A stretch of 64,000 nt of DNA from Bacteroidota bacterium (lineage in GTDB: Bacteria > Bacteroidota > Ignavibacteria > Kryptoniales > JAKASW01): positions 1-64,000 of the forward strand of contig JAJZVO010000009.1 of assembly GCA_021845665.1 (NCBI GenBank), in the 5' to 3' direction. A model generated the notes under the pieces. The model was not told the DNA's origin and did not search any database. It saw only the letters and a program-made list of their open reading frames with translations. Of this stretch, positions 1 through 64,000 are shown one piece after another; positions within the stretch are counted from its first letter, which is position 1, and each line of letters starts with the position of its first letter. The translations under genes and the position numbers were made by a program.

Positions 1-225
1 GGCGCCAAAATAGTCCAACCCCGTTTCGACATCACGCTCCTTGCCTGTGAATCCCGCCAAGGACGGGATTTCGGCAACATATATTTCCATTTATGGATGC
101 CTAAATTTGTACCTGCCATCCGCCGAGCCGGACAAGTTCCTCCCGGGCACCTGGTCGCCGAAGGGATAGTAGTTGTTGTAACTGTCAACTCCACCATTTG
201 AATTCAAGATTACACACGGAACACT
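1..225 (-). pseudogene. Rhs-repeat core remnant (copy 1, cut by window edge)
   Basis: Read on the minus strand, this stretch encodes YYPFGDQVPGRNLSG followed, after a stop and a shift of frame, by GFTGKERDVETGLDYFGA. These are the hallmark segments of the Rhs/YD-repeat associated core domain, which precedes the toxin tip in Rhs polymorphic toxins. The reading frame is broken by a TAA right after GRYKFRHP, so it cannot make a normal core. The same break is present in a second copy near 911-1400, which suggests duplication after decay or a shared origin. The rest of the gene, if any, lies outside the window. Seen: motifs and stop. Inferred: relic of a larger Rhs gene. Confidence 0.7.
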
Positions 226-257
226 AATTTGTTATCGGAAAGACAACCCCTTCCGGC

Positions 258-656
258 CTAACCTTCGATTTCCGCAGGCGTCTTTCGTTTCCGCACAGTT
301 CGGTCGAAGTCAGCGTCGAAGCTCACCAGGACAAGATCATGGTTAATGGCAGCCACATACTGATAGGCATCATCAAAATCGAGATTGAAATCTACGGCTG
401 CGCGGACTATTTCTTTCGATTCTTCCGGATCGAGTCTCAATAGCGTCACCGCTCCGTCGATAAAAACGTCATCAACGAACTTAAGGAATTCATCCGCGCG
501 GTGAAGCTTCTGCATTGCGACCCCGACGGAATGGAACGAGAAACCCGTCATGAACAATTGATCAGAGGGGACTTTGCTCAGGAAACCGCCGACCTCGTCC
601 GATCTCTCCTGGTCGAGGAGCCTCTCAAGCCAAATGTTTGTATCCAGGAGATACAC
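258..656 (-). CDS. PIN-domain toxin-like ribonuclease
   Basis: A 132-residue protein opening with LLDTNIWLERLL, the first acidic strand of PIN domains. A central acidic residue follows, and FDDAYQYVAAINHDLVLVSFDADFDR near the end carries the other acidic residues of the PIN active site. PIN proteins of this size are usually VapC-type toxins that cut RNA. The gene starts three bases after the stop of the small upstream gene at 660-863, the spacing expected of a toxin/antitoxin pair. It sits between decayed Rhs fragments, a typical accessory setting. Toxin function is inferred from family and context; the RNA target cannot be read from sequence. Confidence 0.8.
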   Translation of the reverse strand: MYLLDTNIWLERLLDQERSDEVGGFLSKVPSDQLFMTGFSFHSVGVAMQKLHRADEFLKFVDDVFIDGAVTLLRLDPEESKEIVRAAVDFNLDFDDAYQYVAAINHDLVLVSFDADFDRTVRKRKTPAEIEG

Positions 657-659
657 CTG

Positions 660-863
660 TCAATCCCCGCGCCACTCCATTATTTTCTTCTGCAACTCGG
701 TAGAAGTATATTGGGATCGGTAGTCCCTCAAGGCACCAGCCCAATCCTGCCGCAGTTTGGTCCCCGCCTTTTTGGACCTCTTCTCAAGGAGAAAGTCAAT
801 GAAATCGATTACCTCCTTCTGAAGTTCTTCAGGCAATTTCTTCACGATTTCGTCTATACTCAT
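660..863 (-). CDS. Small antitoxin-like protein (DUF2281-like)
   Basis: A protein of about 67 residues beginning MSIDEIVKKLPEELQKEV, with the helical pattern of DUF2281-type proteins that often precede PIN toxins. The ATG at 863 is preferred over one nine codons upstream because GAAGGG lies at good distance before it. It ends three bases before the PIN gene, so the two are probably co-translated. The role as antitoxin and autoregulator is inference from gene order; no DNA-binding motif is obvious in this short sequence. Confidence 0.65.
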   Translation of the reverse strand: MSIDEIVKKLPEELQKEVIDFIDFLLEKRSKKAGTKLRQDWAGALRDYRSQYTSTELQKKIMEWRGD

Positions 864-910
864 TGATAATCCCTTCACCTCGTCGACCAAATGTAAGATG
901 TCACGACATA

Positions 911-1400
911 TTATCCAATCCTAGCGGGGTCGCTCAACCCTATCGCGTTGTCTCGCACGTAGCAATACGGGCTCCACCCCGGGTACTTATTTGCCAGCGG
1001 GCCCACGCTCAGCCACCTTGCAGACCAGCTATCGTAGTACCTTGCACCAAAATAATCGAGACCCGTTTCGACATCACGCTCTTTGGAGGTGAATCCCGCA
1101 ACATCTATTTCCATTTTATGGATGCCTCAATTTGTATCTGCCATCAGACGATCCGGACAGATTCCTCCCTGGCATTTGTTCGCCGAAGGGATAGTAATCA
1201 TTCATCATGTCCGAGTCGCCATTGCTCGAAGGGTCGAGGAGTACGACGTCGGCATTACCGTCCTTTCCCCTAATGCAGTAGTTCGAGCCGCTTCCCGGAT
1301 TAAGATACCCTCCCTTGTTTCCATCTCAAGGTCCTTCTTTATCACTTCCTCCGCCGAAGAAATCTATTACTCCAGCGCTGATATTCCAATCTCGAAAGCG
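911..1400 (-). pseudogene. Rhs-repeat core remnant (copy 2)
   Basis: On the minus strand this region reads YYPFGEQMPGRNLSG and, after the same RHP-stop break as in copy 1, continues in another frame with KERDVETGLDYFGARYYDS, then WLSVGPLANKYPGW and CYVRDNAIG. That is the full Rhs core signature, with the usual SVDPL changed to SVGPL. A short open stretch upstream in the first frame extends to about position 1310. It ends at a stop after SDPARIG with no toxin tip. Compared with copy 1, it lacks a short palindromic insert (ATCCCG/CGGGAT). It is a decayed fragment, not a working gene. Confidence 0.75.
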
Positions 1401-1689
1401 ACCGTTCGGCTTCCTTCCCGTGGAACTTAGTGTGTCCGCCTACCTACGGAATCGTAAACACGCATTAGCGCTCCCCTAAGATGTGTCTTCATGATGGACC
1501 TCGCAAAGGTTAGTAAGCCAGAACTTTGAATTCGTAGATAAATCGCAATTGTTCAAAGCGAAACGGATGTAATTCATGGCAGCATTGAAGTGGTGCACTG
1601 CAACAAAAAAAAGGTAATGCAAAGAGCCATGAAAGCGGTGCAATGCGAGACGAACGCGACACGCCGCCATATTTTGCGTCTGATTGCCA

Positions 1690-1790
1690 AACGAAAGGTC
1701 AGCGGAGTGCCCTCCGATTCGCGTATCTCTAACAGACTTCCGTATGCGTCGTAACCTTCCCATGTTGGTGCGTAGGCAGCGGCGTCAGTT
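1690..1790 (-). pseudogene. Probable YD-repeat fragment
   Basis: Directly downstream of the rhamnosidase, the minus strand reads WEGYDAYGSLLEIRES, which resembles a YD/Rhs repeat unit. It soon runs into unrelated sequence. The stretch 1401-1690 between this and the Rhs core remnant shows no convincing coding signal. Low-confidence relic of the same Rhs gene. Confidence 0.35.
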
Positions 1791-4232
1791 CTACTTGAAC
1801 GAAAGTTTCTGAATTCCGGGATGCAAGCTCAACCTCCTGCCGTTCCACAAAAAGTATCCGCTGAGCCGGGGAGGCAGCTGAACAGTAGCGGCGAGTCCCG
1901 ATTTTCCGATTATTCTTAAGTGAACCTTGATCTCGCCGTCCGGATGGGGCATGGAGGCGTTCACTTCTTTCAGCGGACCGAGGTGCGGTGTTATCGCCAC
2001 TTTCCTGAAACCAGCCGCCGCCGGCTCTATACCGCAGATTGTCGCGAGGAAGTCGTACACAGGACTCGCCGACCAGGCGTGACAATCCGAGCGGGTGGGC
2101 TCGGGCTGTTCTGCGAACGTCGTAAGTCCAAGCTTGAGCATGTTCCGCCACGGACCGAGCTGTGAATAATAATCATTCCCGAGTCCTGCCTTTACCATCG
2201 CTTTCGTCACGTAAAACCTGAAATAATAAGTAGCCTGGCTCAGAGTCGTGTCCGTCAGCACGCGTTCCATCACCTTCCGTTCCATATTCTGAGGGATCAC
2301 TCCGGCCAGGATTGCGAAGACGGAGGCGTGCTGGCTGAACTGTTTCTTCTGCGGCGTGTCGGCCATTCCCATTCTGGCTTTGTCAAAGCAATGTTCGAAC
2401 ACGCCTTTCGATAATCTCGCCGCGAGCCGGTCATAATGCTGCGCGCGCGCCTTGTCTCCGAAGTACCGGAACATGAAAGCAGCCTGGTGGAGCGTGTAGA
2501 TGAATTGTTCGGTGATGATCGACGAGTGGCCGTTGTCTGCACCAGCCGGTACGCCGCCCGGGAACGCAGTGTCCCAGTCGACGAAGTTCCACCAGTTCAT
2601 CGGTCCGAGCATGTTGTAAGCAGGATCGATATGCCTTTCGTACCATTCGATTATCGGCACGACGGCGGGTAGATATTTCTGCACGTACGCTGGGTCGGGC
2701 CGGAGCATGAGGAAGTCATGTAGCATCGAAATCCAAAAGAGCGAATATGGTGGAATGATCTGAAGACGGCGGCTCGGGAAGCGCCCCTGCGTTAGCCCAT
2801 TCGGCGCGCGGGATTCGTAGAAATCGTGGATCGCTTTTTTTACGAGCCTGTCGTCGTTAGTGTTGTATAACGAGATCAGCGCCTGGATCCTGGTATCTCC
2901 CTCGTATTGCAGCTGCTCATAGTACGGACAATCGAAATAAGTCTCACCTGCACACAGTCGGGCAGTGCGCCAGCCCACATTCCATATTTTTTCGAGAGAG
3001 GAATCGTTGCTTGAAAACGTCGCGAGCCGTTTGAATGGGTAACCGGTATAGATTCCGTAAAAGTCGTCTACGGTAAGTGGCGCGTTTGAGGTTTTTATGT
3101 CGAGCTGAATATACCGGTAGGTCCTGATCCATAATGGACTGAACGTCCTGTCGGCGCCACCGTCGGGGTAGAAAAGGTCGTAGAGTCCTTTGATCACTTT
3201 CCCCTTTATGTTGTTTCTGTTTCCTTTCCTGCCGTTGCTGTCGAATGCCGCTTCAGCATAGGTCATTTTGATCCTGCTTCCCTTTCCTCCGCTTATTTTG
3301 AGGACGGGGTATGCGACAGTCTCGAAAGTCTGGTCGAGTACGATACTTTCGTCTGCGTGCGGCGGTATGGTGAAAGGTTCATTGCCGTCGATGAATGTGT
3401 CGGGCACGGAAAGTGGATCGCTTCTGCGTATGACTCTCAGGCGTTGCGGTTTGTATTCCATCTGCGGGATCATGCTCGGTACAAGCGTCCAAACATTGTC
3501 GCTTCCGTACCCTGAGGTTACGGCGGCAGCAGGCACATCCACCGCGTGGGTCCAGGTTGAGTCGTTGTAGTTCGTTTCCTGCCAGCCCCAAGGATAGTTT
3601 GCCGCATGGACGTCGTCGCCCGGCCCGGTCACGAAGTAGGCGTGCAATACTTCTTCCGTGTTTAGCGCGCAAGGTGCGTACGCCGTGTCGTGGAGGACCT
3701 TCCATGAAGTATCTGTATTGAGGAAATTGTCCGCACTACTGTCAGCCTGGAGCAGGAAGCCGGTCCTCGCAGAAATCTGGGCCATGGGTGCGTATTCGGC
3801 CATGTTCCAGACGAGTGCTGAGAGCGCATTCTTCCCTTCGTGAAGATACGGGGCAATGTCGTATGTCTCGACGTTCCAGTTGTAAAGGTCGCCGCGGGCC
3901 GGTCCCCGTCCGACTGACTCGCCGTTGACGAAAAGCTCGTAGCGGTTGTCGGCGGTTACGTGAACGATCATTCGCCGGGGAACGCTCGCGAGGTCGAATG
4001 TTTTCCTGAAATGAAACACTCCGTAGCTTCGTGCAGGCACGCCCGGACAGGTAATCCATTGCGCGCTCCAGTAGCCTTTCTTAAGCGCCGGGTTCCAGGG
4101 CAGGAGTTTCGTTTGCCCGCTCGCCGGAAGCACAGACATAGCGATGAGGATATTCACCATCAGAATGAGGAGGTGCTTCGGTTTCATGAGATGATCCACA
4201 TGGACAGCAGTTTCGATTCTGGCGTGATTCAT
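1791..4232 (-). CDS. Alpha-L-rhamnosidase, GH78 family
   Basis: An 813-residue exported protein that should release alpha-L-rhamnose from rhamnogalacturonan or other glycans. A signal peptide ends near residue 40 (VLPASGQ). A beta-sandwich region with WSAQWI and FVNGESVGRGPAR follows at 55-150, then the (alpha/alpha)6 domain. The segment FDCPYYEQLQYEGD (433-446) carries the acidic residues corresponding to the DCPQRDER motif of GH78, and SDCHAWSASP near the C-terminus is the second conserved site. The start at 4232 has AAGAAGGA at good distance; an ATG at 4187 is the alternative. It lies downstream of the polB cassette but probably forms its own unit, and it fits the pectin theme of the window. 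Confidence 0.88.
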   Translation of the reverse strand: MNHARIETAVHVDHLMKPKHLLILMVNILIAMSVLPASGQTKLLPWNPALKKGYWSAQWITCPGVPARSYGVFHFRKTFDLASVPRRMIVHVTADNRYELFVNGESVGRGPARGDLYNWNVETYDIAPYLHEGKNALSALVWNMAEYAPMAQISARTGFLLQADSSADNFLNTDTSWKVLHDTAYAPCALNTEEVLHAYFVTGPGDDVHAANYPWGWQETNYNDSTWTHAVDVPAAAVTSGYGSDNVWTLVPSMIPQMEYKPQRLRVIRRSDPLSVPDTFIDGNEPFTIPPHADESIVLDQTFETVAYPVLKISGGKGSRIKMTYAEAAFDSNGRKGNRNNIKGKVIKGLYDLFYPDGGADRTFSPLWIRTYRYIQLDIKTSNAPLTVDDFYGIYTGYPFKRLATFSSNDSSLEKIWNVGWRTARLCAGETYFDCPYYEQLQYEGDTRIQALISLYNTNDDRLVKKAIHDFYESRAPNGLTQGRFPSRRLQIIPPYSLFWISMLHDFLMLRPDPAYVQKYLPAVVPIIEWYERHIDPAYNMLGPMNWWNFVDWDTAFPGGVPAGADNGHSSIITEQFIYTLHQAAFMFRYFGDKARAQHYDRLAARLSKGVFEHCFDKARMGMADTPQKKQFSQHASVFAILAGVIPQNMERKVMERVLTDTTLSQATYYFRFYVTKAMVKAGLGNDYYSQLGPWRNMLKLGLTTFAEQPEPTRSDCHAWSASPVYDFLATICGIEPAAAGFRKVAITPHLGPLKEVNASMPHPDGEIKVHLRIIGKSGLAATVQLPPRLSGYFLWNGRRLSLHPGIQKLSFK

Positions 4233-4304
4233 TCGCGGTCCTTCTTTTAGATGCGATGTCGTTGACGGATAAATTTAGGAAGAGTCACCTTAAGTTCATC
4301 GAAA

Positions 4305-6587
4305 TCATTTCGAGAGCGATCCGAACTCGATCTCCTGCTGCATCTCCTTCTTCGCCCTTTTCTTCTTCGGCGGTTCGGTCTTGGTTCTATACCCGAGCGG
4401 TTCCAGCAAAATCTCGATTGACTTCATCGTGATCTCGGTATACTTCTCCACATCGTAACCATCCTCCGGCCTGTAAAAGATAAACGGCTTCGCCTTCAGT
4501 GGATTTTTCTTTCCCGTGTGATCGATGATGATATACTCCGCTGTCTCGCCCGGCTTGAGCGCGACGCCTGCCTCGGCCATCGTCCGCGACACGACGGCCT
4601 GCATGCTGTTGTTCTCGTACTCGTCGGCATCTTTCGATATCGTATGCCTGACAACAAGCTCGAACGGCGGGACGCGCCCGCTCATCAGGATTTCGAGATG
4701 ATACTTCACGGTATCCATGATCTCCGGGATGAGGAGTTTTAATTCCTCGATGCCCGAAGCCTTCGACATCATCTCTATCACTTCCCCCTGGACCTTACGG
4801 GCAAACAGCGGTATATCTCCGCGTCTCACTTCGAGCCCGCGCACCTTGACCTCGCCGTTCGTGTACGTGCCGACGTACCTGTTCGCCGTCGGTATCTCGC
4901 CGTCCATCCTCGACGCCGGAAACAATATCCATTTGTATATTCCTTCGAGCGAAATCGTTACACCGATCTCTTTCTTAATTACATCGCAAAGGAGTTTGTA
5001 ATCTTCTTCGGTCGCGCCTTCCTTCTTCAGCCAGAGGCAGTCGACGATTCCATGAAGCACGGAATATCCGCGCTCCTCGGCAATCCTCTTGGCATGAAGG
5101 AGCGCCTCGCGCGACAAAGCGTTGACCGACTCGTGTGCTTCGATTCTCCCGAAGCGCGCGTTCTTGTAGCCCAGATAGCCGAAGCATGTCACGAGGAGCC
5201 ACTTCAACGCGGTCTGCCGCTTGTGAAACTCGTTCTTCGTCTGCGGGTCGGAGGCGGACTTTTCCCTCTTCTTGTACTCCGCCCTTTTTTTCAATACGGC
5301 TTCGAGCGTCTCGGGCACGATCCCTCTCCTTCGCTCGCATATCGTGTAGCCGAGCTCAGGCACGGCGTGATTGTCGCAGCATCCGCAGTTTATCGTCTCC
5401 GGCGATATGTTGTGCATCGCCATGAGCGACGGGTACATCGACGCGAAGTCGAGCTCCGCTATCTGCTCGTGGTATCCCATCGCCGGAAGAAATATCAACC
5501 CGCCCCTGTCGGCAAGGATAAGCTCCGATGCCGTCTTGAACTTCTCCCACTCCTGCTTCTTCGCCGGAATGAGTATGTCGTGCCGGTAAGCCCACGCGAG
5601 CTGCATGGAGGAGAGTCCGGTTCCGATGCTCGTCCGCGCCTGCTGCTGCACCGGGATGCAGGTGATCCTCGCAAGATCCAGGAGGCCCGAAAGATCGGAC
5701 TGGTCCATGATGAACGAGTTTTCCGCGTCGATGTGCCACCTGCCGGCGAGCTCGAACGCCCCCGCGCGGTGAACTATCTGGCCGTAGCTCCAGTAGCTCA
5801 TTTCCGAAGTCCGGATGTAATCTGCGGAAGCGTCGCGGTTGAACTGGAGCGGGATCCGCGTCTTTCTCGACAGGTCTGCAAGAAGCGGGAAGAGCGTGTA
5901 GTCGCCGTAGCGCGATAATATGACGTCGGGATCGCATCGCAGGATGTGCGCGTTCAGACGAGCGAGCAGTTCTTCTGCCGTATCGACCTCAATCGTGTAC
6001 TCGCGGCCATCGTAACCGGCTTCGAGCGTAATGATGCGCCCGGACTGATATCTCGGTTGTATGTCGGTGCGCGACGGGGCGATGGTCATGACGCTGAGCG
6101 GCGGGGTCGCGTAGTCTATCGCGTCGAAGCTGTCATCTAGCTCGACAGACACGAGCCTGTTGTCGTCGGCAAACGTAAAAGTACCGAATGCCAGCGGGAA
6201 TAGATTTCTTTCGTAGAGGAACATCTGCGCGGGAGTCAGGTCGGAGTTGAAGAAGACATAATAGGGAAATTCGAACTCGAACCGGCGGATGATTTCCCTG
6301 AAGTGAAGCGTGTCGTGGACGGAAATTTCCAGGACAGGTATACGGTTGCCGGAATAGATCTCGATCTTCTCGCTCCATCCTTCGGTGACGGAACAGTGGA
6401 GTTTTCGCGCAAGCATCTCTGCGCGGCCGCGCTCGGCATTCTTTACGTTCATGTAGAACCGAGGCATGAACGGGACGTGGCCGCGGGTCTTCACGCCGTC
6501 GCCGTCGATTATCCAGAGGGTTATTCCTCTGCTGGAGGGATAGATATCAAACAGCCATCCTCGCTTGTGCATTCGCCAATTCTCCAT
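4305..6587 (-). CDS. Family B DNA polymerase, exonuclease motifs lost (mutagenesis cassette)
   Basis: A 760-residue family B DNA polymerase. Motif A is intact (LDFASMYPS, Asp380). Motif B is divergent (KWLLVTCFGYLGYKNARFG, 462-480, with VT in place of NS). Motif C reads HGIVDC (512-517): the second Asp of the usual YGDTDS, the metal ligand, is kept as Asp516, while the first is Ile. The exonuclease region has lost its acids: the FDIE site is VMTI (166-169) and the N-FD site is YGDYT (227-231). Proofreading should be absent; polymerization is plausible but unproven. The basic tail (PPKKKRAKKE) ends in QQEIEFGSL, whose QxxIEF run could be a clamp-binding peptide. It is the last gene of the lexA/RecA-like/small-protein unit, so damage-induced translesion synthesis is the likely role (inference). 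Confidence 0.85.
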   Translation of the reverse strand: MENWRMHKRGWLFDIYPSSRGITLWIIDGDGVKTRGHVPFMPRFYMNVKNAERGRAEMLARKLHCSVTEGWSEKIEIYSGNRIPVLEISVHDTLHFREIIRRFEFEFPYYVFFNSDLTPAQMFLYERNLFPLAFGTFTFADDNRLVSVELDDSFDAIDYATPPLSVMTIAPSRTDIQPRYQSGRIITLEAGYDGREYTIEVDTAEELLARLNAHILRCDPDVILSRYGDYTLFPLLADLSRKTRIPLQFNRDASADYIRTSEMSYWSYGQIVHRAGAFELAGRWHIDAENSFIMDQSDLSGLLDLARITCIPVQQQARTSIGTGLSSMQLAWAYRHDILIPAKKQEWEKFKTASELILADRGGLIFLPAMGYHEQIAELDFASMYPSLMAMHNISPETINCGCCDNHAVPELGYTICERRRGIVPETLEAVLKKRAEYKKREKSASDPQTKNEFHKRQTALKWLLVTCFGYLGYKNARFGRIEAHESVNALSREALLHAKRIAEERGYSVLHGIVDCLWLKKEGATEEDYKLLCDVIKKEIGVTISLEGIYKWILFPASRMDGEIPTANRYVGTYTNGEVKVRGLEVRRGDIPLFARKVQGEVIEMMSKASGIEELKLLIPEIMDTVKYHLEILMSGRVPPFELVVRHTISKDADEYENNSMQAVVSRTMAEAGVALKPGETAEYIIIDHTGKKNPLKAKPFIFYRPEDGYDVEKYTEITMKSIEILLEPLGYRTKTEPPKKKRAKKEMQQEIEFGSLSK

Positions 6588-6623
6588 GGATCTCTCTGTA
6601 GCGTTCTTTCCAAGGGGTTAAAG

Positions 6624-6635
6624 CATTACACAGAG
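6624..6635 (-). promoter_or_regulatory. Shared 12-base motif upstream of polB
   Basis: CTCTGTGTAATG on the minus strand, ending 37 bases before the first base of the polB start codon. The identical 12 bases lie 37 bases before the RecA-like gene (7682-7693), and the next bases also agree (C/T-TTT-A/G-A). It may be a shared promoter element, since TAATG followed by TTT recalls the -7 element of Bacteroidota promoters, or an operator. Similar CTCTGTG strings also occur as dispersed repeats, so the role is uncertain. Confidence 0.4.
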
Positions 6636-6679
6636 TGACACACAAGGCAGCGCATAGATCACAAAGGACAAAGTTTATT

Positions 6680-7012
6680 TCAATGATTAAGCACAACCGG
6701 CTCATCAGAACGATCTATCAGCCAGCATCTTTCCTCGATTTTCGCCAGACGTTTCTCCAATGATTCCAGTTCATCGACACGCTTCTGGAGAGCTGCCGAG
6801 CGTTTCCTTTCCTCGAGAAGCATGGAGATCACGATGTTCTCGAAAGGTAACGGGTTGACGGCATACGCGCACGCGGCGAGATGTATCTTCGGCGCGCGGA
6901 AAAGATCGTCGAGAAGTTCCTGGTCCTCTTTCCTAAGCGCCGCGCGAAATTTGCTCCACCTCGACTCGTGCTCGTGTATGACCATCGTAAATGTAGGTAC
7001 GGTACGTCCCAT
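6680..7012 (-). CDS. Small coiled-coil protein of the polB cassette
   Basis: A 110-residue protein of no family I can name. The N-terminal part (FRAALRKEDQELLDDLFRAPKIHLAA, about 22-48) looks like a compact helical domain. Residues 64-100 (LLEERKRSAALQKRVDELESLEKRLAKIEER) form a strongly predicted coiled coil. It starts three bases after the RecA-like gene ends and is followed after 92 bases by polB, so it belongs to the same unit. A role as adaptor between the RecA-like protein and the polymerase, in the position ImuB or UmuD takes in other mutasomes, is inference only. Confidence 0.7.
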   Translation of the reverse strand: MGRTVPTFTMVIHEHESRWSKFRAALRKEDQELLDDLFRAPKIHLAACAYAVNPLPFENIVISMLLEERKRSAALQKRVDELESLEKRLAKIEERCWLIDRSDEPVVLNH

Positions 7013-7015
7013 AGC

Positions 7016-7645
7016 TCACCTCGCGAGCATTCTCTTTTGCCTGTTCCATACAATCCCTTCGTAAGGACCGCTGCTCACCTCATACACATCGTCCGCCATC
7101 GCTTGCATTCGCTTATAGAAAGGCTGTCGCTGCTTCTGAGCCGGCGTCAGGTTTTCAGACGCCAGCAGGATCGATATCCCATTCTTCTTTATGCTGCTGA
7201 ACTTCGCATTTATACCGGCAAGGCTCTTCTCGGCCTCCCTGACGGATATTTGCTCATCGTAAAAAGTGTGGAGGAGCCCGAGCACGATCAAAACCTTCGT
7301 TTTCGCCTCGGTAAGGAATGGTTCAACGCCTCGGGTCAAAAGCCCGTCCATCTGGAAGGCCGTGAACACCCTCGATAGGTATACCCTGTTCAGTATATCG
7401 AGCGGGTCCCTCCCGTCTATCTGCGCCATCCGCGCGAGGCGATAGGCGTCGAACCTGTTCGCGCCGTCAACGACGGCGATGCTCGGGAGTCTCCGCAGCG
7501 CTTCTTTCATTACGATGAGAGACGTGTAATAAACCAGCGAAGTACCGCAGAGAAGGACGGTCTTCCCCGGCACGACGGCACCGATGTCGTGAGAGAGCTC
7601 CTTAGTGAGGCTCCAGTTGTCGATATTTTGATTTGCGTTCAACAT
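7016..7645 (-). CDS. RecA/RadA-fold protein lacking the Walker A motif
   Basis: A 209-residue protein with the strand order of a RecA core: GKTVLLCGTS (about 27-36), IAVVDGANRFDAYRLAR (55-71), NRVYLSRVFTAFQMDGLL (83-100) and TKVLIVLGLLHTFYD (112-126). The GxxxxGKT loop needed for ATP binding is not present; GKT occurs at the start of the first strand without the preceding loop. It is therefore probably a non-hydrolysing RecA paralog, similar in position to ImuA/SulA-like proteins of mutagenesis cassettes. It starts 182 bases after lexA and runs into the small protein and polB. Possible role: docking the polymerase to RecA filaments. That is inference. Confidence 0.75.
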   Translation of the reverse strand: MLNANQNIDNWSLTKELSHDIGAVVPGKTVLLCGTSLVYYTSLIVMKEALRRLPSIAVVDGANRFDAYRLARMAQIDGRDPLDILNRVYLSRVFTAFQMDGLLTRGVEPFLTEAKTKVLIVLGLLHTFYDEQISVREAEKSLAGINAKFSSIKKNGISILLASENLTPAQKQRQPFYKRMQAMADDVYEVSSGPYEGIVWNRQKRMLAR

Positions 7646-7681
7646 CGATACGCTATTTTTTTACTTCCATCAGATTCAAAA

Positions 7682-7693
7682 CATTACACAGAG
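7682..7693 (-). promoter_or_regulatory. Shared 12-base motif upstream of the RecA-like gene
   Basis: CTCTGTGTAATG on the minus strand, 37 bases before the start codon of the RecA-like gene, exactly the spacing seen upstream of polB at 6624-6635. The conserved distance argues for a promoter or operator rather than chance. However, the neighbouring bases (TTCTCTGTGG) look like a degenerate dispersed repeat. Confidence 0.4.
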
Positions 7694-7827
7694 CGTCAAG
7701 AGAAGTTGTTTTCTCTGTGGAACTCTTTCTTTTCCCCCGCTCATTAAATATGATAATATGATATGCGGGGTACCGCAAAGCGGCATCTGTGGATCTCTAT
7801 GAAATATTCTTTCCATGTGTCTCTACA

Positions 7828-8457
7828 TCATTTCTGTTTCTTTTCTTTCGGCACAGAGTCTTTGCCATAATTTTTTATCACGCTCACGACTTTCCCGATC
7901 ACCTCGAAACTGTCGACCGCAGGATCGACGACGATCGGGTCGTGAAGCGGATTATCCGGCTTCAGGACGATCTTCTTTCCCTGGCGGCCGTACCTTTTCA
8001 CGGTGACGCCCTCCTCGACGCGCGCGACGACGATGTCGTTGTCTTTCACGTCCTGAACTTTTCTGAAAAACACCACCGAGCCGTCGGCGATGCCGGCGTT
8101 TACCATGCTGTCGCCGACGACGTAGATTCCCCTGTCGCCCGATCTCAGTCCGAGCGTGCCGCGCGCGTCGAAATATTCTTTCGGCTCCTCGTCGACAATC
8201 CTCGGCGTGCCGCCCCTCGCCGCGGCGTAGATCGGTATGCGGCTTTCTTTACGCGTCACGCGCAGAACACGCGACCGGCCCGCTTCCCTCCTGATCAGGC
8301 TCTTCTTTTCGAGCATCCTGAGAAGCTTCTGGACGGCACCTATCGTCACGCCGATAGCCGCGCCGATCTCGCGGAAACTCGGCGCGTAGCCGTTTTCCCG
8401 TGTGAATTCCTCTATAAAATCGAGGGCTTTTTTCTGGCGTTCCGTTATTTCCTTCAT
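7828..8457 (-). CDS. lexA: LexA-type SOS repressor with atypical cleavage site
   Basis: A 209-residue repressor. An N-terminal winged helix (EITERQKKALDFIEEF, then SFREIGAAIGVT) is followed by an S24 peptidase domain. The catalytic serine lies in VVGDSMVN (Ser117) and the lysine in VTVKRY (Lys154), so self-cleavage chemistry is intact. The usual Ala-Gly cleavage dipeptide aligns with Gly82-Gly83 in AAARGGTP, which is unusual. A near-perfect palindrome 41-58 bases upstream of the start is a good autoregulatory operator. Being first in a unit with a RecA-like protein and a polymerase, it probably controls the cassette; whether it is the only LexA of the genome cannot be seen. Confidence 0.9.
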   Translation of the reverse strand: MKEITERQKKALDFIEEFTRENGYAPSFREIGAAIGVTIGAVQKLLRMLEKKSLIRREAGRSRVLRVTRKESRIPIYAAARGGTPRIVDEEPKEYFDARGTLGLRSGDRGIYVVGDSMVNAGIADGSVVFFRKVQDVKDNDIVVARVEEGVTVKRYGRQGKKIVLKPDNPLHDPIVVDPAVDSFEVIGKVVSVIKNYGKDSVPKEKKQK

Positions 8458-8497
8458 TCTTCCACTCCACTTTCCCAGTCCGCATGTTTTTACGGAT

Positions 8498-8515
8498 GGT
8501 ATACAAATGTATACC
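8498..8515. promoter_or_regulatory. Candidate LexA operator
   Basis: GGTATACAAATGTATACC, an 18-base palindrome broken only at the central pair, 41 bases upstream of the lexA start. Position and symmetry fit an autoregulatory operator. It differs from the E. coli (CTGT-N8-ACAG) and Bacillus (GAAC-N4-GTTC) boxes. No second copy was found upstream of the other cassette genes. Confidence 0.65.
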
Positions 8516-8570
8516 CGCGCGGCTTAAAAGTCAAGTGGATTGGCTCTCACCGCCAGAAGAGCTCTTCAGA

Positions 8571-8622
8571 CAAAAACGCCAAGACGCGACGTTTTGATAA
8601 TTTAATCCTTCGTGTCTTGGCG
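8571..8622 (-). terminator. Rho-independent terminator after the GH47 gene
   Basis: On the minus strand CGCCAAGACACG pairs with CGCGTCTTGGCG and is followed by TTTTTG. It lies about 40 bases after the GH47 stop and upstream of the lexA operator, so it would keep mannosidase transcription out of the lexA cassette. Confidence 0.6.
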
Positions 8623-8662
8623 CCTCCGCCCACAGGGCCATCCGGGCGTGAAAGTCCGCAAC

Positions 8663-10051
8663 CTATTTGAAGTTCTTATGGAGAGGGTGCGCTTCCGTGT
8701 TGAAAATAATATCATGGAAATTCAGCGTCGACGCGGGAGCGAATGTCAGGTAAAGATACTTCAGCGTCTCGGCAAACATATAACTGGGAGTATCGTCTAT
8801 CTTCTCTTTCGTGATCACGCTCTTCAGCGACGCGAACCCGTGCTTCACCTTGCAATTATATACAAAGGTGTTGAAGTATGTCTCGGCACGGCAGACGTAC
8901 TCCGGGTTGTGGGTAAACTCGTAAAGGTAGTAATTCGACTCGATATTCTCCGGCCTAAGCACATATCCGGGACTCACGATCTTCATATTCGTATAGTTGA
9001 TTTGTTCCGGCTCTATGCCGTAATAAAGCCACATCTTGTAGCAGGAGTTCTCAAGTTCCTCCGCGCGTTTCAATTCGCCGCCGAGGGCAAGCTCAGCCGG
9101 GAAGAACGCATCAAGCGCGCCGAAATACGGATGGACAAGTTTACCGGTATTCATATTGACATGACCGTACCACAGTTCACCGTCCACCTTCTGCGGGAGA
9201 TACTTATTTACGGCGGCGACGCTCACATCCCACATATGTTTGAATTGCTTGTCACCGAAAAGCTTCCATGCCTTGAGGAGATATTCGAGATACGAATCAA
9301 TCCCCCCGCTTATGTGGCTTTCCGGATCCACCCATTTGCCGGTTTCGACATTTATCGCCGACCCGACGAGCCCGATCTTCGAGCGCCTGTCGAACAGGGC
9401 GACTACGGCCTTCCTAGCCTTCTCGAAGTAGATAGGGTTACCCGTAAGTTTGCTGAGCGTGCCAAGTTCGAGCGTTTCTGAGCCGATCTCGGCCGGGTTC
9501 GAAACAACTCCGCTCACCTTTCCCGTCTTGAGGTTCACGAACCGGTAAGGCATACCCGTCGCCGTATTGTACACCGGCAGAAGCCGGTTCGCAAGGCCCG
9601 TGGCGAGTTCGAGGAAACGCTTGTCATGGTTGAGCTCGTATCCCGACAGCAAGCCGCCCAACATTCTTATGGTTATTTCAAAATTGGACACGGAAATATC
9701 TTTGTCGAATGACAGACTGTCGTCAATCAACTGTTCGTCCTCACGCGCATCCTTTCTTAATCCCATCAAGACCATCGTATCGTAGGCATCGACCGGAGTC
9801 ATAAGGAGTGACTCGCCTTTCCCATACCAGTCATAGTAAGATTTGCTCAACGGCTTTAGTTCATCGTGTCCCCACGCGTATTTCTTGTAATTGTTCCACG
9901 CGAAGAGGAACTCACGCTTTACCTTCTCAGCATATTGTTCTTTGATTGAAACCTGCGCATACGTTCTCACGGTGAATCCAATGAGGACGACTGCACAGAG
10001 ACTAAAGAGAGTTACGAAATTATTTTTCGCATCACTGAAGCGCTGTTTCAT
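8663..10051 (-). CDS. GH47 alpha-1,2-mannosidase, exported
   Basis: A 462-residue protein with an N-terminal hydrophobic signal (residues 10-32). The three catalytic acids of class I alpha-mannosidases are visible: Glu125 in FEITIRMLGG, Asp252 in GGIDSYLEYLLKAW, and Glu368 in LRPENIESNYYLYEFT. The calcium-binding threonine motif FNTEAHP is near the C-terminus. The family trims alpha-1,2-linked mannose from N-glycans in eukaryotes and is uncommon in bacteria, where it may act on fungal, plant or yeast mannans. Length matches the catalytic domain alone. It is flanked by terminators on both sides and so appears monocistronic. Confidence 0.88.
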   Translation of the reverse strand: MKQRFSDAKNNFVTLFSLCAVVLIGFTVRTYAQVSIKEQYAEKVKREFLFAWNNYKKYAWGHDELKPLSKSYYDWYGKGESLLMTPVDAYDTMVLMGLRKDAREDEQLIDDSLSFDKDISVSNFEITIRMLGGLLSGYELNHDKRFLELATGLANRLLPVYNTATGMPYRFVNLKTGKVSGVVSNPAEIGSETLELGTLSKLTGNPIYFEKARKAVVALFDRRSKIGLVGSAINVETGKWVDPESHISGGIDSYLEYLLKAWKLFGDKQFKHMWDVSVAAVNKYLPQKVDGELWYGHVNMNTGKLVHPYFGALDAFFPAELALGGELKRAEELENSCYKMWLYYGIEPEQINYTNMKIVSPGYVLRPENIESNYYLYEFTHNPEYVCRAETYFNTFVYNCKVKHGFASLKSVITKEKIDDTPSYMFAETLKYLYLTFAPASTLNFHDIIFNTEAHPLHKNFK

Positions 10052-10201
10052 GGGACGAACACCATTTGGGTTAAGTGAATAATCAGACAGGGAAAAACGA
10101 TCCCTCTTCGACGGCGAGCGTCGAAGCGGTTTAATATAGTGATCGCGCCTTGAGCAATAAAAGAGGCTGAAGAAAAGTTGTCAGGGTAGGAAAGGCTGGG
10201 G

Positions 10202-10260
10202 AAAAAAATCGCCTCGCGGGCACTCGAAATTTACCCCTCTGCCTTTTTGACCCGCGAGGC
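10202..10260 (-). terminator. Terminator-like hairpin upstream of the GH47 gene
   Basis: On the minus strand a perfect 10-base stem GCCTCGCGGG/CCCGCGAGGC with a 30-base loop is followed by GATTTTTTT. No recognised gene ends just before it. It either ends a transcript from the small ORF at 10414-10488 or acts as an attenuator in the leader of the GH47 gene, which starts 151 bases further on. Confidence 0.55.
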
Positions 10261-10413
10261 TAGCCAACGAGCCGGACTTTGCGCCCAGCTCGCCCGCAAA
10301 CATAACATTTTTCTCAAGCCAAGGACGCAGGAATCCTTTTCATGGCAAATAATCCAGCTTTATGTCACGGCGCCGGGCCACTTAGCTTAACGCCGCGTTT
10401 ATTGTTTCACTCT

Positions 10414-10488
10414 TTATGCGAAAGTAAGACTGATTCCAAGCATGAATATGAAAGCGACTAAAAGTATTATCGCTATCCTCTTTATCAT
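10414..10488 (-). CDS. Tiny hydrophobic ORF resembling an isolated signal peptide
   Basis: A 24-codon ORF (begins MIKRIAIILLVAFIF, ends SLTFA) with two early basic residues, a long hydrophobic core and a small-residue end, just like a secretion signal, but stopping at TAA straight after the expected cleavage site. AAGGA precedes the ATG at slightly long distance. It is followed after about 150 bases by a strong terminator. It may be the intact start of a gene whose remainder has been lost, or a membrane micropeptide. No similarity is recognised. Confidence 0.3.
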   Translation of the reverse strand: MIKRIAIILLVAFIFMLGISLTFA

Positions 10489-11011
10489 GATATCTAGTTC
10501 CTTTCCATGTGATCCACCGTGGCAGGCAAACCTGCAACGGGATGATTAGCCATAAAATGCCGCAGGATAAGAATGGGATAGCGATCCCGTGACACCGGCC
10601 CATTGTTGTATGAAATAGCCGGCACATCAGATCGTTCATCTTCAGCAGCGCCTGATAGTAGATCCGAACGATCCTGCGAGCGGAGGAGTGGAGTGATTGA
10701 TGCCAGGTGATTTTGATTCCCCGGAAATCGCTCACCACCCGACCGGAGCAATACCGTTGTCGGAGCTGTGCTGATCCCAAGAACGAGTCTCGAAACGATA
10801 TGTGGTTCGTTACCGTGCATGTTCACTCAAGGTCCTTGACTTGGAAATTACAACGTTCATGCCGAGGGGAAGCCATTAGAATAGCGATTCAGCCGCAGCG
10901 GAGTCCGCTGCACTGCGGCGTATTGCCAAGAGGAATGCGGCATGGTGGCAAAACTCCACTAGTTCCTCCGCCTTTCGAGACCCAAAGGGGCGGCAGTTCC
11001 CATACGTCCAA
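10489..11011. other. Intergenic stretch without recognised gene
   Basis: About 520 bases with no ORF of protein-like composition on either strand. A small hairpin (GCAGG-CAAA-CCTGC near 10520) is present, but no riboswitch or RNA family could be supported. It may hold the promoter of the tiny ORF. Confidence 0.4.
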
Positions 11012-11042
11012 AACGAATAAGCCCGGCATTTCTGCGGGGCTT
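11012..11042 (-). terminator. Probable terminator of the Asp-box lipoprotein gene
   Basis: On the minus strand AAGCCC-CGC and GC-CGGGCTT form a stem about 46 bases after the stop at 11088, followed by ATTCGTTTT. The T-run is weak, so efficiency is uncertain. Confidence 0.45.
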
Positions 11043-11087
11043 ACCGTGATTTTGTGCGCTATTTATGCGATTCAGATCATGGGAGCG

Positions 11088-14000
11088 CTATATTCCGAGT
11101 TTCTTGACAGCCACCTGTGCCCTTTGCCAGCGAGACAGAAGCCCGTCCAGCTGTGCGCGGCTATAGGCATAGACTTCCATCTCCCCTTGCGTCGGCGCAG
11201 CATCAACACCTTCAATCGCTGTCACGAGACTTGCGAGATGTCCCGCAACCGACTCAAAACTCGGATCACTCCCGTTTTCGAGACTCGTGAGCGAGTCGAC
11301 AATGGTAGATGGGAGTTTACTCCCCTTCCCTTCAAGGAGCTTGCCTATGTCGCCGTGTGCACCGACGGCTTGCTTCAGAGCCTGGTCAATGCTTTCACAA
11401 ACCTGGAGCTGTTTCTCAAGGGCCTGCATGCTCGCATGAACACGTGGATCTTCCTTCACCAGAAACGGCCTGGTGTATGTCTTACCGTTCACGGCGAGTG
11501 TTACAGTGTACCTCCCCGGAAGGCAGAGAGGGCCGCGCGGATCAAGCGGTGTACCTGCGTCGACGTCGTTGGTTGCACCCGAAGGCCAGACGGCAGCGAT
11601 TGAATAGTGGTATCTGAGTGCGGGCGGATGCGGATAACGGAGGTCCCAAACAAACCTGTGAGATCCTGCGCTTGCGGAAACACCCTGCGCCGGTTTGATC
11701 CATTCCGCCTGGAAGTAACGGTGCGAAGGGAGCTCGGCAGGCTTCTCATCGCTCGAGAAACTGTTTACGATTTTCCCCTTCGAATCCCTGATCGTTATCG
11801 TGACCGGTCCGGCCGCATCGTTCTTCAGCCAGTAGTCAAAGATGGCGCCGGTCGGAGGATTCTGTCCGAGAGCAGTCTCAGGCGGCCACGGCGTATCCTT
11901 GTTCTCGTCGGCACGAATACGGATAGCCACCGAAGGACGGTAGAGATGTACGGCTTGTTCAGGAAGCGATCCCGAGATCTCGCGGAGCGGCTCGACATCA
12001 TCGAGTATCCATATCGCCCTTCCTTGAGTACCGGCAACCAGATCGTTGTCGTGAACGACGAGATCATTCACGCAGACAGTCGGAAGATTGAGCGTCAGAG
12101 GATGCCACTCGGTCCCGTCGTCAAATGAAACGAAGACACTTCGGTTTGTCGCGGCGTAGAGAAGTGCCTTCTTGACGGGATCGCAGCGCACACAGTTTGT
12201 GAATTCATTTTTTGGAAGACCGTTCGTGATAGTCTGCCATGTTTTGCCGAAGTCCGTCGTCTTCAGTATCAACGGTTTCATGTATCCAAGCCGCTGGGTA
12301 TTGACGGCAACATAAGCGGCGCCATTAGAGAAGTATGACGGATCAATCGCATCGATTCTGGCCCACAAGGGGACGCTCCTCGGGGTTACATTTTTCCAAT
12401 GTGCGCCGCCGTCCGTGGTAAGCTGGATAAGCCCATCATCCGTACCGACCCAGAGAATCTTCGCGGACCTCGGTGAAGGCGCAATTGTGAAGATGACCCC
12501 GTAGCCGGCCTTCATCGCTTCCTTCCTGCCCGGATTGAAATAGTCTTTGGAGCCGGCCACCTCGCCGGTCAAATCGGGACTTACTCTTTTCCAGCTGTCA
12601 CCGTTGTCTGTCGATCTCCAGAGATATTGGTTGGCTACATACAACGCGTGGTTTCCGACAGGAGAAAACGCGAGGGGGGTGATCCACGTGTAGCGGTATT
12701 TGACGGTTGATTCACGGGCGCCGTAAGTATTGATCGGCCAGGGGGAAATTTCCGCAACTTGCCTGGTCTTGTTATTGAACCTGGAGAAGTGACCGCCGAG
12801 TCCGCTGCCGAATACGAGGTTAGGATCGCCGGGTTTCGGCACATCGTAATCGCGCTCATCGCCGCCAACCGGATGCCATTCGCGTATGCTGATCACTCCG
12901 TTCGGTCCGCGGCTCGAAATGCCCACCGTGCCGTTGTCCTGCTGACCGCCGTAGATTCTGAATGGGAACTGGTCGTCGACTGCGATGTGATAGAACTGAC
13001 CTGTCGGCTGGTTGTACCAGCTTGACCAAGTCTTGCCTCCGTCGACCGTGACGCAGCATCCCTGGTCAACCCCGGCAACCATGCATTTGGTATTCAACGG
13101 ATTGATCCAGAGGAAATGATAGTCGTCGCCACCCGGAGAGCCCTTGAATATCATGAAATGCTTGCCCCCGTCCACAGACTTGTGGATCGACCGGTCCATG
13201 ACGTATACGATATTCGGGTTGGTTGGGTCGACGGTAACGCGGCTGAAGTATGAGTTTGCAAGTCCCGAGTATTTGTTGACATAATCCCACGATGTTCCGC
13301 CGTCGGTGGATTTATAAAGGCCATCTGCGCCGCTGGACGTGATGATGGTTGCGTAGACAATTTGACCGTTGCTGCCTGTGGCCGCGCCGAGGCCGATACG
13401 CCCATACTGGCCGGAAGGCAACCCTCCGCCGGTCAGCCTGGTCCAATGTACACCTCCGTCTGTGCTTTTGAATATGCCCGATCCCGCACCGGTCTGCGGC
13501 ATGAAATAGTCGAGCCATGGATGAGCTTGCATCTGCCATAGGGCAGCGTAAACGATTGACGGATCGTCGGGATCCGATGCGAGATCAACCGCGCCGGTGC
13601 TATCGTTCACGAATAGTTTCTTCTGCCAGCTTGCACCGCCGTCCGTCGTGAGGTATACGCCTCTTTCGCTGCTCGGAGCGAAGACATTGCCTAACGCTGC
13701 GACAAGTACATGCTGTGGATTCTTAGGATCAATGATGATTCGCCCGATGTGCTCCGTGGCCTTGAGGCCGACGTTCGTCCAGGTCTTACCCGCGTTCGTG
13801 GATTTATAGACTCCGTCGCCGGCCAACATATCGTAACGGAACGCGACCTGACCCGTGCCCACGTAAATAATATTCGGGTCCGACGCCGAAATGTCGAGGG
13901 CGCCGACGGACGATGCTTGCCGGTGCTGCATCAAAGGCTGCCAGGTTCTGCCTGCATCGATTGTCTTCCACACACCGCCGCCCGCTGCACCGAAATAATA

Positions 14001-14204
14001 TGTATTCGGTTCATTCGGAACCCCTTCGGCCATGGTAGCCCAGCCTGCCCTGAACGGGCCGACCAGACGCCATCTCAGACTCGAATAGGTTGCCTGAAGC
14101 CCGGATGTCTTCGCTTTCGCGGATCCGCCGCAGGCCATGAACAGCATCACTGCGAAAATCGTCAGGAGGAACGGTTTGAGGAAAAAGGATGGATGTTTCT
14201 TCAT
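11088..14204 (-). CDS. Large Asp-box (BNR/sortilin-like) beta-propeller lipoprotein
   Basis: About 1038 residues. The start at 14204 is chosen because GAAGGG precedes it and it begins a clean lipoprotein signal (MKKHPSFFLKPF, lipobox LFMAC, Cys25); an upstream ATG at 14276 would bury this signal. At least ten Asp-box motifs (such as STDGGVHW, TVDGGKTW, STDNGDSW) are spaced through the first 700 residues, indicating one or two beta-propellers like those in sortilin/VPS10 and sialidase-like proteins. The C-terminal 300 residues include a beta-sandwich (ITIRDSKGKIVNSF) and a helical end. Such proteins are often annotated as glycosyl hydrolases, but no sialidase active site was identified. Probably surface or periplasmic; function unknown. 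Confidence 0.8.
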   Translation of the reverse strand: MKKHPSFFLKPFLLTIFAVMLFMACGGSAKAKTSGLQATYSSLRWRLVGPFRAGWATMAEGVPNEPNTYYFGAAGGGVWKTIDAGRTWQPLMQHRQASSVGALDISASDPNIIYVGTGQVAFRYDMLAGDGVYKSTNAGKTWTNVGLKATEHIGRIIIDPKNPQHVLVAALGNVFAPSSERGVYLTTDGGASWQKKLFVNDSTGAVDLASDPDDPSIVYAALWQMQAHPWLDYFMPQTGAGSGIFKSTDGGVHWTRLTGGGLPSGQYGRIGLGAATGSNGQIVYATIITSSGADGLYKSTDGGTSWDYVNKYSGLANSYFSRVTVDPTNPNIVYVMDRSIHKSVDGGKHFMIFKGSPGGDDYHFLWINPLNTKCMVAGVDQGCCVTVDGGKTWSSWYNQPTGQFYHIAVDDQFPFRIYGGQQDNGTVGISSRGPNGVISIREWHPVGGDERDYDVPKPGDPNLVFGSGLGGHFSRFNNKTRQVAEISPWPINTYGARESTVKYRYTWITPLAFSPVGNHALYVANQYLWRSTDNGDSWKRVSPDLTGEVAGSKDYFNPGRKEAMKAGYGVIFTIAPSPRSAKILWVGTDDGLIQLTTDGGAHWKNVTPRSVPLWARIDAIDPSYFSNGAAYVAVNTQRLGYMKPLILKTTDFGKTWQTITNGLPKNEFTNCVRCDPVKKALLYAATNRSVFVSFDDGTEWHPLTLNLPTVCVNDLVVHDNDLVAGTQGRAIWILDDVEPLREISGSLPEQAVHLYRPSVAIRIRADENKDTPWPPETALGQNPPTGAIFDYWLKNDAAGPVTITIRDSKGKIVNSFSSDEKPAELPSHRYFQAEWIKPAQGVSASAGSHRFVWDLRYPHPPALRYHYSIAAVWPSGATNDVDAGTPLDPRGPLCLPGRYTVTLAVNGKTYTRPFLVKEDPRVHASMQALEKQLQVCESIDQALKQAVGAHGDIGKLLEGKGSKLPSTIVDSLTSLENGSDPSFESVAGHLASLVTAIEGVDAAPTQGEMEVYAYSRAQLDGLLSRWQRAQVAVKKLGI

Positions 14205-14380
14205 CGTATTGGCCCTTCGCTTGTAAGAAGAAGTGGTGTTTGTTACGCAACTAGAAAGCGGCGCCTGGTGCCGCATCGACGAGACCTACGAGACGCTATA
14301 GTCTATGTTAATTTCGATGACAAATTCAGGTGAGAAATGGTTCCATGTCACCGACAAATCTAACACTCGATGGGACAATT

Positions 14381-15433
14381 TTAAAGGAGAAAACATGGAG
14401 ACCCCCTTCCCGCGAAATCATCGGTGAGACGAAACGCTGCACGACGTCCGACAACTCTTACCGGACGATTGGACAGATTCGGGGTTTTAGCGTGCTGATA
14501 AATGCTTGATAACGCAAGACGCCGCATTTCTCCGGCAACAGCTGCCATTTTCCAAGTACGATATTCGACGGGGGCCCAGCTAAAGAGCCCGCGTGGTATC
14601 CCTAACGATCTGCTCCGGTATGAACGTCGTGTGTGTACCACCAGGGCAGCGATTGCATCAGTCGCCTGAATATCGGAAGAGACAAAGAGAGCATGCGGCA
14701 TTTCCTTCCCCATCTTGATGAATTCGATCATCGCCTCATAACCGGCGTAGCGATTGAATCCATCTTGCCTCGCGCTTTCACCGGTCTTGACGATGTCTTC
14801 GGAATAAAGTATACCATTGCTTTGGAGGGCACGCTTATATCCCTGCAATCGCTCGGCAGCCGGGATACTCTTCTGGAGCGCATTAATCATACTCACTTTG
14901 CGATGTCCAATGCTGATGAGGTGCATAGTAGCGTCATAAGCACCGTCTGTATTTGCTACGGAGATGGAGTCGAATTTCGGATAGAAGCTATCAACCAACA
15001 CTGCCGGGACGCCGGTCTCTCTCAGTCGCGGTACGATTTTGTCGGGGAGCTGCATCGAGAAGAAGAGAATTCCGTCAACTCTTCCCCGCTGGAGCGCCCG
15101 GGCAAACTTGGACTCAACCTGGTCAACGTCGTTGACCCCGAAAAGCCTCAGGTCATATCCGAGCCGGCTTATATCTTCTTGCACACCTCGCAGCACTTCC
15201 ACGAAGAAGTAATTCGTGAAGAACGGTATTATGATGGATATCGTTTCAGAATGGTTTTTTGCGAGACGTTGCGCGTACGAATGAGGCTGGAAGTTCATTT
15301 GTTTCATGACTTTTCTCACACGTTCACGGGTCTCGGGGGTAACACTCGTATTGTTATTCAGAACGCGGGAGACCGCACCGATGCCAACACCAGCGGCGTT
15401 GGCGACTTCGTAGATAGTTACTTTCGAACCCAT
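14381..15433 (-). CDS. LacI-family regulator with scrambled C-terminus
   Basis: The first 250 residues are typical LacI: helix-turn-helix VTIYEVANAAGVGIGAVSRV (5-24), hinge NFQPHSYAQRLA, and a periplasmic-binding-like core (ISIIIPFFTNYFFVEVLRG) through FVSSDIQATDAIAAL. The next part should read like IPEDI..GFDD followed by TT..QP..MG, but in this frame is VVHTRRSYRSRSLGIP. The expected IPEQIVRD lies in the +1 frame from about 14640 to 14590 and then meets a stop. The gene therefore carries a frameshift, real or from assembly, and the effector domain is probably damaged. It follows the biotin operon by 22 bases; the sugar it senses is unknown. Confidence 0.75.
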   Translation of the reverse strand: MGSKVTIYEVANAAGVGIGAVSRVLNNNTSVTPETRERVRKVMKQMNFQPHSYAQRLAKNHSETISIIIPFFTNYFFVEVLRGVQEDISRLGYDLRLFGVNDVDQVESKFARALQRGRVDGILFFSMQLPDKIVPRLRETGVPAVLVDSFYPKFDSISVANTDGAYDATMHLISIGHRKVSMINALQKSIPAAERLQGYKRALQSNGILYSEDIVKTGESARQDGFNRYAGYEAMIEFIKMGKEMPHALFVSSDIQATDAIAALVVHTRRSYRSRSLGIPRGLFSWAPVEYRTWKMAAVAGEMRRLALSSIYQHAKTPNLSNRPVRVVGRRAAFRLTDDFAGRGSPCFLL

Positions 15434-15455
15434 ATAGCCCCCAATAATTTGTTAG

Positions 15456-16676
15456 CTAGATCGGTTTCGATACCACAATGCTTGCGGCATTTCCTCCGAA
15501 TCCTGCAGCGTTGACCATCACCCTGCGAATCGGGCGCCGCTTGTTTTGAAATGTAACATCGTAAGGAAAATCCACAAAATCCTCGTGCTTCAGTATCGCT
15601 AGGGCATATTCAAGACTCAACGCGGCCGAAGCACCGAAGGTATGGCCGACAAACCATTTATTAGAAACCATGACAGGCATATCGCTTCCGAATACAGACC
15701 TCACAGCGTTCAATTCGCTGCGGTCCCCCTTCGTGGTCCCCGGCGCATGAAGGATTACGAGGTCGACCGGTCCGCCAGCAGCCAGACCATCAATGGCCAT
15801 TTGCATCGCGTTCCTTATGGCTCTCCCTTCCTCCGTGATGGATGTCGCAGTCGAGGGAGCCTCCAGGGCATAACCGAACGACTCCACCACTCCAAGGACA
15901 TTTTTCCTTTCGTTTACGGGCTGATCGTCAGGCAATCTCTCCAGTGCAAAAAGCGCGGCACCCTCACCGAGCGCCATCGAGTTTCGAGGGGGCATTTCAG
16001 CCGAGCATGGACGGCAAGGAAAATCCGATTCGACGTCATTCGTATAAATACGGAGAGCTTTCATCTGCGCAATGGTAAAGCCTGTAAGAGACGCCTCAGT
16101 CCCCCCGACAATGAACCTGTCTGCGAGACCCGCTTTCATCCATGCAATTCCGTTGAAGACCGCATGAAGTCCCGTACTGCACGTCACCGAATGGCTGATC
16201 TCCGGCCCGGCGGCGCCGATGGCATGCGCGACACTACTCGACACATTACCAAGTGTCGTGATCGGCGACGTAAGAGGAAAGAGGCGCTTCGAGGGCTCCT
16301 CGATGTACGCAGAATGAAATTCCTCGATAAGTGCCGTAGCCCCGCGCGAAGAGCCTACGTTCACGCCGGTCCTGACCCGGTCGGACTTACTCCATCCGGC
16401 TTCATCGACCGCCTGACGCGCCGCATGGATTGCCATCAGAACAGTTCGGTCCAGATGTTTGTAAATCGGTCCCTCGTGACGAATCGAATTAAGAATTTCA
16501 TCGGAGTGCTGAGATAAGCTTCCCACTGCCGTCTCTTCTCCGTTGAAAGAACGAGGTCTGAGAAATGAGCGCATTCTTAGATAGGACTCCCAAACGTCAT
16601 CATGGGTGGAACCGAACGACGATATCGAACCGACGCCTGTAATCGCGATATGTTCTTTCTTACCTGTCATTGTCAA
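15456..16676 (-). CDS. Beta-ketoacyl-ACP synthase (KAS I/II type) in the biotin operon
   Basis: A 406-residue thiolase-fold condensing enzyme. The nucleophile is Cys166 in SVTCSTGLHA; the two histidines are in LHAPGTTKGD and NKWFVGHTFGAS, giving the Cys-His-His triad of FabB/FabF rather than the Cys-His-Asn of FabH or BioZ. It lies 48 bases after bioA and transcription probably continues from bioB. Condensing enzymes are found in biotin loci of some Bacteroidota, where they may help build the pimeloyl chain, since no bioC, bioH or bioW is seen here. That role is inference; a fatty-acid role is also possible. The N-terminus could be the Met at residue 1 or 3. Confidence 0.8.
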   Translation of the reverse strand: MTMTGKKEHIAITGVGSISSFGSTHDDVWESYLRMRSFLRPRSFNGEETAVGSLSQHSDEILNSIRHEGPIYKHLDRTVLMAIHAARQAVDEAGWSKSDRVRTGVNVGSSRGATALIEEFHSAYIEEPSKRLFPLTSPITTLGNVSSSVAHAIGAAGPEISHSVTCSTGLHAVFNGIAWMKAGLADRFIVGGTEASLTGFTIAQMKALRIYTNDVESDFPCRPCSAEMPPRNSMALGEGAALFALERLPDDQPVNERKNVLGVVESFGYALEAPSTATSITEEGRAIRNAMQMAIDGLAAGGPVDLVILHAPGTTKGDRSELNAVRSVFGSDMPVMVSNKWFVGHTFGASAALSLEYALAILKHEDFVDFPYDVTFQNKRRPIRRVMVNAAGFGGNAASIVVSKPI

Positions 16677-16724
16677 TTCAAGACGAGGACGGCTTTTTTG
16701 TATTGAGGGAGTTGATACCCAAAA

Positions 16725-18002
16725 CTAAGCTCCAATATCATCGAGCATCGAGCGAAGTGTGGAGTAAACTCGGTCGAGCTCGCCGTCGGTTATGCAGTAA
16801 GGAGGAATAAGATACATCACGTTTCCCAACGGGCGGATTATTATTCTCCGGCTTAAGCAGTAGTCGTTCATCCAGTCGCGTAGGCTGTTGAGGTAGCCCG
16901 TCCCTTTCCCGTTAACTACGTCGAAGGCGATGATTGTTCCGGTCTGGCGTGCATTTCTCACACGGGGATGCACAACAATCCGGGATATAAAGTCGCTTTG
17001 CCGTTCGATAATTCGCCGCACATTGTCCCACGTTTCATTCCTGTCAAACAGGTCGAGACTCGCCAGAGCCGCTGCGCAGGCAACGGGGTTGCCGGTATAT
17101 GAATGCCCGTGAAAGAAACTCTTTCGCTTGTCGTCGGAAAGAAAGCCGTCGTAAATATCGGCGGTGCAAGAGGTCGCCCCGAGCGCCATCGTCCCGCCGG
17201 TGAGACCTTTGGACATGCAGACAATATCCGGCTTGTTGGTGAGGTAGTCGGACGCGAAGAACTTCCCTGTTCGGCCAAAGCCTGTCAGTACTTCATCTGC
17301 AATGGTTGGAATCCCTTTCTGTCTACAGATGCCGATCATGTTATCCAGCGGCTTGGCATCATACATTATCATCCCACCTGCTCCTTGAAGAAGAGGCTCG
17401 AATACGAATGCTGCGATATCGCCTCTACTTGTTGCGCTTACGAGCTGCCAAAACGAGTCTTTTTCTTTTCCTTTGACCGGCGCGTCCACACTAATCACAT
17501 CGAAGAGGAGATCCCAGAACGGCTCGGTGAAGAGGTCCCTGACGCTGGCGGACATTGCGCCAAACGTGTCGCCATGATATGAATTACCGAGTACAACAAT
17601 CTTCTTTCTCTTCTCACCTCGGTTGTACCAATACTGAAGAGCCATCTTCATACCGACTTCCACTGCCGTCGAACCGTTGTCGGAATAGAATACCCTAGAT
17701 TGGTTAGGCGGCAGGACCTTAAGCAGGCGTTCGGCGAGCTCTACCGCCGGCTCGTGCGTGAAGCCTGCGAAGATCACATGCTCCAGCTTCTTCAGCTGTA
17801 CTGCGACTTTTTCAGCGATATATGGATGTGCATGCCCGTGAGTATTTACCCACCATGAAGCGATGGCATCGATATACTCGTTCCCCTTCTCATCGTACAG
17901 GCGAGATCCTTCCCCGCGTACTATCGCGATGGGCAAACCAGCCGTCTGCATCTGCGTATATGGATGCCATATAACCCTCCGGTCGCGTTCGGAGAGACTC
18001 AT
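16725..18002 (-). CDS. bioA: Adenosylmethionine-8-amino-7-oxononanoate aminotransferase
   Basis: Transfers an amino group from S-adenosylmethionine to KAPA to form DAPA in biotin synthesis. A class III PLP aminotransferase of about 425 residues: WHPYTQMQ near the start is the BioA substrate signature, IADEVLTGFGRTGKFFA (234-250) precedes the PLP lysine in MSKGLTGG (Lys266, counted from the upstream GTG). The ATG at 18002 overlaps the bioD stop as TGATG; a GTG at 18005 is an alternative start. Tight coupling within bioB-F-D-A supports the assignment. Confidence 0.93.
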   Translation of the reverse strand: MSLSERDRRVIWHPYTQMQTAGLPIAIVRGEGSRLYDEKGNEYIDAIASWWVNTHGHAHPYIAEKVAVQLKKLEHVIFAGFTHEPAVELAERLLKVLPPNQSRVFYSDNGSTAVEVGMKMALQYWYNRGEKRKKIVVLGNSYHGDTFGAMSASVRDLFTEPFWDLLFDVISVDAPVKGKEKDSFWQLVSATSRGDIAAFVFEPLLQGAGGMIMYDAKPLDNMIGICRQKGIPTIADEVLTGFGRTGKFFASDYLTNKPDIVCMSKGLTGGTMALGATSCTADIYDGFLSDDKRKSFFHGHSYTGNPVACAAALASLDLFDRNETWDNVRRIIERQSDFISRIVVHPRVRNARQTGTIIAFDVVNGKGTGYLNSLRDWMNDYCLSRRIIIRPLGNVMYLIPPYCITDGELDRVYSTLRSMLDDIGA

Positions 18003-18628
18003 CACGCAAATTCTTTTCTGAACAGTTGAGCGTATCTCTTCACGACGCCGCGATCAAGATTTGTTTCTTCATCAATATATCCGAGAGCCTTTATGCCGGA
18101 GTACCGGAGGATGAAATCGACAGACGTCTGAACCGGCTTCCCGTTGAAGAAAAGGCCGACTATTCTTATTCCTTTTCTCTTCATCGCGTCGATTGTGAGA
18201 AGTGTGTGGTTGATGCTTCCGAGGTAGTGCTTTGATACGATTACCGCTTCCGCGTCAAGACTCAGGATCAGGTCCATAACAACGGAAGAGTCGTTTACCG
18301 GCGACATAACGCCTCCCGCACCTTCGATTATGAGATCGCGATCTCCCGAAGAGGGTAAAGACTTCCGTATTACGTCCATGTCGATCGTTACTCCGTCCGC
18401 TGCTGCAGCGGCATGCGCCGAAAGGGGCTGGGTTAGCCTGTAGGCTTCGGGATGAAGAACCGACTTCGAATTTGAAATAAGATTTCTGACGGTGTCTGTG
18501 TCGCTGGCATCAAGGTTGCCTGCCTGTATCGGTTTCCAATAGTCTGCCTGCAAAGCCTCCGTCAGTGTGGCAGAGACAATCGTCTTCCCGATGTTTGTGT
18601 CGATTCCGGTGACGAAAATTCGCTTCAT
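18002..18628 (-). CDS. bioD: Dethiobiotin synthetase
   Basis: ATP-dependent ring closure of DAPA with CO2. The start at 18628 (MKRIFVTGIDTNIGKT) gives a protein of 208 residues; the longer open frame upstream overlaps bioF and is not needed. The P-loop GIDTNIGKT is at residues 8-16, and IIEGAGGVMSP is the second conserved motif. ATG and the bioF stop overlap as ATGA, indicating translational coupling. Confidence 0.92.
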   Translation of the reverse strand: MKRIFVTGIDTNIGKTIVSATLTEALQADYWKPIQAGNLDASDTDTVRNLISNSKSVLHPEAYRLTQPLSAHAAAAADGVTIDMDVIRKSLPSSGDRDLIIEGAGGVMSPVNDSSVVMDLILSLDAEAVIVSKHYLGSINHTLLTIDAMKRKGIRIVGLFFNGKPVQTSVDFILRYSGIKALGYIDEETNLDRGVVKRYAQLFRKEFA

Positions 18629-19785
18629 TGGCTTAATGCCCCCAATCTGTTGGTTAAATTTTCTATTTCTTCTTGAGTGTTGAACGAATGGAGACATATC
18701 CGCAGACGCTCCGCCCCGCTCGGAACAGTCGGATGCATGATAGCCCTGACATCGGATCCCGCTTCCCGTATTCCTTTCGCTATCGCTTTGACTTTCGAGT
18801 TACCCGGTATCACAACACACTGGATTGCGCTTTCGCTCGGCATCATTTTATCAGCCAACCCGGGTCCGATCCGGGATTTGAAGAATCTCACCCCTTCCTT
18901 CAGTCCCGACATTTGTTCCTTATCTGACGCCAGGACCTCGTACGCGCAACGAATCGACGCGAGGCTGTGAAATGGGAGCGCAGTAGTGTATATGAAAGAC
19001 CTCGCGAAATTTATGAGATAAGAGCGCAGAGTATTCGATCCGAGCACGATGGCACCGTGGGATCCCAACGCTTTGCCGAAGGTGTGCACTCTTGCAAAGA
19101 TTCTGTTCTCAAGTCCGAGTTCCGCGACCTTTCCCTCTCCGCTTTTGCCAAAGACTCCCGTCGCGTGAGCCTCGTCCACGATAAGGTTTGCTCCGTATCT
19201 CTCGCAGACTTCGGTCATCTCCGAAAGCGGTGAGCAATCGCCATCCATGGAGTAGACCGATTCAGCGGCGACGAAAATGTGTTTTGTGATTTGCTCCGCC
19301 GGGCCGTCCGATTGTTGAGCTTTGAGCCTTCGTTCCAGGTCGGCCACATCGTTATGCCTGAAAGAGAAGGCACGCGCGTTATTGAGCCGGATGCCGTCTC
19401 GAATCGATGCATGGACCAGCTGGTCGAACAAGATGGTGTCGGTTCTCTGCGGTATCGAGGAGAATAAGCCGATATTAGCATCATATCCTGAATTGAAGAT
19501 TAAACCGCTTTCGGCGTGATGAAAGTCGGCGATAAATTCCTCGAGTCCCTCGCAGTATTTGCTGTTGCCGGAGATGAGACGGGAGCCGGTGGAGCCAACC
19601 ATGGAGCTCGTGTGCTTCGCTACCTCGTCGCGGATTCGTTCCTTTAATATTTCTGAGCGAGAGAATCCGAGGTAATCGTTGGAACAAAAGTCGACGAGCC
19701 CCTCACCTACAGTCAGTCTTCGAAGTGAATCCTGAGATTCTCTTTGTTCGAGTGCATGGCGAAGTCTATTTTCTGTTTCAAGCAT
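18625..19785 (-). CDS. bioF: 8-amino-7-oxononanoate synthase
   Basis: Condenses a pimeloyl thioester with L-alanine to KAPA. A 386-residue alpha-oxoamine synthase with VDFCSNDYLGFS (31-42), GSTGSRLISGNS, the aspartate/histidine motif IVDEAHATGVFG (202-213) and the PLP lysine in HTFGKALGSHG (Lys238). It follows bioB after 9 bases and overlaps bioD by ATGA. Confidence 0.93.
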   Translation of the reverse strand: MLETENRLRHALEQRESQDSLRRLTVGEGLVDFCSNDYLGFSRSEILKERIRDEVAKHTSSMVGSTGSRLISGNSKYCEGLEEFIADFHHAESGLIFNSGYDANIGLFSSIPQRTDTILFDQLVHASIRDGIRLNNARAFSFRHNDVADLERRLKAQQSDGPAEQITKHIFVAAESVYSMDGDCSPLSEMTEVCERYGANLIVDEAHATGVFGKSGEGKVAELGLENRIFARVHTFGKALGSHGAIVLGSNTLRSYLINFARSFIYTTALPFHSLASIRCAYEVLASDKEQMSGLKEGVRFFKSRIGPGLADKMMPSESAIQCVVIPGNSKVKAIAKGIREAGSDVRAIMHPTVPSGAERLRICLHSFNTQEEIENLTNRLGALSQ

Positions 19786-19794
19786 TATTACCGG

Positions 19795-20814
19795 CTAATT
19801 GCCCGAGGCGTGGATGGAATTTACCGTTTCCTCTTTGAATGCCCTCCTTGGTTTCAATCCCAAACTGCCAAATAATTCCTTGTCTTCATCGACCGGAGGA
19901 TTTGGTGTAGTCAGGAGTTTATCCCCGGCGAAAATTGAATTCGCTCCGGCAAGGAAGCAGAAAGCTTGAGCCTCTCTCGAGAGCTGAAGTCTGCCGGCAG
20001 ATAATCTGACCATCGACCTCGGCATGAGAATTCTTGCAGTCGCGATCATTCGGGCAAATTCAAAAGGATCCACGGGTGGTCTCTTTTCGAGGGGGGTCCC
20101 CGGCACCGGCACCAGGGCATTTATGGGAACAGACTCAGGATGAGGAACCAGGTTCGCAAGCGTCATCAACATACCGATCCTGTCGTCGTCGGATTCCCCC
20201 ATTCCAATTATGCCGCCGCTGCACACCGTGATATCTGCTTTTCTCGTATTCCTGATGGTATCGAGGCGCTCCTTGTAAGTGCGTGATGTAATGACGCTCT
20301 TGTAATAACCCTCCGATGTGTCGACGTTGTGATTGTATGCATAGAGCCCGGCTTCCTTGAGCTTCTTTGCCTGTTCTTCGTTGAGCATCCCCAGAGTCGC
20401 GCAGACTTCGAGTCCGAGTTCATTGACGGCGCTCACGATCTGCAATACACGATCGAAATCTTTGTTGTCCCGCACTTCGCGCCAGGCAGCGCCCATGCAG
20501 AACCTCGTCGCTCCAGCCTCTTTCGCCAGAGCGGCTTTCTCAAGAACGTCTTCGAAAGCAAGGAGAGGCTGCACTTCCACGCCTGTCTCATAGTGTACCG
20601 ACTGCGGGCAGTAGCCGCAATCCTCGGAGCACCCTCCGGTCTTTATGGAAAGCAGCGAGCACACCTGTATTTCTGAAGGATCGTGAACTTCTCTATGCAC
20701 GGTCGCGGCCTTGTACACGAGGTCCAACAGAGGCGTGTTGTATATCCCGGCTATCTCTTCTTTTGTCCAATCGTGCTTTTCCGAGTTGTCCTTCGGAGTT
20801 GTCGATGTTTTCAT
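19795..20814 (-). CDS. bioB: Biotin synthase
   Basis: Radical-SAM enzyme inserting sulfur into dethiobiotin. The 4Fe-4S cysteines are in [13 protein letters not shown] (Cys62, Cys66, Cys69), followed by the conserved [12 protein letters not shown] and [12 protein letters not shown]. 339 residues, normal length. GAGG lies seven bases before the ATG. It is the first gene of the bioB-F-D-A-ketosynthase unit. No BirA-like box was recognised in the 375 bases upstream; an inverted-repeat element lies there instead. Confidence 0.95.
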
Positions 20815-20976
20815 CGCATCGCCTCAAGAGTTTTATATGTTTTAAATTGACTCCGTGCGTTCATTTCATTCTCATGAGACCATTTCACGCGCGGGCTCTC
20901 TGTTCTTACTATCAAAAGGAAATCTCTGAAAATATAACCAGCGCGAGGGGATTCTGAAAGGAATACAGGAGGTCAA

Positions 20977-21110
20977 GAGGCTATCCCAAAAGTAGCCAGC
21001 AGATGAATCGACCGGCTGCGAACTACGCACCCCGATAAGTTGGGCCCAACTTACCTGGAAGTCCTTTGTGAGGCGTCGATTTCAATCGATGTCTCTCTGG
21101 GGATAGCCTC
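20977..21110. mobile_element. MITE-like 134-base element with terminal inverted repeats
   Basis: GAGGCTATCCC at 20977-20987 is matched by GGGATAGCCTC at 21100-21110, giving 11-base perfect terminal inverted repeats around 134 bases with no ORF. An 18-base palindrome sits in the middle. The ends resemble those of small insertion sequences (GGCTATCCCAAAA). No clear target duplication was seen, so it may be a decayed element. It fills most of the 375-base gap between bioB and the DUF4249-like gene. Confidence 0.5.
21036..21053. repeat. Perfect 18-base palindrome
   Basis: TAAGTTGGGCCCAACTTA is perfectly self-complementary and lies near the centre of the MITE-like element, about 220 bases upstream of bioB. 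It could be part of the element's folding or a regulator site. Confidence 0.6.
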
Positions 21111-21189
21111 AGTACCTTTTATGAGAGAACAGGATTGCATGCATGGCTGGCTCGATCCCGACCATCACCAGCGATGGCCGGGAACACCA

Positions 21190-22110
21190 TCACCTGGTTA
21201 TCGTGAAAGTAGCCGTATCCGCGATAGCCGAGGCAAAGACGCCGATTCCGTCGCCTTTGAAAATCAGTATGGGTTCGTGGAAATTCCCGTCGGGTTCCTG
21301 AACTGAAGGCGCAGTAAGCACGTAGTCCTTGAAATTTGAATCGCCGGCATAACCAACGACGGTATACTTTCCGTAGAACCAGGTTTCGTCGCTTCGAATC
21401 GGGAGAGCGAATGCCGTCCCCGCATTCGAATTTATCCCTTCCTCGATCGCCCCGTTGAACTCGTAGTCGTTCAGGTTTTTGGCCACGTCGGCGGAATCAA
21501 GTTTATTTCGGAACACGTTGTTGTAGATGAAATTCGCCGTGGTAGCCGTATCCGGTACTATCGAAAAGGCATAGAAATCCGTACCCGGCGAAGGCAGAAA
21601 AGTCAGCGACATGAGAGCGCTGTTGTAAGTGAAACTCCCCATGTTCTTGTTGATTATTCTGAAACCTTCGAGAGGAGTAGTCGTTGTGGATGTCGTATGA
21701 AGTTTCGATCCGTCGACATCGGCACTTACGTCCAACGTGTATGTTTGCCCGTAACCAACGTTAATCTGCTTACTGAAATATGTCAGGGTGGTTGGATCGA
21801 AAGAAAGTGAAATGCCGTTGATTGTCGCCTGTACATCGTCTGCGGATGGAGTCAGGTAAAGCGTGCTGGTGTCTACCGGCACACCGATCGGGAAATTTCT
21901 CATTAGTTTTATGCCGCCGACGCTTTCGCCGCAGTAGAGGTATCCTTCGACAACAATCTTCGGGACATAAGGAGCATTATCGATATTCATACCTGATTGA
22001 CCGCACCCTGAAAGGACCAGGCCGACAAAAGCGGCGATTGAAATCGACAGCGCTCGCAATCTGCCGAACTTATCAGTGAGATTTCCGAATTTGCGTAGTA
22101 AACTGAACAT
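21190..22110 (-). CDS. DUF4249-like lipoprotein partnered with a TonB receptor
   Basis: A 306-residue protein with a long N-terminal region and lipobox VLSGC (Cys36). It then reads KIVVEGYLYCGESVGGIKLMRNFPIG, typical of the N-terminal strand of DUF4249 proteins. The start overlaps closely with the end of the receptor gene (6 bases apart), so the two are co-expressed. In Bacteroidota this pair resembles a surface lid plus transporter arrangement for an unknown ligand. Function beyond that is not visible. Confidence 0.7.
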   Translation of the reverse strand: MFSLLRKFGNLTDKFGRLRALSISIAAFVGLVLSGCGQSGMNIDNAPYVPKIVVEGYLYCGESVGGIKLMRNFPIGVPVDTSTLYLTPSADDVQATINGISLSFDPTTLTYFSKQINVGYGQTYTLDVSADVDGSKLHTTSTTTTPLEGFRIINKNMGSFTYNSALMSLTFLPSPGTDFYAFSIVPDTATTANFIYNNVFRNKLDSADVAKNLNDYEFNGAIEEGINSNAGTAFALPIRSDETWFYGKYTVVGYAGDSNFKDYVLTAPSVQEPDGNFHEPILIFKGDGIGVFASAIADTATFTITR

Positions 22111-22115
22111 CCTCT

Positions 22116-24512
22116 TCAGAATTTTATCGTCACGCCGATACTCGGCAAAAATGGAAGCATATATACAGGTTTGACATTTTGTACGATTTCACCGTTGGAG
22201 CTTTTGCTTGAATAGCGTATGAACCAGACGTTCTTTCTGTTGCCAAGATTAAAAATCTGCAAATAAGGAGCGAGGGACCATGTTCCGTAGTCCCTTTTCC
22301 ATGTAATACTGAGATCGAGCCTGGCGTAATCCGGAAGTCTGTAGTTATCGATCGGGCCGGGATATAGCTGATAGTTCGGAAGATTCTGGTTCGCGGAACC
22401 GTAACTGTCCCAGGCCGGGAGAGTATTCACGAAATAGACCGATGCAGGAACCGTGATCGGTTGACCTGTTGTGAAAATGAAATTAAGCCCGAGCAGCCAG
22501 CTCGAAGCCGTCTTCCTCACCGGCTCATTCCACTTCCCGGTAAGTATATCTCCGATGTCGCCGTTCAGGACGAGGTTGATCACGGAAGTCCTGTCCTGTC
22601 GTGGTATGAACATATTACCCTGGTTTATCGCCGGGAAGGTATATTCAGTTCTGGATAATGCGTAGCCGACCCATCCGGTCACGGCACCCTCATCTTTTCT
22701 TAGGAGGAGTTCCAGCCCGAATGACTTCCCGTTGCCGTTAAGGAACACGTTCTGGTCGGAGGTATACACGGGATTGCCGTTTGGCAGGTAGTAGCTCGGG
22801 ACCGCCTGCGCGCCCAGATTTTGATTGTAGATATCGATGTTGCTGTAGGATTTATAATATGCGTTCGCCTCAAGCTCAAAGATATTCCCGAGCTGTTTGT
22901 CATACCCAAGTATGAAGTGAGTCGCAGCGGAATTATCGATATACTTTCCGGCCGGGAGCCAGATGCTCGCGAAAAACAATCGGTCCACACTGTCCATGTA
23001 CTGGTGGTAAATACCTGTCGCGAATTTGAGGCTGCTCGTTCCGGACAACCGGTACTTAACAGCCACTCTCGGGTCAATGTGAGTGAAGGTCTTATCGGAA
23101 TTGAACTGCTCAAACCTCAAGCCGGCTTCGATGTCCCACAACGGGTCAGGTTGCCATGACAAGATAGCATATCCTGTTATCTTGTGAGTGGGTCCGTCGA
23201 AGTTGATCGCGCCGTCGCTTGTGGACAAATTGTATGTAATCCCTACTTTCTGGTATGCGGCTCCGAATCTCAGCGTGGTATTATTCGACGCATAGTATCT
23301 GAGTGACTCCGATAAGGTATAGTTCGATATAGTGTTGCGCTCATTGAATGCCTGAAGGTTCTCGAGGCCGAAATTGGAAACGAATCCGCTGTAGGAGCCC
23401 AGGAAATCGGACAACAATTTGCTTCCGAATATGTGATCCCATTTGATCGAGGCCACGTTGTTCCCCCAATTGTAATTCAGGATCGGACTCTGTGCCGAAG
23501 ACTTATCGAACTGGTAATTGAGATTGTCTTCACTGCCGAAGTAACTCAACGTGAGATTATCCCTGTCGTCGAGCTGGAATTTGCCGGTGAGGTTTCCATC
23601 GTCGAAATAATAGTTCGGAAAATCCTTGATGAACTTAGCGTAAGTCTGGTCGATATAAGTTCGCCGGAATGACCCGGCGATGGAGCCGAACGACGACACG
23701 GGGACCTGAACTGTGGCGCTGGCCGCAATAAGGCTTATGTTCGCGTTGGCTTCCAATTTCTTCGTGTTTCCGTCAAGCTCGGTGACGTCGATGACCGAGG
23801 AGAGCCGGTCGCCATACTGGGCTCCGAACCCGCCCTTCGAGACCATCACGCGTTTGATCGCGTCCGTGTTGAAAGTCGAAAAGATGCCGAACGCATGTTC
23901 CGGCTCGTAAATTTCCGCTCCGTCGATGAGGTAAAGATTCTGGTCGGGCGTGCCGCCTCTTATATAAAGGGCGGAAGAGAAATCAGAGATCGGGGTTATA
24001 CCGGGCAAACTTTCGAGTGCACGAAGAAGATCAGGTTCGATGAACTTCGGTATCGCGTTCACCTGGCTTTGACTTAACTCCAGCGTGGATATCGGCCTCT
24101 TGAATGCCCGTTCGGCCATACTCAGGGAATCAGCCGTGACCAGGACTTCACCTATTGTGTATGCCTTGGGGATGAGACTGATTTTCAGAAGTCTGCCGCC
24201 ACCCGGGCGCACCGATATTCTCTTCATGAACCTATCGTAACCTAAGTAACTGACATCGAGAGTATCTTCCCCGACGGGAACATCCGATATCACGAAGTAT
24301 CCGTTGTTGTTGGTCATGCTGCCGAGTCTTGTGCCCTTGAAGAAGACCGTCGCACCGATCAGCGTTTCGCCAGTCGATTTGTCGTAGACAAATCCGCTGA
24401 CGGTAGCCCTCTTCTCCTGTTGCGCAGACAACGAAGAGACGAGAGTTAGACAAATTATCAGGACTTCACCGAGCGAAGTTATTGAATGTGTTGTTGCCCT
24501 GGATCTTCTCAT
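22116..24512 (-). CDS. TonB-dependent outer-membrane receptor
   Basis: 798 residues: signal peptide to about 30, a carboxypeptidase-regulatory-like beta-sandwich (TVSGFVYDKSTGETLIGATV, about 37-115), a plug domain (PDLLRALESLPGITPISDFSSALYIRG, with YLIDGAEIYEP), and a 22-strand-type barrel ending in the aromatic-containing strand GVTIKF. It imports or binds an unknown ligand using TonB energy. It is a short FecA-like form, not a SusC-length protein. It is followed at once by the DUF4249-like lipoprotein. The 306-base gap to the RND gene suggests its own promoter. Confidence 0.88.
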   Translation of the reverse strand: MRRSRATTHSITSLGEVLIICLTLVSSLSAQQEKRATVSGFVYDKSTGETLIGATVFFKGTRLGSMTNNNGYFVISDVPVGEDTLDVSYLGYDRFMKRISVRPGGGRLLKISLIPKAYTIGEVLVTADSLSMAERAFKRPISTLELSQSQVNAIPKFIEPDLLRALESLPGITPISDFSSALYIRGGTPDQNLYLIDGAEIYEPEHAFGIFSTFNTDAIKRVMVSKGGFGAQYGDRLSSVIDVTELDGNTKKLEANANISLIAASATVQVPVSSFGSIAGSFRRTYIDQTYAKFIKDFPNYYFDDGNLTGKFQLDDRDNLTLSYFGSEDNLNYQFDKSSAQSPILNYNWGNNVASIKWDHIFGSKLLSDFLGSYSGFVSNFGLENLQAFNERNTISNYTLSESLRYYASNNTTLRFGAAYQKVGITYNLSTSDGAINFDGPTHKITGYAILSWQPDPLWDIEAGLRFEQFNSDKTFTHIDPRVAVKYRLSGTSSLKFATGIYHQYMDSVDRLFFASIWLPAGKYIDNSAATHFILGYDKQLGNIFELEANAYYKSYSNIDIYNQNLGAQAVPSYYLPNGNPVYTSDQNVFLNGNGKSFGLELLLRKDEGAVTGWVGYALSRTEYTFPAINQGNMFIPRQDRTSVINLVLNGDIGDILTGKWNEPVRKTASSWLLGLNFIFTTGQPITVPASVYFVNTLPAWDSYGSANQNLPNYQLYPGPIDNYRLPDYARLDLSITWKRDYGTWSLAPYLQIFNLGNRKNVWFIRYSSKSSNGEIVQNVKPVYMLPFLPSIGVTIKF

Positions 24513-24818
24513 TTAGAACTTAAGATTCATTTTTATGCGACACGCCATTCGATAAGCCGCCATGGCGTTCGGAATAGTTCGGTCTGTCTCTACTCGATCC
24601 GGGCTGAAGCTACCGGACGGCGGTACGCAACATCCCTGTGGCCGGATTTCGAAAATGGGTCAGATCTTCGCGAATTCCTCTGTTAAATTTCGCCCCCATG
24701 AGGATGAATTCGTCGGGTGCGAGCTAAACTTCGACTTCGCTGCACTTCCCCTATCGTATTGATCATACCAACAGAGGCGTTCCAATTCAATGCACATCCG
24801 GGGAAAATGCCGGACTTC
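24513..24818. other. Intergenic gap between RND pump and TonB receptor genes
   Basis: 306 bases without a convincing ORF. A weak stem TCCGG/CCGGA (24797-24814) follows the RND stop, but has no T-run. The promoter of the receptor gene is expected here; no clear element was recognised. Confidence 0.4.
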
Positions 24819-27800
24819 CTATTTTCCAAGTATCTCGTCTCCGAGTCCCGCTTGTTCTTCCCGAGCTCTGCGCGCCAGGAGAGCTTTGACTCTTAGCTGA
24901 ACCTTTTCGAAAAGCTCGTATACAACCGGCACAAGTACAAGCGTCAGGAACATCGAGGTAATAAGGCCTCCGATTATTGCCCATGCGAGACCGGATTTGA
25001 ATTCGGATGCCGAATCGTGAGCCAGAGCGAGAGGCAGCATGCCGAAAACCATCGCGGTCGTCGTCATCACGATGGGTCTTATCCTGCTCTCGCCCGCTTC
25101 GATGAGAGCGTCGAAAGTAGACAATCCGTCTTCACGCTTTTTCTGGTTTGCCCTGTCGACAAGAAGAATAGCGTTCTTGCCCACCAGGCCGATCAGTATG
25201 ATGATGCCGAGTATCGTGAATATGTTCAGCGAGTTCAGTGTCAGCGCGAGAGCAAGAAATGCCCCGACCATCGCAACGGGTATTGAAAACAGAACTATGA
25301 ACGGCTCTCCGTACGAATCGTATAACGCGATCAGGACGAGGTAAACGAAGATAATCGCCGCAGCAAGCGCAATACCCAGACTGCTGAACGCGTCCGCCTG
25401 ATTCTTGAGGTCACCCCAGTAGGTGATTTTGACACCCGGAGGAAGAGTCTTGCCGGCCATCGCGTTTCTTATATCCTGTCCGACCGTTCCGACCGGTCTG
25501 CCAATCACTTCTGAATAGACAGTAACGGCGTCGATGCGGTCGAATCGCTGGAGGACCGAAGGCGCTGTCGACTGGTATACGTTTGCGAACTGTTGGAGCT
25601 GTATCTGCTGTCCCCTGTCGTTAATGAAGACCAGGTGTTTAAGATCGGAAATGTTCGACTTGTCGGATCGATCCAGCGACACGAGGATGTCGTAATCGTC
25701 GCCGCCCCGCCTGAACTTCGCGTCGTCGTTTCCCTGCATCGCCACCTGAAGTGAAGCTCCGACGCTGGCCATCGACAGTCCGAGTGCAGCCATCTTCTGA
25801 CGGTCTATATCGACACGCATTTCCGGATTGCCGACATCAGTGGAAAGACGTACATCGGCCGTCCCCGGGGTCTTCTTCACTGTATTTTCCAGTATTTGCG
25901 CAGACTTCAGGACGTCGGGACGGCTCGGACCGCTTACTATAAGTTGTATGGGTGCCTGATTCGCAGTACCGAATATTCCTATAGGATCGACGCGCACCCT
26001 GACGCCTGGGATCTTCAGGGCAAATTCCTTAATCATTTCACCGATCTGGTCGGTCGACAGCCTTCGTTTGTCCTTCGGTACCAGCTGCACATCGAGCTCC
26101 GAGCTGTGGTTGGAAGATTGACCTATAATGCCTTCATTGGAGACACCGACCTCAACGAAGTCCTTCTCAACCTGCGGCAGGCTGTTCACATATTTTTCGA
26201 CCTTTTCCGTGACGAAGTTGGTATGCCTGACGGTATAGTTCGGAGGCATATCGAGCGTGACCGCAAACTCTCCCATATCAGTTTGCGGAATGAATGCAGC
26301 CCCGATGAACCCGAGAGGGGCAAGCGCGAGCGCCGCAATGAACAATGCCGCAGAAAGCGCTATGACTTTCCACCTGTTGTTGAGGCTCCATTTCAATAGG
26401 TCGATATATTTTGAAACAAGTCTCTTGAAATACTTTTCGAATTCAATTGCAAATTTGCCGATGAAGGTCCCGTCCGTCATTCTTTCGATCTTTCCGAACC
26501 TCGATGCCAGGAGCGGAGTAAGCGTGAATGAGACGAAGAGGCTCATCAACGTGGAAATGACGACCACCATCGCAAATTCGCGCAGGATGTTTCCCACAAG
26601 TCCACCTGTCAAAGCCAGCGGCACATAGATGACCACATCCACCATGGTAATGGAGAGCGCGGCAAATCCGATCTCGTTTCTTCCGCGTAAAGCCGCCGTT
26701 CTCGGGTTCTCCCCCTTCTCCAGGTGATGGTGAATATTCTCTATGATTACGATCGAATCGTCCACAAGTATCCCTATCACAAGAGAGAATCCCAGCAGCG
26801 TCATGAGGTTCAGAGTGTATCCCAACGCATACATGACTATCAATGTGGAAAGAAGAGATGCGGGAATGGAAAGCATCACGATAAAAGAGTTACGGATGCT
26901 GTGAAGGAAAAGGAGCATCACCACCGCGACCAGGATGACCGCAAGCATAAGGTCGAACTTCACGCCGTTTACGGCCTGCAGCGTAAAAGTCGAGCCGTCC
27001 TGCGCGACGACAAATTTCACATTCTCTGCCCTGTATTCTTTTTCGATCTTCTTCAACTCCGCCCGGACACCCCTGCTGACGTTCACCGTGTTCGCATCGG
27101 TTTGCTTCTGTACCAGTATGCCGATGGAAGTGACGCCGTTTATGCGGGTAATGGTCTCGTACGGCTTGTGCCCGTCTATCACGTCGGCGACATCCGAAAG
27201 CGTGACTTCCCCTCCGTCTTTCGACCTCTTCAGTATCAGGTTCCGGATGGAGGCGACGGTCTTGAACTTCCCTGCCAATCTCACCACCATCTGATGGCTG
27301 TTGTTCTCGAGCTTGCCGGTCGGGAAGTCTATGTTGGACGATTTAACCGTATTGAGCACCTGGAGCACGGATATTCCGTAAGCGTTTAGCTTAGCTTCAT
27401 TCAGGTTGACCCTGATTTCTCTCTGCAGACCGCCGACGAGGGTAACAAGCCCGACGCCGGGGATCTCCGACAATTGCGGCTGAATGTTGTCGACTACGAA
27501 CTGGTAGAACTTCGTCGCGGGCATGTTGCTCGTAACACCCAGCCTCAACACAGGAATCGCCTGGAGATCGAGTTTGGAAAGAGATGGGGTCTTCACCCCG
27601 GTCGGCAGCGTGCCGACCATCTGGTCTATCTTTCCCTGAGCGTCCTGCAGTTCCGTGTTTATGTCGGCAGACTGGTCAAACTGGACCAGAACGAAAGAGA
27701 CGCCTTCATTGGACGTGGAAGTCATGCTGTAGATCTTGTCCAGCGAAGAAAGTGCATCCTCTACCGGTTTGGTGACCGAATTCTCCACCTCGTCGGGAGA

Positions 27801-27962
27801 TGCACCCGGATAGACTGTGGTAACGGAAAGCACCGGCGGTGTAATCTTGGGGAGCAATTCATAATTGAGGTTGATCAGGCTGTATACTCCCAGGAGCGAG
27901 AGCGCGCCGAATATCACAACGACAAGCGTAGGTCTTTTTATTGCCAGCTCTGTAATCGTCAT
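24819..27962 (-). CDS. RND multidrug efflux inner-membrane transporter
   Basis: 1047 residues, HAE1/AcrB-type. It starts MTITELAIKRPTLVVVIFG (first membrane helix), has the periplasmic YPGASPDEVENSVTKPVED segment, two sets of six helices with a large periplasmic loop each, and the proton-relay aspartates in GFSLVIGILVDDSIVIIENI. The second half keeps GIIILIGLVGKNAILLVD. It extrudes hydrophobic compounds using proton flow and needs an outer-membrane channel, which is not encoded nearby. It is 22 bases after the adaptor gene in a TetR-adaptor-pump unit. Confidence 0.93.
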   Translation of the reverse strand: MTITELAIKRPTLVVVIFGALSLLGVYSLINLNYELLPKITPPVLSVTTVYPGASPDEVENSVTKPVEDALSSLDKIYSMTSTSNEGVSFVLVQFDQSADINTELQDAQGKIDQMVGTLPTGVKTPSLSKLDLQAIPVLRLGVTSNMPATKFYQFVVDNIQPQLSEIPGVGLVTLVGGLQREIRVNLNEAKLNAYGISVLQVLNTVKSSNIDFPTGKLENNSHQMVVRLAGKFKTVASIRNLILKRSKDGGEVTLSDVADVIDGHKPYETITRINGVTSIGILVQKQTDANTVNVSRGVRAELKKIEKEYRAENVKFVVAQDGSTFTLQAVNGVKFDLMLAVILVAVVMLLFLHSIRNSFIVMLSIPASLLSTLIVMYALGYTLNLMTLLGFSLVIGILVDDSIVIIENIHHHLEKGENPRTAALRGRNEIGFAALSITMVDVVIYVPLALTGGLVGNILREFAMVVVISTLMSLFVSFTLTPLLASRFGKIERMTDGTFIGKFAIEFEKYFKRLVSKYIDLLKWSLNNRWKVIALSAALFIAALALAPLGFIGAAFIPQTDMGEFAVTLDMPPNYTVRHTNFVTEKVEKYVNSLPQVEKDFVEVGVSNEGIIGQSSNHSSELDVQLVPKDKRRLSTDQIGEMIKEFALKIPGVRVRVDPIGIFGTANQAPIQLIVSGPSRPDVLKSAQILENTVKKTPGTADVRLSTDVGNPEMRVDIDRQKMAALGLSMASVGASLQVAMQGNDDAKFRRGGDDYDILVSLDRSDKSNISDLKHLVFINDRGQQIQLQQFANVYQSTAPSVLQRFDRIDAVTVYSEVIGRPVGTVGQDIRNAMAGKTLPPGVKITYWGDLKNQADAFSSLGIALAAAIIFVYLVLIALYDSYGEPFIVLFSIPVAMVGAFLALALTLNSLNIFTILGIIILIGLVGKNAILLVDRANQKKREDGLSTFDALIEAGESRIRPIVMTTTAMVFGMLPLALAHDSASEFKSGLAWAIIGGLITSMFLTLVLVPVVYELFEKVQLRVKALLARRAREEQAGLGDEILGK

Positions 27963-27984
27963 TTTGAATGGTCCTTTCCTGCAG

Positions 27985-29034
27985 CTAACCAGCTACTTCC
28001 ACTTTGTACCCGTTCTCCAGGTTGTCCTGCCCGGTGGTAATTACTTTTTCTCCGAGGTGGAGTCCGCCCAGGACCTGCAGGTAGTTATTGTACCCCTCAC
28101 CTACGACAATATTCCTCAGCACAGCCTTCCCGTCCTCGACAACGAAAACCTGCGGACTCTCCACGCTTCCGACGAGCGACTGTCTCGGAATGACCAGCGA
28201 TTCGGAAGGCGTACGTGCGGAAAGGTAAACGGTCGCGAACATCCCGGCCTTAAGCGGGTGCTGCCTGCTGTTGGGGAATTCAATTTCCACAGGATATGTA
28301 TGATCCGCATCGGCTTTGGAACTTATGGTTCTGATGCGCCCCGTGAAATCGGTTCCCGGGTATACATCTGTCGTTATCTTCACCTTGTCGCCCGGTCTGA
28401 AGTCCATGATGTCGCGCTCGTTTACGTTGACGGTAACCTTCAGAGTGGAAATATCGACCACTTCCGCCACCGGCATCCCGGGAGTCACGTAATCACCTAG
28501 GTTTACCCTGCGCGATGTTATATAACCGGAGATTGGGGTCGTTATCTTTGTATCGTTGTACTGACGCTGTGCCACGACGAACCTGTCCATCGCGGACTCG
28601 TACGCAAGCTGCGCCGATTCAAGCTGTGAATCGGTAACCGAGCTTTCCTTGTAAAGCCTCTTGTATCTGTCGTAGTCGTTGGTGGCTTTCTGAAGTGCGA
28701 CCTTTGCGAGTTCGAGCGCCGCAACCTGGAGCTTGTCGTCGATATGGAAGAGGATTGAACCTGAAGGCTCGTAGCCCCCCACCTGCACCAGCACTTTCTT
28801 AACCTTGCCGGAAGTTTGCGAGATGATGTGAACGTCATTGTTCGCATCGATGGTACCCACTAAATCGAGATCGCGTGTTATGGCTCTCTCTTCGACCGGC
28901 GCGACGGTAACCGCGTAGGAGGACGCATGCAGGTTGAGAGTTTCCGCCTTTATCTGTGCCCTGTTGTGAAGCAGCACCGCAACGATGAGTGCAATTACTG
29001 CAACGACAACCGAATAGACCTTCAGCTTCTTCAT
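27985..29034 (-). CDS. RND efflux periplasmic adaptor (membrane fusion protein)
   Basis: 349 residues with an N-terminal membrane anchor (KLKVYSVVVAVIALIVAVLL), a lipoyl half-motif (SGKVKKVLVQVGGYEPSGSILFHID), a helical hairpin (about 105-150), the second lipoyl half (ITTPISGYITSRRVNLGDYV) and beta-barrel and membrane-proximal domains. It links the pump to an outer-membrane channel. It follows the TetR gene by 56 bases and precedes the pump by 22. Confidence 0.92.
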   Translation of the reverse strand: MKKLKVYSVVVAVIALIVAVLLHNRAQIKAETLNLHASSYAVTVAPVEERAITRDLDLVGTIDANNDVHIISQTSGKVKKVLVQVGGYEPSGSILFHIDDKLQVAALELAKVALQKATNDYDRYKRLYKESSVTDSQLESAQLAYESAMDRFVVAQRQYNDTKITTPISGYITSRRVNLGDYVTPGMPVAEVVDISTLKVTVNVNERDIMDFRPGDKVKITTDVYPGTDFTGRIRTISSKADADHTYPVEIEFPNSRQHPLKAGMFATVYLSARTPSESLVIPRQSLVGSVESPQVFVVEDGKAVLRNIVVGEGYNNYLQVLGGLHLGEKVITTGQDNLENGYKVEVAG

Positions 29035-29090
29035 AAAATTCCCTTATGTTTGAGCTTCGCTTTCATTCAACGACTAATCGAAAAAGTGCA

Positions 29091-29714
29091 TCAGCCGACC
29101 TCATTCGCGAGAGGTTTGTGGAAAATGTACTTTGATCTGCCCTCATCCGTTAGAATGCCTTCAAAGATTATTTTTGAGATTGTTTCGAAAGCCTGGGCAG
29201 CGGTGCAGGGCAGCTCGGACAGCGTTTCCTGATTCACTATCGACTCGGCCGCATGCATGTAGACAAGGAGCACGATATCTTTGTCAACGTCTCGCCTGAA
29301 CACTCCCGTCTCGAAACCGGCTTCTATGATTGCGCGGACTTTCTCGAAAATCTTCCCCTTCTTGAAATCATGCATCTCATTCCACAACTCCGGTTCCACC
29401 CTTCGAACGTCCGGTAGTTTGTTAATCTGCGACGCTCGTTCGCTGGCAAAATCAAGTATACTTCTCACCTTGCCCAGAAAACCCAGGTCTTCTCGCTTCC
29501 AGATCTCATCGATGTGCTCCATGAACTCAATCTGTCTTTGCGTCATAAGATCCCGAATCAGCTCTTTCTTGTTAGGAAAGAACTTGTAGAGCGTCTTCTT
29601 GCTGATTCCCAGATCCGCGGCTATTTCTTCCATTGTTACCTTCGAGTAGCCGTGTCGCATGAACATGTCCTCCGCGGCAGTGAGAATATTAGCCTTGGTT
29701 TCGGTCTCTGTCAT
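29091..29714 (-). CDS. TetR-family regulator of the RND pump
   Basis: 207 residues with an N-terminal HTH: NILTAAEDMFMRHGYSKVTMEEIAADLGISKKTLYKFFPNKKELI. The C-terminal half is a ligand-binding helical domain. GGAGG-AAAGG precedes the start. Two matching 28-base palindromic sites upstream (29736-29763, 29819-29846) are very likely its operators, giving autorepression and control of the downstream adaptor and pump. Confidence 0.9.
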   Translation of the reverse strand: MTETETKANILTAAEDMFMRHGYSKVTMEEIAADLGISKKTLYKFFPNKKELIRDLMTQRQIEFMEHIDEIWKREDLGFLGKVRSILDFASERASQINKLPDVRRVEPELWNEMHDFKKGKIFEKVRAIIEAGFETGVFRRDVDKDIVLLVYMHAAESIVNQETLSELPCTAAQAFETISKIIFEGILTDEGRSKYIFHKPLANEVG

Positions 29715-29735
29715 TTAGAATCCTTTCCTCCGGCT

Positions 29736-29763
29736 GGAAACGATATTCGTGTAATGCGTTTCC
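29736..29763. promoter_or_regulatory. TetR operator 1
   Basis: GGAAACG-N14-CGTTTCC, 22 bases upstream of the tetR start and next to its ribosome binding site. The same half-sites and spacer length recur at 29819-29846, with different spacer bases, which is strong evidence for a protein-binding site. Confidence 0.75.
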
Positions 29764-29818
29764 TGTTGTCGCTAAAAAAGCAGCCAACCAGCGCTGCTCT
29801 TTTACTCTTGCGATCCAC

Positions 29819-29846
29819 GGAAACGAATGCTGTTTATTGCGTTTCC
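29819..29846. promoter_or_regulatory. TetR operator 2
   Basis: Second copy of GGAAACG-N14-CGTTTCC, 83 bases from operator 1 centre to centre (about eight helical turns). The promoter for the tetR-adaptor-pump unit is expected in or between the two. Confidence 0.75.
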
Positions 29847-29921
29847 AAGTTAACTCAAACCGAAGGTCATGTCAAGGCCTACAGGTGCATTTCATCAAAA
29901 CTTCCATCGCTTCTCCCCCGA

Positions 29922-30122
29922 TTACGCATTGGAGGCCTTGATAGCTCTGACAATTTTCCTCGCCCGCCGGTCTGCGTAGTGGTCGCGGACCACAAGCAAT
30001 GCGTGAATGACGGCGGGTATCCAGAAAAGAAAACAAAGGAAGAAATTTACCAGAGCCTGGATCGGTTTCCCGCTCAGAAGTACTGCCAGCGGCGGCAGGA
30101 AGAAGGCCACTATGTATAGCAT
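29922..30122 (-). CDS. YqaE/Pmp3-family small membrane protein
   Basis: 66 residues with two hydrophobic segments: LYIVAFFLPPLAVLL and LVNFFLCFLFWIPAVIHALLVV, separated by SGKPIQA. This is the UPF0057/Pmp3 pattern (FLPP and a WIPG-like IPAV). The family is small, membrane-embedded and often stress-induced. The start at 30122 matches the family length; an upstream in-frame start is not needed. It lies upstream of the TetR operators in the same orientation. Confidence 0.85.
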   Translation of the reverse strand: MLYIVAFFLPPLAVLLSGKPIQALVNFFLCFLFWIPAVIHALLVVRDHYADRRARKIVRAIKASNA

Positions 30123-30220
30123 GAAGCATCCTCCTCGATGAAATTTCCGGTATCACTCATGTCTACTCCGACTACGGGGAAAGCCGACTTTTTGTTCCCG
30201 CCTCCGTCTGTCGACCAAAG

Positions 30221-30373
30221 CTATTCCGGTCCGTCACCGCCAAACTGAATGAGCTCGATGGGGACGCCGTCTTCCTCAATGAATGCCACCCGATTGCCGG
30301 GCGAAGGCCTGCCGGGCTCGATAACGCGGATGAAAGATATTATGTTCGGGAAGATACTCTTCACCTTTCCCAT
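30221..30373 (-). pseudogene. C-terminal fragment of a glyoxalase/VOC-superfamily protein
   Basis: A 50-codon frame whose end reads PSPGNRVAFIEEDGVPIELI. VOC domain proteins end with this strand-turn-strand, in which the Glu of IELI is the metal ligand. The N-terminal three quarters of the domain are missing upstream, so it is a relic. Nothing else recognisable lies between it and the Pmp3 gene. Confidence 0.6.
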
Positions 30374-30565
30374 TTTTCCGCGCGGAAATTCCGATGCCGT
30401 GACATTTCAAACTCCCCGACTTCATAGTCCCTTCAGATTTGAGCAATAAATAAATCGACCCCGCGGCAGTGTCTCACACCAAGGCAGACTTCAGTCCCAA
30501 ATAATAGGGCCCGAGACCTTCCAGTCTTAGGCCTTTGCTTCACAAGATCCGCTGCGCGGGCAGCT

Positions 30566-31147
30566 CTACTTCTTCTCCTTGAACGACGAAGGGGCAAAGT
30601 TAATGGACTTAACTTCCGTGATAGGGACACTCTCAAGCGAGTCCTTGACCTGCATGCGAATGCTGTCTGGAGTCGCGCCCATGAACACGCCGGAGATCGT
30701 CTTCCCGTCTGTCGTGTAGAGGATATCCTCATCGCTGTTCGGGGGAGGTGGCGCCTGTTGAGGTTTAGGAACTACGACGTAGGCATTTTCGCCGGGGAGG
30801 TATTGGTAATAGACACCACCACCATAAAAATACAACGTCGGCCCTATCCAGAAGCGCCAGAGTCCGTAGGGCATGAACCTTAGCATTGCTCCAAACGGTG
30901 GACGATACAAGTAGTATCTTCCCCTCCACGGCCTGTAGAAACGGCCGTTGTGGAAAAAATACGGCCGGTTTCCGATCATTACCCTCATACGATTACCCGG
31001 TAGACTCAACGCAGGGGGAGGCGCAAATCTTCCGGGTGCCGTTCGTACTCTCTGTGCGAATGCCTGGTTCGGAAGAATGGAAAAAGCAACTGCGACCGTC
31101 ACGACAACAGAGTCGATCTGCAAGCTGCGGATAAGAGTCTTTTTCAT
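30566..31147 (-). CDS. Exported proline/tyrosine-rich protein of unknown function
   Basis: About 193 residues. The start at 31147 gives a signal peptide (MKKTLIRSLQ, cleavage near PNQAFAQ). The middle is rich in Arg, Tyr, Phe and Gly (GRFYRPWRGRYYLYRPPFG, YFYGGGVYYQYLPG), a composition seen in DUF6515-like envelope proteins of Bacteroidota. The C-terminus contains a small beta domain (YTTDGKTISGVFMGATPDSI) resembling those that respond to or bind envelope components. Function unknown; probably periplasmic or outer-membrane associated. Confidence 0.65.
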   Translation of the reverse strand: MKKTLIRSLQIDSVVVTVAVAFSILPNQAFAQRVRTAPGRFAPPPALSLPGNRMRVMIGNRPYFFHNGRFYRPWRGRYYLYRPPFGAMLRFMPYGLWRFWIGPTLYFYGGGVYYQYLPGENAYVVVPKPQQAPPPPNSDEDILYTTDGKTISGVFMGATPDSIRMQVKDSLESVPITEVKSINFAPSSFKEKK

Positions 31148-31310
31148 CTTTTCAAACCATCCTCTCATTGAAAAGCATATCAGTCATGCACAAATGAAAA
31201 AATGATTGACTAAACTATATGACCTTTAAACTCTTTCGGCAGTTTAATCAAGGCACTGCGGCAGTACCCGAAAAGGAAGAACGGATGCGGACTCAATCAA
31301 CTCACGATTT

Positions 31311-32462
31311 CTACGAGCCTGCCGTCTTGAACTTGAACGCTTCCAGAGCCTCGCTAAGAGATTCGTCCTCGCGCTTCAGAACGACAGTCATATTGGAAAA
31401 CTCATATCTGAAGACATAATTGCCTCTAAGCCCTTTGAAATACGGACCGCGTTCATCCGGTCTCAGCTCGGCAATCTTCCTCAATGCAGCATCATCCCGC
31501 ATGATATCATAGCAGCTTCGGACCAGCGTCGAAATTACCTCTTCGGGACTGGAATAGCCCGGATCGACTTCTAGTACCGGATTCCTGGGAGGAGGAATGA
31601 CACTACCAGCATCCCATTTCCGCTCAAACCCAAAGTGAGTGCAGAACGCCTCGTAAATCATCCTGGTAGCGTTCACCTTGCCGTCAATGGAATAGCCCGC
31701 TATGTGCTGAGTGCCGATTGCGCACTTTGCCAGTAGATCGATGTCAATTCCCGGCTCATTCTCCCAGACGTCAAGGATGGCTATACCCGGTGCTCCGGCA
31801 GATAACGCGGACTTAAGCGCCTGGTTGTCAACAACCGCGCCGCGGGAAGAATTGATCACGGCGGATCCACGCTTCATCCTGGAGAGTCTTCCCGCATCGA
31901 AGAGATGGTGAGTCGCATCGGGGCCGGACGTCGTATAAGGGACATGAATCGTAATGAAATCGGCTTCCATCAGGTCGTCGAGAGGAAGGAAGCGCGAATC
32001 GCCGGTTGCCCTTGCGAGGGGCGGATCATTCTGCAGCACGTTCATGCCGAGTTTGTGTCCGACTCTCACAATCTTACTGCCTATGTTTCCGACCCCGACG
32101 ACGCCGAGAGTTTTCCCCTTCAGGGTGAAGCCGCCCTTTTCGGCCAACGTGAAAAGCGCCGAGAACACATACTGCACGACCGCATTTGAGTTGCATCCAG
32201 GAGCGCTCGAAAAGGCGATGCCACGACTAACGAGGTGGTCGACATCGACATGGTCGGTTCCGATCGTTGCCGTACCGACAAATCTTACGCTGCTATCGGC
32301 AAGGAGTTTTTCATTGACTTTGGTTTCAGACCTGACGAGTAGTGCATCGGCATCCTTCAACGCAGCGCTATCGATCGCCCGGCTGTCGTACTTCGCAATC
32401 TCCCCGAACTCGCCGAACGCTTCTTCTACAAAGGGGATCTTCTGGTCTACTACTATCTTCAT
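31311..32462 (-). CDS. pdxB: 4-phosphoerythronate dehydrogenase
   Basis: NAD-dependent oxidation of 4-phosphoerythronate, the second step of the DXP-dependent vitamin B6 route. About 383 residues beginning MKIVVDQKIPFVEEAF; ATG at 32462 matches the family start. Seen: GTATIGTDHVD and APGCNSNAVVQYV (PdxB-specific), Rossmann motif GVVGVGNIGSKI, catalytic Arg in NSSRGAVVD, Glu in WENEPGID and His in GTQHIAGYS, and the PdxB C-terminal domain with YDIMRDDAALR. It follows the uronate SDR gene by 32 bases, an unusual place for it. Confidence 0.85.
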   Translation of the reverse strand: MKIVVDQKIPFVEEAFGEFGEIAKYDSRAIDSAALKDADALLVRSETKVNEKLLADSSVRFVGTATIGTDHVDVDHLVSRGIAFSSAPGCNSNAVVQYVFSALFTLAEKGGFTLKGKTLGVVGVGNIGSKIVRVGHKLGMNVLQNDPPLARATGDSRFLPLDDLMEADFITIHVPYTTSGPDATHHLFDAGRLSRMKRGSAVINSSRGAVVDNQALKSALSAGAPGIAILDVWENEPGIDIDLLAKCAIGTQHIAGYSIDGKVNATRMIYEAFCTHFGFERKWDAGSVIPPPRNPVLEVDPGYSSPEEVISTLVRSCYDIMRDDAALRKIAELRPDERGPYFKGLRGNYVFRYEFSNMTVVLKREDESLSEALEAFKFKTAGS

Positions 32463-32494
32463 CAGCTTTCTCAATTAGTTTCAGATGGTAATTA

Positions 32495-33283
32495 TCATAT
32501 CGTCATCGCGGTGAAACCACCATCGACCGGGATAATCGTTCCGGTAACGAACGACGAAGCTTTGTTCGATGCTAACCAGATGAATGCACCGTTCAACTCC
32601 TCTGCTTCTCCGTATCTTGCCATCGGAGTATGACCGAATATCGATTTTCGTCTCTCTTCCGTGAGTATCTTCCTGTTCTGTTCAGCGGGGAAAAACCCGG
32701 GCATGACCGCATTGACGCGGATTCCGTATTGGGCCCACTCGCGCGCCAGAAAACGAGTCATGTTATTGACTCCGGCTTTGGAGATCGCGTATGTGAACAC
32801 CTTCGAAAGCGGTATTTCCGAAGAGACGGATGAGAAATTGACGATACTCCCCCTCACCTTCGAGTCGATCATATGCTTACCGAAAACCTGGCAGGCGAGG
32901 AACATTCCTTTAAGGTTGACGCTGATGATCTTGTCCCATTCTTCTTCCTGGATATCGAGCACCGGCGTCGTAGAATTGACACCGGGCGCGTTCACCAGTA
33001 TGTCCACCTCTTTCCACTTCGCGACGATCACATCCTTCGCCCTCTCGAGATCGGACTTAACGCGTCCGTCCGCCTGGACGGCCAGCGCCTCGCCGCCAGC
33101 AGATTGAATAGCCTTCACACGCTGCTCCGCTGCTTCCTTGCCATGATTATAAACTATCGCGATCCTCGCTCCCGCTTTGGCCAGCGATTCTGCGACGCTT
33201 CCGCCAAGCACTCCCGACCCACCGATCACTACCGCGACCTTACCTTTGAGTCCGAATGTCTCTTCCACATATGAATTTGCCAT
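32495..33283 (-). CDS. SDR oxidoreductase, probable hexuronate/ketouronate reductase
   Basis: About 262 residues; the ATG at 33283 has GGAG seven bases upstream. Classical SDR: cofactor motif VVIGGSGVLGGS (23-34 region), NAPG, catalytic Ser in VNFSSVSSE and YAISKAG (Tyr and Lys). It ends with VTGTIIPVDGGFTA. SDRs of this type act as gluconate 5-dehydrogenase or D-mannonate oxidoreductase. In this operon, fructuronate to mannonate reduction is a plausible role, since no UxuB is seen; this is inference. Confidence 0.8.
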   Translation of the reverse strand: MANSYVEETFGLKGKVAVVIGGSGVLGGSVAESLAKAGARIAIVYNHGKEAAEQRVKAIQSAGGEALAVQADGRVKSDLERAKDVIVAKWKEVDILVNAPGVNSTTPVLDIQEEEWDKIISVNLKGMFLACQVFGKHMIDSKVRGSIVNFSSVSSEIPLSKVFTYAISKAGVNNMTRFLAREWAQYGIRVNAVMPGFFPAEQNRKILTEERRKSIFGHTPMARYGEAEELNGAFIWLASNKASSFVTGTIIPVDGGFTAMTI

Positions 33284-33379
33284 TATCTCACTCCATGTTG
33301 TACAAAATTGCGAGCCGGCCATACGGCCCGATTCTTTGATTCTCAATATTAACGATGCGAATTCCCCGCACTGAAACGC

Positions 33380-34141
33380 TTACCTCCCCATCCAACCGCC
33401 GTCTACCGTGACGACACTCCCGTTCATGTAACTCGAAGCATCCGAGCAAAGAAATACGACGGTTCCCATGAGATCTTCAGGCTCCCCCCAGCGTCCGGCA
33501 GGAATCCTGTCGAGTATGCTCCTTGACCTCACCGGATCTTCACGCAAGGCCTTCGTATTCTCCGTTGAAATGTATCCCGGCGCAATCGCATTTACGGTCA
33601 CTCCCCTGGCTGCCCACTCGTTCGCGAAAGCCATTGCCAACTGCTTCACACCGCCTTTCGAGGCGGCATAACCGGGGACGAATATTCCCCCTTGAAACGA
33701 AAGGAGCGAAGCGATGAAGACGATCTTGCCGTAACCTCTCAAAGCCATCTCCTTCCCGATCTCACGTGTCAGTATGAATTGCGCCGACAGGTTCACCTCG
33801 ATGACCTTGTCCCAGTACTCGTCCGGATGCTCGGACACGGGCTTCCTCATGATTGTCCCGGCATTGTTTACAAGGATGTCGATCTTCGGGTAGTCCGACT
33901 TGACGCTTCTGATGAAATCATAAAGTGATTCTCTGTCGGAAAAATCGCATGGATACGACTTGAACATCCGGCCCCGATCCTTGACTTCCTTTTCCGTTTC
34001 CGAAAAGTTGTTCGAGTGCGACAAGCCGATGATATCGGCGCCGGCCTCGGCCAGCGCTATGGCGTATGCCTTCCCGATTCCCTGATTTGAACCGGTCACC
34101 AGGGCCGTCTTGTTATTGAGTCTGAATTTGTCGAGGATCAT
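33380..34141 (-). CDS. kduD: 2-dehydro-3-deoxy-D-gluconate 5-dehydrogenase
   Basis: Reduces 2,5-diketo-3-deoxygluconate to 2-keto-3-deoxygluconate in pectin breakdown. 253-residue SDR with VTGSNQGIGKAYA, NNAGTIMRKP, catalytic Ser in FIASLLSFQGG and YAASKGGVKQL, and NAIAPGYISTENT. These match KduD closely. It follows kduI by 43 bases. Confidence 0.9.
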   Translation of the reverse strand: MILDKFRLNNKTALVTGSNQGIGKAYAIALAEAGADIIGLSHSNNFSETEKEVKDRGRMFKSYPCDFSDRESLYDFIRSVKSDYPKIDILVNNAGTIMRKPVSEHPDEYWDKVIEVNLSAQFILTREIGKEMALRGYGKIVFIASLLSFQGGIFVPGYAASKGGVKQLAMAFANEWAARGVTVNAIAPGYISTENTKALREDPVRSRSILDRIPAGRWGEPEDLMGTVVFLCSDASSYMNGSVVTVDGGWMGR

Positions 34142-34184
34142 CTCAACGCCCTCTGATAAGTTGCAATGCCCGATATAAACTGTC

Positions 34185-35018
34185 TCATTTCAATGAAGAC
34201 ATCTCCACGTCATCCATGTCCTCGAACTCCTGATTCTCCCCGCCCATCGCCCAGATGAAGGAATAGTTCTTTGTCCCTCCCCCTGAATGTATGGACCAGC
34301 TCGGCGATATGACCGCCTGCTTGTCGCGTACCACGATGTGCCGGGTCTCGGACGGCTCTCCCATCACGTGAAATACCGCGGAGTTGATGTTGAGATTGAA
34401 GTAGAAATAGATTTCCGTCCTTCGCTGATGCGTGTGCGAAGGCATGGTGTTCCAGACACTCCCTTCGTCCAACTCTGTAAGGCCCATAACAAGCTGACAG
34501 CTCCTAACGCCCTTCGGGTGAATGTATCTGTTAAGCGTCCTCGAGTTAGCATCCATGGTGTTCCCCAGCTTTGCAGAGAAGACCTCGCCGAACTTCATGA
34601 AAGCAGTCGGATGGTTAGCATGGGCCGGATAACTGACGAAGTAAAAGTATGCCGGTTTCGATGGGTCGTCGCTCGAAAAGACAATTTCCTTCGTGCCGAG
34701 TCCGATGTACAGCGCATCTTTGTAACCAAGCGTGAACACCCGGCCGTCGGCCTTCACTTTCCCCGGACTGCCGACATTAAAGACCCCAACCTCCCTGCGC
34801 TGTGCAAAGAAATCAGCCGCCATTTCTTTCTTCGTGCTCAGAAGCTGAAGCGGTTCGCCGACAGGCAGCGCACCTCCGGCAATTGCACGATCGAGGTCAA
34901 AATAGACCATCTCGACCTTTCCCTCCCGAAAGAGGTCTTCCAATAAAAACGCCTTCCTGATCTCACCCGTCTTAAGTGACCGGTAACTTAGATTATCGGG
35001 GGAATATCTTACTTCCAT
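34185..35018 (-). CDS. kduI: 5-dehydro-4-deoxy-D-glucuronate isomerase
   Basis: Isomerizes 5-keto-4-deoxyuronate to 2,5-diketo-3-deoxygluconate. 277 residues of the double cupin fold. The zinc ligands appear in TMPSHTHQRRTEIYFYF and in the later IHSGGGT segment. MEVRYSPDN at the start and EFEDMDDVE at the end are family signatures. The start is preceded by GAAAGG. Between kdgF and kduD, as expected for the pathway. Confidence 0.93.
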   Translation of the reverse strand: MEVRYSPDNLSYRSLKTGEIRKAFLLEDLFREGKVEMVYFDLDRAIAGGALPVGEPLQLLSTKKEMAADFFAQRREVGVFNVGSPGKVKADGRVFTLGYKDALYIGLGTKEIVFSSDDPSKPAYFYFVSYPAHANHPTAFMKFGEVFSAKLGNTMDANSRTLNRYIHPKGVRSCQLVMGLTELDEGSVWNTMPSHTHQRRTEIYFYFNLNINSAVFHVMGEPSETRHIVVRDKQAVISPSWSIHSGGGTKNYSFIWAMGGENQEFEDMDDVEMSSLK

Positions 35019-35131
35019 ACCTTTCGCCTTTCCCTGAATTTAGATGATTGCGGAACGCCCCTGATGAGCAGAAGAGTCTATCTCTTGTGTCAGGGTTGCG
35101 CCCAACCCCGCAAAGTATCCTGGCACAGATC

Positions 35132-35491
35132 TCATTTGTTCGATCCTTTCAAGAAGTCCTTTCGCGGCGGTGTAAAAGCATCTATGAGACATCCATCCGC
35201 GAAAGCTCTAACGCCGTGTTGTATATCCGGTCCGACGATTAAGCTGTCCCCGGCGGAAAGCTCCTCTATCTTTCCTTCAAGCTCGACTTCAAACCTTCCC
35301 GATTCAACGTAAGCAACCGGGTGGTGTGGATGCGCGGACACACGTCCGGCCGAACCTTGCCTGAACTCGACACTGGCCATTATAATCTCTCTTGCGATAC
35401 CAAGAGTCTTACGGCGAACCCCATCGCCGGAAATTTCCCAGACAAGATCAGAAAAATGGATGAATGGTTCGGAACCAACCATAGTATTCAA
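35132..35491 (-). CDS. kdgF: KdgF-type cupin, unsaturated uronate linearization
   Basis: Small single-domain cupin of 119 residues that turns 4,5-unsaturated galacturonate into linear ketouronate, the substrate of KduI. Seen: GVRRKTLG, VEFRQGSAGRVSAHPHHPVAYV (metal ligands), GDSLIVGPDIQHGVRA, and the C-terminal IDAFTPPRKDFL that is characteristic of KdgF. A TTG at 35491 has GGAAGG at good spacing; ATG at 35482 is possible. First gene of the kdgF-kduI-kduD-SDR-pdxB unit. Confidence 0.88.
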   Translation of the reverse strand: MNTMVGSEPFIHFSDLVWEISGDGVRRKTLGIAREIIMASVEFRQGSAGRVSAHPHHPVAYVESGRFEVELEGKIEELSAGDSLIVGPDIQHGVRAFADGCLIDAFTPPRKDFLKGSNK

Positions 35492-35814
35492 TTATCCCTT
35501 CCATTGGGTCGCGTTACTTTGCGAATCGCGCCGCCTGCCGGGACACATCGAGCTTGCCCGTAAATCACAAACGACCTCATCAATATAATAAACGAAACCG
35601 AAGGTTTGATATCCGAAGTTGCCGAAGAAAGTGGGGCCGCCTGAACAGTATGGCCCAACGTTTTCTCCACATCGGGATCCAGCCACAATTTTTTTTGATA
35701 ACACCTTCGTTTTTGTTATCATAAAACCAAAAGAAGATACGCATGCAGCCGATCCATGCCCAGGCTTAGCGGAGACATTTCTCAAAGCAGCCCATCTTCT
35801 CCAGGAGAATTCAC
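35492..35814. other. Divergent intergenic region with an inverted repeat
   Basis: 323 bases between kdgF (leftward) and the bacteriohemerythrin gene (rightward). TGATAACA at 35696-35703 and TGTTATCA at 35714-35721 form an 8-base inverted repeat with a 10-base spacer in AT-rich sequence, a candidate operator for one or both genes. Short minus-strand ORFs here have no protein-like features. Confidence 0.5.
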
Positions 35815-36222
35815 ATGCCGATGTTTGAATGGACCCAGGAATACAGCGTAAACGTCAGGGAACTGGACGAGCAGCACAAGAAGCTTGTTGATATGATAAA
35901 CAACCTGGACGAATCCATGAAATCCGAGAATCAAGGTGACGCTATTAAGATCGTTCTTGACGAGCTGCTCGATTACACGGCTTATCATTTCGAGACGGAA
36001 GAAAAACTTCTCATGCAGTACGGATATCCACGCCTGGAGAGTCATACGAAAGAACATGACACTCTTTCGTGGAGGGTTCTTGACATGAGGACAAGGCATG
36101 AGTCCGGGGAGGGAGTAGAGGCGAAGGAGATACTCGATTTTCTGACAGCATGGCTAAAGAATCACATACTTTTTTCCGACAGACAATACGGAATCTTTCT
36201 GAACTCCAAAGGCCTGCGATAA
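35815..36222 (+). CDS. Bacteriohemerythrin
   Basis: 135-residue four-helix oxygen-binding protein with a di-iron site. All ligands are visible: His in LDEQHKKL, His and Glu in YHFETEEKLL, His in ESHTKEHD (two), His and Asp in WLKNHILFSD. AGGAG lies seven bases before the ATG. Family proteins store or deliver oxygen or sense it in micro-oxic cells. A decayed paralog follows it. Confidence 0.92.
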   Translation: MPMFEWTQEYSVNVRELDEQHKKLVDMINNLDESMKSENQGDAIKIVLDELLDYTAYHFETEEKLLMQYGYPRLESHTKEHDTLSWRVLDMRTRHESGEGVEAKEILDFLTAWLKNHILFSDRQYGIFLNSKGLR

Positions 36223-36281
36223 TTCATTTACTGATTTTGGGAACCCCAACTCTGGATAACGTATATGTCCCTCTTTCAGCG

Positions 36282-36447
36282 GTCGACAGACCCCTGAGCG
36301 TCAAAATTACAGAGATCGACCAGCAGCAGAAGAAGCTGATCGACTTAATCAATCTTTTCCACGATTCCAAAGGACTGGATCAACAACCATACAAAACAGA
36401 GCGACAATAAATACAGCGCATTTCTCAATTCGAAAGGGGTAAGCTGA
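36282..36447 (+). pseudogene. Decayed second hemerythrin with internal deletion
   Basis: The first part (36282-36410) reads VKITEIDQQQKKLIDLINLF, matching VNVRELDEQHKKLVDMINNL of the upstream gene, with the ligand His replaced by Gln. In another frame, 36385-36447 reads NHTKQSDNKYSAFLNSKG, matching NHILFSDRQYGIFLNSKG. Helices 2 and 3 with the remaining ligands are missing. This is a tandem copy that lost its middle and its frame. Confidence 0.75.
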
Positions 36448-36517
36448 GGTCTGCCGGCTCCATTCACGTGCGCAGCGTTGCTCCTTTACGGTTGTGCGCT
36501 TCGGGTAAGAAGTGAGC

Positions 36518-38011
36518 CTATCTTAACGCCATCACCTGTTCTTCAAAGATTTTCCTGAAATGAAATCCATATATCGCGAATGTAATTGCAAGAGGAAACA
36601 GCTTTGGCCTGGTGAATAGAGACCAGAAGAAGAGCCGCCAGTAGTATACCCGTTCTTTGGCGATGACACCGAGGAAGAGCACAGATTTCAGAAGTGCTTT
36701 TATGTCGTCGAAGTTTACCCGGAAGACCTTCGCCTGTTGAGGATTGAAATTCATCATGAAGTTCTTTACTCGCTTGTAGTATTCATTCGGCGAATAGATC
36801 TTGCCGACGATATTCTTGTATCCATCGATAAGAACGTCTCGGTTCATCTTCGGCACGAAATTAATTGAAAGATCGGTATTGTTTCCCGAGAAGGCGTGGA
36901 CGAGCCTCCCTTCGGCGCTCAGTCTTTTGTATAGTTTTGTGCCACGAGGTGCATTCAGAAGTCCGACCATCGCGGTTACTATGCCCGTCTCTTGGATGAA
37001 CGAGACCAGCCTGTCGAATATCGAGAGTGGGTCGACATCGAACCCGACGATGAAGCCTCCCTGCACCTGCATCCCAAATTCCTGAATCTTTCTGACACTC
37101 GCCGCAAGGTCCCTGCCCTTGTTGGGAATCTTCTTGCATTCCTGCAAACTCTCCTCATTCGGCGATTCAATTCCGACGAAGACCGCGTTGAACCCGGCCT
37201 TCACCATAAGCGACATCAGTTCTTCATCATCCGCCGAGTTTAAAGAGACTTCCGTGTTGAAATAGAACGGATGGCGGTGTTCCTCCATCCAGCCGACGAT
37301 GGCAGGAAGTATCTCTTTCTTAAGCTTGTTCTTGTTGCCGATGAAGTTATCATCGACGAAGAACACGCTTCCCTTCCAGCCGTGTGAAAGGAGGCTGTCC
37401 AGTTCAGCTATCACCTGTTCCTTTGTTTTCGTTCGGGGAACACGGCCGTACAGCACGGTTATGTCGCAGAACTCGCAATCGTACGGACAGCCGCGCGAGT
37501 ACTGCAGATTCATCGAAGCATACTGCTTGAAGTCAATCAGCTCCCATTTAGGCGACGGCGTACCGGTAATATCAGCCCGCTCTGTCGATCTGTAGACGTG
37601 TCTGGCAGAACCGTTCGCAATGTCACCAAGAAAAGGCTGAAGGGTAATTTCGGCTTCGTCCAAAACCAGATGGTCGATGTCGTCGAACTCATCGGAGTAA
37701 GCGGTGAACAGCGGTCCACCCGCCACAATCTTCTTGTCGAGCTGCTTGCATCGATCCACCACAGCTCTCGCAGATTCTCTCTGAACGGTCATAGCACTGA
37801 TAAAGACATAGTCGGCCCATCTGATATCGTCGTCGACAAGAGAACGCACGTTCAGATCGACAAGCTTCTTTTCCCATTTTTCGGGCACCATCGCGGCTAC
37901 GGTGAGAAGACCGAGCGGCGGGAATGCGGCCTTCTTAGAGATAAATTTCAACGCATGCCGAAAGCTCCAGAAAGTATCCGGGTAGCGCGGGTAGACGAAA
38001 AGTATTTTCAT
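36518..38011 (-). CDS. B12-binding-domain radical SAM protein (DUF4070 type)
   Basis: About 497 residues; ATG at 38011 with AAAGGG at good spacing. An N-terminal cobalamin-binding-like domain (MKILFVYPRYPDTFWSFRHA) is followed by the radical SAM cluster SRGCPYDCEFCDI (Cys175, 179, 182), then EVSLN, GIESPNEESL and a DUF4070-like C-terminus ending in a hydrophobic segment (FWSLFTRP, PLAITFAIYGFHF). The family includes HpnP, the hopanoid C-2 methylase, but also many uncharacterized members. No hopanoid genes lie nearby, and the substrate cannot be assigned. Confidence 0.82.
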   Translation of the reverse strand: MKILFVYPRYPDTFWSFRHALKFISKKAAFPPLGLLTVAAMVPEKWEKKLVDLNVRSLVDDDIRWADYVFISAMTVQRESARAVVDRCKQLDKKIVAGGPLFTAYSDEFDDIDHLVLDEAEITLQPFLGDIANGSARHVYRSTERADITGTPSPKWELIDFKQYASMNLQYSRGCPYDCEFCDITVLYGRVPRTKTKEQVIAELDSLLSHGWKGSVFFVDDNFIGNKNKLKKEILPAIVGWMEEHRHPFYFNTEVSLNSADDEELMSLMVKAGFNAVFVGIESPNEESLQECKKIPNKGRDLAASVRKIQEFGMQVQGGFIVGFDVDPLSIFDRLVSFIQETGIVTAMVGLLNAPRGTKLYKRLSAEGRLVHAFSGNNTDLSINFVPKMNRDVLIDGYKNIVGKIYSPNEYYKRVKNFMMNFNPQQAKVFRVNFDDIKALLKSVLFLGVIAKERVYYWRLFFWSLFTRPKLFPLAITFAIYGFHFRKIFEEQVMALR

Positions 38012-38291
38012 TGGCAGCCCTTTATCATGTGAAACAAAGTAAGGAATCGCCGAAGACCGGTCAATGACTTGCAAAAAGGATCACCAGATCCGGAGTGCAA
38101 ACGGAGCAAGCCCCCCAACACGGCAATTCGACAGATAAAATCCGTTGAGTAACCGACAACACGCAAAGCACACTCACGCGAAGTGACTATCCGAAGGCTG
38201 AGACCTTTCAAGTCCCGGCTGATATCCGTGGGTGGTAATTGTATCGCCCTCGATTGAAGTTGACAACCACAGTGGAGTACATTATCTTATT

Positions 38292-38315
38292 AATAAACCG
38301 ACCGGTCGGTTTATT
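38292..38315. promoter_or_regulatory. TetR operator (24-base perfect palindrome)
   Basis: AATAAACCGACC and its exact complement GGTCGGTTTATT are joined without spacer, ending 14 bases before the ATG at 38330. The ACCGACCGGTCGGT core is typical of TetR/AcrR operators. It lies in the divergent gap between the radical SAM gene and the TetR gene, so it may control both. Confidence 0.85.
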
Positions 38316-38329
38316 GTAACGTGGAGTCT

Positions 38330-38938
38330 ATGCCGAGAAAAGAAAACATACAGAACATTGCCAAAAGGAAAGAGCAGATACTCAAGGCTGCCGTCACGGC
38401 CTTTGCTCGAAGCGGACTAAAAGACACCAGCATGAACGACATCGTCCGTGAATCGGGTTTGAGCAAGGGGGCGATTTATTGGTATTACAAGAGCAAGGAT
38501 GAGATAATTTCGGAGATTCTGAATGAGTTCTTCGACCCCGAAGAAATAAAGAACGTCGAAGCCATGCTTTCGACAGGCACCCCCGTTCAGAAGATAGAAA
38601 AGCTAGTCGAATACATGATCGAAGAAATGAACAAGATGCGGCGGTTCCGGCCGGTCATCCAGGAGCTGTTCGTCCTGGCCCTCCGCGACGAAAAGATCAG
38701 GACGATGACGAAAAAGAGTTTCCATGCTTCAGTTGCTCTTCTGCAAGGTATAATCGAGGAAGGGATAAAGACAAAGCAGTTCCGCCGAGTCGATCCGTAT
38801 TATGTCACGCTTGCGATATTTGAAATTATCGAAAGCACCGCCCTATTCTGGTCGCTCGACCTGATTGACGTCGATTTCGACAAGCAGCTCCGCGGTGGAA
38901 TCAATTTGATATTGAGCTCGATCAAGGTGAAGAAATGA
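38330..38938 (+). CDS. TetR-family regulator of the exporter block
   Basis: About 202 residues. HTH: ILKAAVTAFARSGLKDTSMNDIVRESGLSKGAIYWYYKSKDEII. The C-terminal helical domain is of the AcrR type (RPVIQELFVLALRDEKI). GTG at 38321 in frame is an alternative start, as the GGAG before the ATG is only three bases away. The stop overlaps the next gene as ATGA. Autoregulation through the palindrome just upstream is very likely; the inducer is unknown. Confidence 0.9.
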   Translation: MPRKENIQNIAKRKEQILKAAVTAFARSGLKDTSMNDIVRESGLSKGAIYWYYKSKDEIISEILNEFFDPEEIKNVEAMLSTGTPVQKIEKLVEYMIEEMNKMRRFRPVIQELFVLALRDEKIRTMTKKSFHASVALLQGIIEEGIKTKQFRRVDPYYVTLAIFEIIESTALFWSLDLIDVDFDKQLRGGINLILSSIKVKK

Positions 38939-39801
38939 AAAGAACCACACTCCTGATATCAACCTCCTGCAACGGTTGGATCGCGCCAGCCGATCATTCG
39001 ACGGATCGCCTCTCAATCTCGATAAATAGGCGAAGCGGGAGGACTTTCGCTCGCCCGGTCATGCTTGCTGTTCTTAGTCTATTAACGATGTTCTCTTTGA
39101 AGCCTGCGGACTGTCAGGCCCAGGACGCGAAGCAGATTATCCAGAGAGCCGAAGATGCCATAAAGGGAAAGACCTCCAGCTATTCGGTAATGGATATGAT
39201 AATCCGGACTCCGGACTACACAAGAACCGTGACTATGGAGAGCTGGACGAGCGGCACTTCAAAAGCCCTCGTCAAAGTTCTATCGCCGATCAGAGAGGCA
39301 GGCAACCGTACTTTGAAACTGGGAAACGATATCTGGATGTACCTTAGAAACACCGAGACCACGATCCGCATCCCTCCATCGATGATGCTTCAATCCTGGA
39401 ACGGCTCCGATTTCACCTATGACGATATGGTTCGAGAGGAGACGTTGACTAAGGATTACGATATCACGCTCGTAGGAGTGGCAAAAATGGCGGGTGTCGA
39501 CTGCTGGAAGTTACAGCTTATTCCGAAGCCCAGCGCACCAGTCGTATGGGGAAAGCTTCTCTATTGGGTTAGAAAGTCGGACGACCTTCCGGCGCAGGTA
39601 GAATACTTTGACGAAAGAGGAAAGCTCATGCGAACGATGGTGATGAGCGATTTCAAAGAGATGGGAGGGCGAATGATACCGACAGTCTGGACGATGTACA
39701 ACTCCGATAAGACACACTCTACAGAGATAAAGATGGAAAAGGCCTCTTTCGACAAGAAAATACCGAGCAGCATTTTCTCGCTGAGAGAATTGGAGCGATA
39801 A
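38935..39801 (+). CDS. LolA-like outer-membrane lipoprotein-sorting protein
   Basis: 288 residues from the ATG that overlaps the TetR stop; a secretion signal begins only near residue 43 (MLAVLSLLTMFSLKPADCQAQ), so a later start near 39061 is possible. The mature part (QIIQRAEDAIKGKTSSYSVMDMII, RIPPSMMLQSWNGSDFTYDD, VEYFDERGKLMRTMVMSDF) is the incomplete-barrel fold annotated as outer membrane lipoprotein-sorting protein. It probably shuttles a lipid or lipoprotein through the periplasm for the ABC exporter encoded next. Confidence 0.85.
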   Translation: MKRTTLLISTSCNGWIAPADHSTDRLSISINRRSGRTFARPVMLAVLSLLTMFSLKPADCQAQDAKQIIQRAEDAIKGKTSSYSVMDMIIRTPDYTRTVTMESWTSGTSKALVKVLSPIREAGNRTLKLGNDIWMYLRNTETTIRIPPSMMLQSWNGSDFTYDDMVREETLTKDYDITLVGVAKMAGVDCWKLQLIPKPSAPVVWGKLLYWVRKSDDLPAQVEYFDERGKLMRTMVMSDFKEMGGRMIPTVWTMYNSDKTHSTEIKMEKASFDKKIPSSIFSLRELER

Positions 39802-39806
39802 CGACG

Positions 39807-41033
39807 GTGCTGCTAGTGAGAATTGCCTGGCGCAGTCTCTGGCGAAACCGGAGGCGTTCGATACTGGTAATTTCCGCGATCGCGTTCGCCGTAATGTTCG
39901 CGGTGGTAAGGCTCGGGTTCGATGACGGGACCTTCGCCCTGTCATTAAGAACGGCTGTTCGATCCTCGACCGGGTATATTCAAATCCAGAAGATCGGCTA
40001 CAACGAGAATCCGACTCTTCAGAAAAGTTTCAAGATAACCCGTCAAATTGACTCTGTCATTGACACTGATCCTCTTATCGAAGGAAGCTCCCCGAGAATT
40101 CAGGCGGGCGCTCTTCTCAGCTATCGGAATCATTCGCTCGGTGCGATGATAACCGGGATCGAGCCGAAGAGTGAAAATATGATTACGGACTTTCCTCGGA
40201 AAGTCATATCTGGAAGGTTCCTCGATAACGACAGTACCTCTGACATAGTCGTGGGATATAAGCTTCTCAGGAATCTAGGCGCAAAGGTTGGAGACTCTCT
40301 CGTCGTACTCGGACAGGATTACGATGGCGTACTTGGAAATATGTTCGTCCGCGTGGTCGGGACTTTCAGGACCGGGTCCGATGAGTTCGATCGGACGGGC
40401 GCATTTATGAGCGTGCCGCTGCTGCAGAACTTCCTCAACATGGCAAACAGGGTGAACGCAGTCGCGCTTTCCGTCGGTAATCCGGATGACGTCGATAAGG
40501 TCGTCAAGAAGCTCGACCCACTTCTCAAACCGGCAGGACTGGTGGCTGTCCCCTGGCAGGAGCTTCTCCCGCAGCTGAGCCAGACAATGAGTTTCAGTCA
40601 TGCTGCTCACGTACTGTTTCTAAGCATCCTTTTCGCGGTCGTCGGATTCGGGATATTGAACGCGCTCCTGATGTCGGTCACGGAAAGGTTCAGGGAATTC
40701 GGCGTCATGCTCTCAATTGGGATGTCGAACTTCAGGCTCGCCCTGACAACGGCGATAGAGATGATATTCATGGTCGCAATCGGTTTCGTGATGGGGAACA
40801 TCGCCGGTGCCGCCATTAATTATTATTTCATGAAATACCCCATCGTGCTCGGCGGCAATCTTGGTTCGTATGTGCATGAGTGGGGATTCCAGCCGATCGT
40901 CCCATCCTCCCTGTCTCCCGGCATATTTGTCACCGCTGGTACCATTGTCCTTGCGATCTCGGTCGCGGCCGCTATCTATCCTCTCTGGCGCGTCTCACGC
41001 CTGGAGCCGTTGAAAGGCATAAGGTACACATAG
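39807..41033 (+). CDS. ABC exporter permease, LolC/E or MacB type (first)
   Basis: 408 residues, GTG start at 39807. An N-terminal helix (RIAWRSLWRNRRRSILVISAIAFAVM), a large periplasmic MacB-like domain, and three C-terminal helices (ILFAVVGFGILNALLMSVTERFREFGVMLSIGMS, the FtsX signature). It ends with PLWRVSRLEPLKGIRYT, typical of the family. Paralogous to the next gene; the two probably pair in one transporter with the ATPase at 42493. Confidence 0.9.
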   Translation: MLLVRIAWRSLWRNRRRSILVISAIAFAVMFAVVRLGFDDGTFALSLRTAVRSSTGYIQIQKIGYNENPTLQKSFKITRQIDSVIDTDPLIEGSSPRIQAGALLSYRNHSLGAMITGIEPKSENMITDFPRKVISGRFLDNDSTSDIVVGYKLLRNLGAKVGDSLVVLGQDYDGVLGNMFVRVVGTFRTGSDEFDRTGAFMSVPLLQNFLNMANRVNAVALSVGNPDDVDKVVKKLDPLLKPAGLVAVPWQELLPQLSQTMSFSHAAHVLFLSILFAVVGFGILNALLMSVTERFREFGVMLSIGMSNFRLALTTAIEMIFMVAIGFVMGNIAGAAINYYFMKYPIVLGGNLGSYVHEWGFQPIVPSSLSPGIFVTAGTIVLAISVAAAIYPLWRVSRLEPLKGIRYT

Positions 41034-41075
41034 AATGAAATTCGAAATTCTAAACTGCAAATACTCACCCAGACC

Positions 41076-42308
41076 ATGTTAGGTCGAATTGCCTGGCGCA
41101 ACATACTTCGGAACAAAAGAAGGTCGCTCATCCTGATCACGTCGATCGTGGTAGGAGTTGTCGCGCTCGTACTGACCGAAGGTTTCGCAGTCGGCATGCT
41201 GCACCAAATGCTGACAAACCAGATCGGAGCGGATGCGGGCTACATTCAGATACACAAAAAAGGCTACCAATCAGACCCGACTCTGGAAAATTCAATGACC
41301 GATCCGGAACCTGTGCGAGACGCTCTCGAGAAAGACAGCGCTGTACTTGACTACTCGGAACGCCTTCGAGTCTACGGCCTCATTAGCAGCGCGTACAATT
41401 CATACGGAGTCTCCATTGTCGGCATTGTGCCAAGCGAGGAAAAAAGAATCACCACAATTTCACAGTATGTCACCAAAGGGACTTATCTCTCCGGCAAACC
41501 CGGACAGATACTCATCAGCACATCGATGGCGGAGAAATTGAAGGTCGGACTTGGTGACAAAGTCGTAATCATGGCTTCGCAAAGAGATGGAAGCATCGGC
41601 TCAGAGGCTTGCCGGATCGCCGGGATTTTCGAGACGCTCAATTCTGGATTCGATCAGTCCCACGTCTATATCCCAATCCAGACGGCCGGTCAATTGCTGA
41701 ACGCTGACGGGCTTGTGTCGGAGTTCGTGGTAAATCCGAAAGATCCAGACGATATGGACGCAGTAGTTTCTCAAATCCGTCACCGCATCGAAGCTCTCCC
41801 TGGTGCGCCGAACAGATATGAGGTTCTCACCTATGAGCAGATGTTGCCGCTCCTCGTCGCTCAACTCGAGTTGTACAAACAGGCACTTTATCTCATAGCG
41901 ATCCTTATCGCCTTCGCGCTGATATTCGGAATCATCGATACTATGCTAATGTCTGTCATGGAGAGGACGCACGAGTTCGGAGTTTCAATGGCCGTCGGCA
42001 TGTCGCACGGCAGGATATTCAGGATGGTGATGACGGAGGCTCTGTTCCTCGCCATAATAGGGACGGCAATCGGTCTCGCGGCATCTTACATAGTCGTGTC
42101 GGAACTTTCTCATTCGGGCTGGGATCTCTCGATGTTTTCCGCGAGCCTGAAGTCGCTTGGGATAGGGAGCATCATTTATCCGGTGATTCAGACATCTTCT
42201 GTTATCCAGACCGTGCTCATCATCCCGATAGCAACACTCCTCGGCGCGATCTACCCCGCTTTGAAGGCGGTCAAGCTGCAGCCCGTCGAGGCAATCAGAG
42301 CCAGCTGA
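41076..42308 (+). CDS. ABC exporter permease, LolC/E or MacB type (second)
   Basis: 410 residues with the same plan as its neighbour: RIAWRNILRNKRRSLILITSIVVG, a periplasmic domain, then TMLMSVMERTHEFGVSMAVGMSHGR and the family ending AVKLQPVEAIRA. The two permeases share their first helix closely, pointing to an old duplication and a heterodimer as in LolCDE. It begins 42 bases after the first permease. Confidence 0.9.
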   Translation: MLGRIAWRNILRNKRRSLILITSIVVGVVALVLTEGFAVGMLHQMLTNQIGADAGYIQIHKKGYQSDPTLENSMTDPEPVRDALEKDSAVLDYSERLRVYGLISSAYNSYGVSIVGIVPSEEKRITTISQYVTKGTYLSGKPGQILISTSMAEKLKVGLGDKVVIMASQRDGSIGSEACRIAGIFETLNSGFDQSHVYIPIQTAGQLLNADGLVSEFVVNPKDPDDMDAVVSQIRHRIEALPGAPNRYEVLTYEQMLPLLVAQLELYKQALYLIAILIAFALIFGIIDTMLMSVMERTHEFGVSMAVGMSHGRIFRMVMTEALFLAIIGTAIGLAASYIVVSELSHSGWDLSMFSASLKSLGIGSIIYPVIQTSSVIQTVLIIPIATLLGAIYPALKAVKLQPVEAIRAS

Positions 42309-42492
42309 AGCAGAGTGGGATTATGGAAAATTGGAATAATGGAATAAGACATCTCGAAGGCTTGATAATGAGATAACTGGATGAACGCATCAAAATCCAA
42401 ATACAGCGGTATGTGAAGCCGATGTTCCATTATTCAGAAGCAATTAAGCAGACGGCCTTGAGAAGACAAGAATGTTACGGAGAACATAAGTT

Positions 42493-43194
42493 ATGAATCC
42501 AAATGCATCTGAAATAGTTCGGGTCAGCGGCGTACGGAAAGTGTACAGCGACAACGGCGTACCGGTGGATGCGCTTCGAGGAATTAACATGACGGTTTTA
42601 CCCGGCGATTTCTCGGTCATCGCGGGACCGTCGGGCTCCGGGAAAACCACCTTGCTGAACATAATCGGTACACTCGACAAGCCGACCGAAGGAGCGGTCT
42701 ATCTCGACGGCGAAGACGTTGCCTCAAAAACACGCCGCCAGCTCGCCGACATTCGTCTCAGGAAGATAGGATTTGTTTTTCAAGCTTATAATCTCAATCC
42801 TGTCCTCAGCGCGCTTGAAAACGTCGAGTTCACTATGATGCTCAGGGGAATAGACGCCGCAGAGAGAAAGCGGAAATCACTTGCCATTCTTGAGGAACTG
42901 GGCATCGGCGATCTTGCAAAGAAACGGCCCAACGAAATGAGCGGCGGACAGCAACAGCGCGTGGCCATCGCACGCGCAATTTCAAACGAACCGAGACTCG
43001 TCCTGGCCGATGAACCGACCGCAAACCTCGATTCAGATACAGCAGCCAGGCTTCTCGAACTCATGGAGCGACTTAATCATGAAGACGGAATAACCTTCGT
43101 CTTTTCATCGCATGATCCGCAGGTTATCGGTCGAGCACACAGGCTGTTGATACTCAGGGATGGCCAGATTGTCGACGACAAGGTCAACGTCTAG
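42493..43194 (+). CDS. ABC exporter ATPase, LolD/MacB type
   Basis: 233 residues. Walker A GPSGSGKTT (45-53), Q-loop VFQAYNLNP, signature MSGGQQQR (149-156), Walker B LVLADEPT (169-176) and H-loop SSHDP. Typical LolD length. It powers the two permeases upstream by mechanotransmission. The 184-base gap before it holds nothing recognised. Its stop overlaps by one base with a GTG that opens the next frame. Confidence 0.93.
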   Translation: MNPNASEIVRVSGVRKVYSDNGVPVDALRGINMTVLPGDFSVIAGPSGSGKTTLLNIIGTLDKPTEGAVYLDGEDVASKTRRQLADIRLRKIGFVFQAYNLNPVLSALENVEFTMMLRGIDAAERKRKSLAILEELGIGDLAKKRPNEMSGGQQQRVAIARAISNEPRLVLADEPTANLDSDTAARLLELMERLNHEDGITFVFSSHDPQVIGRAHRLLILRDGQIVDDKVNV

Positions 43195-43283
43195 TGTCGA
43201 TTGGTTCAAAAGGAGAAACATCGGGAACCCACTCATCTCAGGAGTTGCCTCCCGCGAAGAAATTGGGCCGCGAGAACGATAGC

Positions 43284-44483
43284 ATGCGCCGATGGGAGCT
43301 CACTCGCCACACGGTGTTGAGTCTACTCACGGCCGCTTCATTTCTCGTTCTCGCGACCATTCCGGCGTCCGGGCAAACCTCGTTTCTCCCGGGTACCGAG
43401 CTCAGCTTCCAGGGATACGTTATGGAGATGCCGGTTTATGAAAATATTCACCCTGCGCTCGCTGAATTGACCGGAGTTTCCCCTTCGGAATTTTCCGATC
43501 TGATAAGATTGCGGCTCCGTCCGACGCTTCACATCAGCGACAATACAAAAATAGGCCTGGCCTACGAAGTGGATGGGCTATATTATTCTCAGAATGTCTC
43601 GTTCGGACTCGCCTCGACAACTCCGCTTCAGCAGGTCGTCGGTTTGCGCTGGCAACCTGTCGACGTTAAACACGCGATGGTATCTGATTACATCGACCGG
43701 CTCTATTTCGATCACGAATTTTCATTCGGGACTCTCGTCGTTGGCAGGCAGAGAATAAGTTGGGGAACCGGAAGAGTGTGGAACCCGACCGATATTTTCA
43801 ATCCGATCAACCCTGCCGACTTCGGGAAAATCGAGAAGGACGGCGCCGACGCTGTATCGATGAAATTCTTTCTCGGCCAGTTGACAGACATTCAGATTGT
43901 CTATAACTCGGAGTATCATTTCGAGTCCTCTAACTATGCGGCCAGGTTCAGGACGAACATTCTCGGTTATGATTTCGCGGTGCTCGGTGGATCACTCGAC
44001 AGAGAGCCGATCGCCGGAGGAGACTTTGCAGGGAATGTCTGGACGGCCGGCATACGCGGAGAAGCGCTGGTATCGCGCGATCCCGCTAAGTCAGGCGGTT
44101 ATTACGTTAGGTGGATACTCGGTATGGATTATCAATTCACAGACAGGCTCTACGGGCTGTTCGAATACTACCATAACGGCCAGGGGACACTTGATAGGTC
44201 GAAATACGATTTTGCAGCCGTCCTGGAAGGGCGTATACTCAACGTGGCTAAGGATTACCTCGCGCTGAGCGGCTCGTATCAGGCGACGTCTCTAATCACA
44301 GTAACGTTGGCATCCATCTCCAACTTCAGCGATGGAAGCGGCTACCTCGCCGGGACGATCAACTATTCCGCCAGCGATAACGCGTCGATCGCTTTGGGCT
44401 CGCTATACACTTTCGGAAAGACACTCACGGAATACTGGTATTACCCGCAAGCTTACTACTTGAAGCTGGAGACATATTTCTGA
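43284..44483 (+). CDS. Outer-membrane beta-barrel protein (DUF1302-like)
   Basis: About 399 residues from ATG 43284, which begins a signal peptide (TVLSLLTAASFLVLATIPASGQ). A longer frame from GTG 43194 overlaps the ATPase gene. Alternating aromatic strands and GRQRISWGTGRVWNPTDIFNP are the signature of DUF1302/alginate-export-like porins; it ends with the strand AYYLKLETYF, C-terminal Phe. It could be the outer-membrane end point of the LolA-like/ABC pathway. Export substrate unknown. Confidence 0.8.
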   Translation: MRRWELTRHTVLSLLTAASFLVLATIPASGQTSFLPGTELSFQGYVMEMPVYENIHPALAELTGVSPSEFSDLIRLRLRPTLHISDNTKIGLAYEVDGLYYSQNVSFGLASTTPLQQVVGLRWQPVDVKHAMVSDYIDRLYFDHEFSFGTLVVGRQRISWGTGRVWNPTDIFNPINPADFGKIEKDGADAVSMKFFLGQLTDIQIVYNSEYHFESSNYAARFRTNILGYDFAVLGGSLDREPIAGGDFAGNVWTAGIRGEALVSRDPAKSGGYYVRWILGMDYQFTDRLYGLFEYYHNGQGTLDRSKYDFAAVLEGRILNVAKDYLALSGSYQATSLITVTLASISNFSDGSGYLAGTINYSASDNASIALGSLYTFGKTLTEYWYYPQAYYLKLETYF

Positions 44484-44506
44484 AAAGGGCTGCATAGACG
44501 GCCACG

Positions 44507-45499
44507 TCATATCGGCCTGCGCCAGACGCTCCCGCCGCTGAGCTGCACGAACAAGTACCCGTTCACCTCATCGAACGAATACACAGACGGATTCGGCAGA
44601 TTGCTCGTAATATTCGACCAGCTCGTGCCGTCGTTGGTCGTCTGGAATACACCGTTATCATCGACTACGACAAGATTCGTATCGACAGCTGCAACACCTA
44701 CTCCGGACTGACCGCTTCCCGGGACTCCGCTTCCAATGTAAATCCAACTCATGCCGTTGTCTTCGGACAGATACACCTGCGACCCATATGCCCCGGCATA
44801 TACTCTCGATCCAACGGCGGCGAGAGAGGTGATATATGGAGCGCCCGAATAATACGGACTGGTATTCACGAGTCCGCTGTCGTTCGCGATCCAGCTTGCA
44901 CCGTTGTCCGACGACAGATACATGCCGGACTGTGTACCGGCGATGATGTTCGGGCCTGATACCACTAGGGCAGTTACCGAAGTTCCGTAATTTATTCCGT
45001 TGTTCGAGGCCGCCCACGTTTGGCCGTTGTCCGTCGATTTAAAAATCCCATTCGAAGAAGTCCCTGCGAATATAACGGAGTCTACGGCTTTGATGCAGTA
45101 GATAGTCTGATACGCCCCGCTGAACGGCGTGCCAAGCCCCGAGTCACTTGCTGTCCAGGTTGCACCGCCATCTGTAGACCTCATGATACCTGTCTGGTAG
45201 TTGTAGTCGCCTATGAACAAATTCCCGTTTACGGCTGCAATTGTATAATCTCCGGATGAGAGGCTCGAATCCGTGATGACCCAGTTGTTGCCGCCGTCCG
45301 TCGACCGGAACACTCCGTAATTGCCCGCGGCGTACAAATCAGATCCGCTTGCAACGATATTATAAAACCCAGTCAGCCCGTTTACCTGCGACCAGCTCCC
45401 CCCACCGGAGGGTGGTCCGACAATGCTTCCCTGTTTGTTACAGCCCGCAATGATTAGGGCCGACGCGATTGTAAACAACAAGATGATGTGCCTGTTCAT
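44507..45499 (-). CDS. Asp-box beta-propeller lipoprotein
   Basis: About 330 residues. AGGA lies six bases before the ATG at 45499. Lipobox LIIAGC (Cys19). Six Asp-box repeats (STDGGNNW, STDGGATW, STDNGQTW, SSDNGASW, SEDNGMSW, TNDGTSW) make a six- or seven-bladed propeller. No catalytic residues of sialidases were found. Its stop faces the barrel gene with only 23 bases between. Surface or periplasmic; function unknown. Confidence 0.78.
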   Translation of the reverse strand: MNRHIILLFTIASALIIAGCNKQGSIVGPPSGGGSWSQVNGLTGFYNIVASGSDLYAAGNYGVFRSTDGGNNWVITDSSLSSGDYTIAAVNGNLFIGDYNYQTGIMRSTDGGATWTASDSGLGTPFSGAYQTIYCIKAVDSVIFAGTSSNGIFKSTDNGQTWAASNNGINYGTSVTALVVSGPNIIAGTQSGMYLSSDNGASWIANDSGLVNTSPYYSGAPYITSLAAVGSRVYAGAYGSQVYLSEDNGMSWIYIGSGVPGSGQSGVGVAAVDTNLVVVDDNGVFQTTNDGTSWSNITSNLPNPSVYSFDEVNGYLFVQLSGGSVWRRPI

Positions 45500-45759
45500 G
45501 CGAATTCCTGGCGAGGTTAGTGACAATTGAACGATGACATTAGGACTACAACGCGGCAGGAGACCTGAAGCTTACCCACGAAATATGTGGGATCGAATTC
45601 CCTGGAAGACTGATCTTTTAGAAACACTGCCCGAGTCTCCTTGCCGTGAAAAAATACCTCAGACCACGTTAAATTCCAATCCATTTTCGCGGAATTGGGA
45701 AATGGAGAGCTTTTCGAGGAGATGAACGATCTCCAATCGTAAGGAATTGAAAAGGAATA

Positions 45760-46488
45760 TTAGACTGGTAGAAGATCGCAGAACCAGAATCCGGTGTCGA
45801 ATGGATCCGCAGGATTTCTGTCTTCGGAAGAATCGGGCCGAGATCTGTTGTATCTTCTGTAAACTATGTTGCCTTTTCTAAAATGTAAGGGCTGACTGAA
45901 TATTGGGCCATCATATACAAATGAGTGAAACTCACCGTTTTCACCGCAAGGATCCACATTGGGTGGGAGATCATCGATGAACGAATAGTCGATTACCCTG
46001 CCGACAAAACTCTTATCCAGATGTTTTTCGTCAACGCAAACCGTAATCGCCTTGAAACCGAGTTCGACGAATTCCTCAATCAGGCTCCTCGTCGGGATTT
46101 TCCAAATCGGGAACACGCAATTGATACCTATCGTTGACAGAGTATCTTCCCTGTATTTGCGAAGGTCATCGAGGAATATGTCGCCGAACACTGCGGTTTT
46201 GATCCCTGCTTCGGTCAGCTTCAGCAGCTGTTCCATCATCAGTTTCTCGTACGTGGGCATGTCGGGCATTTCGGGAAGCTCGACCTGCACCAGAGGCACT
46301 CCGATGAGTTCCGCCTGCCGTTCGAGGAGTCCGGTCCTCACGCCGTGCATGGAGACCCTTCCGAATTTTTGATTTACGGTCGTGAGCAAACAAGAGATCG
46401 AAGGCTCGCCTGCTGCGATTATTTTATGAAGAGCAATCGCGGAATCCTTTCCACCGCTCCAGTTGAACACAGCTTTACGGCCGCTCAC
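45760..46488 (-). CDS. PP-loop ATPase of the diphthine-ammonia ligase (Dph6-like) family
   Basis: 242 residues, GTG start with AAAGG upstream. PP-loop FNWSGGKDSAIAL (8-20), MHGVRTGLLERQAELIGVPL, FGDIFLDDLRKYRED and DPCGENGEFHSFVYDGP are the Dph6/DUF71 signatures. In eukaryotes and archaea the family amidates diphthine on EF2; bacteria lack diphthamide, so the bacterial substrate is unknown. It begins 77 bases from the end of gltD. Confidence 0.85.
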   Translation of the reverse strand: MSGRKAVFNWSGGKDSAIALHKIIAAGEPSISCLLTTVNQKFGRVSMHGVRTGLLERQAELIGVPLVQVELPEMPDMPTYEKLMMEQLLKLTEAGIKTAVFGDIFLDDLRKYREDTLSTIGINCVFPIWKIPTRSLIEEFVELGFKAITVCVDEKHLDKSFVGRVIDYSFIDDLPPNVDPCGENGEFHSFVYDGPIFSQPLHFRKGNIVYRRYNRSRPDSSEDRNPADPFDTGFWFCDLLPV

Positions 46489-46565
46489 TTCGACCTTTCA
46501 CTGAACATTTCACCCCTGCTGACCGTAATCCAAAATTGTTCCCTGTATAAATCTCGAAAGTGAAG

Positions 46566-48026
46566 TCAGAAGCTATTCTCTTCCACCGTCACATCCTGCA
46601 TGAGATAGCTGTGGACAGCAGCGGCGCACTTCCTTCCTTCCGCGATCGCCCATACAATGAGCGACTGTCCGCGCCTCATATCGCCGCAGGCGAACACCTT
46701 TCTGAGCGTGGTGGCGTGTGCGTTCTCTGAGTCGCCGAAGTCGGCCTTGACGTTTCCGCGTTTGTCCAGTTCGAGACCTGCCTCTTTAAGTTCATTGAGC
46801 ATGCCTTCATGCGTCGGATGGACGAACCCCGCGGCGATGAGAACGAGTTCCGCCTTCAGCTCGAATTCAGTCCCGGTAATTTCCACGAACTTTCCGTTCT
46901 CAAATTTGACCTGAATACATTCCAGCGCGGAAACTTCGCCCTTCTCGTTCCCCTTGAACGACTTCGTGTTGATGCTCCACATTCTTTTCACCCCCTCTTC
47001 ATGGCTCGACGACGTGCGAAGTATCAACGGCCAGTAGGGCCACGGGGTGCTATCGGGACGTCGGTCCGGCGGCTTAGGAAGGACCTCGAGCTGAGTGACG
47101 GATTTTGCGCCCTGTCTGTTCGATGTCCCGAGGCAGTCCGAGCCGGTGTCACCGCCGCCGATGATAACCACATTTTTCCCATGCGCGGTGATCTGCCGTT
47201 TCACGGTATCGCCCGCGTCGACCTTGTTCTGCTGCGGCAGGAATTCCATGGCAAAATGTACGCCTTTGAGCTCTCTTCCGGGAATTGAAATATCTCTCGG
47301 CTGCTCCGAGCCGCCGGCCAGTATGACAGCATCATAATCCTCTAAGAGCTTCATGGCTGGGATATCGACTCCGACGTTGACGCCGGTTTTGAACTCGACT
47401 CCCTCGATGGTCATCTGCTCGAGGCGGCGGTCGATGACGGATTTCTCAAGTTTGAAATCGGGAATGCCATACCTTAGGAGGCCGCCGATCCGGTCGTTCT
47501 TCTCGAAGACTGTTACGATATGCCCCGCCCTGCAAAGCTGCTGGGCTGCGGCAAGTCCTGCGGGGCCCGAACCCACGATCGCGACTCTCTTTCCGCTCAT
47601 GACGTAAGGCATACGCGGCTTCACCCAGCCTTCTTCCCAACCCTTGTCGATTATGGTACGCTCGATCCCTTTGATGCTCACCGGTTCTTCATGGATGCCG
47701 AGTGTGCATGCCGTCTCGCACGGAGCCGGGCAGAGTCTCCCGGTGAACTCAGGGAAATTGTTCGTCGACAGAAGGTTTTCCAGCGCCTCGCGCCAGTGAC
47801 CCTTGTAAATGAGATCGTTCCACTCCGGTATATAATTCTGTACGGGACATCCGGTATCCCCATGGCAAAACGGAATTCCGCAGTCCATGCACCGGGCCGC
47901 CTGGATCTTAGCGTCAGCAGAGTGGAACCTTCTATCAAACTCCTTGTAATTCTTCATTCGCTCCGCCGGTGCTTCATGCTCCGGAACGGCTCTTTTGTAT
48001 TCCATGAATCCTGTCGGCTTACCCAT
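46566..48026 (-). CDS. gltD: Glutamate synthase small subunit
   Basis: 486 residues. It passes electrons from NAD(P)H to the large subunit. Two iron-sulfur cysteine clusters ([18 protein letters not shown], then [12 protein letters not shown]), FAD motif [17 protein letters not shown] and NADPH motif [15 protein letters not shown]. Its start overlaps the gltB end by 8 bases, so translation is coupled. Confidence 0.95.
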
Positions 48027-51000
48027 GAACTACTTCTCCTTCCACAACGACACCGCCCGTACCGACTGCAGCCTGTTGTTCTTTTGCCAACTGCGCGAGT
48101 GCTTTCTGATACTCCTCGGGAATGATCTTCCAGAAATTATCTTTCTCAGTGCTCCAGTTGTTCAATATGAATTCGGCCCGTTTAGAACCGGTATATTCGA
48201 AATGCTTCTGAACCATTGAATGGAGCTCGGAAATATCCTCGTCGTAAATGAGATACTCTACCGAAACCATGCCATGGTTGATATATCTTTCGGCAACCTT
48301 GTTAGGGTCCCAGATGTAAGCGATGCCGCCGGACATTCCGGCTGCGAAGTTCCTGCCGATCTTCCCGAGTACTGCTACCCGGCCGCCCGTCATGTACTCG
48401 CAGCCGTGGTCACCCACTCCTTCAATAACGGTAAATGCACCCGAGTTACGGACGGCAAATCTTTCGCCAGCGACGCCGTTGAAATACGCTTCACCACTCG
48501 TCGCCCCGTAGAGACATGTGTTCCCGATAATTATGTTCTCTGCCGGGTCAAAAGTAACCTCAGGTGGAACCTTGACTATGAGCCTGCCGCCGGAAAGCCC
48601 CTTCCCGGTATAGTCGTTTGATTCACCGGTAAGGTCTAGCTCGATACCTCGAGCAAGGAAAGCCCCGAAACTTTGTCCGGCTGTGCCTCTCATCTCAATT
48701 TTTATCATACCATCGGGAAGTCCTTCTTGACCGTACCGCTTCGCAATTTCACCGGACAGCATCGCGCCGACTGTTCTGTTGATGTTCCGGATTCGCTGTT
48801 TGATCTGAACGGTTTTACCCTCTTCGAGTGCAGGCTTTGCTAGCTTGATAAACTCGTGGTCAAGTTGGTTTTCAAGTTCGTGGTTCTGCTCGCGCGTTCG
48901 ATAAGCGTTCGTTTCATGAAGCGGCGTCGCTTTGAAAAGCGGCTTCGTAAGATCGAGTCCGCGGGCTTTCCAATGGTCGGTCGGACGAATCGGAATTATC
49001 TTCTCCGTTCTGCCGATCATGTCGGTAAGCTTTCTGAAACCCAGCGCCGCCATCAGCTCTCTCACCTCTTCCGCTATATAGAACATGAAGTTGACGACAT
49101 AATCCGGCTTGCCGATAAATTTCTTTCGGAGCTCCGGATCCTGCGTCGCAACGCCGGTCGGACAGGTATTGAGATGACATTTTCTCATCATGATGCAGCC
49201 CTGTGTAACGAGCGGCGCGGTCGCGAATCCAAATTCTTCCGCGCCGAGAAGAGCGGCTATGACGACATCTCTTCCCGTCTTGATTTGGCCGTCAGCGGCG
49301 AGGTACACGCGGTCTCTGAGCCCGTTCAGCATCAGAGTTTGGTGAGCTTCACTAAGGCCGAGTTCCCAAGGCGTCCCCGCATATTGTATGGAAGAGATCG
49401 GGCTTGCACCGGTACCGCCGTCGTGTCCCGAAATAAGGATATGGTCCGCATGTGCCTTGGCGACGCCTGCAGCGATCGTGCCGACACCAACTTCGGACAC
49501 GAGCTTGACGCTTACTCTCGCGTTCGGGTTGATGTTCTTCAGGTCGAAAATCAGCTGCTTTAGATCTTCAATCGAATAGATGTCGTGATGCGGCGGGGGG
49601 CTGATCAGCGTAACACCCGGAATGCTGTGGCGGACTTTCGCGATGATCTTATCCACCTTGAAACCGGGGAGCTGTCCGCCCTCGCCGGGTTTCGCTCCCT
49701 GTGCCATCTTGATTTGAAGCTCGTCAGCGTTGACGAGGTATTCCGCAGTTACGCCGAATCTCGCAGATGCCACCTGTTTTATCGCAGACCTCATGCTGTC
49801 GCCGTTCGGGAGCCTTTTGAACCGGTCTGTTTCCTCACCGCCCTCGCCGGTATTAGACTTGCCTCCGATCCTGTTCATGGCGATAGCCAGAGACGTGTGC
49901 GCCTCGCGCGAAATGGACCCGAAGCTCATGGCGCCGGTGGCAAAGCGCTTCGCAATCTCCTTCGCCGGCTCCACCTCTTCTATCGGGACACCAGGGCCCG
50001 ATGTGTCAAGCTCAAACAAGCTCCGAAGAGTGACCCGCTTCTTGTCCTGGTTATTTATCAGGTCGGTATATTCCTTGAAGGTTTTGTAGTCTCCCCGGCT
50101 CGTGCTCAGCTGCAGCTTCGATATCGTCAGCGGATTCCAGAGATGATGCTCGCCGTCTCTCCTGTATTGATAGAGCCCGCCGACATCCAGAGTGCTCTGG
50201 TCAACCTGCGGGTCGAGAGCATGGCGGTGACGTTTGATAGTCTCCTCTTCGAGCATCTCTAGACTGAGACCGTCGATCTTCGTCGGTGTGCCGGTGAAAT
50301 AAGTCTCGACTATCTCGCTGTCCAGGCCGACCGCCTCAAAAATTTGCGCACCGCAGTACGACTGCAGCGTGCTGATTCCCATCTTGCTGAAAATCTTGTA
50401 GAGACTTTTGCTGACTGCCTTCACGAAATTCTTCTTCGCCGTCTTGTAGTCCTTTATATCGGGGAGAAAGTTTTTCTCTACCAGGTAAGCTAGCGTTTCG
50501 TATGCGACGTACGGATTGATCGCATTTGCGCCGTAGCCACAGAGAAGCGCGAAGTGATGAACTTCCCTCGGTTCCCCGCTCTCCACCACTATCCCGGTCT
50601 TTGTCCTCAGTCCCGCTCTAAGCAGCGCGTGGTGAACTCCTGATGTCGCAAGGAGGCTCGGTATCGCAGCAAGGCTCTGGTCTACTCCCTTGTCTGAAAG
50701 GATAATGAGCGAAATGCCGGATTTAACCGCTTCCACCGCCTCCGTACAAATCTGGTCCATCCTCTCGCGCATGTTGTGCCTCACGCTTGGATTGAAGAGG
50801 AGCGGTATCGTGATCGACTTGAAATGACCTTTCGCGATGTTCCTGATCTTCTCCATCTGCGAGTTCGACAGGAGCGGGTGTTCGAGTTCGAGCCTGTGAG
50901 CGTGAAGCGGCGTCTCGGCGAGAAGATTTTGCTCCGGTCCGACGTAAGTCGTCAGCTCCATGACGAGTTCTTCCCTTATCGAGTCGATCGGAGGATTTGT

Positions 51001-52614
51001 TACCTGGGCGAACAATTGCTTGAAATATCTGAAAAGCATCTGGGGTTTTTCAGACAGGACCGCCAACGCCGCGTCCGACCCCATGGAACCGACTGCCTCT
51101 TCTCCCTTCATCGCCATCGGGAGAATTACCTGAAAGAGATCTTCTTTTGTATAGCCGAAGATTCTCTGCCGCATATGAAGGGTTTCGAAATCCGCGTTGT
51201 AAATCGAGTCGGGAGTCGGCAAGTGAGAAAGGTTTATCATATTGTCTTTGACCCACTTGCGGTACGGCCTTTTCGTAACTATTTCTCTTTTTACTTCTTC
51301 GTCTTCTATTATTCTCCCCTGCTTAAGATCCAGGATGAACATACGGCCCGGTTGAAGTTTACCTTTCCTTTCGACATTCTCGGCGTCTACGCTGAAAGTG
51401 CCCGCTTCGGAAGTGAGAACGACAAGCCCGTCCTTTGTCACTACGTAACGCGAAGGGCGCAGGCCGTTGCGGTCCAGGGTAGCGCCGATGATATTTCCAT
51501 CGGTGAATACCACAGCAGCGGGACCGTCCCACGGTTCCATCATGGTAGCATGATACTCATAAAAAGCCTTCCTGTCGGGATCCATTAAGTCGTTCTTCGA
51601 CCAGGCTTCGGGGATCATCATCATCATGGCATGCGGAACGCTGCGTCCGCTCATTACCAGAAGCTCGAGCACGGAATCGAAAGTAGCTGAGTCGCTCTGC
51701 CCTTCCATTATTATCGGGAGCATCCTCTTCAGGTCTTTGCCGAAGTAAGGCGACTCCATGACGTGCTGGCGGGCGGCCATCCAGTTCTTGTTTCCCCGCA
51801 GAGTGTTTATCTCGCCGTTATGAGCGATCATCCTGAACGGATGCGCAAGGTCCCAGGTCGGAAAGGTGTTGGTGGAAAACCTTAAATGCAGCATCGTCAT
51901 CGCGGACTTCATGTCCTTATCGCCAAGGTCCTTGTAGAATGCGGTCAGTTGAGGCGCAAGTAGCATGCCTTTGTAGACAAGCGTCTTGCTTGAAAATGAT
52001 GGGACATAGTACTCGCTTCTGTCGCAGTCAAGTTCGACGCGAACACGGTGGTCAATAATCCTTCTAATGGCGTACAGCTTCCTCTCGAACTCGTCCTGGT
52101 TGGAGAAGTTCTTTGCGGCACCGATGAAACACTGCCTGATGAATGGCTGGGTTGCCCGCGCTCCCTTGCCTGGCACCGTCGGATCGACTGGCACATCTCT
52201 CCATCCGAGGAATCTCTGGCTTTCGTCGACGACGATTTTCTCGACTATGTTCTCGACGGCCTTTCTCCTTATCGGATCCTGCGGAAGAAACATCACACCG
52301 ACTCCGTACTTACCTTCGGCCGGCAATTTTATCTTCCGCTCCGCGGCGACCTTCCGAATGAATTCGTCGGGCATCTGAATGAGAATTCCCGATCCGTCTC
52401 CGGTCTCGGGATCGGCACCGACCGCTCCACGATGCTGTAGATTCTTAAGTATATCGAGCCCCTTATCTATGATGGAACGCGACTTTCGCCCTTTAACGTC
52501 CGCTACGAACCCCATCCCGCAAGCGTCATGCTCGAATGCCGCATCGTACATTCCTCTGTTCATCGTCTCTCTTCCATTACCGTAATTGTCCTTCTGATTC
52601 ATTGTGCCGTCCAT
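48019..52614 (-). CDS. gltB: Glutamate synthase large subunit
   Basis: About 1531 residues. AGGAG seven bases before the ATG at 52614 decides this start; the frame is open to 52644. A propeptide of about 31 residues precedes the nucleophile Cys in [12 protein letters not shown] (glutaminase domain), followed by the central and FMN domains ([30 protein letters not shown]), a 3Fe-4S site [13 protein letters not shown], and the GXGXG beta-helix ([11 protein letters not shown]). It makes two glutamates from glutamine and 2-oxoglutarate, the main route of ammonia assimilation together with GlnA. Confidence 0.95.
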
Positions 52615-52644
52615 TTTTCCACTCCTGCTAGGATTTTTTGACAC

Positions 52645-53034
52645 TATATTTATAACTACATATCAGATTGTTTGCAAGCATCTTTTTCGCGGGCACGCAT
52701 TTTCCACCTTACTAATTAAAGTTTTTGGTCTCCTATTTACAATAATTTAGGCATTCCGAGGGATAAGGGTAGGGACGATATACTTTTTATACCCTGCACG
52801 CCAGAAGGGACATAAAAGCCGACAACGCCGCCGGAAATGGGCCCGGCGTGCTAGTCCTGAGTTCCAGCCCGGGCGCCGATGCTTATCGTTGACTTGCAAA
52901 CACACCCGGTCAGTGAAGAATTTAAAAAGGTATATGAATGAAGAAGAAGACGGCCCAAAAGAACCCTCTCCCCTTCCCCCGGCATGGATGCCGGGAGAAA
53001 GGAAGCAACTCTGAGCCAATCCTGTTGCGGATCG
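52645..53034. other. Gap upstream of gltB with a perfect hairpin
   Basis: 390 bases with AT-rich sequence near gltB, where its promoter is expected. CCCGGCAT-GG-ATGCCGGG (52978-52995) forms a strong hairpin about 40 bases after the uxaE stop, followed on the minus strand by a G-rich run and TTCTTTT. It may end uxaE transcription or be part of a dispersed repeat. No gene was found. Confidence 0.5.
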
Positions 53035-54591
53035 CTACTTCCAGTTTTTAAAGGGGGCCAGGTGCCTGTGAAAGTGCTTAATCAAGAGTTGGTAATGCAG
53101 ATCCTCGTTCTTCTCAAGGCACTCATAAATCTTCGTCCTGAAGATGAACCTACCCTTTTCATCCTTCTCTGTGAGCACTCTTCCGTACGTGACATGAAGT
53201 GCCTGACGGACGTCCGTCGACTGGAACAGCCCTTCAAGTTCGTCGTCCCTGTAATCTTTCCCGGCTTTTATCTTCCCCATATCGGCCGTCACATGATAGC
53301 TCTTCTTCTCCTGGTCGTACAGACCGACTGAAAAATCGAGTATCTTTCTGAACAGCGGCGCATCACGCATCGCGACCACCTTCAATGCTTCGAGGTAGCT
53401 TGTGCCCGCAGTCTTTACATGGATCAGGGTCTGTTCGAGTGCTCCGACAGCTTCGTACACTCGGAATTTGTCGCTGCCTGAGTGGAAACTAATCTTGTAA
53501 TTACCGAAATACTTCGCGATCGCAACATGTTTTAGATAGTGATCCTTGAACAACTCGATGTCGCCTTTGTACTCGATTCCTTTTTCGAAATCGCCGACGA
53601 AGCGGGGCGCGAGGCTCACGAAACCGACACCCATTCGCTTCAGCTCACTGACTATGAAGAAATGCTCGAAAGGCGTGGTCACGGTATCGGTCTCGTCTAT
53701 CGAGACTTCTATCTCACAGGCATAGTTAGCGTGTTTTGTTTTGAGGTGAGTGTGTATCCTTCTGATGTTTATGATCGCCGCCATGTATTTCAGACATGCC
53801 TCAAGAACTTCCCTTTCGTTTGCCGTTATCGAATGGGCGGAATCGAGTTGAAAAGTTTTGTTTCTGTAACGATCGACCAGTTTATCCAGAGAGTCCCCGA
53901 AATCCTGCCACGGAAGAGCCCGTACCATCTTAGCGAGCTCGTCGGGACTAAGTTCCGTGACCCCGTTAACGACATGGTCGCTCGGGTCGATCGTGAACAT
54001 CGTGAAGCCTGCCTTGATGAGTCTGTCGACATCATCTGTGGTCTTGAGGTGATCCGCGTCCGCGCCGAAGCCTTCCTTATACCCTTCCTGGAATACCGCC
54101 CAAACCGCTGCGTCCATCACATCCTCAGGCGTACGCTGAGTACGGGTAAGCTCTCGGATCGACTGCTGCGCGAGGATGGGCCTGAAGTTGTATCCCTTCA
54201 AAGCACGCAGGTGCCCCGGATTTGCTAGTCCCAGTCGATCGCCGAACCCATAGGAATTTGTCAATCCGACGGCCACCGGTCTGGTAAATGGAAAAACGGA
54301 TTGCAGTTTAGTGGCATTATGATGATTCATTGCGCACTTCTTCACAACTATGCTGCTTCCGTTTGTGGATTGGCCGGATTCTTCTCCCTGGAAATCGGGC
54401 AGCTGGCCGCCGCTTTTAGCAGGAGCCAGAATATACAGCCATTTGCCATTTCCCTCTCTGCCGATGAAGAACTTCGCATCTCCAACTACGTTTAAGGAGT
54501 CAGGATAAACGACAACACCTTCACCCGCCGCCAAAGCCAGGGATTGAACACTCGCACTGGTGTCATTCGTTATCACATCTTCAGTTTTCAT
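53035..54591 (-). CDS. uxaE: Tagaturonate epimerase
   Basis: 518 residues, matching the UxaE family that interconverts D-tagaturonate and D-fructuronate. Seen: VGLTNSYGFGDRLGLANPGHLRAL, the segment KEGFGADADHLKTTDDVDRL, and ISFHSGSDKFRVYEAVGAL, all conserved in the family. It lets galacturonate enter the glucuronate branch without a separate altronate pathway. Last gene of the pectin cluster, 43 bases after the transporter gene. Confidence 0.88.
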   Translation of the reverse strand: MKTEDVITNDTSASVQSLALAAGEGVVVYPDSLNVVGDAKFFIGREGNGKWLYILAPAKSGGQLPDFQGEESGQSTNGSSIVVKKCAMNHHNATKLQSVFPFTRPVAVGLTNSYGFGDRLGLANPGHLRALKGYNFRPILAQQSIRELTRTQRTPEDVMDAAVWAVFQEGYKEGFGADADHLKTTDDVDRLIKAGFTMFTIDPSDHVVNGVTELSPDELAKMVRALPWQDFGDSLDKLVDRYRNKTFQLDSAHSITANEREVLEACLKYMAAIINIRRIHTHLKTKHANYACEIEVSIDETDTVTTPFEHFFIVSELKRMGVGFVSLAPRFVGDFEKGIEYKGDIELFKDHYLKHVAIAKYFGNYKISFHSGSDKFRVYEAVGALEQTLIHVKTAGTSYLEALKVVAMRDAPLFRKILDFSVGLYDQEKKSYHVTADMGKIKAGKDYRDDELEGLFQSTDVRQALHVTYGRVLTEKDEKGRFIFRTKIYECLEKNEDLHYQLLIKHFHRHLAPFKNWK

Positions 54592-54634
54592 TTTATGTCC
54601 TCTTGTTGATTTACTTCTAATTTGAACTTCGATC

Positions 54635-56017
54635 CTACAGATCGGTGACTAGCTTGTGCCGCGGCACAAAAGCCTTCATTATTGCCCATGCGATCAGGTA
54701 ACTCAACGCGCAAATAATAAACATGATCATATAGGCATGCTGTGGGTTCCCTTTGAACGCGTCTGTAAGGTATCCGGCGAGAAGCTGTATGATGACCCCG
54801 CCGATTCCACCGGCAGTCGTGCCTATACCGGTGACCGAGCCGACTGCTTTTTTCGGGAACATATCCGAGACGGTCGTGAACAGATTCGCGGACCATGCCT
54901 GATGAGCTGTGGTACCGATACAAATCATGGCAACCGCGAGTGTGACCGCCAGGGAGCCGAACCGTGCTACGTCGCCGAAATACTGCGTGAAAAGTACCAT
55001 CAGCGGCAACAGGGCGACGATGAACATCGTGGTCATGCGCGCCCTATAGACGGGCATGCCGCGCCTGATGAACGATAATGGGATACTGCCGCCGTAGATG
55101 CTCCCGATAATTGAGACACCATAAACAATAAATGACGGGAGTATTACCTGACTTTCAGTCATGTGAAATTGCGAGACCAGGTAAGCGGGAAGCCAGAAGA
55201 GGTAAAACCACCATATCCCATCCGTCATAAATTTGCCTGCAAAGAATGCCCAGGTCTGTCTATACCGGAAGAGCTTAAACCAAGGAAGTTTTCCCGCTTT
55301 GCCGTCGGCGGGCTCGTCCTTTTCTCCAGCCTCATCATCGATGTGGATGTACTCGCGTTCCGACTCCTTAAGCCGCCTCTGCTTCGCGGGGATTTCGTAG
55401 AGCCAGAACCAGAAAATCAGCCACAGGAGTCCTACCGCGCCTGTCAAAATGAACGCCATTTTCCAGCCGTATCCATCTCCGAAGTAAATAAGGCACCATG
55501 GCACAAAGATGGCGCCAAGCATTGCTCCGAAATTTGAACCGGCATTGAAAATCGCCGTCGCCAGTGCGCGCTCCCGCTTCGGGAACCATTCAGCTACAGT
55601 TTTGATCGATGCCGGAAAATTCCCCGACTCACCGACGGCAAAGAGACTCCGAATAAGAATGTTCATCGAAAGCAACTCACCGACGAAGGCGTTGGCGATT
55701 CCAAAGAAAGACCACGAAACGAGGGAAAGTGCGAGTCCGACCTTCGTTCCGATCTTATCGATCACCCAACCGCCGAAAACAGTAGCTACGGCGTAGACTC
55801 CCGTGAAAAAAGCGGTCAGATAGGAAAAGTCTCCGGTCGTCCAACCGAACCCTCCCTGAGCCTTGGGCCGGCAGAAAACGACTTCTAGAAAACTGATTAC
55901 CTCCCGATCCATGTAATTGGCTGTCGTCGCGAAGAATAGCAGCGATACAATTACCCACCGGTATTTGCCTATCTTAGTCTGGGTTGGCAAGCTTACCTGA
56001 GACTCAGCTGTAGTCAT
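54635..56017 (-). CDS. MFS hexuronate transporter, ExuT-like
   Basis: 460 residues, twelve membrane segments. The start YRWVIVSLLFFATTANYMDREVIS and GESGNFPASIKTVAEWFPKRERALATAIFNAG are typical of the anion:cation symporter family that includes ExuT. Takes up galacturonate or glucuronate with protons. Position between GH28 and uxaE fits. An acidic loop (HIDDEAGEKDEPADG) between the halves is cytoplasmic. Confidence 0.9.
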   Translation of the reverse strand: MTTAESQVSLPTQTKIGKYRWVIVSLLFFATTANYMDREVISFLEVVFCRPKAQGGFGWTTGDFSYLTAFFTGVYAVATVFGGWVIDKIGTKVGLALSLVSWSFFGIANAFVGELLSMNILIRSLFAVGESGNFPASIKTVAEWFPKRERALATAIFNAGSNFGAMLGAIFVPWCLIYFGDGYGWKMAFILTGAVGLLWLIFWFWLYEIPAKQRRLKESEREYIHIDDEAGEKDEPADGKAGKLPWFKLFRYRQTWAFFAGKFMTDGIWWFYLFWLPAYLVSQFHMTESQVILPSFIVYGVSIIGSIYGGSIPLSFIRRGMPVYRARMTTMFIVALLPLMVLFTQYFGDVARFGSLAVTLAVAMICIGTTAHQAWSANLFTTVSDMFPKKAVGSVTGIGTTAGGIGGVIIQLLAGYLTDAFKGNPQHAYMIMFIICALSYLIAWAIMKAFVPRHKLVTDL

Positions 56018-56185
56018 GTCTATTTGTCCTCCGGGTGCTCTGGTTCCGTTATTTGTGGATCATTGTGACTCATGCGCGATGCACGTACCGGAAAGTCGAT
56101 CCGACAAATGCCGTTCGCTGTCGCGCGGATCATGATCCCTATTGTGGTCTCTTTCAAATGAAGTTCCTTGGATGACTGCATCGCA

Positions 56186-57745
56186 TTACTTGAGCAGCAT
56201 CAGCTTTTTCGTACGGATGAATCCTTCCGACTCCAGCCTATAGAAATAGACGCCGCTCGCCAATCCGGCTGCATTGAAAGTCACTACATGCTCGCCGGGC
56301 GCCTGCACACCATTTACCAGCGTGGAGACAAGTCTTCCGAGGATGTCGTAAACACGAATAGAGACATGCCCCATCCTGGGTACCGAGTATGATATCGTGG
56401 TAGAGGGGTTGAACGGATTCGGATAGTTCTGCTCGAGCTCAAATTGCGACGGCAATGCCGGTGCCTGTTGCACTGACGTTAGTCTCGAAAAGACTCCGTT
56501 CACCTGAAGGATGTAGCCCGGTCCATATGTAGCTGTAGATAACGTGTTTACTGTATCGACGGCCGCATTCCTTATCGTGAGGCCCGTTGATGCCGTTATC
56601 GTGTCGTTCTCAAGCAGCATATTCTTCATCGGAAGCTCGGGTAGTCCTACCATAACTCCGGCGGTGGGCGATCCCGTAGAGACGACGTGAATTATGCTGA
56701 TGTCGTGAAAATCAGGTGTCGTTGCGGTAACAGTTTGAGCCGGATCGGATTCCGATGCAATCTTAGGATAGTAGCCCGAAATCCATATCGGGTTTGCGAC
56801 GTTTTGCATCGTGAAGTTGCTGTAGACGCAGTGCCTCACATTTCCGCCGTTCCCGCGGTACGATTTGATGCGGATGCCATTATCTGTGCCGTTGAACGTA
56901 CAACTATCAACATACATGCTGTCCACGCCCCCCGATGTTTCGCTCCCTATTGATACACCGTGTCCATGAAGAAAAGTGCAGTCCTTTATCCAGAGCTGCG
57001 AACACCCCGCATTCGGGTCGGTGGGATCGAATCTTCCTGATTTCACGGCAATATCGTCGTCACCATTGTTTATCAGGCAATGGGCAATATACACTACGTG
57101 ACATGTTGCGGGATCGATACCGTCCGTGTTCGGCGAATTCGAAGGAGCAAGAATTGTGTCGTACTCCAGTGTATCGTACCATGAGTTTTCCAGCGAGACG
57201 TTGAACATTGGGGAATTTTCAAGAGTCACGCTGTCTATCACGATATGGTTTGTATTCCAGAATTCGATCAGGCGCGGTCTCGATATTCCTGTGGCTTTAT
57301 AAGCAGCCCACCACGGCTGGCCGTTGCCGTCTATCGCACCGCCGCCGGTGATGGTAATATTCGAATCGTGATCGCAACCGATAAATGCAAAGGGATCGAG
57401 CCCGGCGAATGCCGAATCACTCGTCGTTGCGTAAAGCGTTGCGGAGCTGTCGATCCGCAGAGTGACGTTGCTCTTCATAGTGATCGGCCCCGACAGAAAC
57501 TTCCCGTCTTTCAGTTCGACGACGCCACCGCCCGCATTGCTGGCGCTGTCGATTGCCGCCTGGAGCGCTTTCGTGTTGTCGGTAGTGCTGTCACCTACAA
57601 AATCGCTGGATGATGCTATGAAAAATTCCCTCTGCGGCGCATTTCTAGTGTTTACGCCGGCAAATGCCGGATATGAGAATGCTAGTATAGCACCTGCAAC
57701 AATCGTCATATAAATCTTCATTTCGCGCTTCATGTTCTTCGTCAT
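56186..57745 (-). CDS. GH28 polygalacturonase with type IX sorting domain
   Basis: 519 residues: signal peptide (SYPAFAG), right-handed beta-helix and a C-terminal sorting domain. GH28 motifs: SPNTDGIDP, NNGDDDIAVKSGR, GHGVSIGSET, GIRIKSYRG. The last 80 residues (LEQNYPNPFNPSTTISY, VYDILGRLV, ASGVYFYRL, KKLMLLK) are a type IX sorting signal for export across the outer membrane and attachment to the surface. Start overlaps the PL9 gene end by ATGA. Confidence 0.92.
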   Translation of the reverse strand: MTKNMKREMKIYMTIVAGAILAFSYPAFAGVNTRNAPQREFFIASSSDFVGDSTTDNTKALQAAIDSASNAGGGVVELKDGKFLSGPITMKSNVTLRIDSSATLYATTSDSAFAGLDPFAFIGCDHDSNITITGGGAIDGNGQPWWAAYKATGISRPRLIEFWNTNHIVIDSVTLENSPMFNVSLENSWYDTLEYDTILAPSNSPNTDGIDPATCHVVYIAHCLINNGDDDIAVKSGRFDPTDPNAGCSQLWIKDCTFLHGHGVSIGSETSGGVDSMYVDSCTFNGTDNGIRIKSYRGNGGNVRHCVYSNFTMQNVANPIWISGYYPKIASESDPAQTVTATTPDFHDISIIHVVSTGSPTAGVMVGLPELPMKNMLLENDTITASTGLTIRNAAVDTVNTLSTATYGPGYILQVNGVFSRLTSVQQAPALPSQFELEQNYPNPFNPSTTISYSVPRMGHVSIRVYDILGRLVSTLVNGVQAPGEHVVTFNAAGLASGVYFYRLESEGFIRTKKLMLLK

Positions 57746-60700
57746 TTCAAAAGGACCATCTTATGTATCTGTCTTTGTCCGCCGCTCTCAAGCATGCTGA
57801 AATAGACACCGGAGGACAGTTCTCCGGCGTTGAACGGCACTGAATATATTTTCCCGGGCGTGGCTTCGCCTGCAAACAACGTCGTCACCTGCTGGCCGAG
57901 GATATTGTAAATCCTCAGCTCCGAAGGCCCGCTCTTCGCCACAGTAAATTGTATCGTGGTAGTCGGGTTGAAAGGATTCGGATAATTCTGGTAGAGTTTG
58001 AACACTGCCGGTACTTCCCGGCTTGCTTTGACCGGCGTCGCTCCGAAATTGCCGACGACAAACGTCCCGAGTGTCGGTACATTTCCTTGCGCTACTGTAT
58101 AAGGCTCCGAAACAAAACTTGTGGTGTAGCTTCCGCTTCCGGCCTCTAAATACGTAACCGAGTCTTTTTCAAGAAATATCCCCGCGTATGATGTCCTATT
58201 ATCGGCAAACGCAGTATCTTCCTCGCTTTTCATCCAACCCAGCTTAAGTGAATAGCTTCCCGCTGCCGACACGGAAGAAGTCACCTTCCATTTGAGGTTG
58301 ACTCGCGCAGGCTCCTTCGTGCCTCTCCCCGAATCGGCCATGACTGAAACTCCTATCATATCGCTCCCATTCCCGGCTGAGATCCACACAGGCGCATATC
58401 CAGACATGGTTCCGACCGGAAAGATGACCTGATTATTGCCGATGCCTGGAATTTCAAGCATGCCTCCGGAATCCGTCACAATATAATTGCCCGGTGCACC
58501 ACCGCCCGTTGTTCCGGCAATAAGATCGTATTTGCCGAGATAAATCTTGCCGGCAGCTGCGTTCGTCATCCCCGTGACTACAAGAGTCTTCGTCAATGTC
58601 AATCTGGTCAAGTTCACTGTCGTCAGCTTGTTCACAGTGTCCGGCATCCAATTTCCCGTGACCTGCGGAGTCGTGCCGTTGAACACATAGTTCGCTCTGG
58701 AGCTGAAAACTCTTCCCCCCGTTACCTGAATGTTCCCGGCGCTGTCGAGTCCAGCAGGGCTTCCCATTCCGAGAAGAGAACCGGCATTCAAGTAAAAGTT
58801 CTGGCCGCCTCTCAGAGTATCTCCTTGCGGTAGCGACAGTGACCCGTTCACAACGAAAGATCCGGGACCGCCGATCTTCCACGATTTCCCGGTTTGAGCG
58901 AACATCACCGATGCGCCGGCTGAAATCGTATCGTTGATAACCGGCTGCATCTGGGACGATGACATTGCGAAAGGCGCATGTAAAGTCACGACCCGTGCCG
59001 ACGATCCCACAAAGTTCAGTGCAAACACGCCTAAGGAGTTTGTCCCGAATACTACCGTGCTGTCTATTGTCAGGCTTCCTGTCAGGTTAATTATGCCTGT
59101 TTCAGTCGTTGAAGTCGAACTGGTGCTGCTGCCAGCTTGCAGCTTCGCTCCGTTAACAAAATGCAGATTGCCTGCAATATTGAAAACACCGAGGCGGTGC
59201 GTATTGCTCGCGCTGGAGAAAGGTCCCATGCGCGCCGTTCCCGATGACGTCGATGAATCGCCTACGGTCGCGTTACCCGCAATGTTCCATATTCCGGTGA
59301 GATCGTTCCCCCCGTCCACGCATGCCCATTGTCCTGAAATGACGGACACATTTCCCTTCACCGTCTGAGTAAGGCTCCTGTTAACGCTCGCATTCGTTGC
59401 GCGGAAGTTGCTGCTTGCACCTCCCGTGTTAACGATCAGGTTCCCGTTGATGGTTAGATTCGCGCCGCATGTCGTTCCACTCTTCAGCACAATCACATTG
59501 CCGAATGTAGAATCGTAACCGGGAGAACCGAGTGTACTGCCCGCGTTGCTGGTGTGGACATAGTTCCCTTCCACACTAATATCGTACGAACTCGCAACCG
59601 GGAAAGAAGGCACTTTTGAATTGCTGTTGTAATACCAGGCGTTGGGTAGGAGAGAGAGCATTCCTTTAACGATCACCGGACCCAAATCGTTGAGCTTTCC
59701 CGTAGATAGGATGTTCAGGTCGCCGCAACGCGCAGTATCTCCCGTTGAAATTGCCACAGAGTCGCCGGCCAGGATGACGACGTAGTCTGAAGTGTCCGGG
59801 ACGACGCCGCCGGCCCATGTGGCTGTGCTGTTCCAATCTCCGCCGCCGGTCCCGTTGGTAGAGAGGACTACAGGACCTGTACCGCTTTCGAATGCGCCGA
59901 CGTCCGGAGCTTTTCCGGTGAAAAGAAATCCGACATCAATGCCGGCATCGATTAGCGCACTTCCTGGCGCAAGCCTGAATAGCGTTGTAGATGGGAGAGA
60001 ACCGTCAGCTAACCTTGGAAGGCGTGCGAGTGATGTGTCGAGGCTCAAAAAATCTCCGGCAGTAACGTTGTGCGCCTGCCAGCTGTTCGAATCCTGCACC
60101 GCACCGGCAACAATTCTCGCATCGCCCTGGACCGCATCAAAAGAAAGATCATTCATTAAAGTGTCGACCCCAACCTTCGGAGTCTCCGGGAAAGAAAAGT
60201 TGTAAGTCCCGTTTCTGTAGGCCGTACAATTGTACAGGACGATACCTGCCATGTTGTTGTTCTGATCGAATCCCTTGACGGTGTTATCAAACGAGACGCA
60301 GTTAGTTACGATGTGAGGGCCGACTGAATCCGCACCGCCAAGTTTGAACCCGTTGCCATTCCCGGTAAAGCCAGAGATATTCCAAAGGTTGTAGCCATTG
60401 TGGAAAGCCCAGCAGCTGTCGAAGACCACACGGTTAGGCGTGCCATAACAGTCGTAACCGTCGTCCGCATTGTCGTACACGCGGCATCCACGAAGCACAT
60501 TTCCAGGACCGCCGTTGAGCTTTACATCGATTCCATCGGCGTTTTGTCCGCCGGTGGCAGGATCGTTATTGTCGAACGCATCGCAATTATGGATGTAATT
60601 ATAGCTCCCTCCGTTGCTTACCTGAATGCCGGTATCCTTGCAGTATGACACGCTGCAGTTCTCGACGATATTGTGCGATCCCGAAATAAAAATTCCGTTG

Positions 60701-61128
60701 TCGCCCGCGTTCCTGATCGTAAGCCCCTTCAAATACCAGTAGTTCCTCTTAAGCTCGATTCCCCGCGAGGAAGAGGAATAACTCTCACCGGAAAAATCGA
60801 GTATCGGCTTTTCCTCAGGGTAGGCCCACAGCTTAATGTAGTTGCCAGCCGCTCCGCTGGCGCCAGCTCCAAGAGTTGCGTTCAACAAATAGGTGCCGCC
60901 TCTCAAATATATCGTCGTGCCCACGGATGCAACAGTCATCGCCTTAGCGATGGTCTGATACGGCAAACTGATCGTACCAGGGTTGGAATCGCTGCCGTCA
61001 GGTGATACATAAACCGCGGTCTGTGCGGCAGCTGACGCAGATGCAAGAAAGAGCAGAACTATAGCATGCATTAGTTTAGACATAGCATACCTGACGACAG
61101 AATCCCCTGACATTGCGGAATCATTCAT
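57742..61128 (-). CDS. PL9-type pectate lyase, multidomain, with type IX sorting domain
   Basis: Up to 1128 residues. ATG at 61128 overlaps the previous stop as ATGA; ATG at 61083 begins the signal peptide directly and has AGG at good distance. The first 400 residues form a beta-helix with NADGIDVKLNGGPGNVLRGC and NADDGYDCYG, matching the catalytic Lys and calcium-binding acids of PL9. A long Thr/Ser/Gly-rich beta region follows (about 430-1030), probably a second beta-helix or adhesion part. The end LYQNYPNPFNPTTTIQF with KMVLLK is a type IX sorting signal. Cuts polygalacturonate by beta-elimination, giving the unsaturated sugars that KdgF handles. Confidence 0.88.
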   Translation of the reverse strand: MNDSAMSGDSVVRYAMSKLMHAIVLLFLASASAAAQTAVYVSPDGSDSNPGTISLPYQTIAKAMTVASVGTTIYLRGGTYLLNATLGAGASGAAGNYIKLWAYPEEKPILDFSGESYSSSSRGIELKRNYWYLKGLTIRNAGDNGIFISGSHNIVENCSVSYCKDTGIQVSNGGSYNYIHNCDAFDNNDPATGGQNADGIDVKLNGGPGNVLRGCRVYDNADDGYDCYGTPNRVVFDSCWAFHNGYNLWNISGFTGNGNGFKLGGADSVGPHIVTNCVSFDNTVKGFDQNNNMAGIVLYNCTAYRNGTYNFSFPETPKVGVDTLMNDLSFDAVQGDARIVAGAVQDSNSWQAHNVTAGDFLSLDTSLARLPRLADGSLPSTTLFRLAPGSALIDAGIDVGFLFTGKAPDVGAFESGTGPVVLSTNGTGGGDWNSTATWAGGVVPDTSDYVVILAGDSVAISTGDTARCGDLNILSTGKLNDLGPVIVKGMLSLLPNAWYYNSNSKVPSFPVASSYDISVEGNYVHTSNAGSTLGSPGYDSTFGNVIVLKSGTTCGANLTINGNLIVNTGGASSNFRATNASVNRSLTQTVKGNVSVISGQWACVDGGNDLTGIWNIAGNATVGDSSTSSGTARMGPFSSASNTHRLGVFNIAGNLHFVNGAKLQAGSSTSSTSTTETGIINLTGSLTIDSTVVFGTNSLGVFALNFVGSSARVVTLHAPFAMSSSQMQPVINDTISAGASVMFAQTGKSWKIGGPGSFVVNGSLSLPQGDTLRGGQNFYLNAGSLLGMGSPAGLDSAGNIQVTGGRVFSSRANYVFNGTTPQVTGNWMPDTVNKLTTVNLTRLTLTKTLVVTGMTNAAAGKIYLGKYDLIAGTTGGGAPGNYIVTDSGGMLEIPGIGNNQVIFPVGTMSGYAPVWISAGNGSDMIGVSVMADSGRGTKEPARVNLKWKVTSSVSAAGSYSLKLGWMKSEEDTAFADNRTSYAGIFLEKDSVTYLEAGSGSYTTSFVSEPYTVAQGNVPTLGTFVVGNFGATPVKASREVPAVFKLYQNYPNPFNPTTTIQFTVAKSGPSELRIYNILGQQVTTLFAGEATPGKIYSVPFNAGELSSGVYFSMLESGGQRQIHKMVLLK

Positions 61129-62549
61129 TTCATTGGTTTCCCATTTATTGTGACATTTCTGAACTTAAGCCCGGTTGCGTAGCTAACGTTGTTCCCCTTC
61201 TTCACACCGTCCAGCTTGCAGTCATTAAGAACGATATTCTGTATCTTGGACTGCGGCAGCCCGGTCAGGAACAGCCCATACTCGCTCTTCTGAGAAGTCA
61301 GGTTATCGACGAAGACGTTCCTGACCACAGGATAATAACTGTACCCCTTTGCTTCAGGTGGATCATAATTCAGATTGACCCTGAGGATCGAGACCTTTAC
61401 CTGCCCCACTTTGATATTTCTGGCATAAATATTCTGAATGACGCCGCCTCTCTTTTTGTTCGACTTCAGTCGCAAGGCCTGGTCGAGGTCCGGACTACTC
61501 ATGTTGCAATTCTCGATGAATATATCTTCAGCCCCGCCCGTGATTTCGCTTCCTATCGAGACCCCGCCGTGGCCGTCTCTCATCGTGCAGTCGCGTATTA
61601 TCATGTCCTTCGCCGGGACATCGACTCTGCGCCCGTCGTTATTCCTTCCCGATTTGATGGCGATGCAATCGTCACCGGTGTTGAAAACGCAGTGCTGAAC
61701 CACGACATCGGTGCAAGACTCAGGATCGCAACCGTCAGTGTTCGGGCCGCTGGCGTTTGTTTCAACTCCGTCGATCGTGACGTTCGTGCAAAGCACGGGA
61801 TGAAGGAACCAGAACGGTGAGTTTTCCAGATGGACATCCTTTATCAGGACATTCTTACACCTGTAGAATTCGACAAATGTCGGGCGAAGATAGTGACCGG
61901 GTCCGAACACCCTGTCTTTCAGCGGGGCCTTTTCGTCGTTGTACTTTTCCAGAAGCGGCCAGCTGTTCGGCTCGTTGCTAAGTTTCTTCCATGGCCACCA
62001 GTGCTGGCCGTCGGCCTGCCCATCAAGCAATCCCTTTCCAGTCAGTGCAATGTTTTCCCGGCCGTAGGCGTAAATGAGCGGCGAGTAATTCATCAACGTG
62101 ATTCCCTGCCACCTGGCATGCACGAGTGGAAGATAGTCCTGAGGGTTCGTGCTGAACCTGACAACCGCGCCTTCCGAAATGTGTAGGTCCACATTGTTCT
62201 TCAGATGAATCGCCCCGGTGAGGAATACCCCTTTGGGGACGATCACGTGGCCGCCTCCGGCCTTGCTGCACGCGTCGATCGCTTTAGCGAATGCTTCGGT
62301 GCAGAGAATCTTACCGCCGGAGACTGCGCCGTAGTCGGTGACAACATAATTCCGGTCGGATAATTTCGGCGGGACAATTCGTTTGAGAATTTGTGGCGCA
62401 AGGTTCCAACCGCGAGCCGCCTCCTCTCTGTTGCCCGCAGATGCGGGTCTGCTTCCTAGCGAGATCATAATGACGGCAAGCAGGAATGATATTGCGGCAA
62501 CAAAAGATTTCCTACCATTCCCATTTGAAATATCTTTCTGAAAAGTCAT
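61125..62549 (-). CDS. GH28 polygalacturonase, periplasmic
   Basis: 474 residues with a signal peptide (SFVAAISFLLAVIMISLG, cleavage near PASAG). GH28 motifs: GPNTDGCDPESC, NTGDDCIAIKSGR, DGHGGVSIGSE, LRLKSNKKRGG. No type IX sorting domain, so it probably stays in the periplasm and acts on oligomers as an exo-enzyme. The N-terminal VVTDYGAVSGG and AIDACSKAGGGHVIVPKG are typical. Begins 18 bases after the next GH28 gene ends. Confidence 0.92.
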   Translation of the reverse strand: MTFQKDISNGNGRKSFVAAISFLLAVIMISLGSRPASAGNREEAARGWNLAPQILKRIVPPKLSDRNYVVTDYGAVSGGKILCTEAFAKAIDACSKAGGGHVIVPKGVFLTGAIHLKNNVDLHISEGAVVRFSTNPQDYLPLVHARWQGITLMNYSPLIYAYGRENIALTGKGLLDGQADGQHWWPWKKLSNEPNSWPLLEKYNDEKAPLKDRVFGPGHYLRPTFVEFYRCKNVLIKDVHLENSPFWFLHPVLCTNVTIDGVETNASGPNTDGCDPESCTDVVVQHCVFNTGDDCIAIKSGRNNDGRRVDVPAKDMIIRDCTMRDGHGGVSIGSEITGGAEDIFIENCNMSSPDLDQALRLKSNKKRGGVIQNIYARNIKVGQVKVSILRVNLNYDPPEAKGYSYYPVVRNVFVDNLTSQKSEYGLFLTGLPQSKIQNIVLNDCKLDGVKKGNNVSYATGLKFRNVTINGKPMK

Positions 62550-62567
62550 CGTCTGTCCCTTTGACTG

Positions 62568-64000
62568 TTATTTTTGAGTAACCGCGTCACGTTGGACATC
62601 GGCTCCGTACTGGACCGGTGTTTTGGCCGATTTCAAATCGGTGTTTAAGATTTTTATCCCATTTGTCTCTTTCCCGGCAACATTCATGAATACATCAGTC
62701 CCCCGAGGACAGAACCCATTGTCAATAGTCAGACCTTTTGTATTGTTGATCTCGTATATGTCGCCTTTCTCAGGCAGAATCGTCACGTTCTTAAGTGAAA
62801 TGGCGGAAGCGTTGTCGGACATGAATCCGGCTTGTGCGGAGATAACCGAATTCAAAATGGTCACATTCTTCACGGGCATCTCAGGCAGACCGTCGATCCG
62901 GATGGCTTCCCTGGCACCTTCGCAATAAATGCTGTCGATGTGAAAATCCTCGAAGATCGGAGTCAATGCATTGACGGGCTGCGGTCCTTCACCTTTTCCA
63001 AAACCCTCATAGTAGGTGGTAAACAGAATTGCCTGGTGAACAATATCTTTCATGAAGATGTTGCTGACGAAAATATTTCTGACGATGCCTCCTCTGCCTC
63101 TCGAACTCTTGAATCTCAAACCGATATCGGTGCCTATATAGTCGCAGTTTCTGACGGAGACATCTGCCATTCCGCCGTCGGTATTGCTTCCGATAACGAA
63201 TCCACCATGAGCGTGATAGACTATGCAATCGGCTATCACGATATTCTTCAATGCGGTATTCCCGGATTTGTCGCGGCTCGACTTCATGCAGATCCCGTCG
63301 TCACCTGCCGTTACCGTGGACTTGTACAAAAGTACGTTCTTTGACGATGCAATGTCGATCCCGTCTCCGTTCTGAGCCCAATACTCATTGTTCACCTTGA
63401 CGTGACGGATCACAACACCCTCGCAACGATCGGGGTACATCGCGAATTTAGGCGAGTTCGTGAGCGTTATCCCGCTGATGAGCACATTGCGGCACCTGCT
63501 GAGCATAAAGAGAATCGGCCTCATATAATCTCGCGCCGGGAGAAAATCGGCCGCAGTGAGTTCGCTCTTCTTTTTTGTCTTAAAAAGATTCTTCAGATAC
63601 TGTTCACCATCGGCGGCTTCCTTGGTCGGCCACCAGATTTTCCCGTCGTTCGTAACCACCCCGCCGGACTTCACGAAACCTTTCCACATGGCTGCAGTGA
63701 CTTTCGATTTCTTTACCGGCCTCCAGGTCACTCCCTCACCGTCGAGGACACCGTCGCCGGTGATCGCGACGTCGTGCAGGTCGAATCCGTACAAGGGCGA
63801 AGCTACCACAAAACCTCTGGTCGGAGATTTGATAATCGGATAATCTGCGTGGTTCTTGCTGAAAACGATCAGGGCCCCCCGGCTCACATGAAAATCGATA
63901 TTGCTTCGTAATTCTATGGGACCCGTCAGCCAGAGACCCGGAGGAACGATTACTGTTCCGCCTCCCGCCTTTGAGCAAGCATCTATCGTCTTTCTGAAGG
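62568..64000 (-). CDS. GH28 polygalacturonase (start beyond the window)
   Basis: The frame is open to the right edge: TIDACSKAGGGTVIVPPG and WLTGPIELRSNIDFHVSRGA are encoded at 63888-64000, so the gene is longer than the first internal ATG (63887) suggests. Motifs: QNGDGIDIASS (NGDG in place of NTDG), TAGDDGICMKSSR, HAHGGFVIGSNTDGG, GLRFKSSRGRGG. Most like exo-polygalacturonases. No sorting domain. First of the visible pectin genes; its promoter is outside the window. Confidence 0.9.
   Translation of the reverse strand, partial: FRKTIDACSKAGGGTVIVPPGLWLTGPIELRSNIDFHVSRGALIVFSKNHADYPIIKSPTRGFVVASPLYGFDLHDVAITGDGVLDGEGVTWRPVKKSKVTAAMWKGFVKSGGVVTNDGKIWWPTKEAADGEQYLKNLFKTKKKSELTAADFLPARDYMRPILFMLSRCRNVLISGITLTNSPKFAMYPDRCEGVVIRHVKVNNEYWAQNGDGIDIASSKNVLLYKSTVTAGDDGICMKSSRDKSGNTALKNIVIADCIVYHAHGGFVIGSNTDGGMADVSVRNCDYIGTDIGLRFKSSRGRGGIVRNIFVSNIFMKDIVHQAILFTTYYEGFGKGEGPQPVNALTPIFEDFHIDSIYCEGAREAIRIDGLPEMPVKNVTILNSVISAQAGFMSDNASAISLKNVTILPEKGDIYEINNTKGLTIDNGFCPRGTDVFMNVAGKETNGIKILNTDLKSAKTPVQYGADVQRDAVTQK

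Follow-up and report, generated by a model that had tools for sequence, protein, structure and literature searches.

The window analysed here, a 64,000-nucleotide stretch of contig JAJZVO010000009.1 (assembly GCA_021845665.1) from a Bacteroidota bacterium, contains four minus-strand open reading frames at positions 4305-8457, namely lexA, iRadA, PPB2 and polB2. The first, lexA2 (7828-8457), encodes a LexA repressor of 209 aa, and iRadA (7016-7645) encodes a 209-aa RadA/Rad51-like protein lacking ATPase motifs. PPB2 (6680-7012) encodes a small helical partner of 110 aa, similar to arCOG07300, and polB2 (4305-6587) a PolB2-type family B DNA polymerase of 760 aa whose exonuclease is predicted to be dead. 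The intergenic gaps measure 182 bases (lexA-iRadA), 3 bases (iRadA-PPB2) and 92 bases (PPB2-polB2), so that the four co-oriented genes and the spacing given in the initial annotation match exactly. The 182- and 92-base gaps could accommodate separate promoters, so that transcription as a single operon is putative. The repeat CTCTGTGTAATG is present in two of the gaps, these being its only 2 copies in the window.

LexA2 scores 152 bits against the NCBIfam lexA model (TIGR00498, cut-off 111) and combines a LexA wHTH domain with a Peptidase_S24 domain. The catalytic serine (GDSM) and lysine (TVKR) are retained. In an alignment with the other LexAs of the genome, the scissile dipeptide falls on Gly-Gly rather than Ala-Gly, and the same holds for three close relatives. 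An Ala-Gly cleavage site is typical of LexA without being strictly defining, and LexA2 function may be intact despite the Gly-Gly site. Gly-Gly is also found in XRE-S24 proteins.

The operon promoter contains a putative LexA-type operator. This 18-bp palindrome, GGTATACATTTGTATACC, lies at 8498-8515, is the sole exact copy in the genome, and overlaps a promoter-like site recognised by its sequence pattern (TTGACT-17-TACATT, 8506-8534, minus strand). The operator is conserved in the genus. Two copies of the operator core with one mismatch, located elsewhere in the genome, have no ATTTG core and are excluded by the 18-base pattern. RecA, the trigger for LexA cleavage, is encoded in the genome, along with three LexA homologues, one of which, lexA1, adjoins the only Y-family polymerase gene. 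With three homologues available and an unusual cleavage site in LexA2, a genuine translesion complex might be governed by LexA1 or another regulator instead of the adjacent LexA2. This arrangement is improbable, however, as the palindrome of lexA1, TTTAGTAGAnnnnnnTCTACTAAA, is quite different and confined to its own promoter, whereas the 8498-8515 palindrome sits in the lexA2 promoter and recurs at the corresponding position in relatives that likewise have a LexA gene next to the operon.

The polB2 product matches PF00136 at 2e-34, and its best structure matches are archaeal PolB enzymes, at 3e-52 with a single sequence and 2e-69 with a profile. Motif A (D380-F-A-S-M-Y-P386, 5430-5450) retains the metal-binding aspartate, with D380, F381, S383, M384 and P386 invariant among 57 homologues. 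The pre-palm segment A-D360-R361-G-G holds the conserved D(K/R), its D and R being invariant in 57/57. Motif C (H512-G-I-V-D-C517, 5037-5054) aligns with the archaeal PolB D-T-D, the first aspartate of DxD being replaced by isoleucine and the second retained. Both I514 and D516 are invariant in all 57 homologues, giving the pattern I[IV]D. The D(K/R) and IID motifs are described PolB2 features (PMC11791011). The 3'-5' exonuclease domain is predicted to be inactivated, as the initial annotation had proposed in calling the enzyme proofreading-dead. The degenerate ExoII (Y227...L232, 5892-5909) aligns with archaeal PolB NGDNFD and carries leucine at the catalytic aspartate position, a substitution found in 56/57 homologues, and the ExoI carboxylates are not conserved, both being acidic in only 6/57.

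The loss of the first motif C aspartate in all 57 homologues also fits a catalytically dead PolB2, which together with iRadA would regulate replication or mark stalled forks. This was the original proposal once the degenerate active site had been recognised, and inactivation of PolB2 was argued in PMC4104785. Such a role is very unlikely, because the motif A aspartate and the second motif C aspartate are invariant and S. islandicus Dpo2, whose motif C is likewise I-x-D, is a robustly active polymerase. At the C-terminus, QQEIEF (4323-4340) is a possible weak beta-clamp-binding motif, judged from homologue tails. Under a loose pattern, clamp-like C-terminal motifs of the QELPLF, QLDLF and QIPLF types occur in 30 of the 57 homologues. 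A PADLOC 'homing endonuclease' match for PolB2 was rejected, since it falls at the C-terminus of a model 1671 positions long, and its most likely source is a polymerase with an intein that is part of that model.

The two remaining proteins are candidate partners of the polymerase. The match of iRadA to RadA/Rad51 is weak with a single sequence (E 0.002-0.2) and reaches 4e-6 with the family profile. Its Walker A region has no GKT and lacks the lysine, and the Walker B aspartate is replaced by leucine, phenylalanine or tyrosine in 51/51. The protein fits a RadA/Rad51 homologue devoid of the N-terminal domain and the ATPase residues; the initial annotation had called it a RecA-fold protein without Walker A. 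PPB2 begins with MGRTVPTFT, and residues M1, G2, R3, T7 and T9 are invariant among 21 aligned homologues. No matching family was found for it in Pfam, NCBIfam or PADLOC. An N-terminal MGRT on a helical protein of about 90 aa is the published PPB2 hallmark (PMC11791011). AlphaFold2 models of PolB2 and iRadA as single chains have a mean pLDDT of 41-42, too low for judging folds or contacts, most likely because their alignments held only six and four close sequences.

Of 54 related loci whose upstream sequence is long enough, 50 keep the order iRadA-PPB2-PolB2, and the arrangement is therefore not due to chance; the neighbourhood is conserved in related genomes. A LexA-type gene adjoins the operon on the same strand in 7 loci, and in four related loci polB2 stands without recognisable partner genes. 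The operon occurs in about a fifth of the genomes of the class, to which it is confined in the sample of the phylum. This patchy distribution, and the transfer from archaea inferred in the literature, would suit a polymerase serving the replication of a mobile element or virus, but the unit is stable across numerous genera of the class, and its immediate neighbours in the window are ordinary long ORFs, leaving that origin a very low probability.

Taken together, the locus is best read as a bacterial PolB2 mutasome operon (lexA-iRadA-PPB2-polB2) under its own LexA, with a probability of roughly 0.87. The gene identities, hallmark residues, conserved order and operator sequence underlying this reading were computed here. 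Polymerase and extender activity, damage-induced mutagenesis and the architecture of the complex are carried over from archaeal experiments and models, and by extension LexA2 would be expected to bind its operator and cleave itself in the present organism, and the operon to be inducible and mutagenic. The SOS-controlled mutasome suggested in the initial annotation thus gains support from hallmarks, neighbourhood, LexA-type operator and family literature, which agree, with SOS induction and mutagenic activity as its presumed part.

In the proposed mechanism, LexA2 would occupy the palindrome at 8498-8515 in the undamaged cell and block its own promoter. DNA damage would lead to RecA filaments and, in turn, to self-cleavage of LexA2, presumably at the Gly-Gly site, allowing expression of lexA2, iRadA, PPB2 and polB2. 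PolB2 would then bind iRadA, a RadA relative that probably no longer uses ATP, while a PPB2 trimer would bind PolB2 and insert its MGRT arm into the PolB2-iRadA cleft. The complex would be brought to stalled forks, possibly via the beta clamp, where the non-proofreading PolB2 would extend distorted primer ends past lesions, conferring tolerance at the cost of mutations. S. islandicus Dpo2 copies undamaged DNA accurately (PMC7390963, PMC8764526), and the term error-prone therefore applies to lesion bypass only.

The system itself is not new: accounts of it exist for archaea and for other bacteria, and comparative genomics had noted divergent PolB2-type polymerases beside RecA-like genes. As early as 2014, a report on Leptospirillum ferriphilum listed these four genes (PMC4104785). 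There, LFML04_0990-0993 (polB2, an arCOG07300 homologue, inactivated radA and lexA) form a predicted operon of the same four families, lexA among them; the bacterium is different, and the likeness is one of gene families as described. A three-protein, heteropentameric PolB2-iRadA-(PPB2)3 complex was modelled in 2025 (PMC11791011). The window has in common with it the order iRadA-PPB2-PolB2, the MGRT arm, D(K/R), the IxD motif C, a decayed exonuclease, an ATPase-dead iRadA and a nearby lexA. A clamp-like tail is likewise shared by many relatives, whereas the QQEIEF tail of the window is a weak clamp motif.

In archaea, Dpo2/PolB2 is induced by DNA damage, has no exonuclease and is needed for targeted mutagenesis (PMC7390963, PMC8764526), and these genetic and biochemical studies overturn the earlier statement that no functional study was known. 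The S. islandicus Dpo2 operon (PMC7390963, PMC8764526) likewise has a PolB2-class enzyme with an I-I-D motif and no exonuclease, accompanied by iRadA and PPB2 genes, but it is archaeal, and the regulators enriched around archaeal polB2 are of the orc1/cdc6 type rather than lexA. In architecture, the nearest published parallel is the damage-induced E. coli Pol V mutasome (UmuD'2C-RecA), which also pairs a RecA-family partner with a small subunit bearing an N-terminal arm, yet uses a Y-family polymerase, active RecA and UmuD' in place of PPB2. Equivalence to imuA-imuB-dnaE2, also proposed initially, holds for the role, that of a LexA-linked mutasome with a RecA-like protein, and fails for the components. 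The RecA-like protein here is of the RadA/Rad51 type, and the polymerase belongs to family B, whereas that cassette has a C-family polymerase and the ImuB adaptor. The operon has no DnaE2-type C-family error-prone polymerase, and the genome search found a sole DnaE and one DinB-like Y-family polymerase.

The locus is a well-preserved bacterial example whose promoter and operator can be read from the sequence, and it suggests an operon that retains its polymerase complex but exchanges its repressor. Whether bacterial PolB2 is SOS-induced and mutagenic thereby becomes directly testable. With the mutasome itself known, the regulatory control may be the new part, and we found no description of operators or a regulator change in the available main-text parts of PMC11791011. 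We lean slightly towards a damage switch that changed between lineages, being a dedicated second LexA in this genus, acting through GGTATACATTTGTATACC and regulating essentially nothing else, and an XRE-type S24 repressor acting through ACGACAnnnnTGTCGT in sister families. If true, the mutagenesis cassette would have an SOS circuit of its own, distinct from the LexA1-DinB circuit that the cell also contains. Operators upstream of XRE-S24 genes were scanned with contig strand taken into account, and in the sister lineages the operon carries ACGACAnnnnTGTCGT, common to the unrelated XRE-type S24 repressor.

The four open reading frames lie in one orientation on the minus strand (lexA2, 7828-8457; the RecA-like gene, 7016-7645; the small-protein gene, 6680-7012; polB2, 4305-6587), with gaps of 182, 3 and 92 bases, all as initially annotated. 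The 760-aa polymerase matches DNA_pol_B, and it matches archaeal PolB structures at 3e-52 alone and at 2e-69 with a 25-member family profile. Residue conservation was assessed in 57 aligned sequences, comprising the window protein and its relatives. Motif A, D-F-x-S-M-Y-P, retains its aspartate. In motif C, H-[AG]-I-[IV]-D-C, the usual D-x-D has lost its first aspartate to isoleucine and kept its second, both in 57/57, as has been reported for PolB2 (I-I-D in S. islandicus). Immediately ahead of motif A stands A-D-R-G-G, with D, R, G and G invariant, the counterpart of the D(K/R) loop of the published PolB2 model (PMC11791011), which is predicted to contact PPB2. The exonuclease is predicted to be dead because of residue loss, mainly in ExoII, where leucine 232 aligns to the aspartate of archaeal PolB (leucine in 56 of the 57) and tyrosine 227 to the asparagine; the proofreading-dead polymerase first proposed stands as a sequence-based prediction. 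Both ExoI positions are acidic in just six of the 57, the window among them (E149, D151), and D287, an aspartate close to ExoIII, is invariant. The genome also encodes a second family B polymerase, distinct from PolB2 and likely of Pol II type (G000:C34:24715-25506, L002; frame of ~779 aa).

The 209-aa RecA-like protein, too short to include the RadA N-terminal domain, matches RadA at 0.0045 alone; with a 27-homologue profile, the match to RadA structures reaches 4e-6. A search of its Walker A region for G-K-T found none, in keeping with the original description, and the Walker B aspartate is replaced too, by leucine, phenylalanine or tyrosine in 51/51; by these features the protein is identified as iRadA. 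The small protein has no Pfam family match. Its N-terminus is MGRTVPTFT, with M1, G2, R3, T7 and T9 invariant in 21 aligned sequences, and PMC11791011 describes MGRT as the N-terminal arm of PPB2.

PolB2 is present in about 63 of 294 genomes of the class, a count omitting nine genomes with weak Pol II-like matches alone, and across 395 sampled genomes of the phylum it is confined to this class. Where a locus offers 1.1 kb or more of upstream sequence (54 loci), iRadA-PPB2-PolB2 keeps the same order and strand in 50, and a LexA-type gene lies directly ahead in seven; absence of a conserved neighbourhood, half of the counter-evidence named in the initial annotation, is therefore excluded. G078, of the same genus, carries a broken second PolB2 copy (L112, G078:C81) and an intact one (L060, G078:C69) with partner genes not recognised nearby. 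The source assembly spans 4.64 Mb in 135 contigs (estimated completeness 95.6%), and, among named relatives, the closest are metagenome bins that carry the label 'Bacteroidetes bacterium'.

The mutasome reading was right in substance, and the operon belongs to an already known system with little new in it, since the same four-gene arrangement is stated outright for L. ferriphilum (PMC4104785) and a 2026 survey recognises bacterial PolB2 as a group. In S. islandicus, Dpo2 (PolB2) is damage-inducible, the sole agent of targeted mutagenesis, without exonuclease, and extends mispaired ends (PMC7390963, PMC8764526), and modelling (PMC11791011) predicts a PolB2-iRadA-(PPB2)3 complex. Because the residue hallmarks are retained, this mechanism can be extended to the window's proteins: PolB2 would be damage-inducible like Dpo2, would drive targeted mutagenesis as an exonuclease-less extender of mispaired ends, and would assemble with iRadA and PPB2 as PolB2-iRadA-(PPB2)3. 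The literature yielded no demonstration in bacteria of PolB2 operon induction, complex formation or mutagenesis. What retains moderate interest is the proposed exchange of repressors between lineages.

LexA2 scores above the lexA family cut-off and retains both catalytic residues, serine in G-D-S-M and lysine in T-V-K-R, with a cleavage dipeptide aligning as Gly-Gly rather than the usual Ala-Gly. Immediately upstream of lexA2, the promoter-like TTGACT-17-TACATT is overlapped by the palindrome GGTATACATTTGTATACC (8498-8515), which also precedes lexA in L056, L057 and L059; in L061 the corresponding position holds TACCCTACATTTGTAGGGTA. This 18-mer has one exact copy in the genome and otherwise two sites with three mismatches each, about the yield of the control pattern. 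Of 56 upstream regions scanned, 31 contain a promoter hexamer with a palindrome, where base shuffles, a rough control that does not preserve dinucleotides, predict 5.5. From this predicted operator we infer that LexA2 would control the operon.

In other genera, 21 loci carry ACGACAnnnnTGTCGT, or a close variant of it, upstream of PPB2-PolB2, usually before iRadA and commonly preceded by TTGACAA. At some of these loci a divergent gene encodes a protein with an XRE-like N-terminus, labelled by eye rather than by family search, and an S24-like C-terminus, recognised by similarity to the S24 domain of LexA. A search with this protein covered 19 genomes from other families, most of which (nearly all) carry the ACGACAnnnnTGTCGT operator; each gave a single match, with an E-value no worse than 1e-66, and the window's genome gave none. 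A ACGACAnnnnTGTCGT copy with at most two mismatches lies upstream of the XRE-S24 gene in 12 of the 19 (0.18 expected), and the operator (L063-L113, upstream of iRadA; L119-L137) is common to PolB2 operons and this putative repressor gene across many genera of the class. These shared sites suggest that the XRE-S24 protein, not LexA, controls the PolB2 operon in those lineages. Such control was not found in the portions of the PMC11791011 main text that were covered, or in a literature search; no priority is claimed for the proposed repressor exchange.

The genome encodes two further LexA homologues. LexA1 lies ahead of a DinB-like protein, the sole Y-family polymerase found (G000:C23:125209-126514; L037, L115), and its palindrome TTTAGTAGAnnnnnnTCTACTAAA, differing from that of LexA2, occurs once in the genome, at lexA1 itself; this is a second, separate LexA-polymerase pair. 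The third homologue (G000:C108:71489-72103, L039) probably cannot self-cleave, as its catalytic serine position reads V-S-D-D-A-M, with the serine absent, and it may be a repressor derived from LexA that responds to a different trigger. The genome holds one RecA and one DnaE, and therefore no DnaE2 cassette was seen in it.

At the start of the window, a PIN-domain-like protein (MYLLDTNIWLERLL) and a small upstream partner (258-890), recognised by eye, resemble a VapBC-type toxin-antitoxin pair. A short ORF at 911-1114, by eye like an RHS-repeat protein core fragment (GLDYFGARYYD), is probably a remnant.
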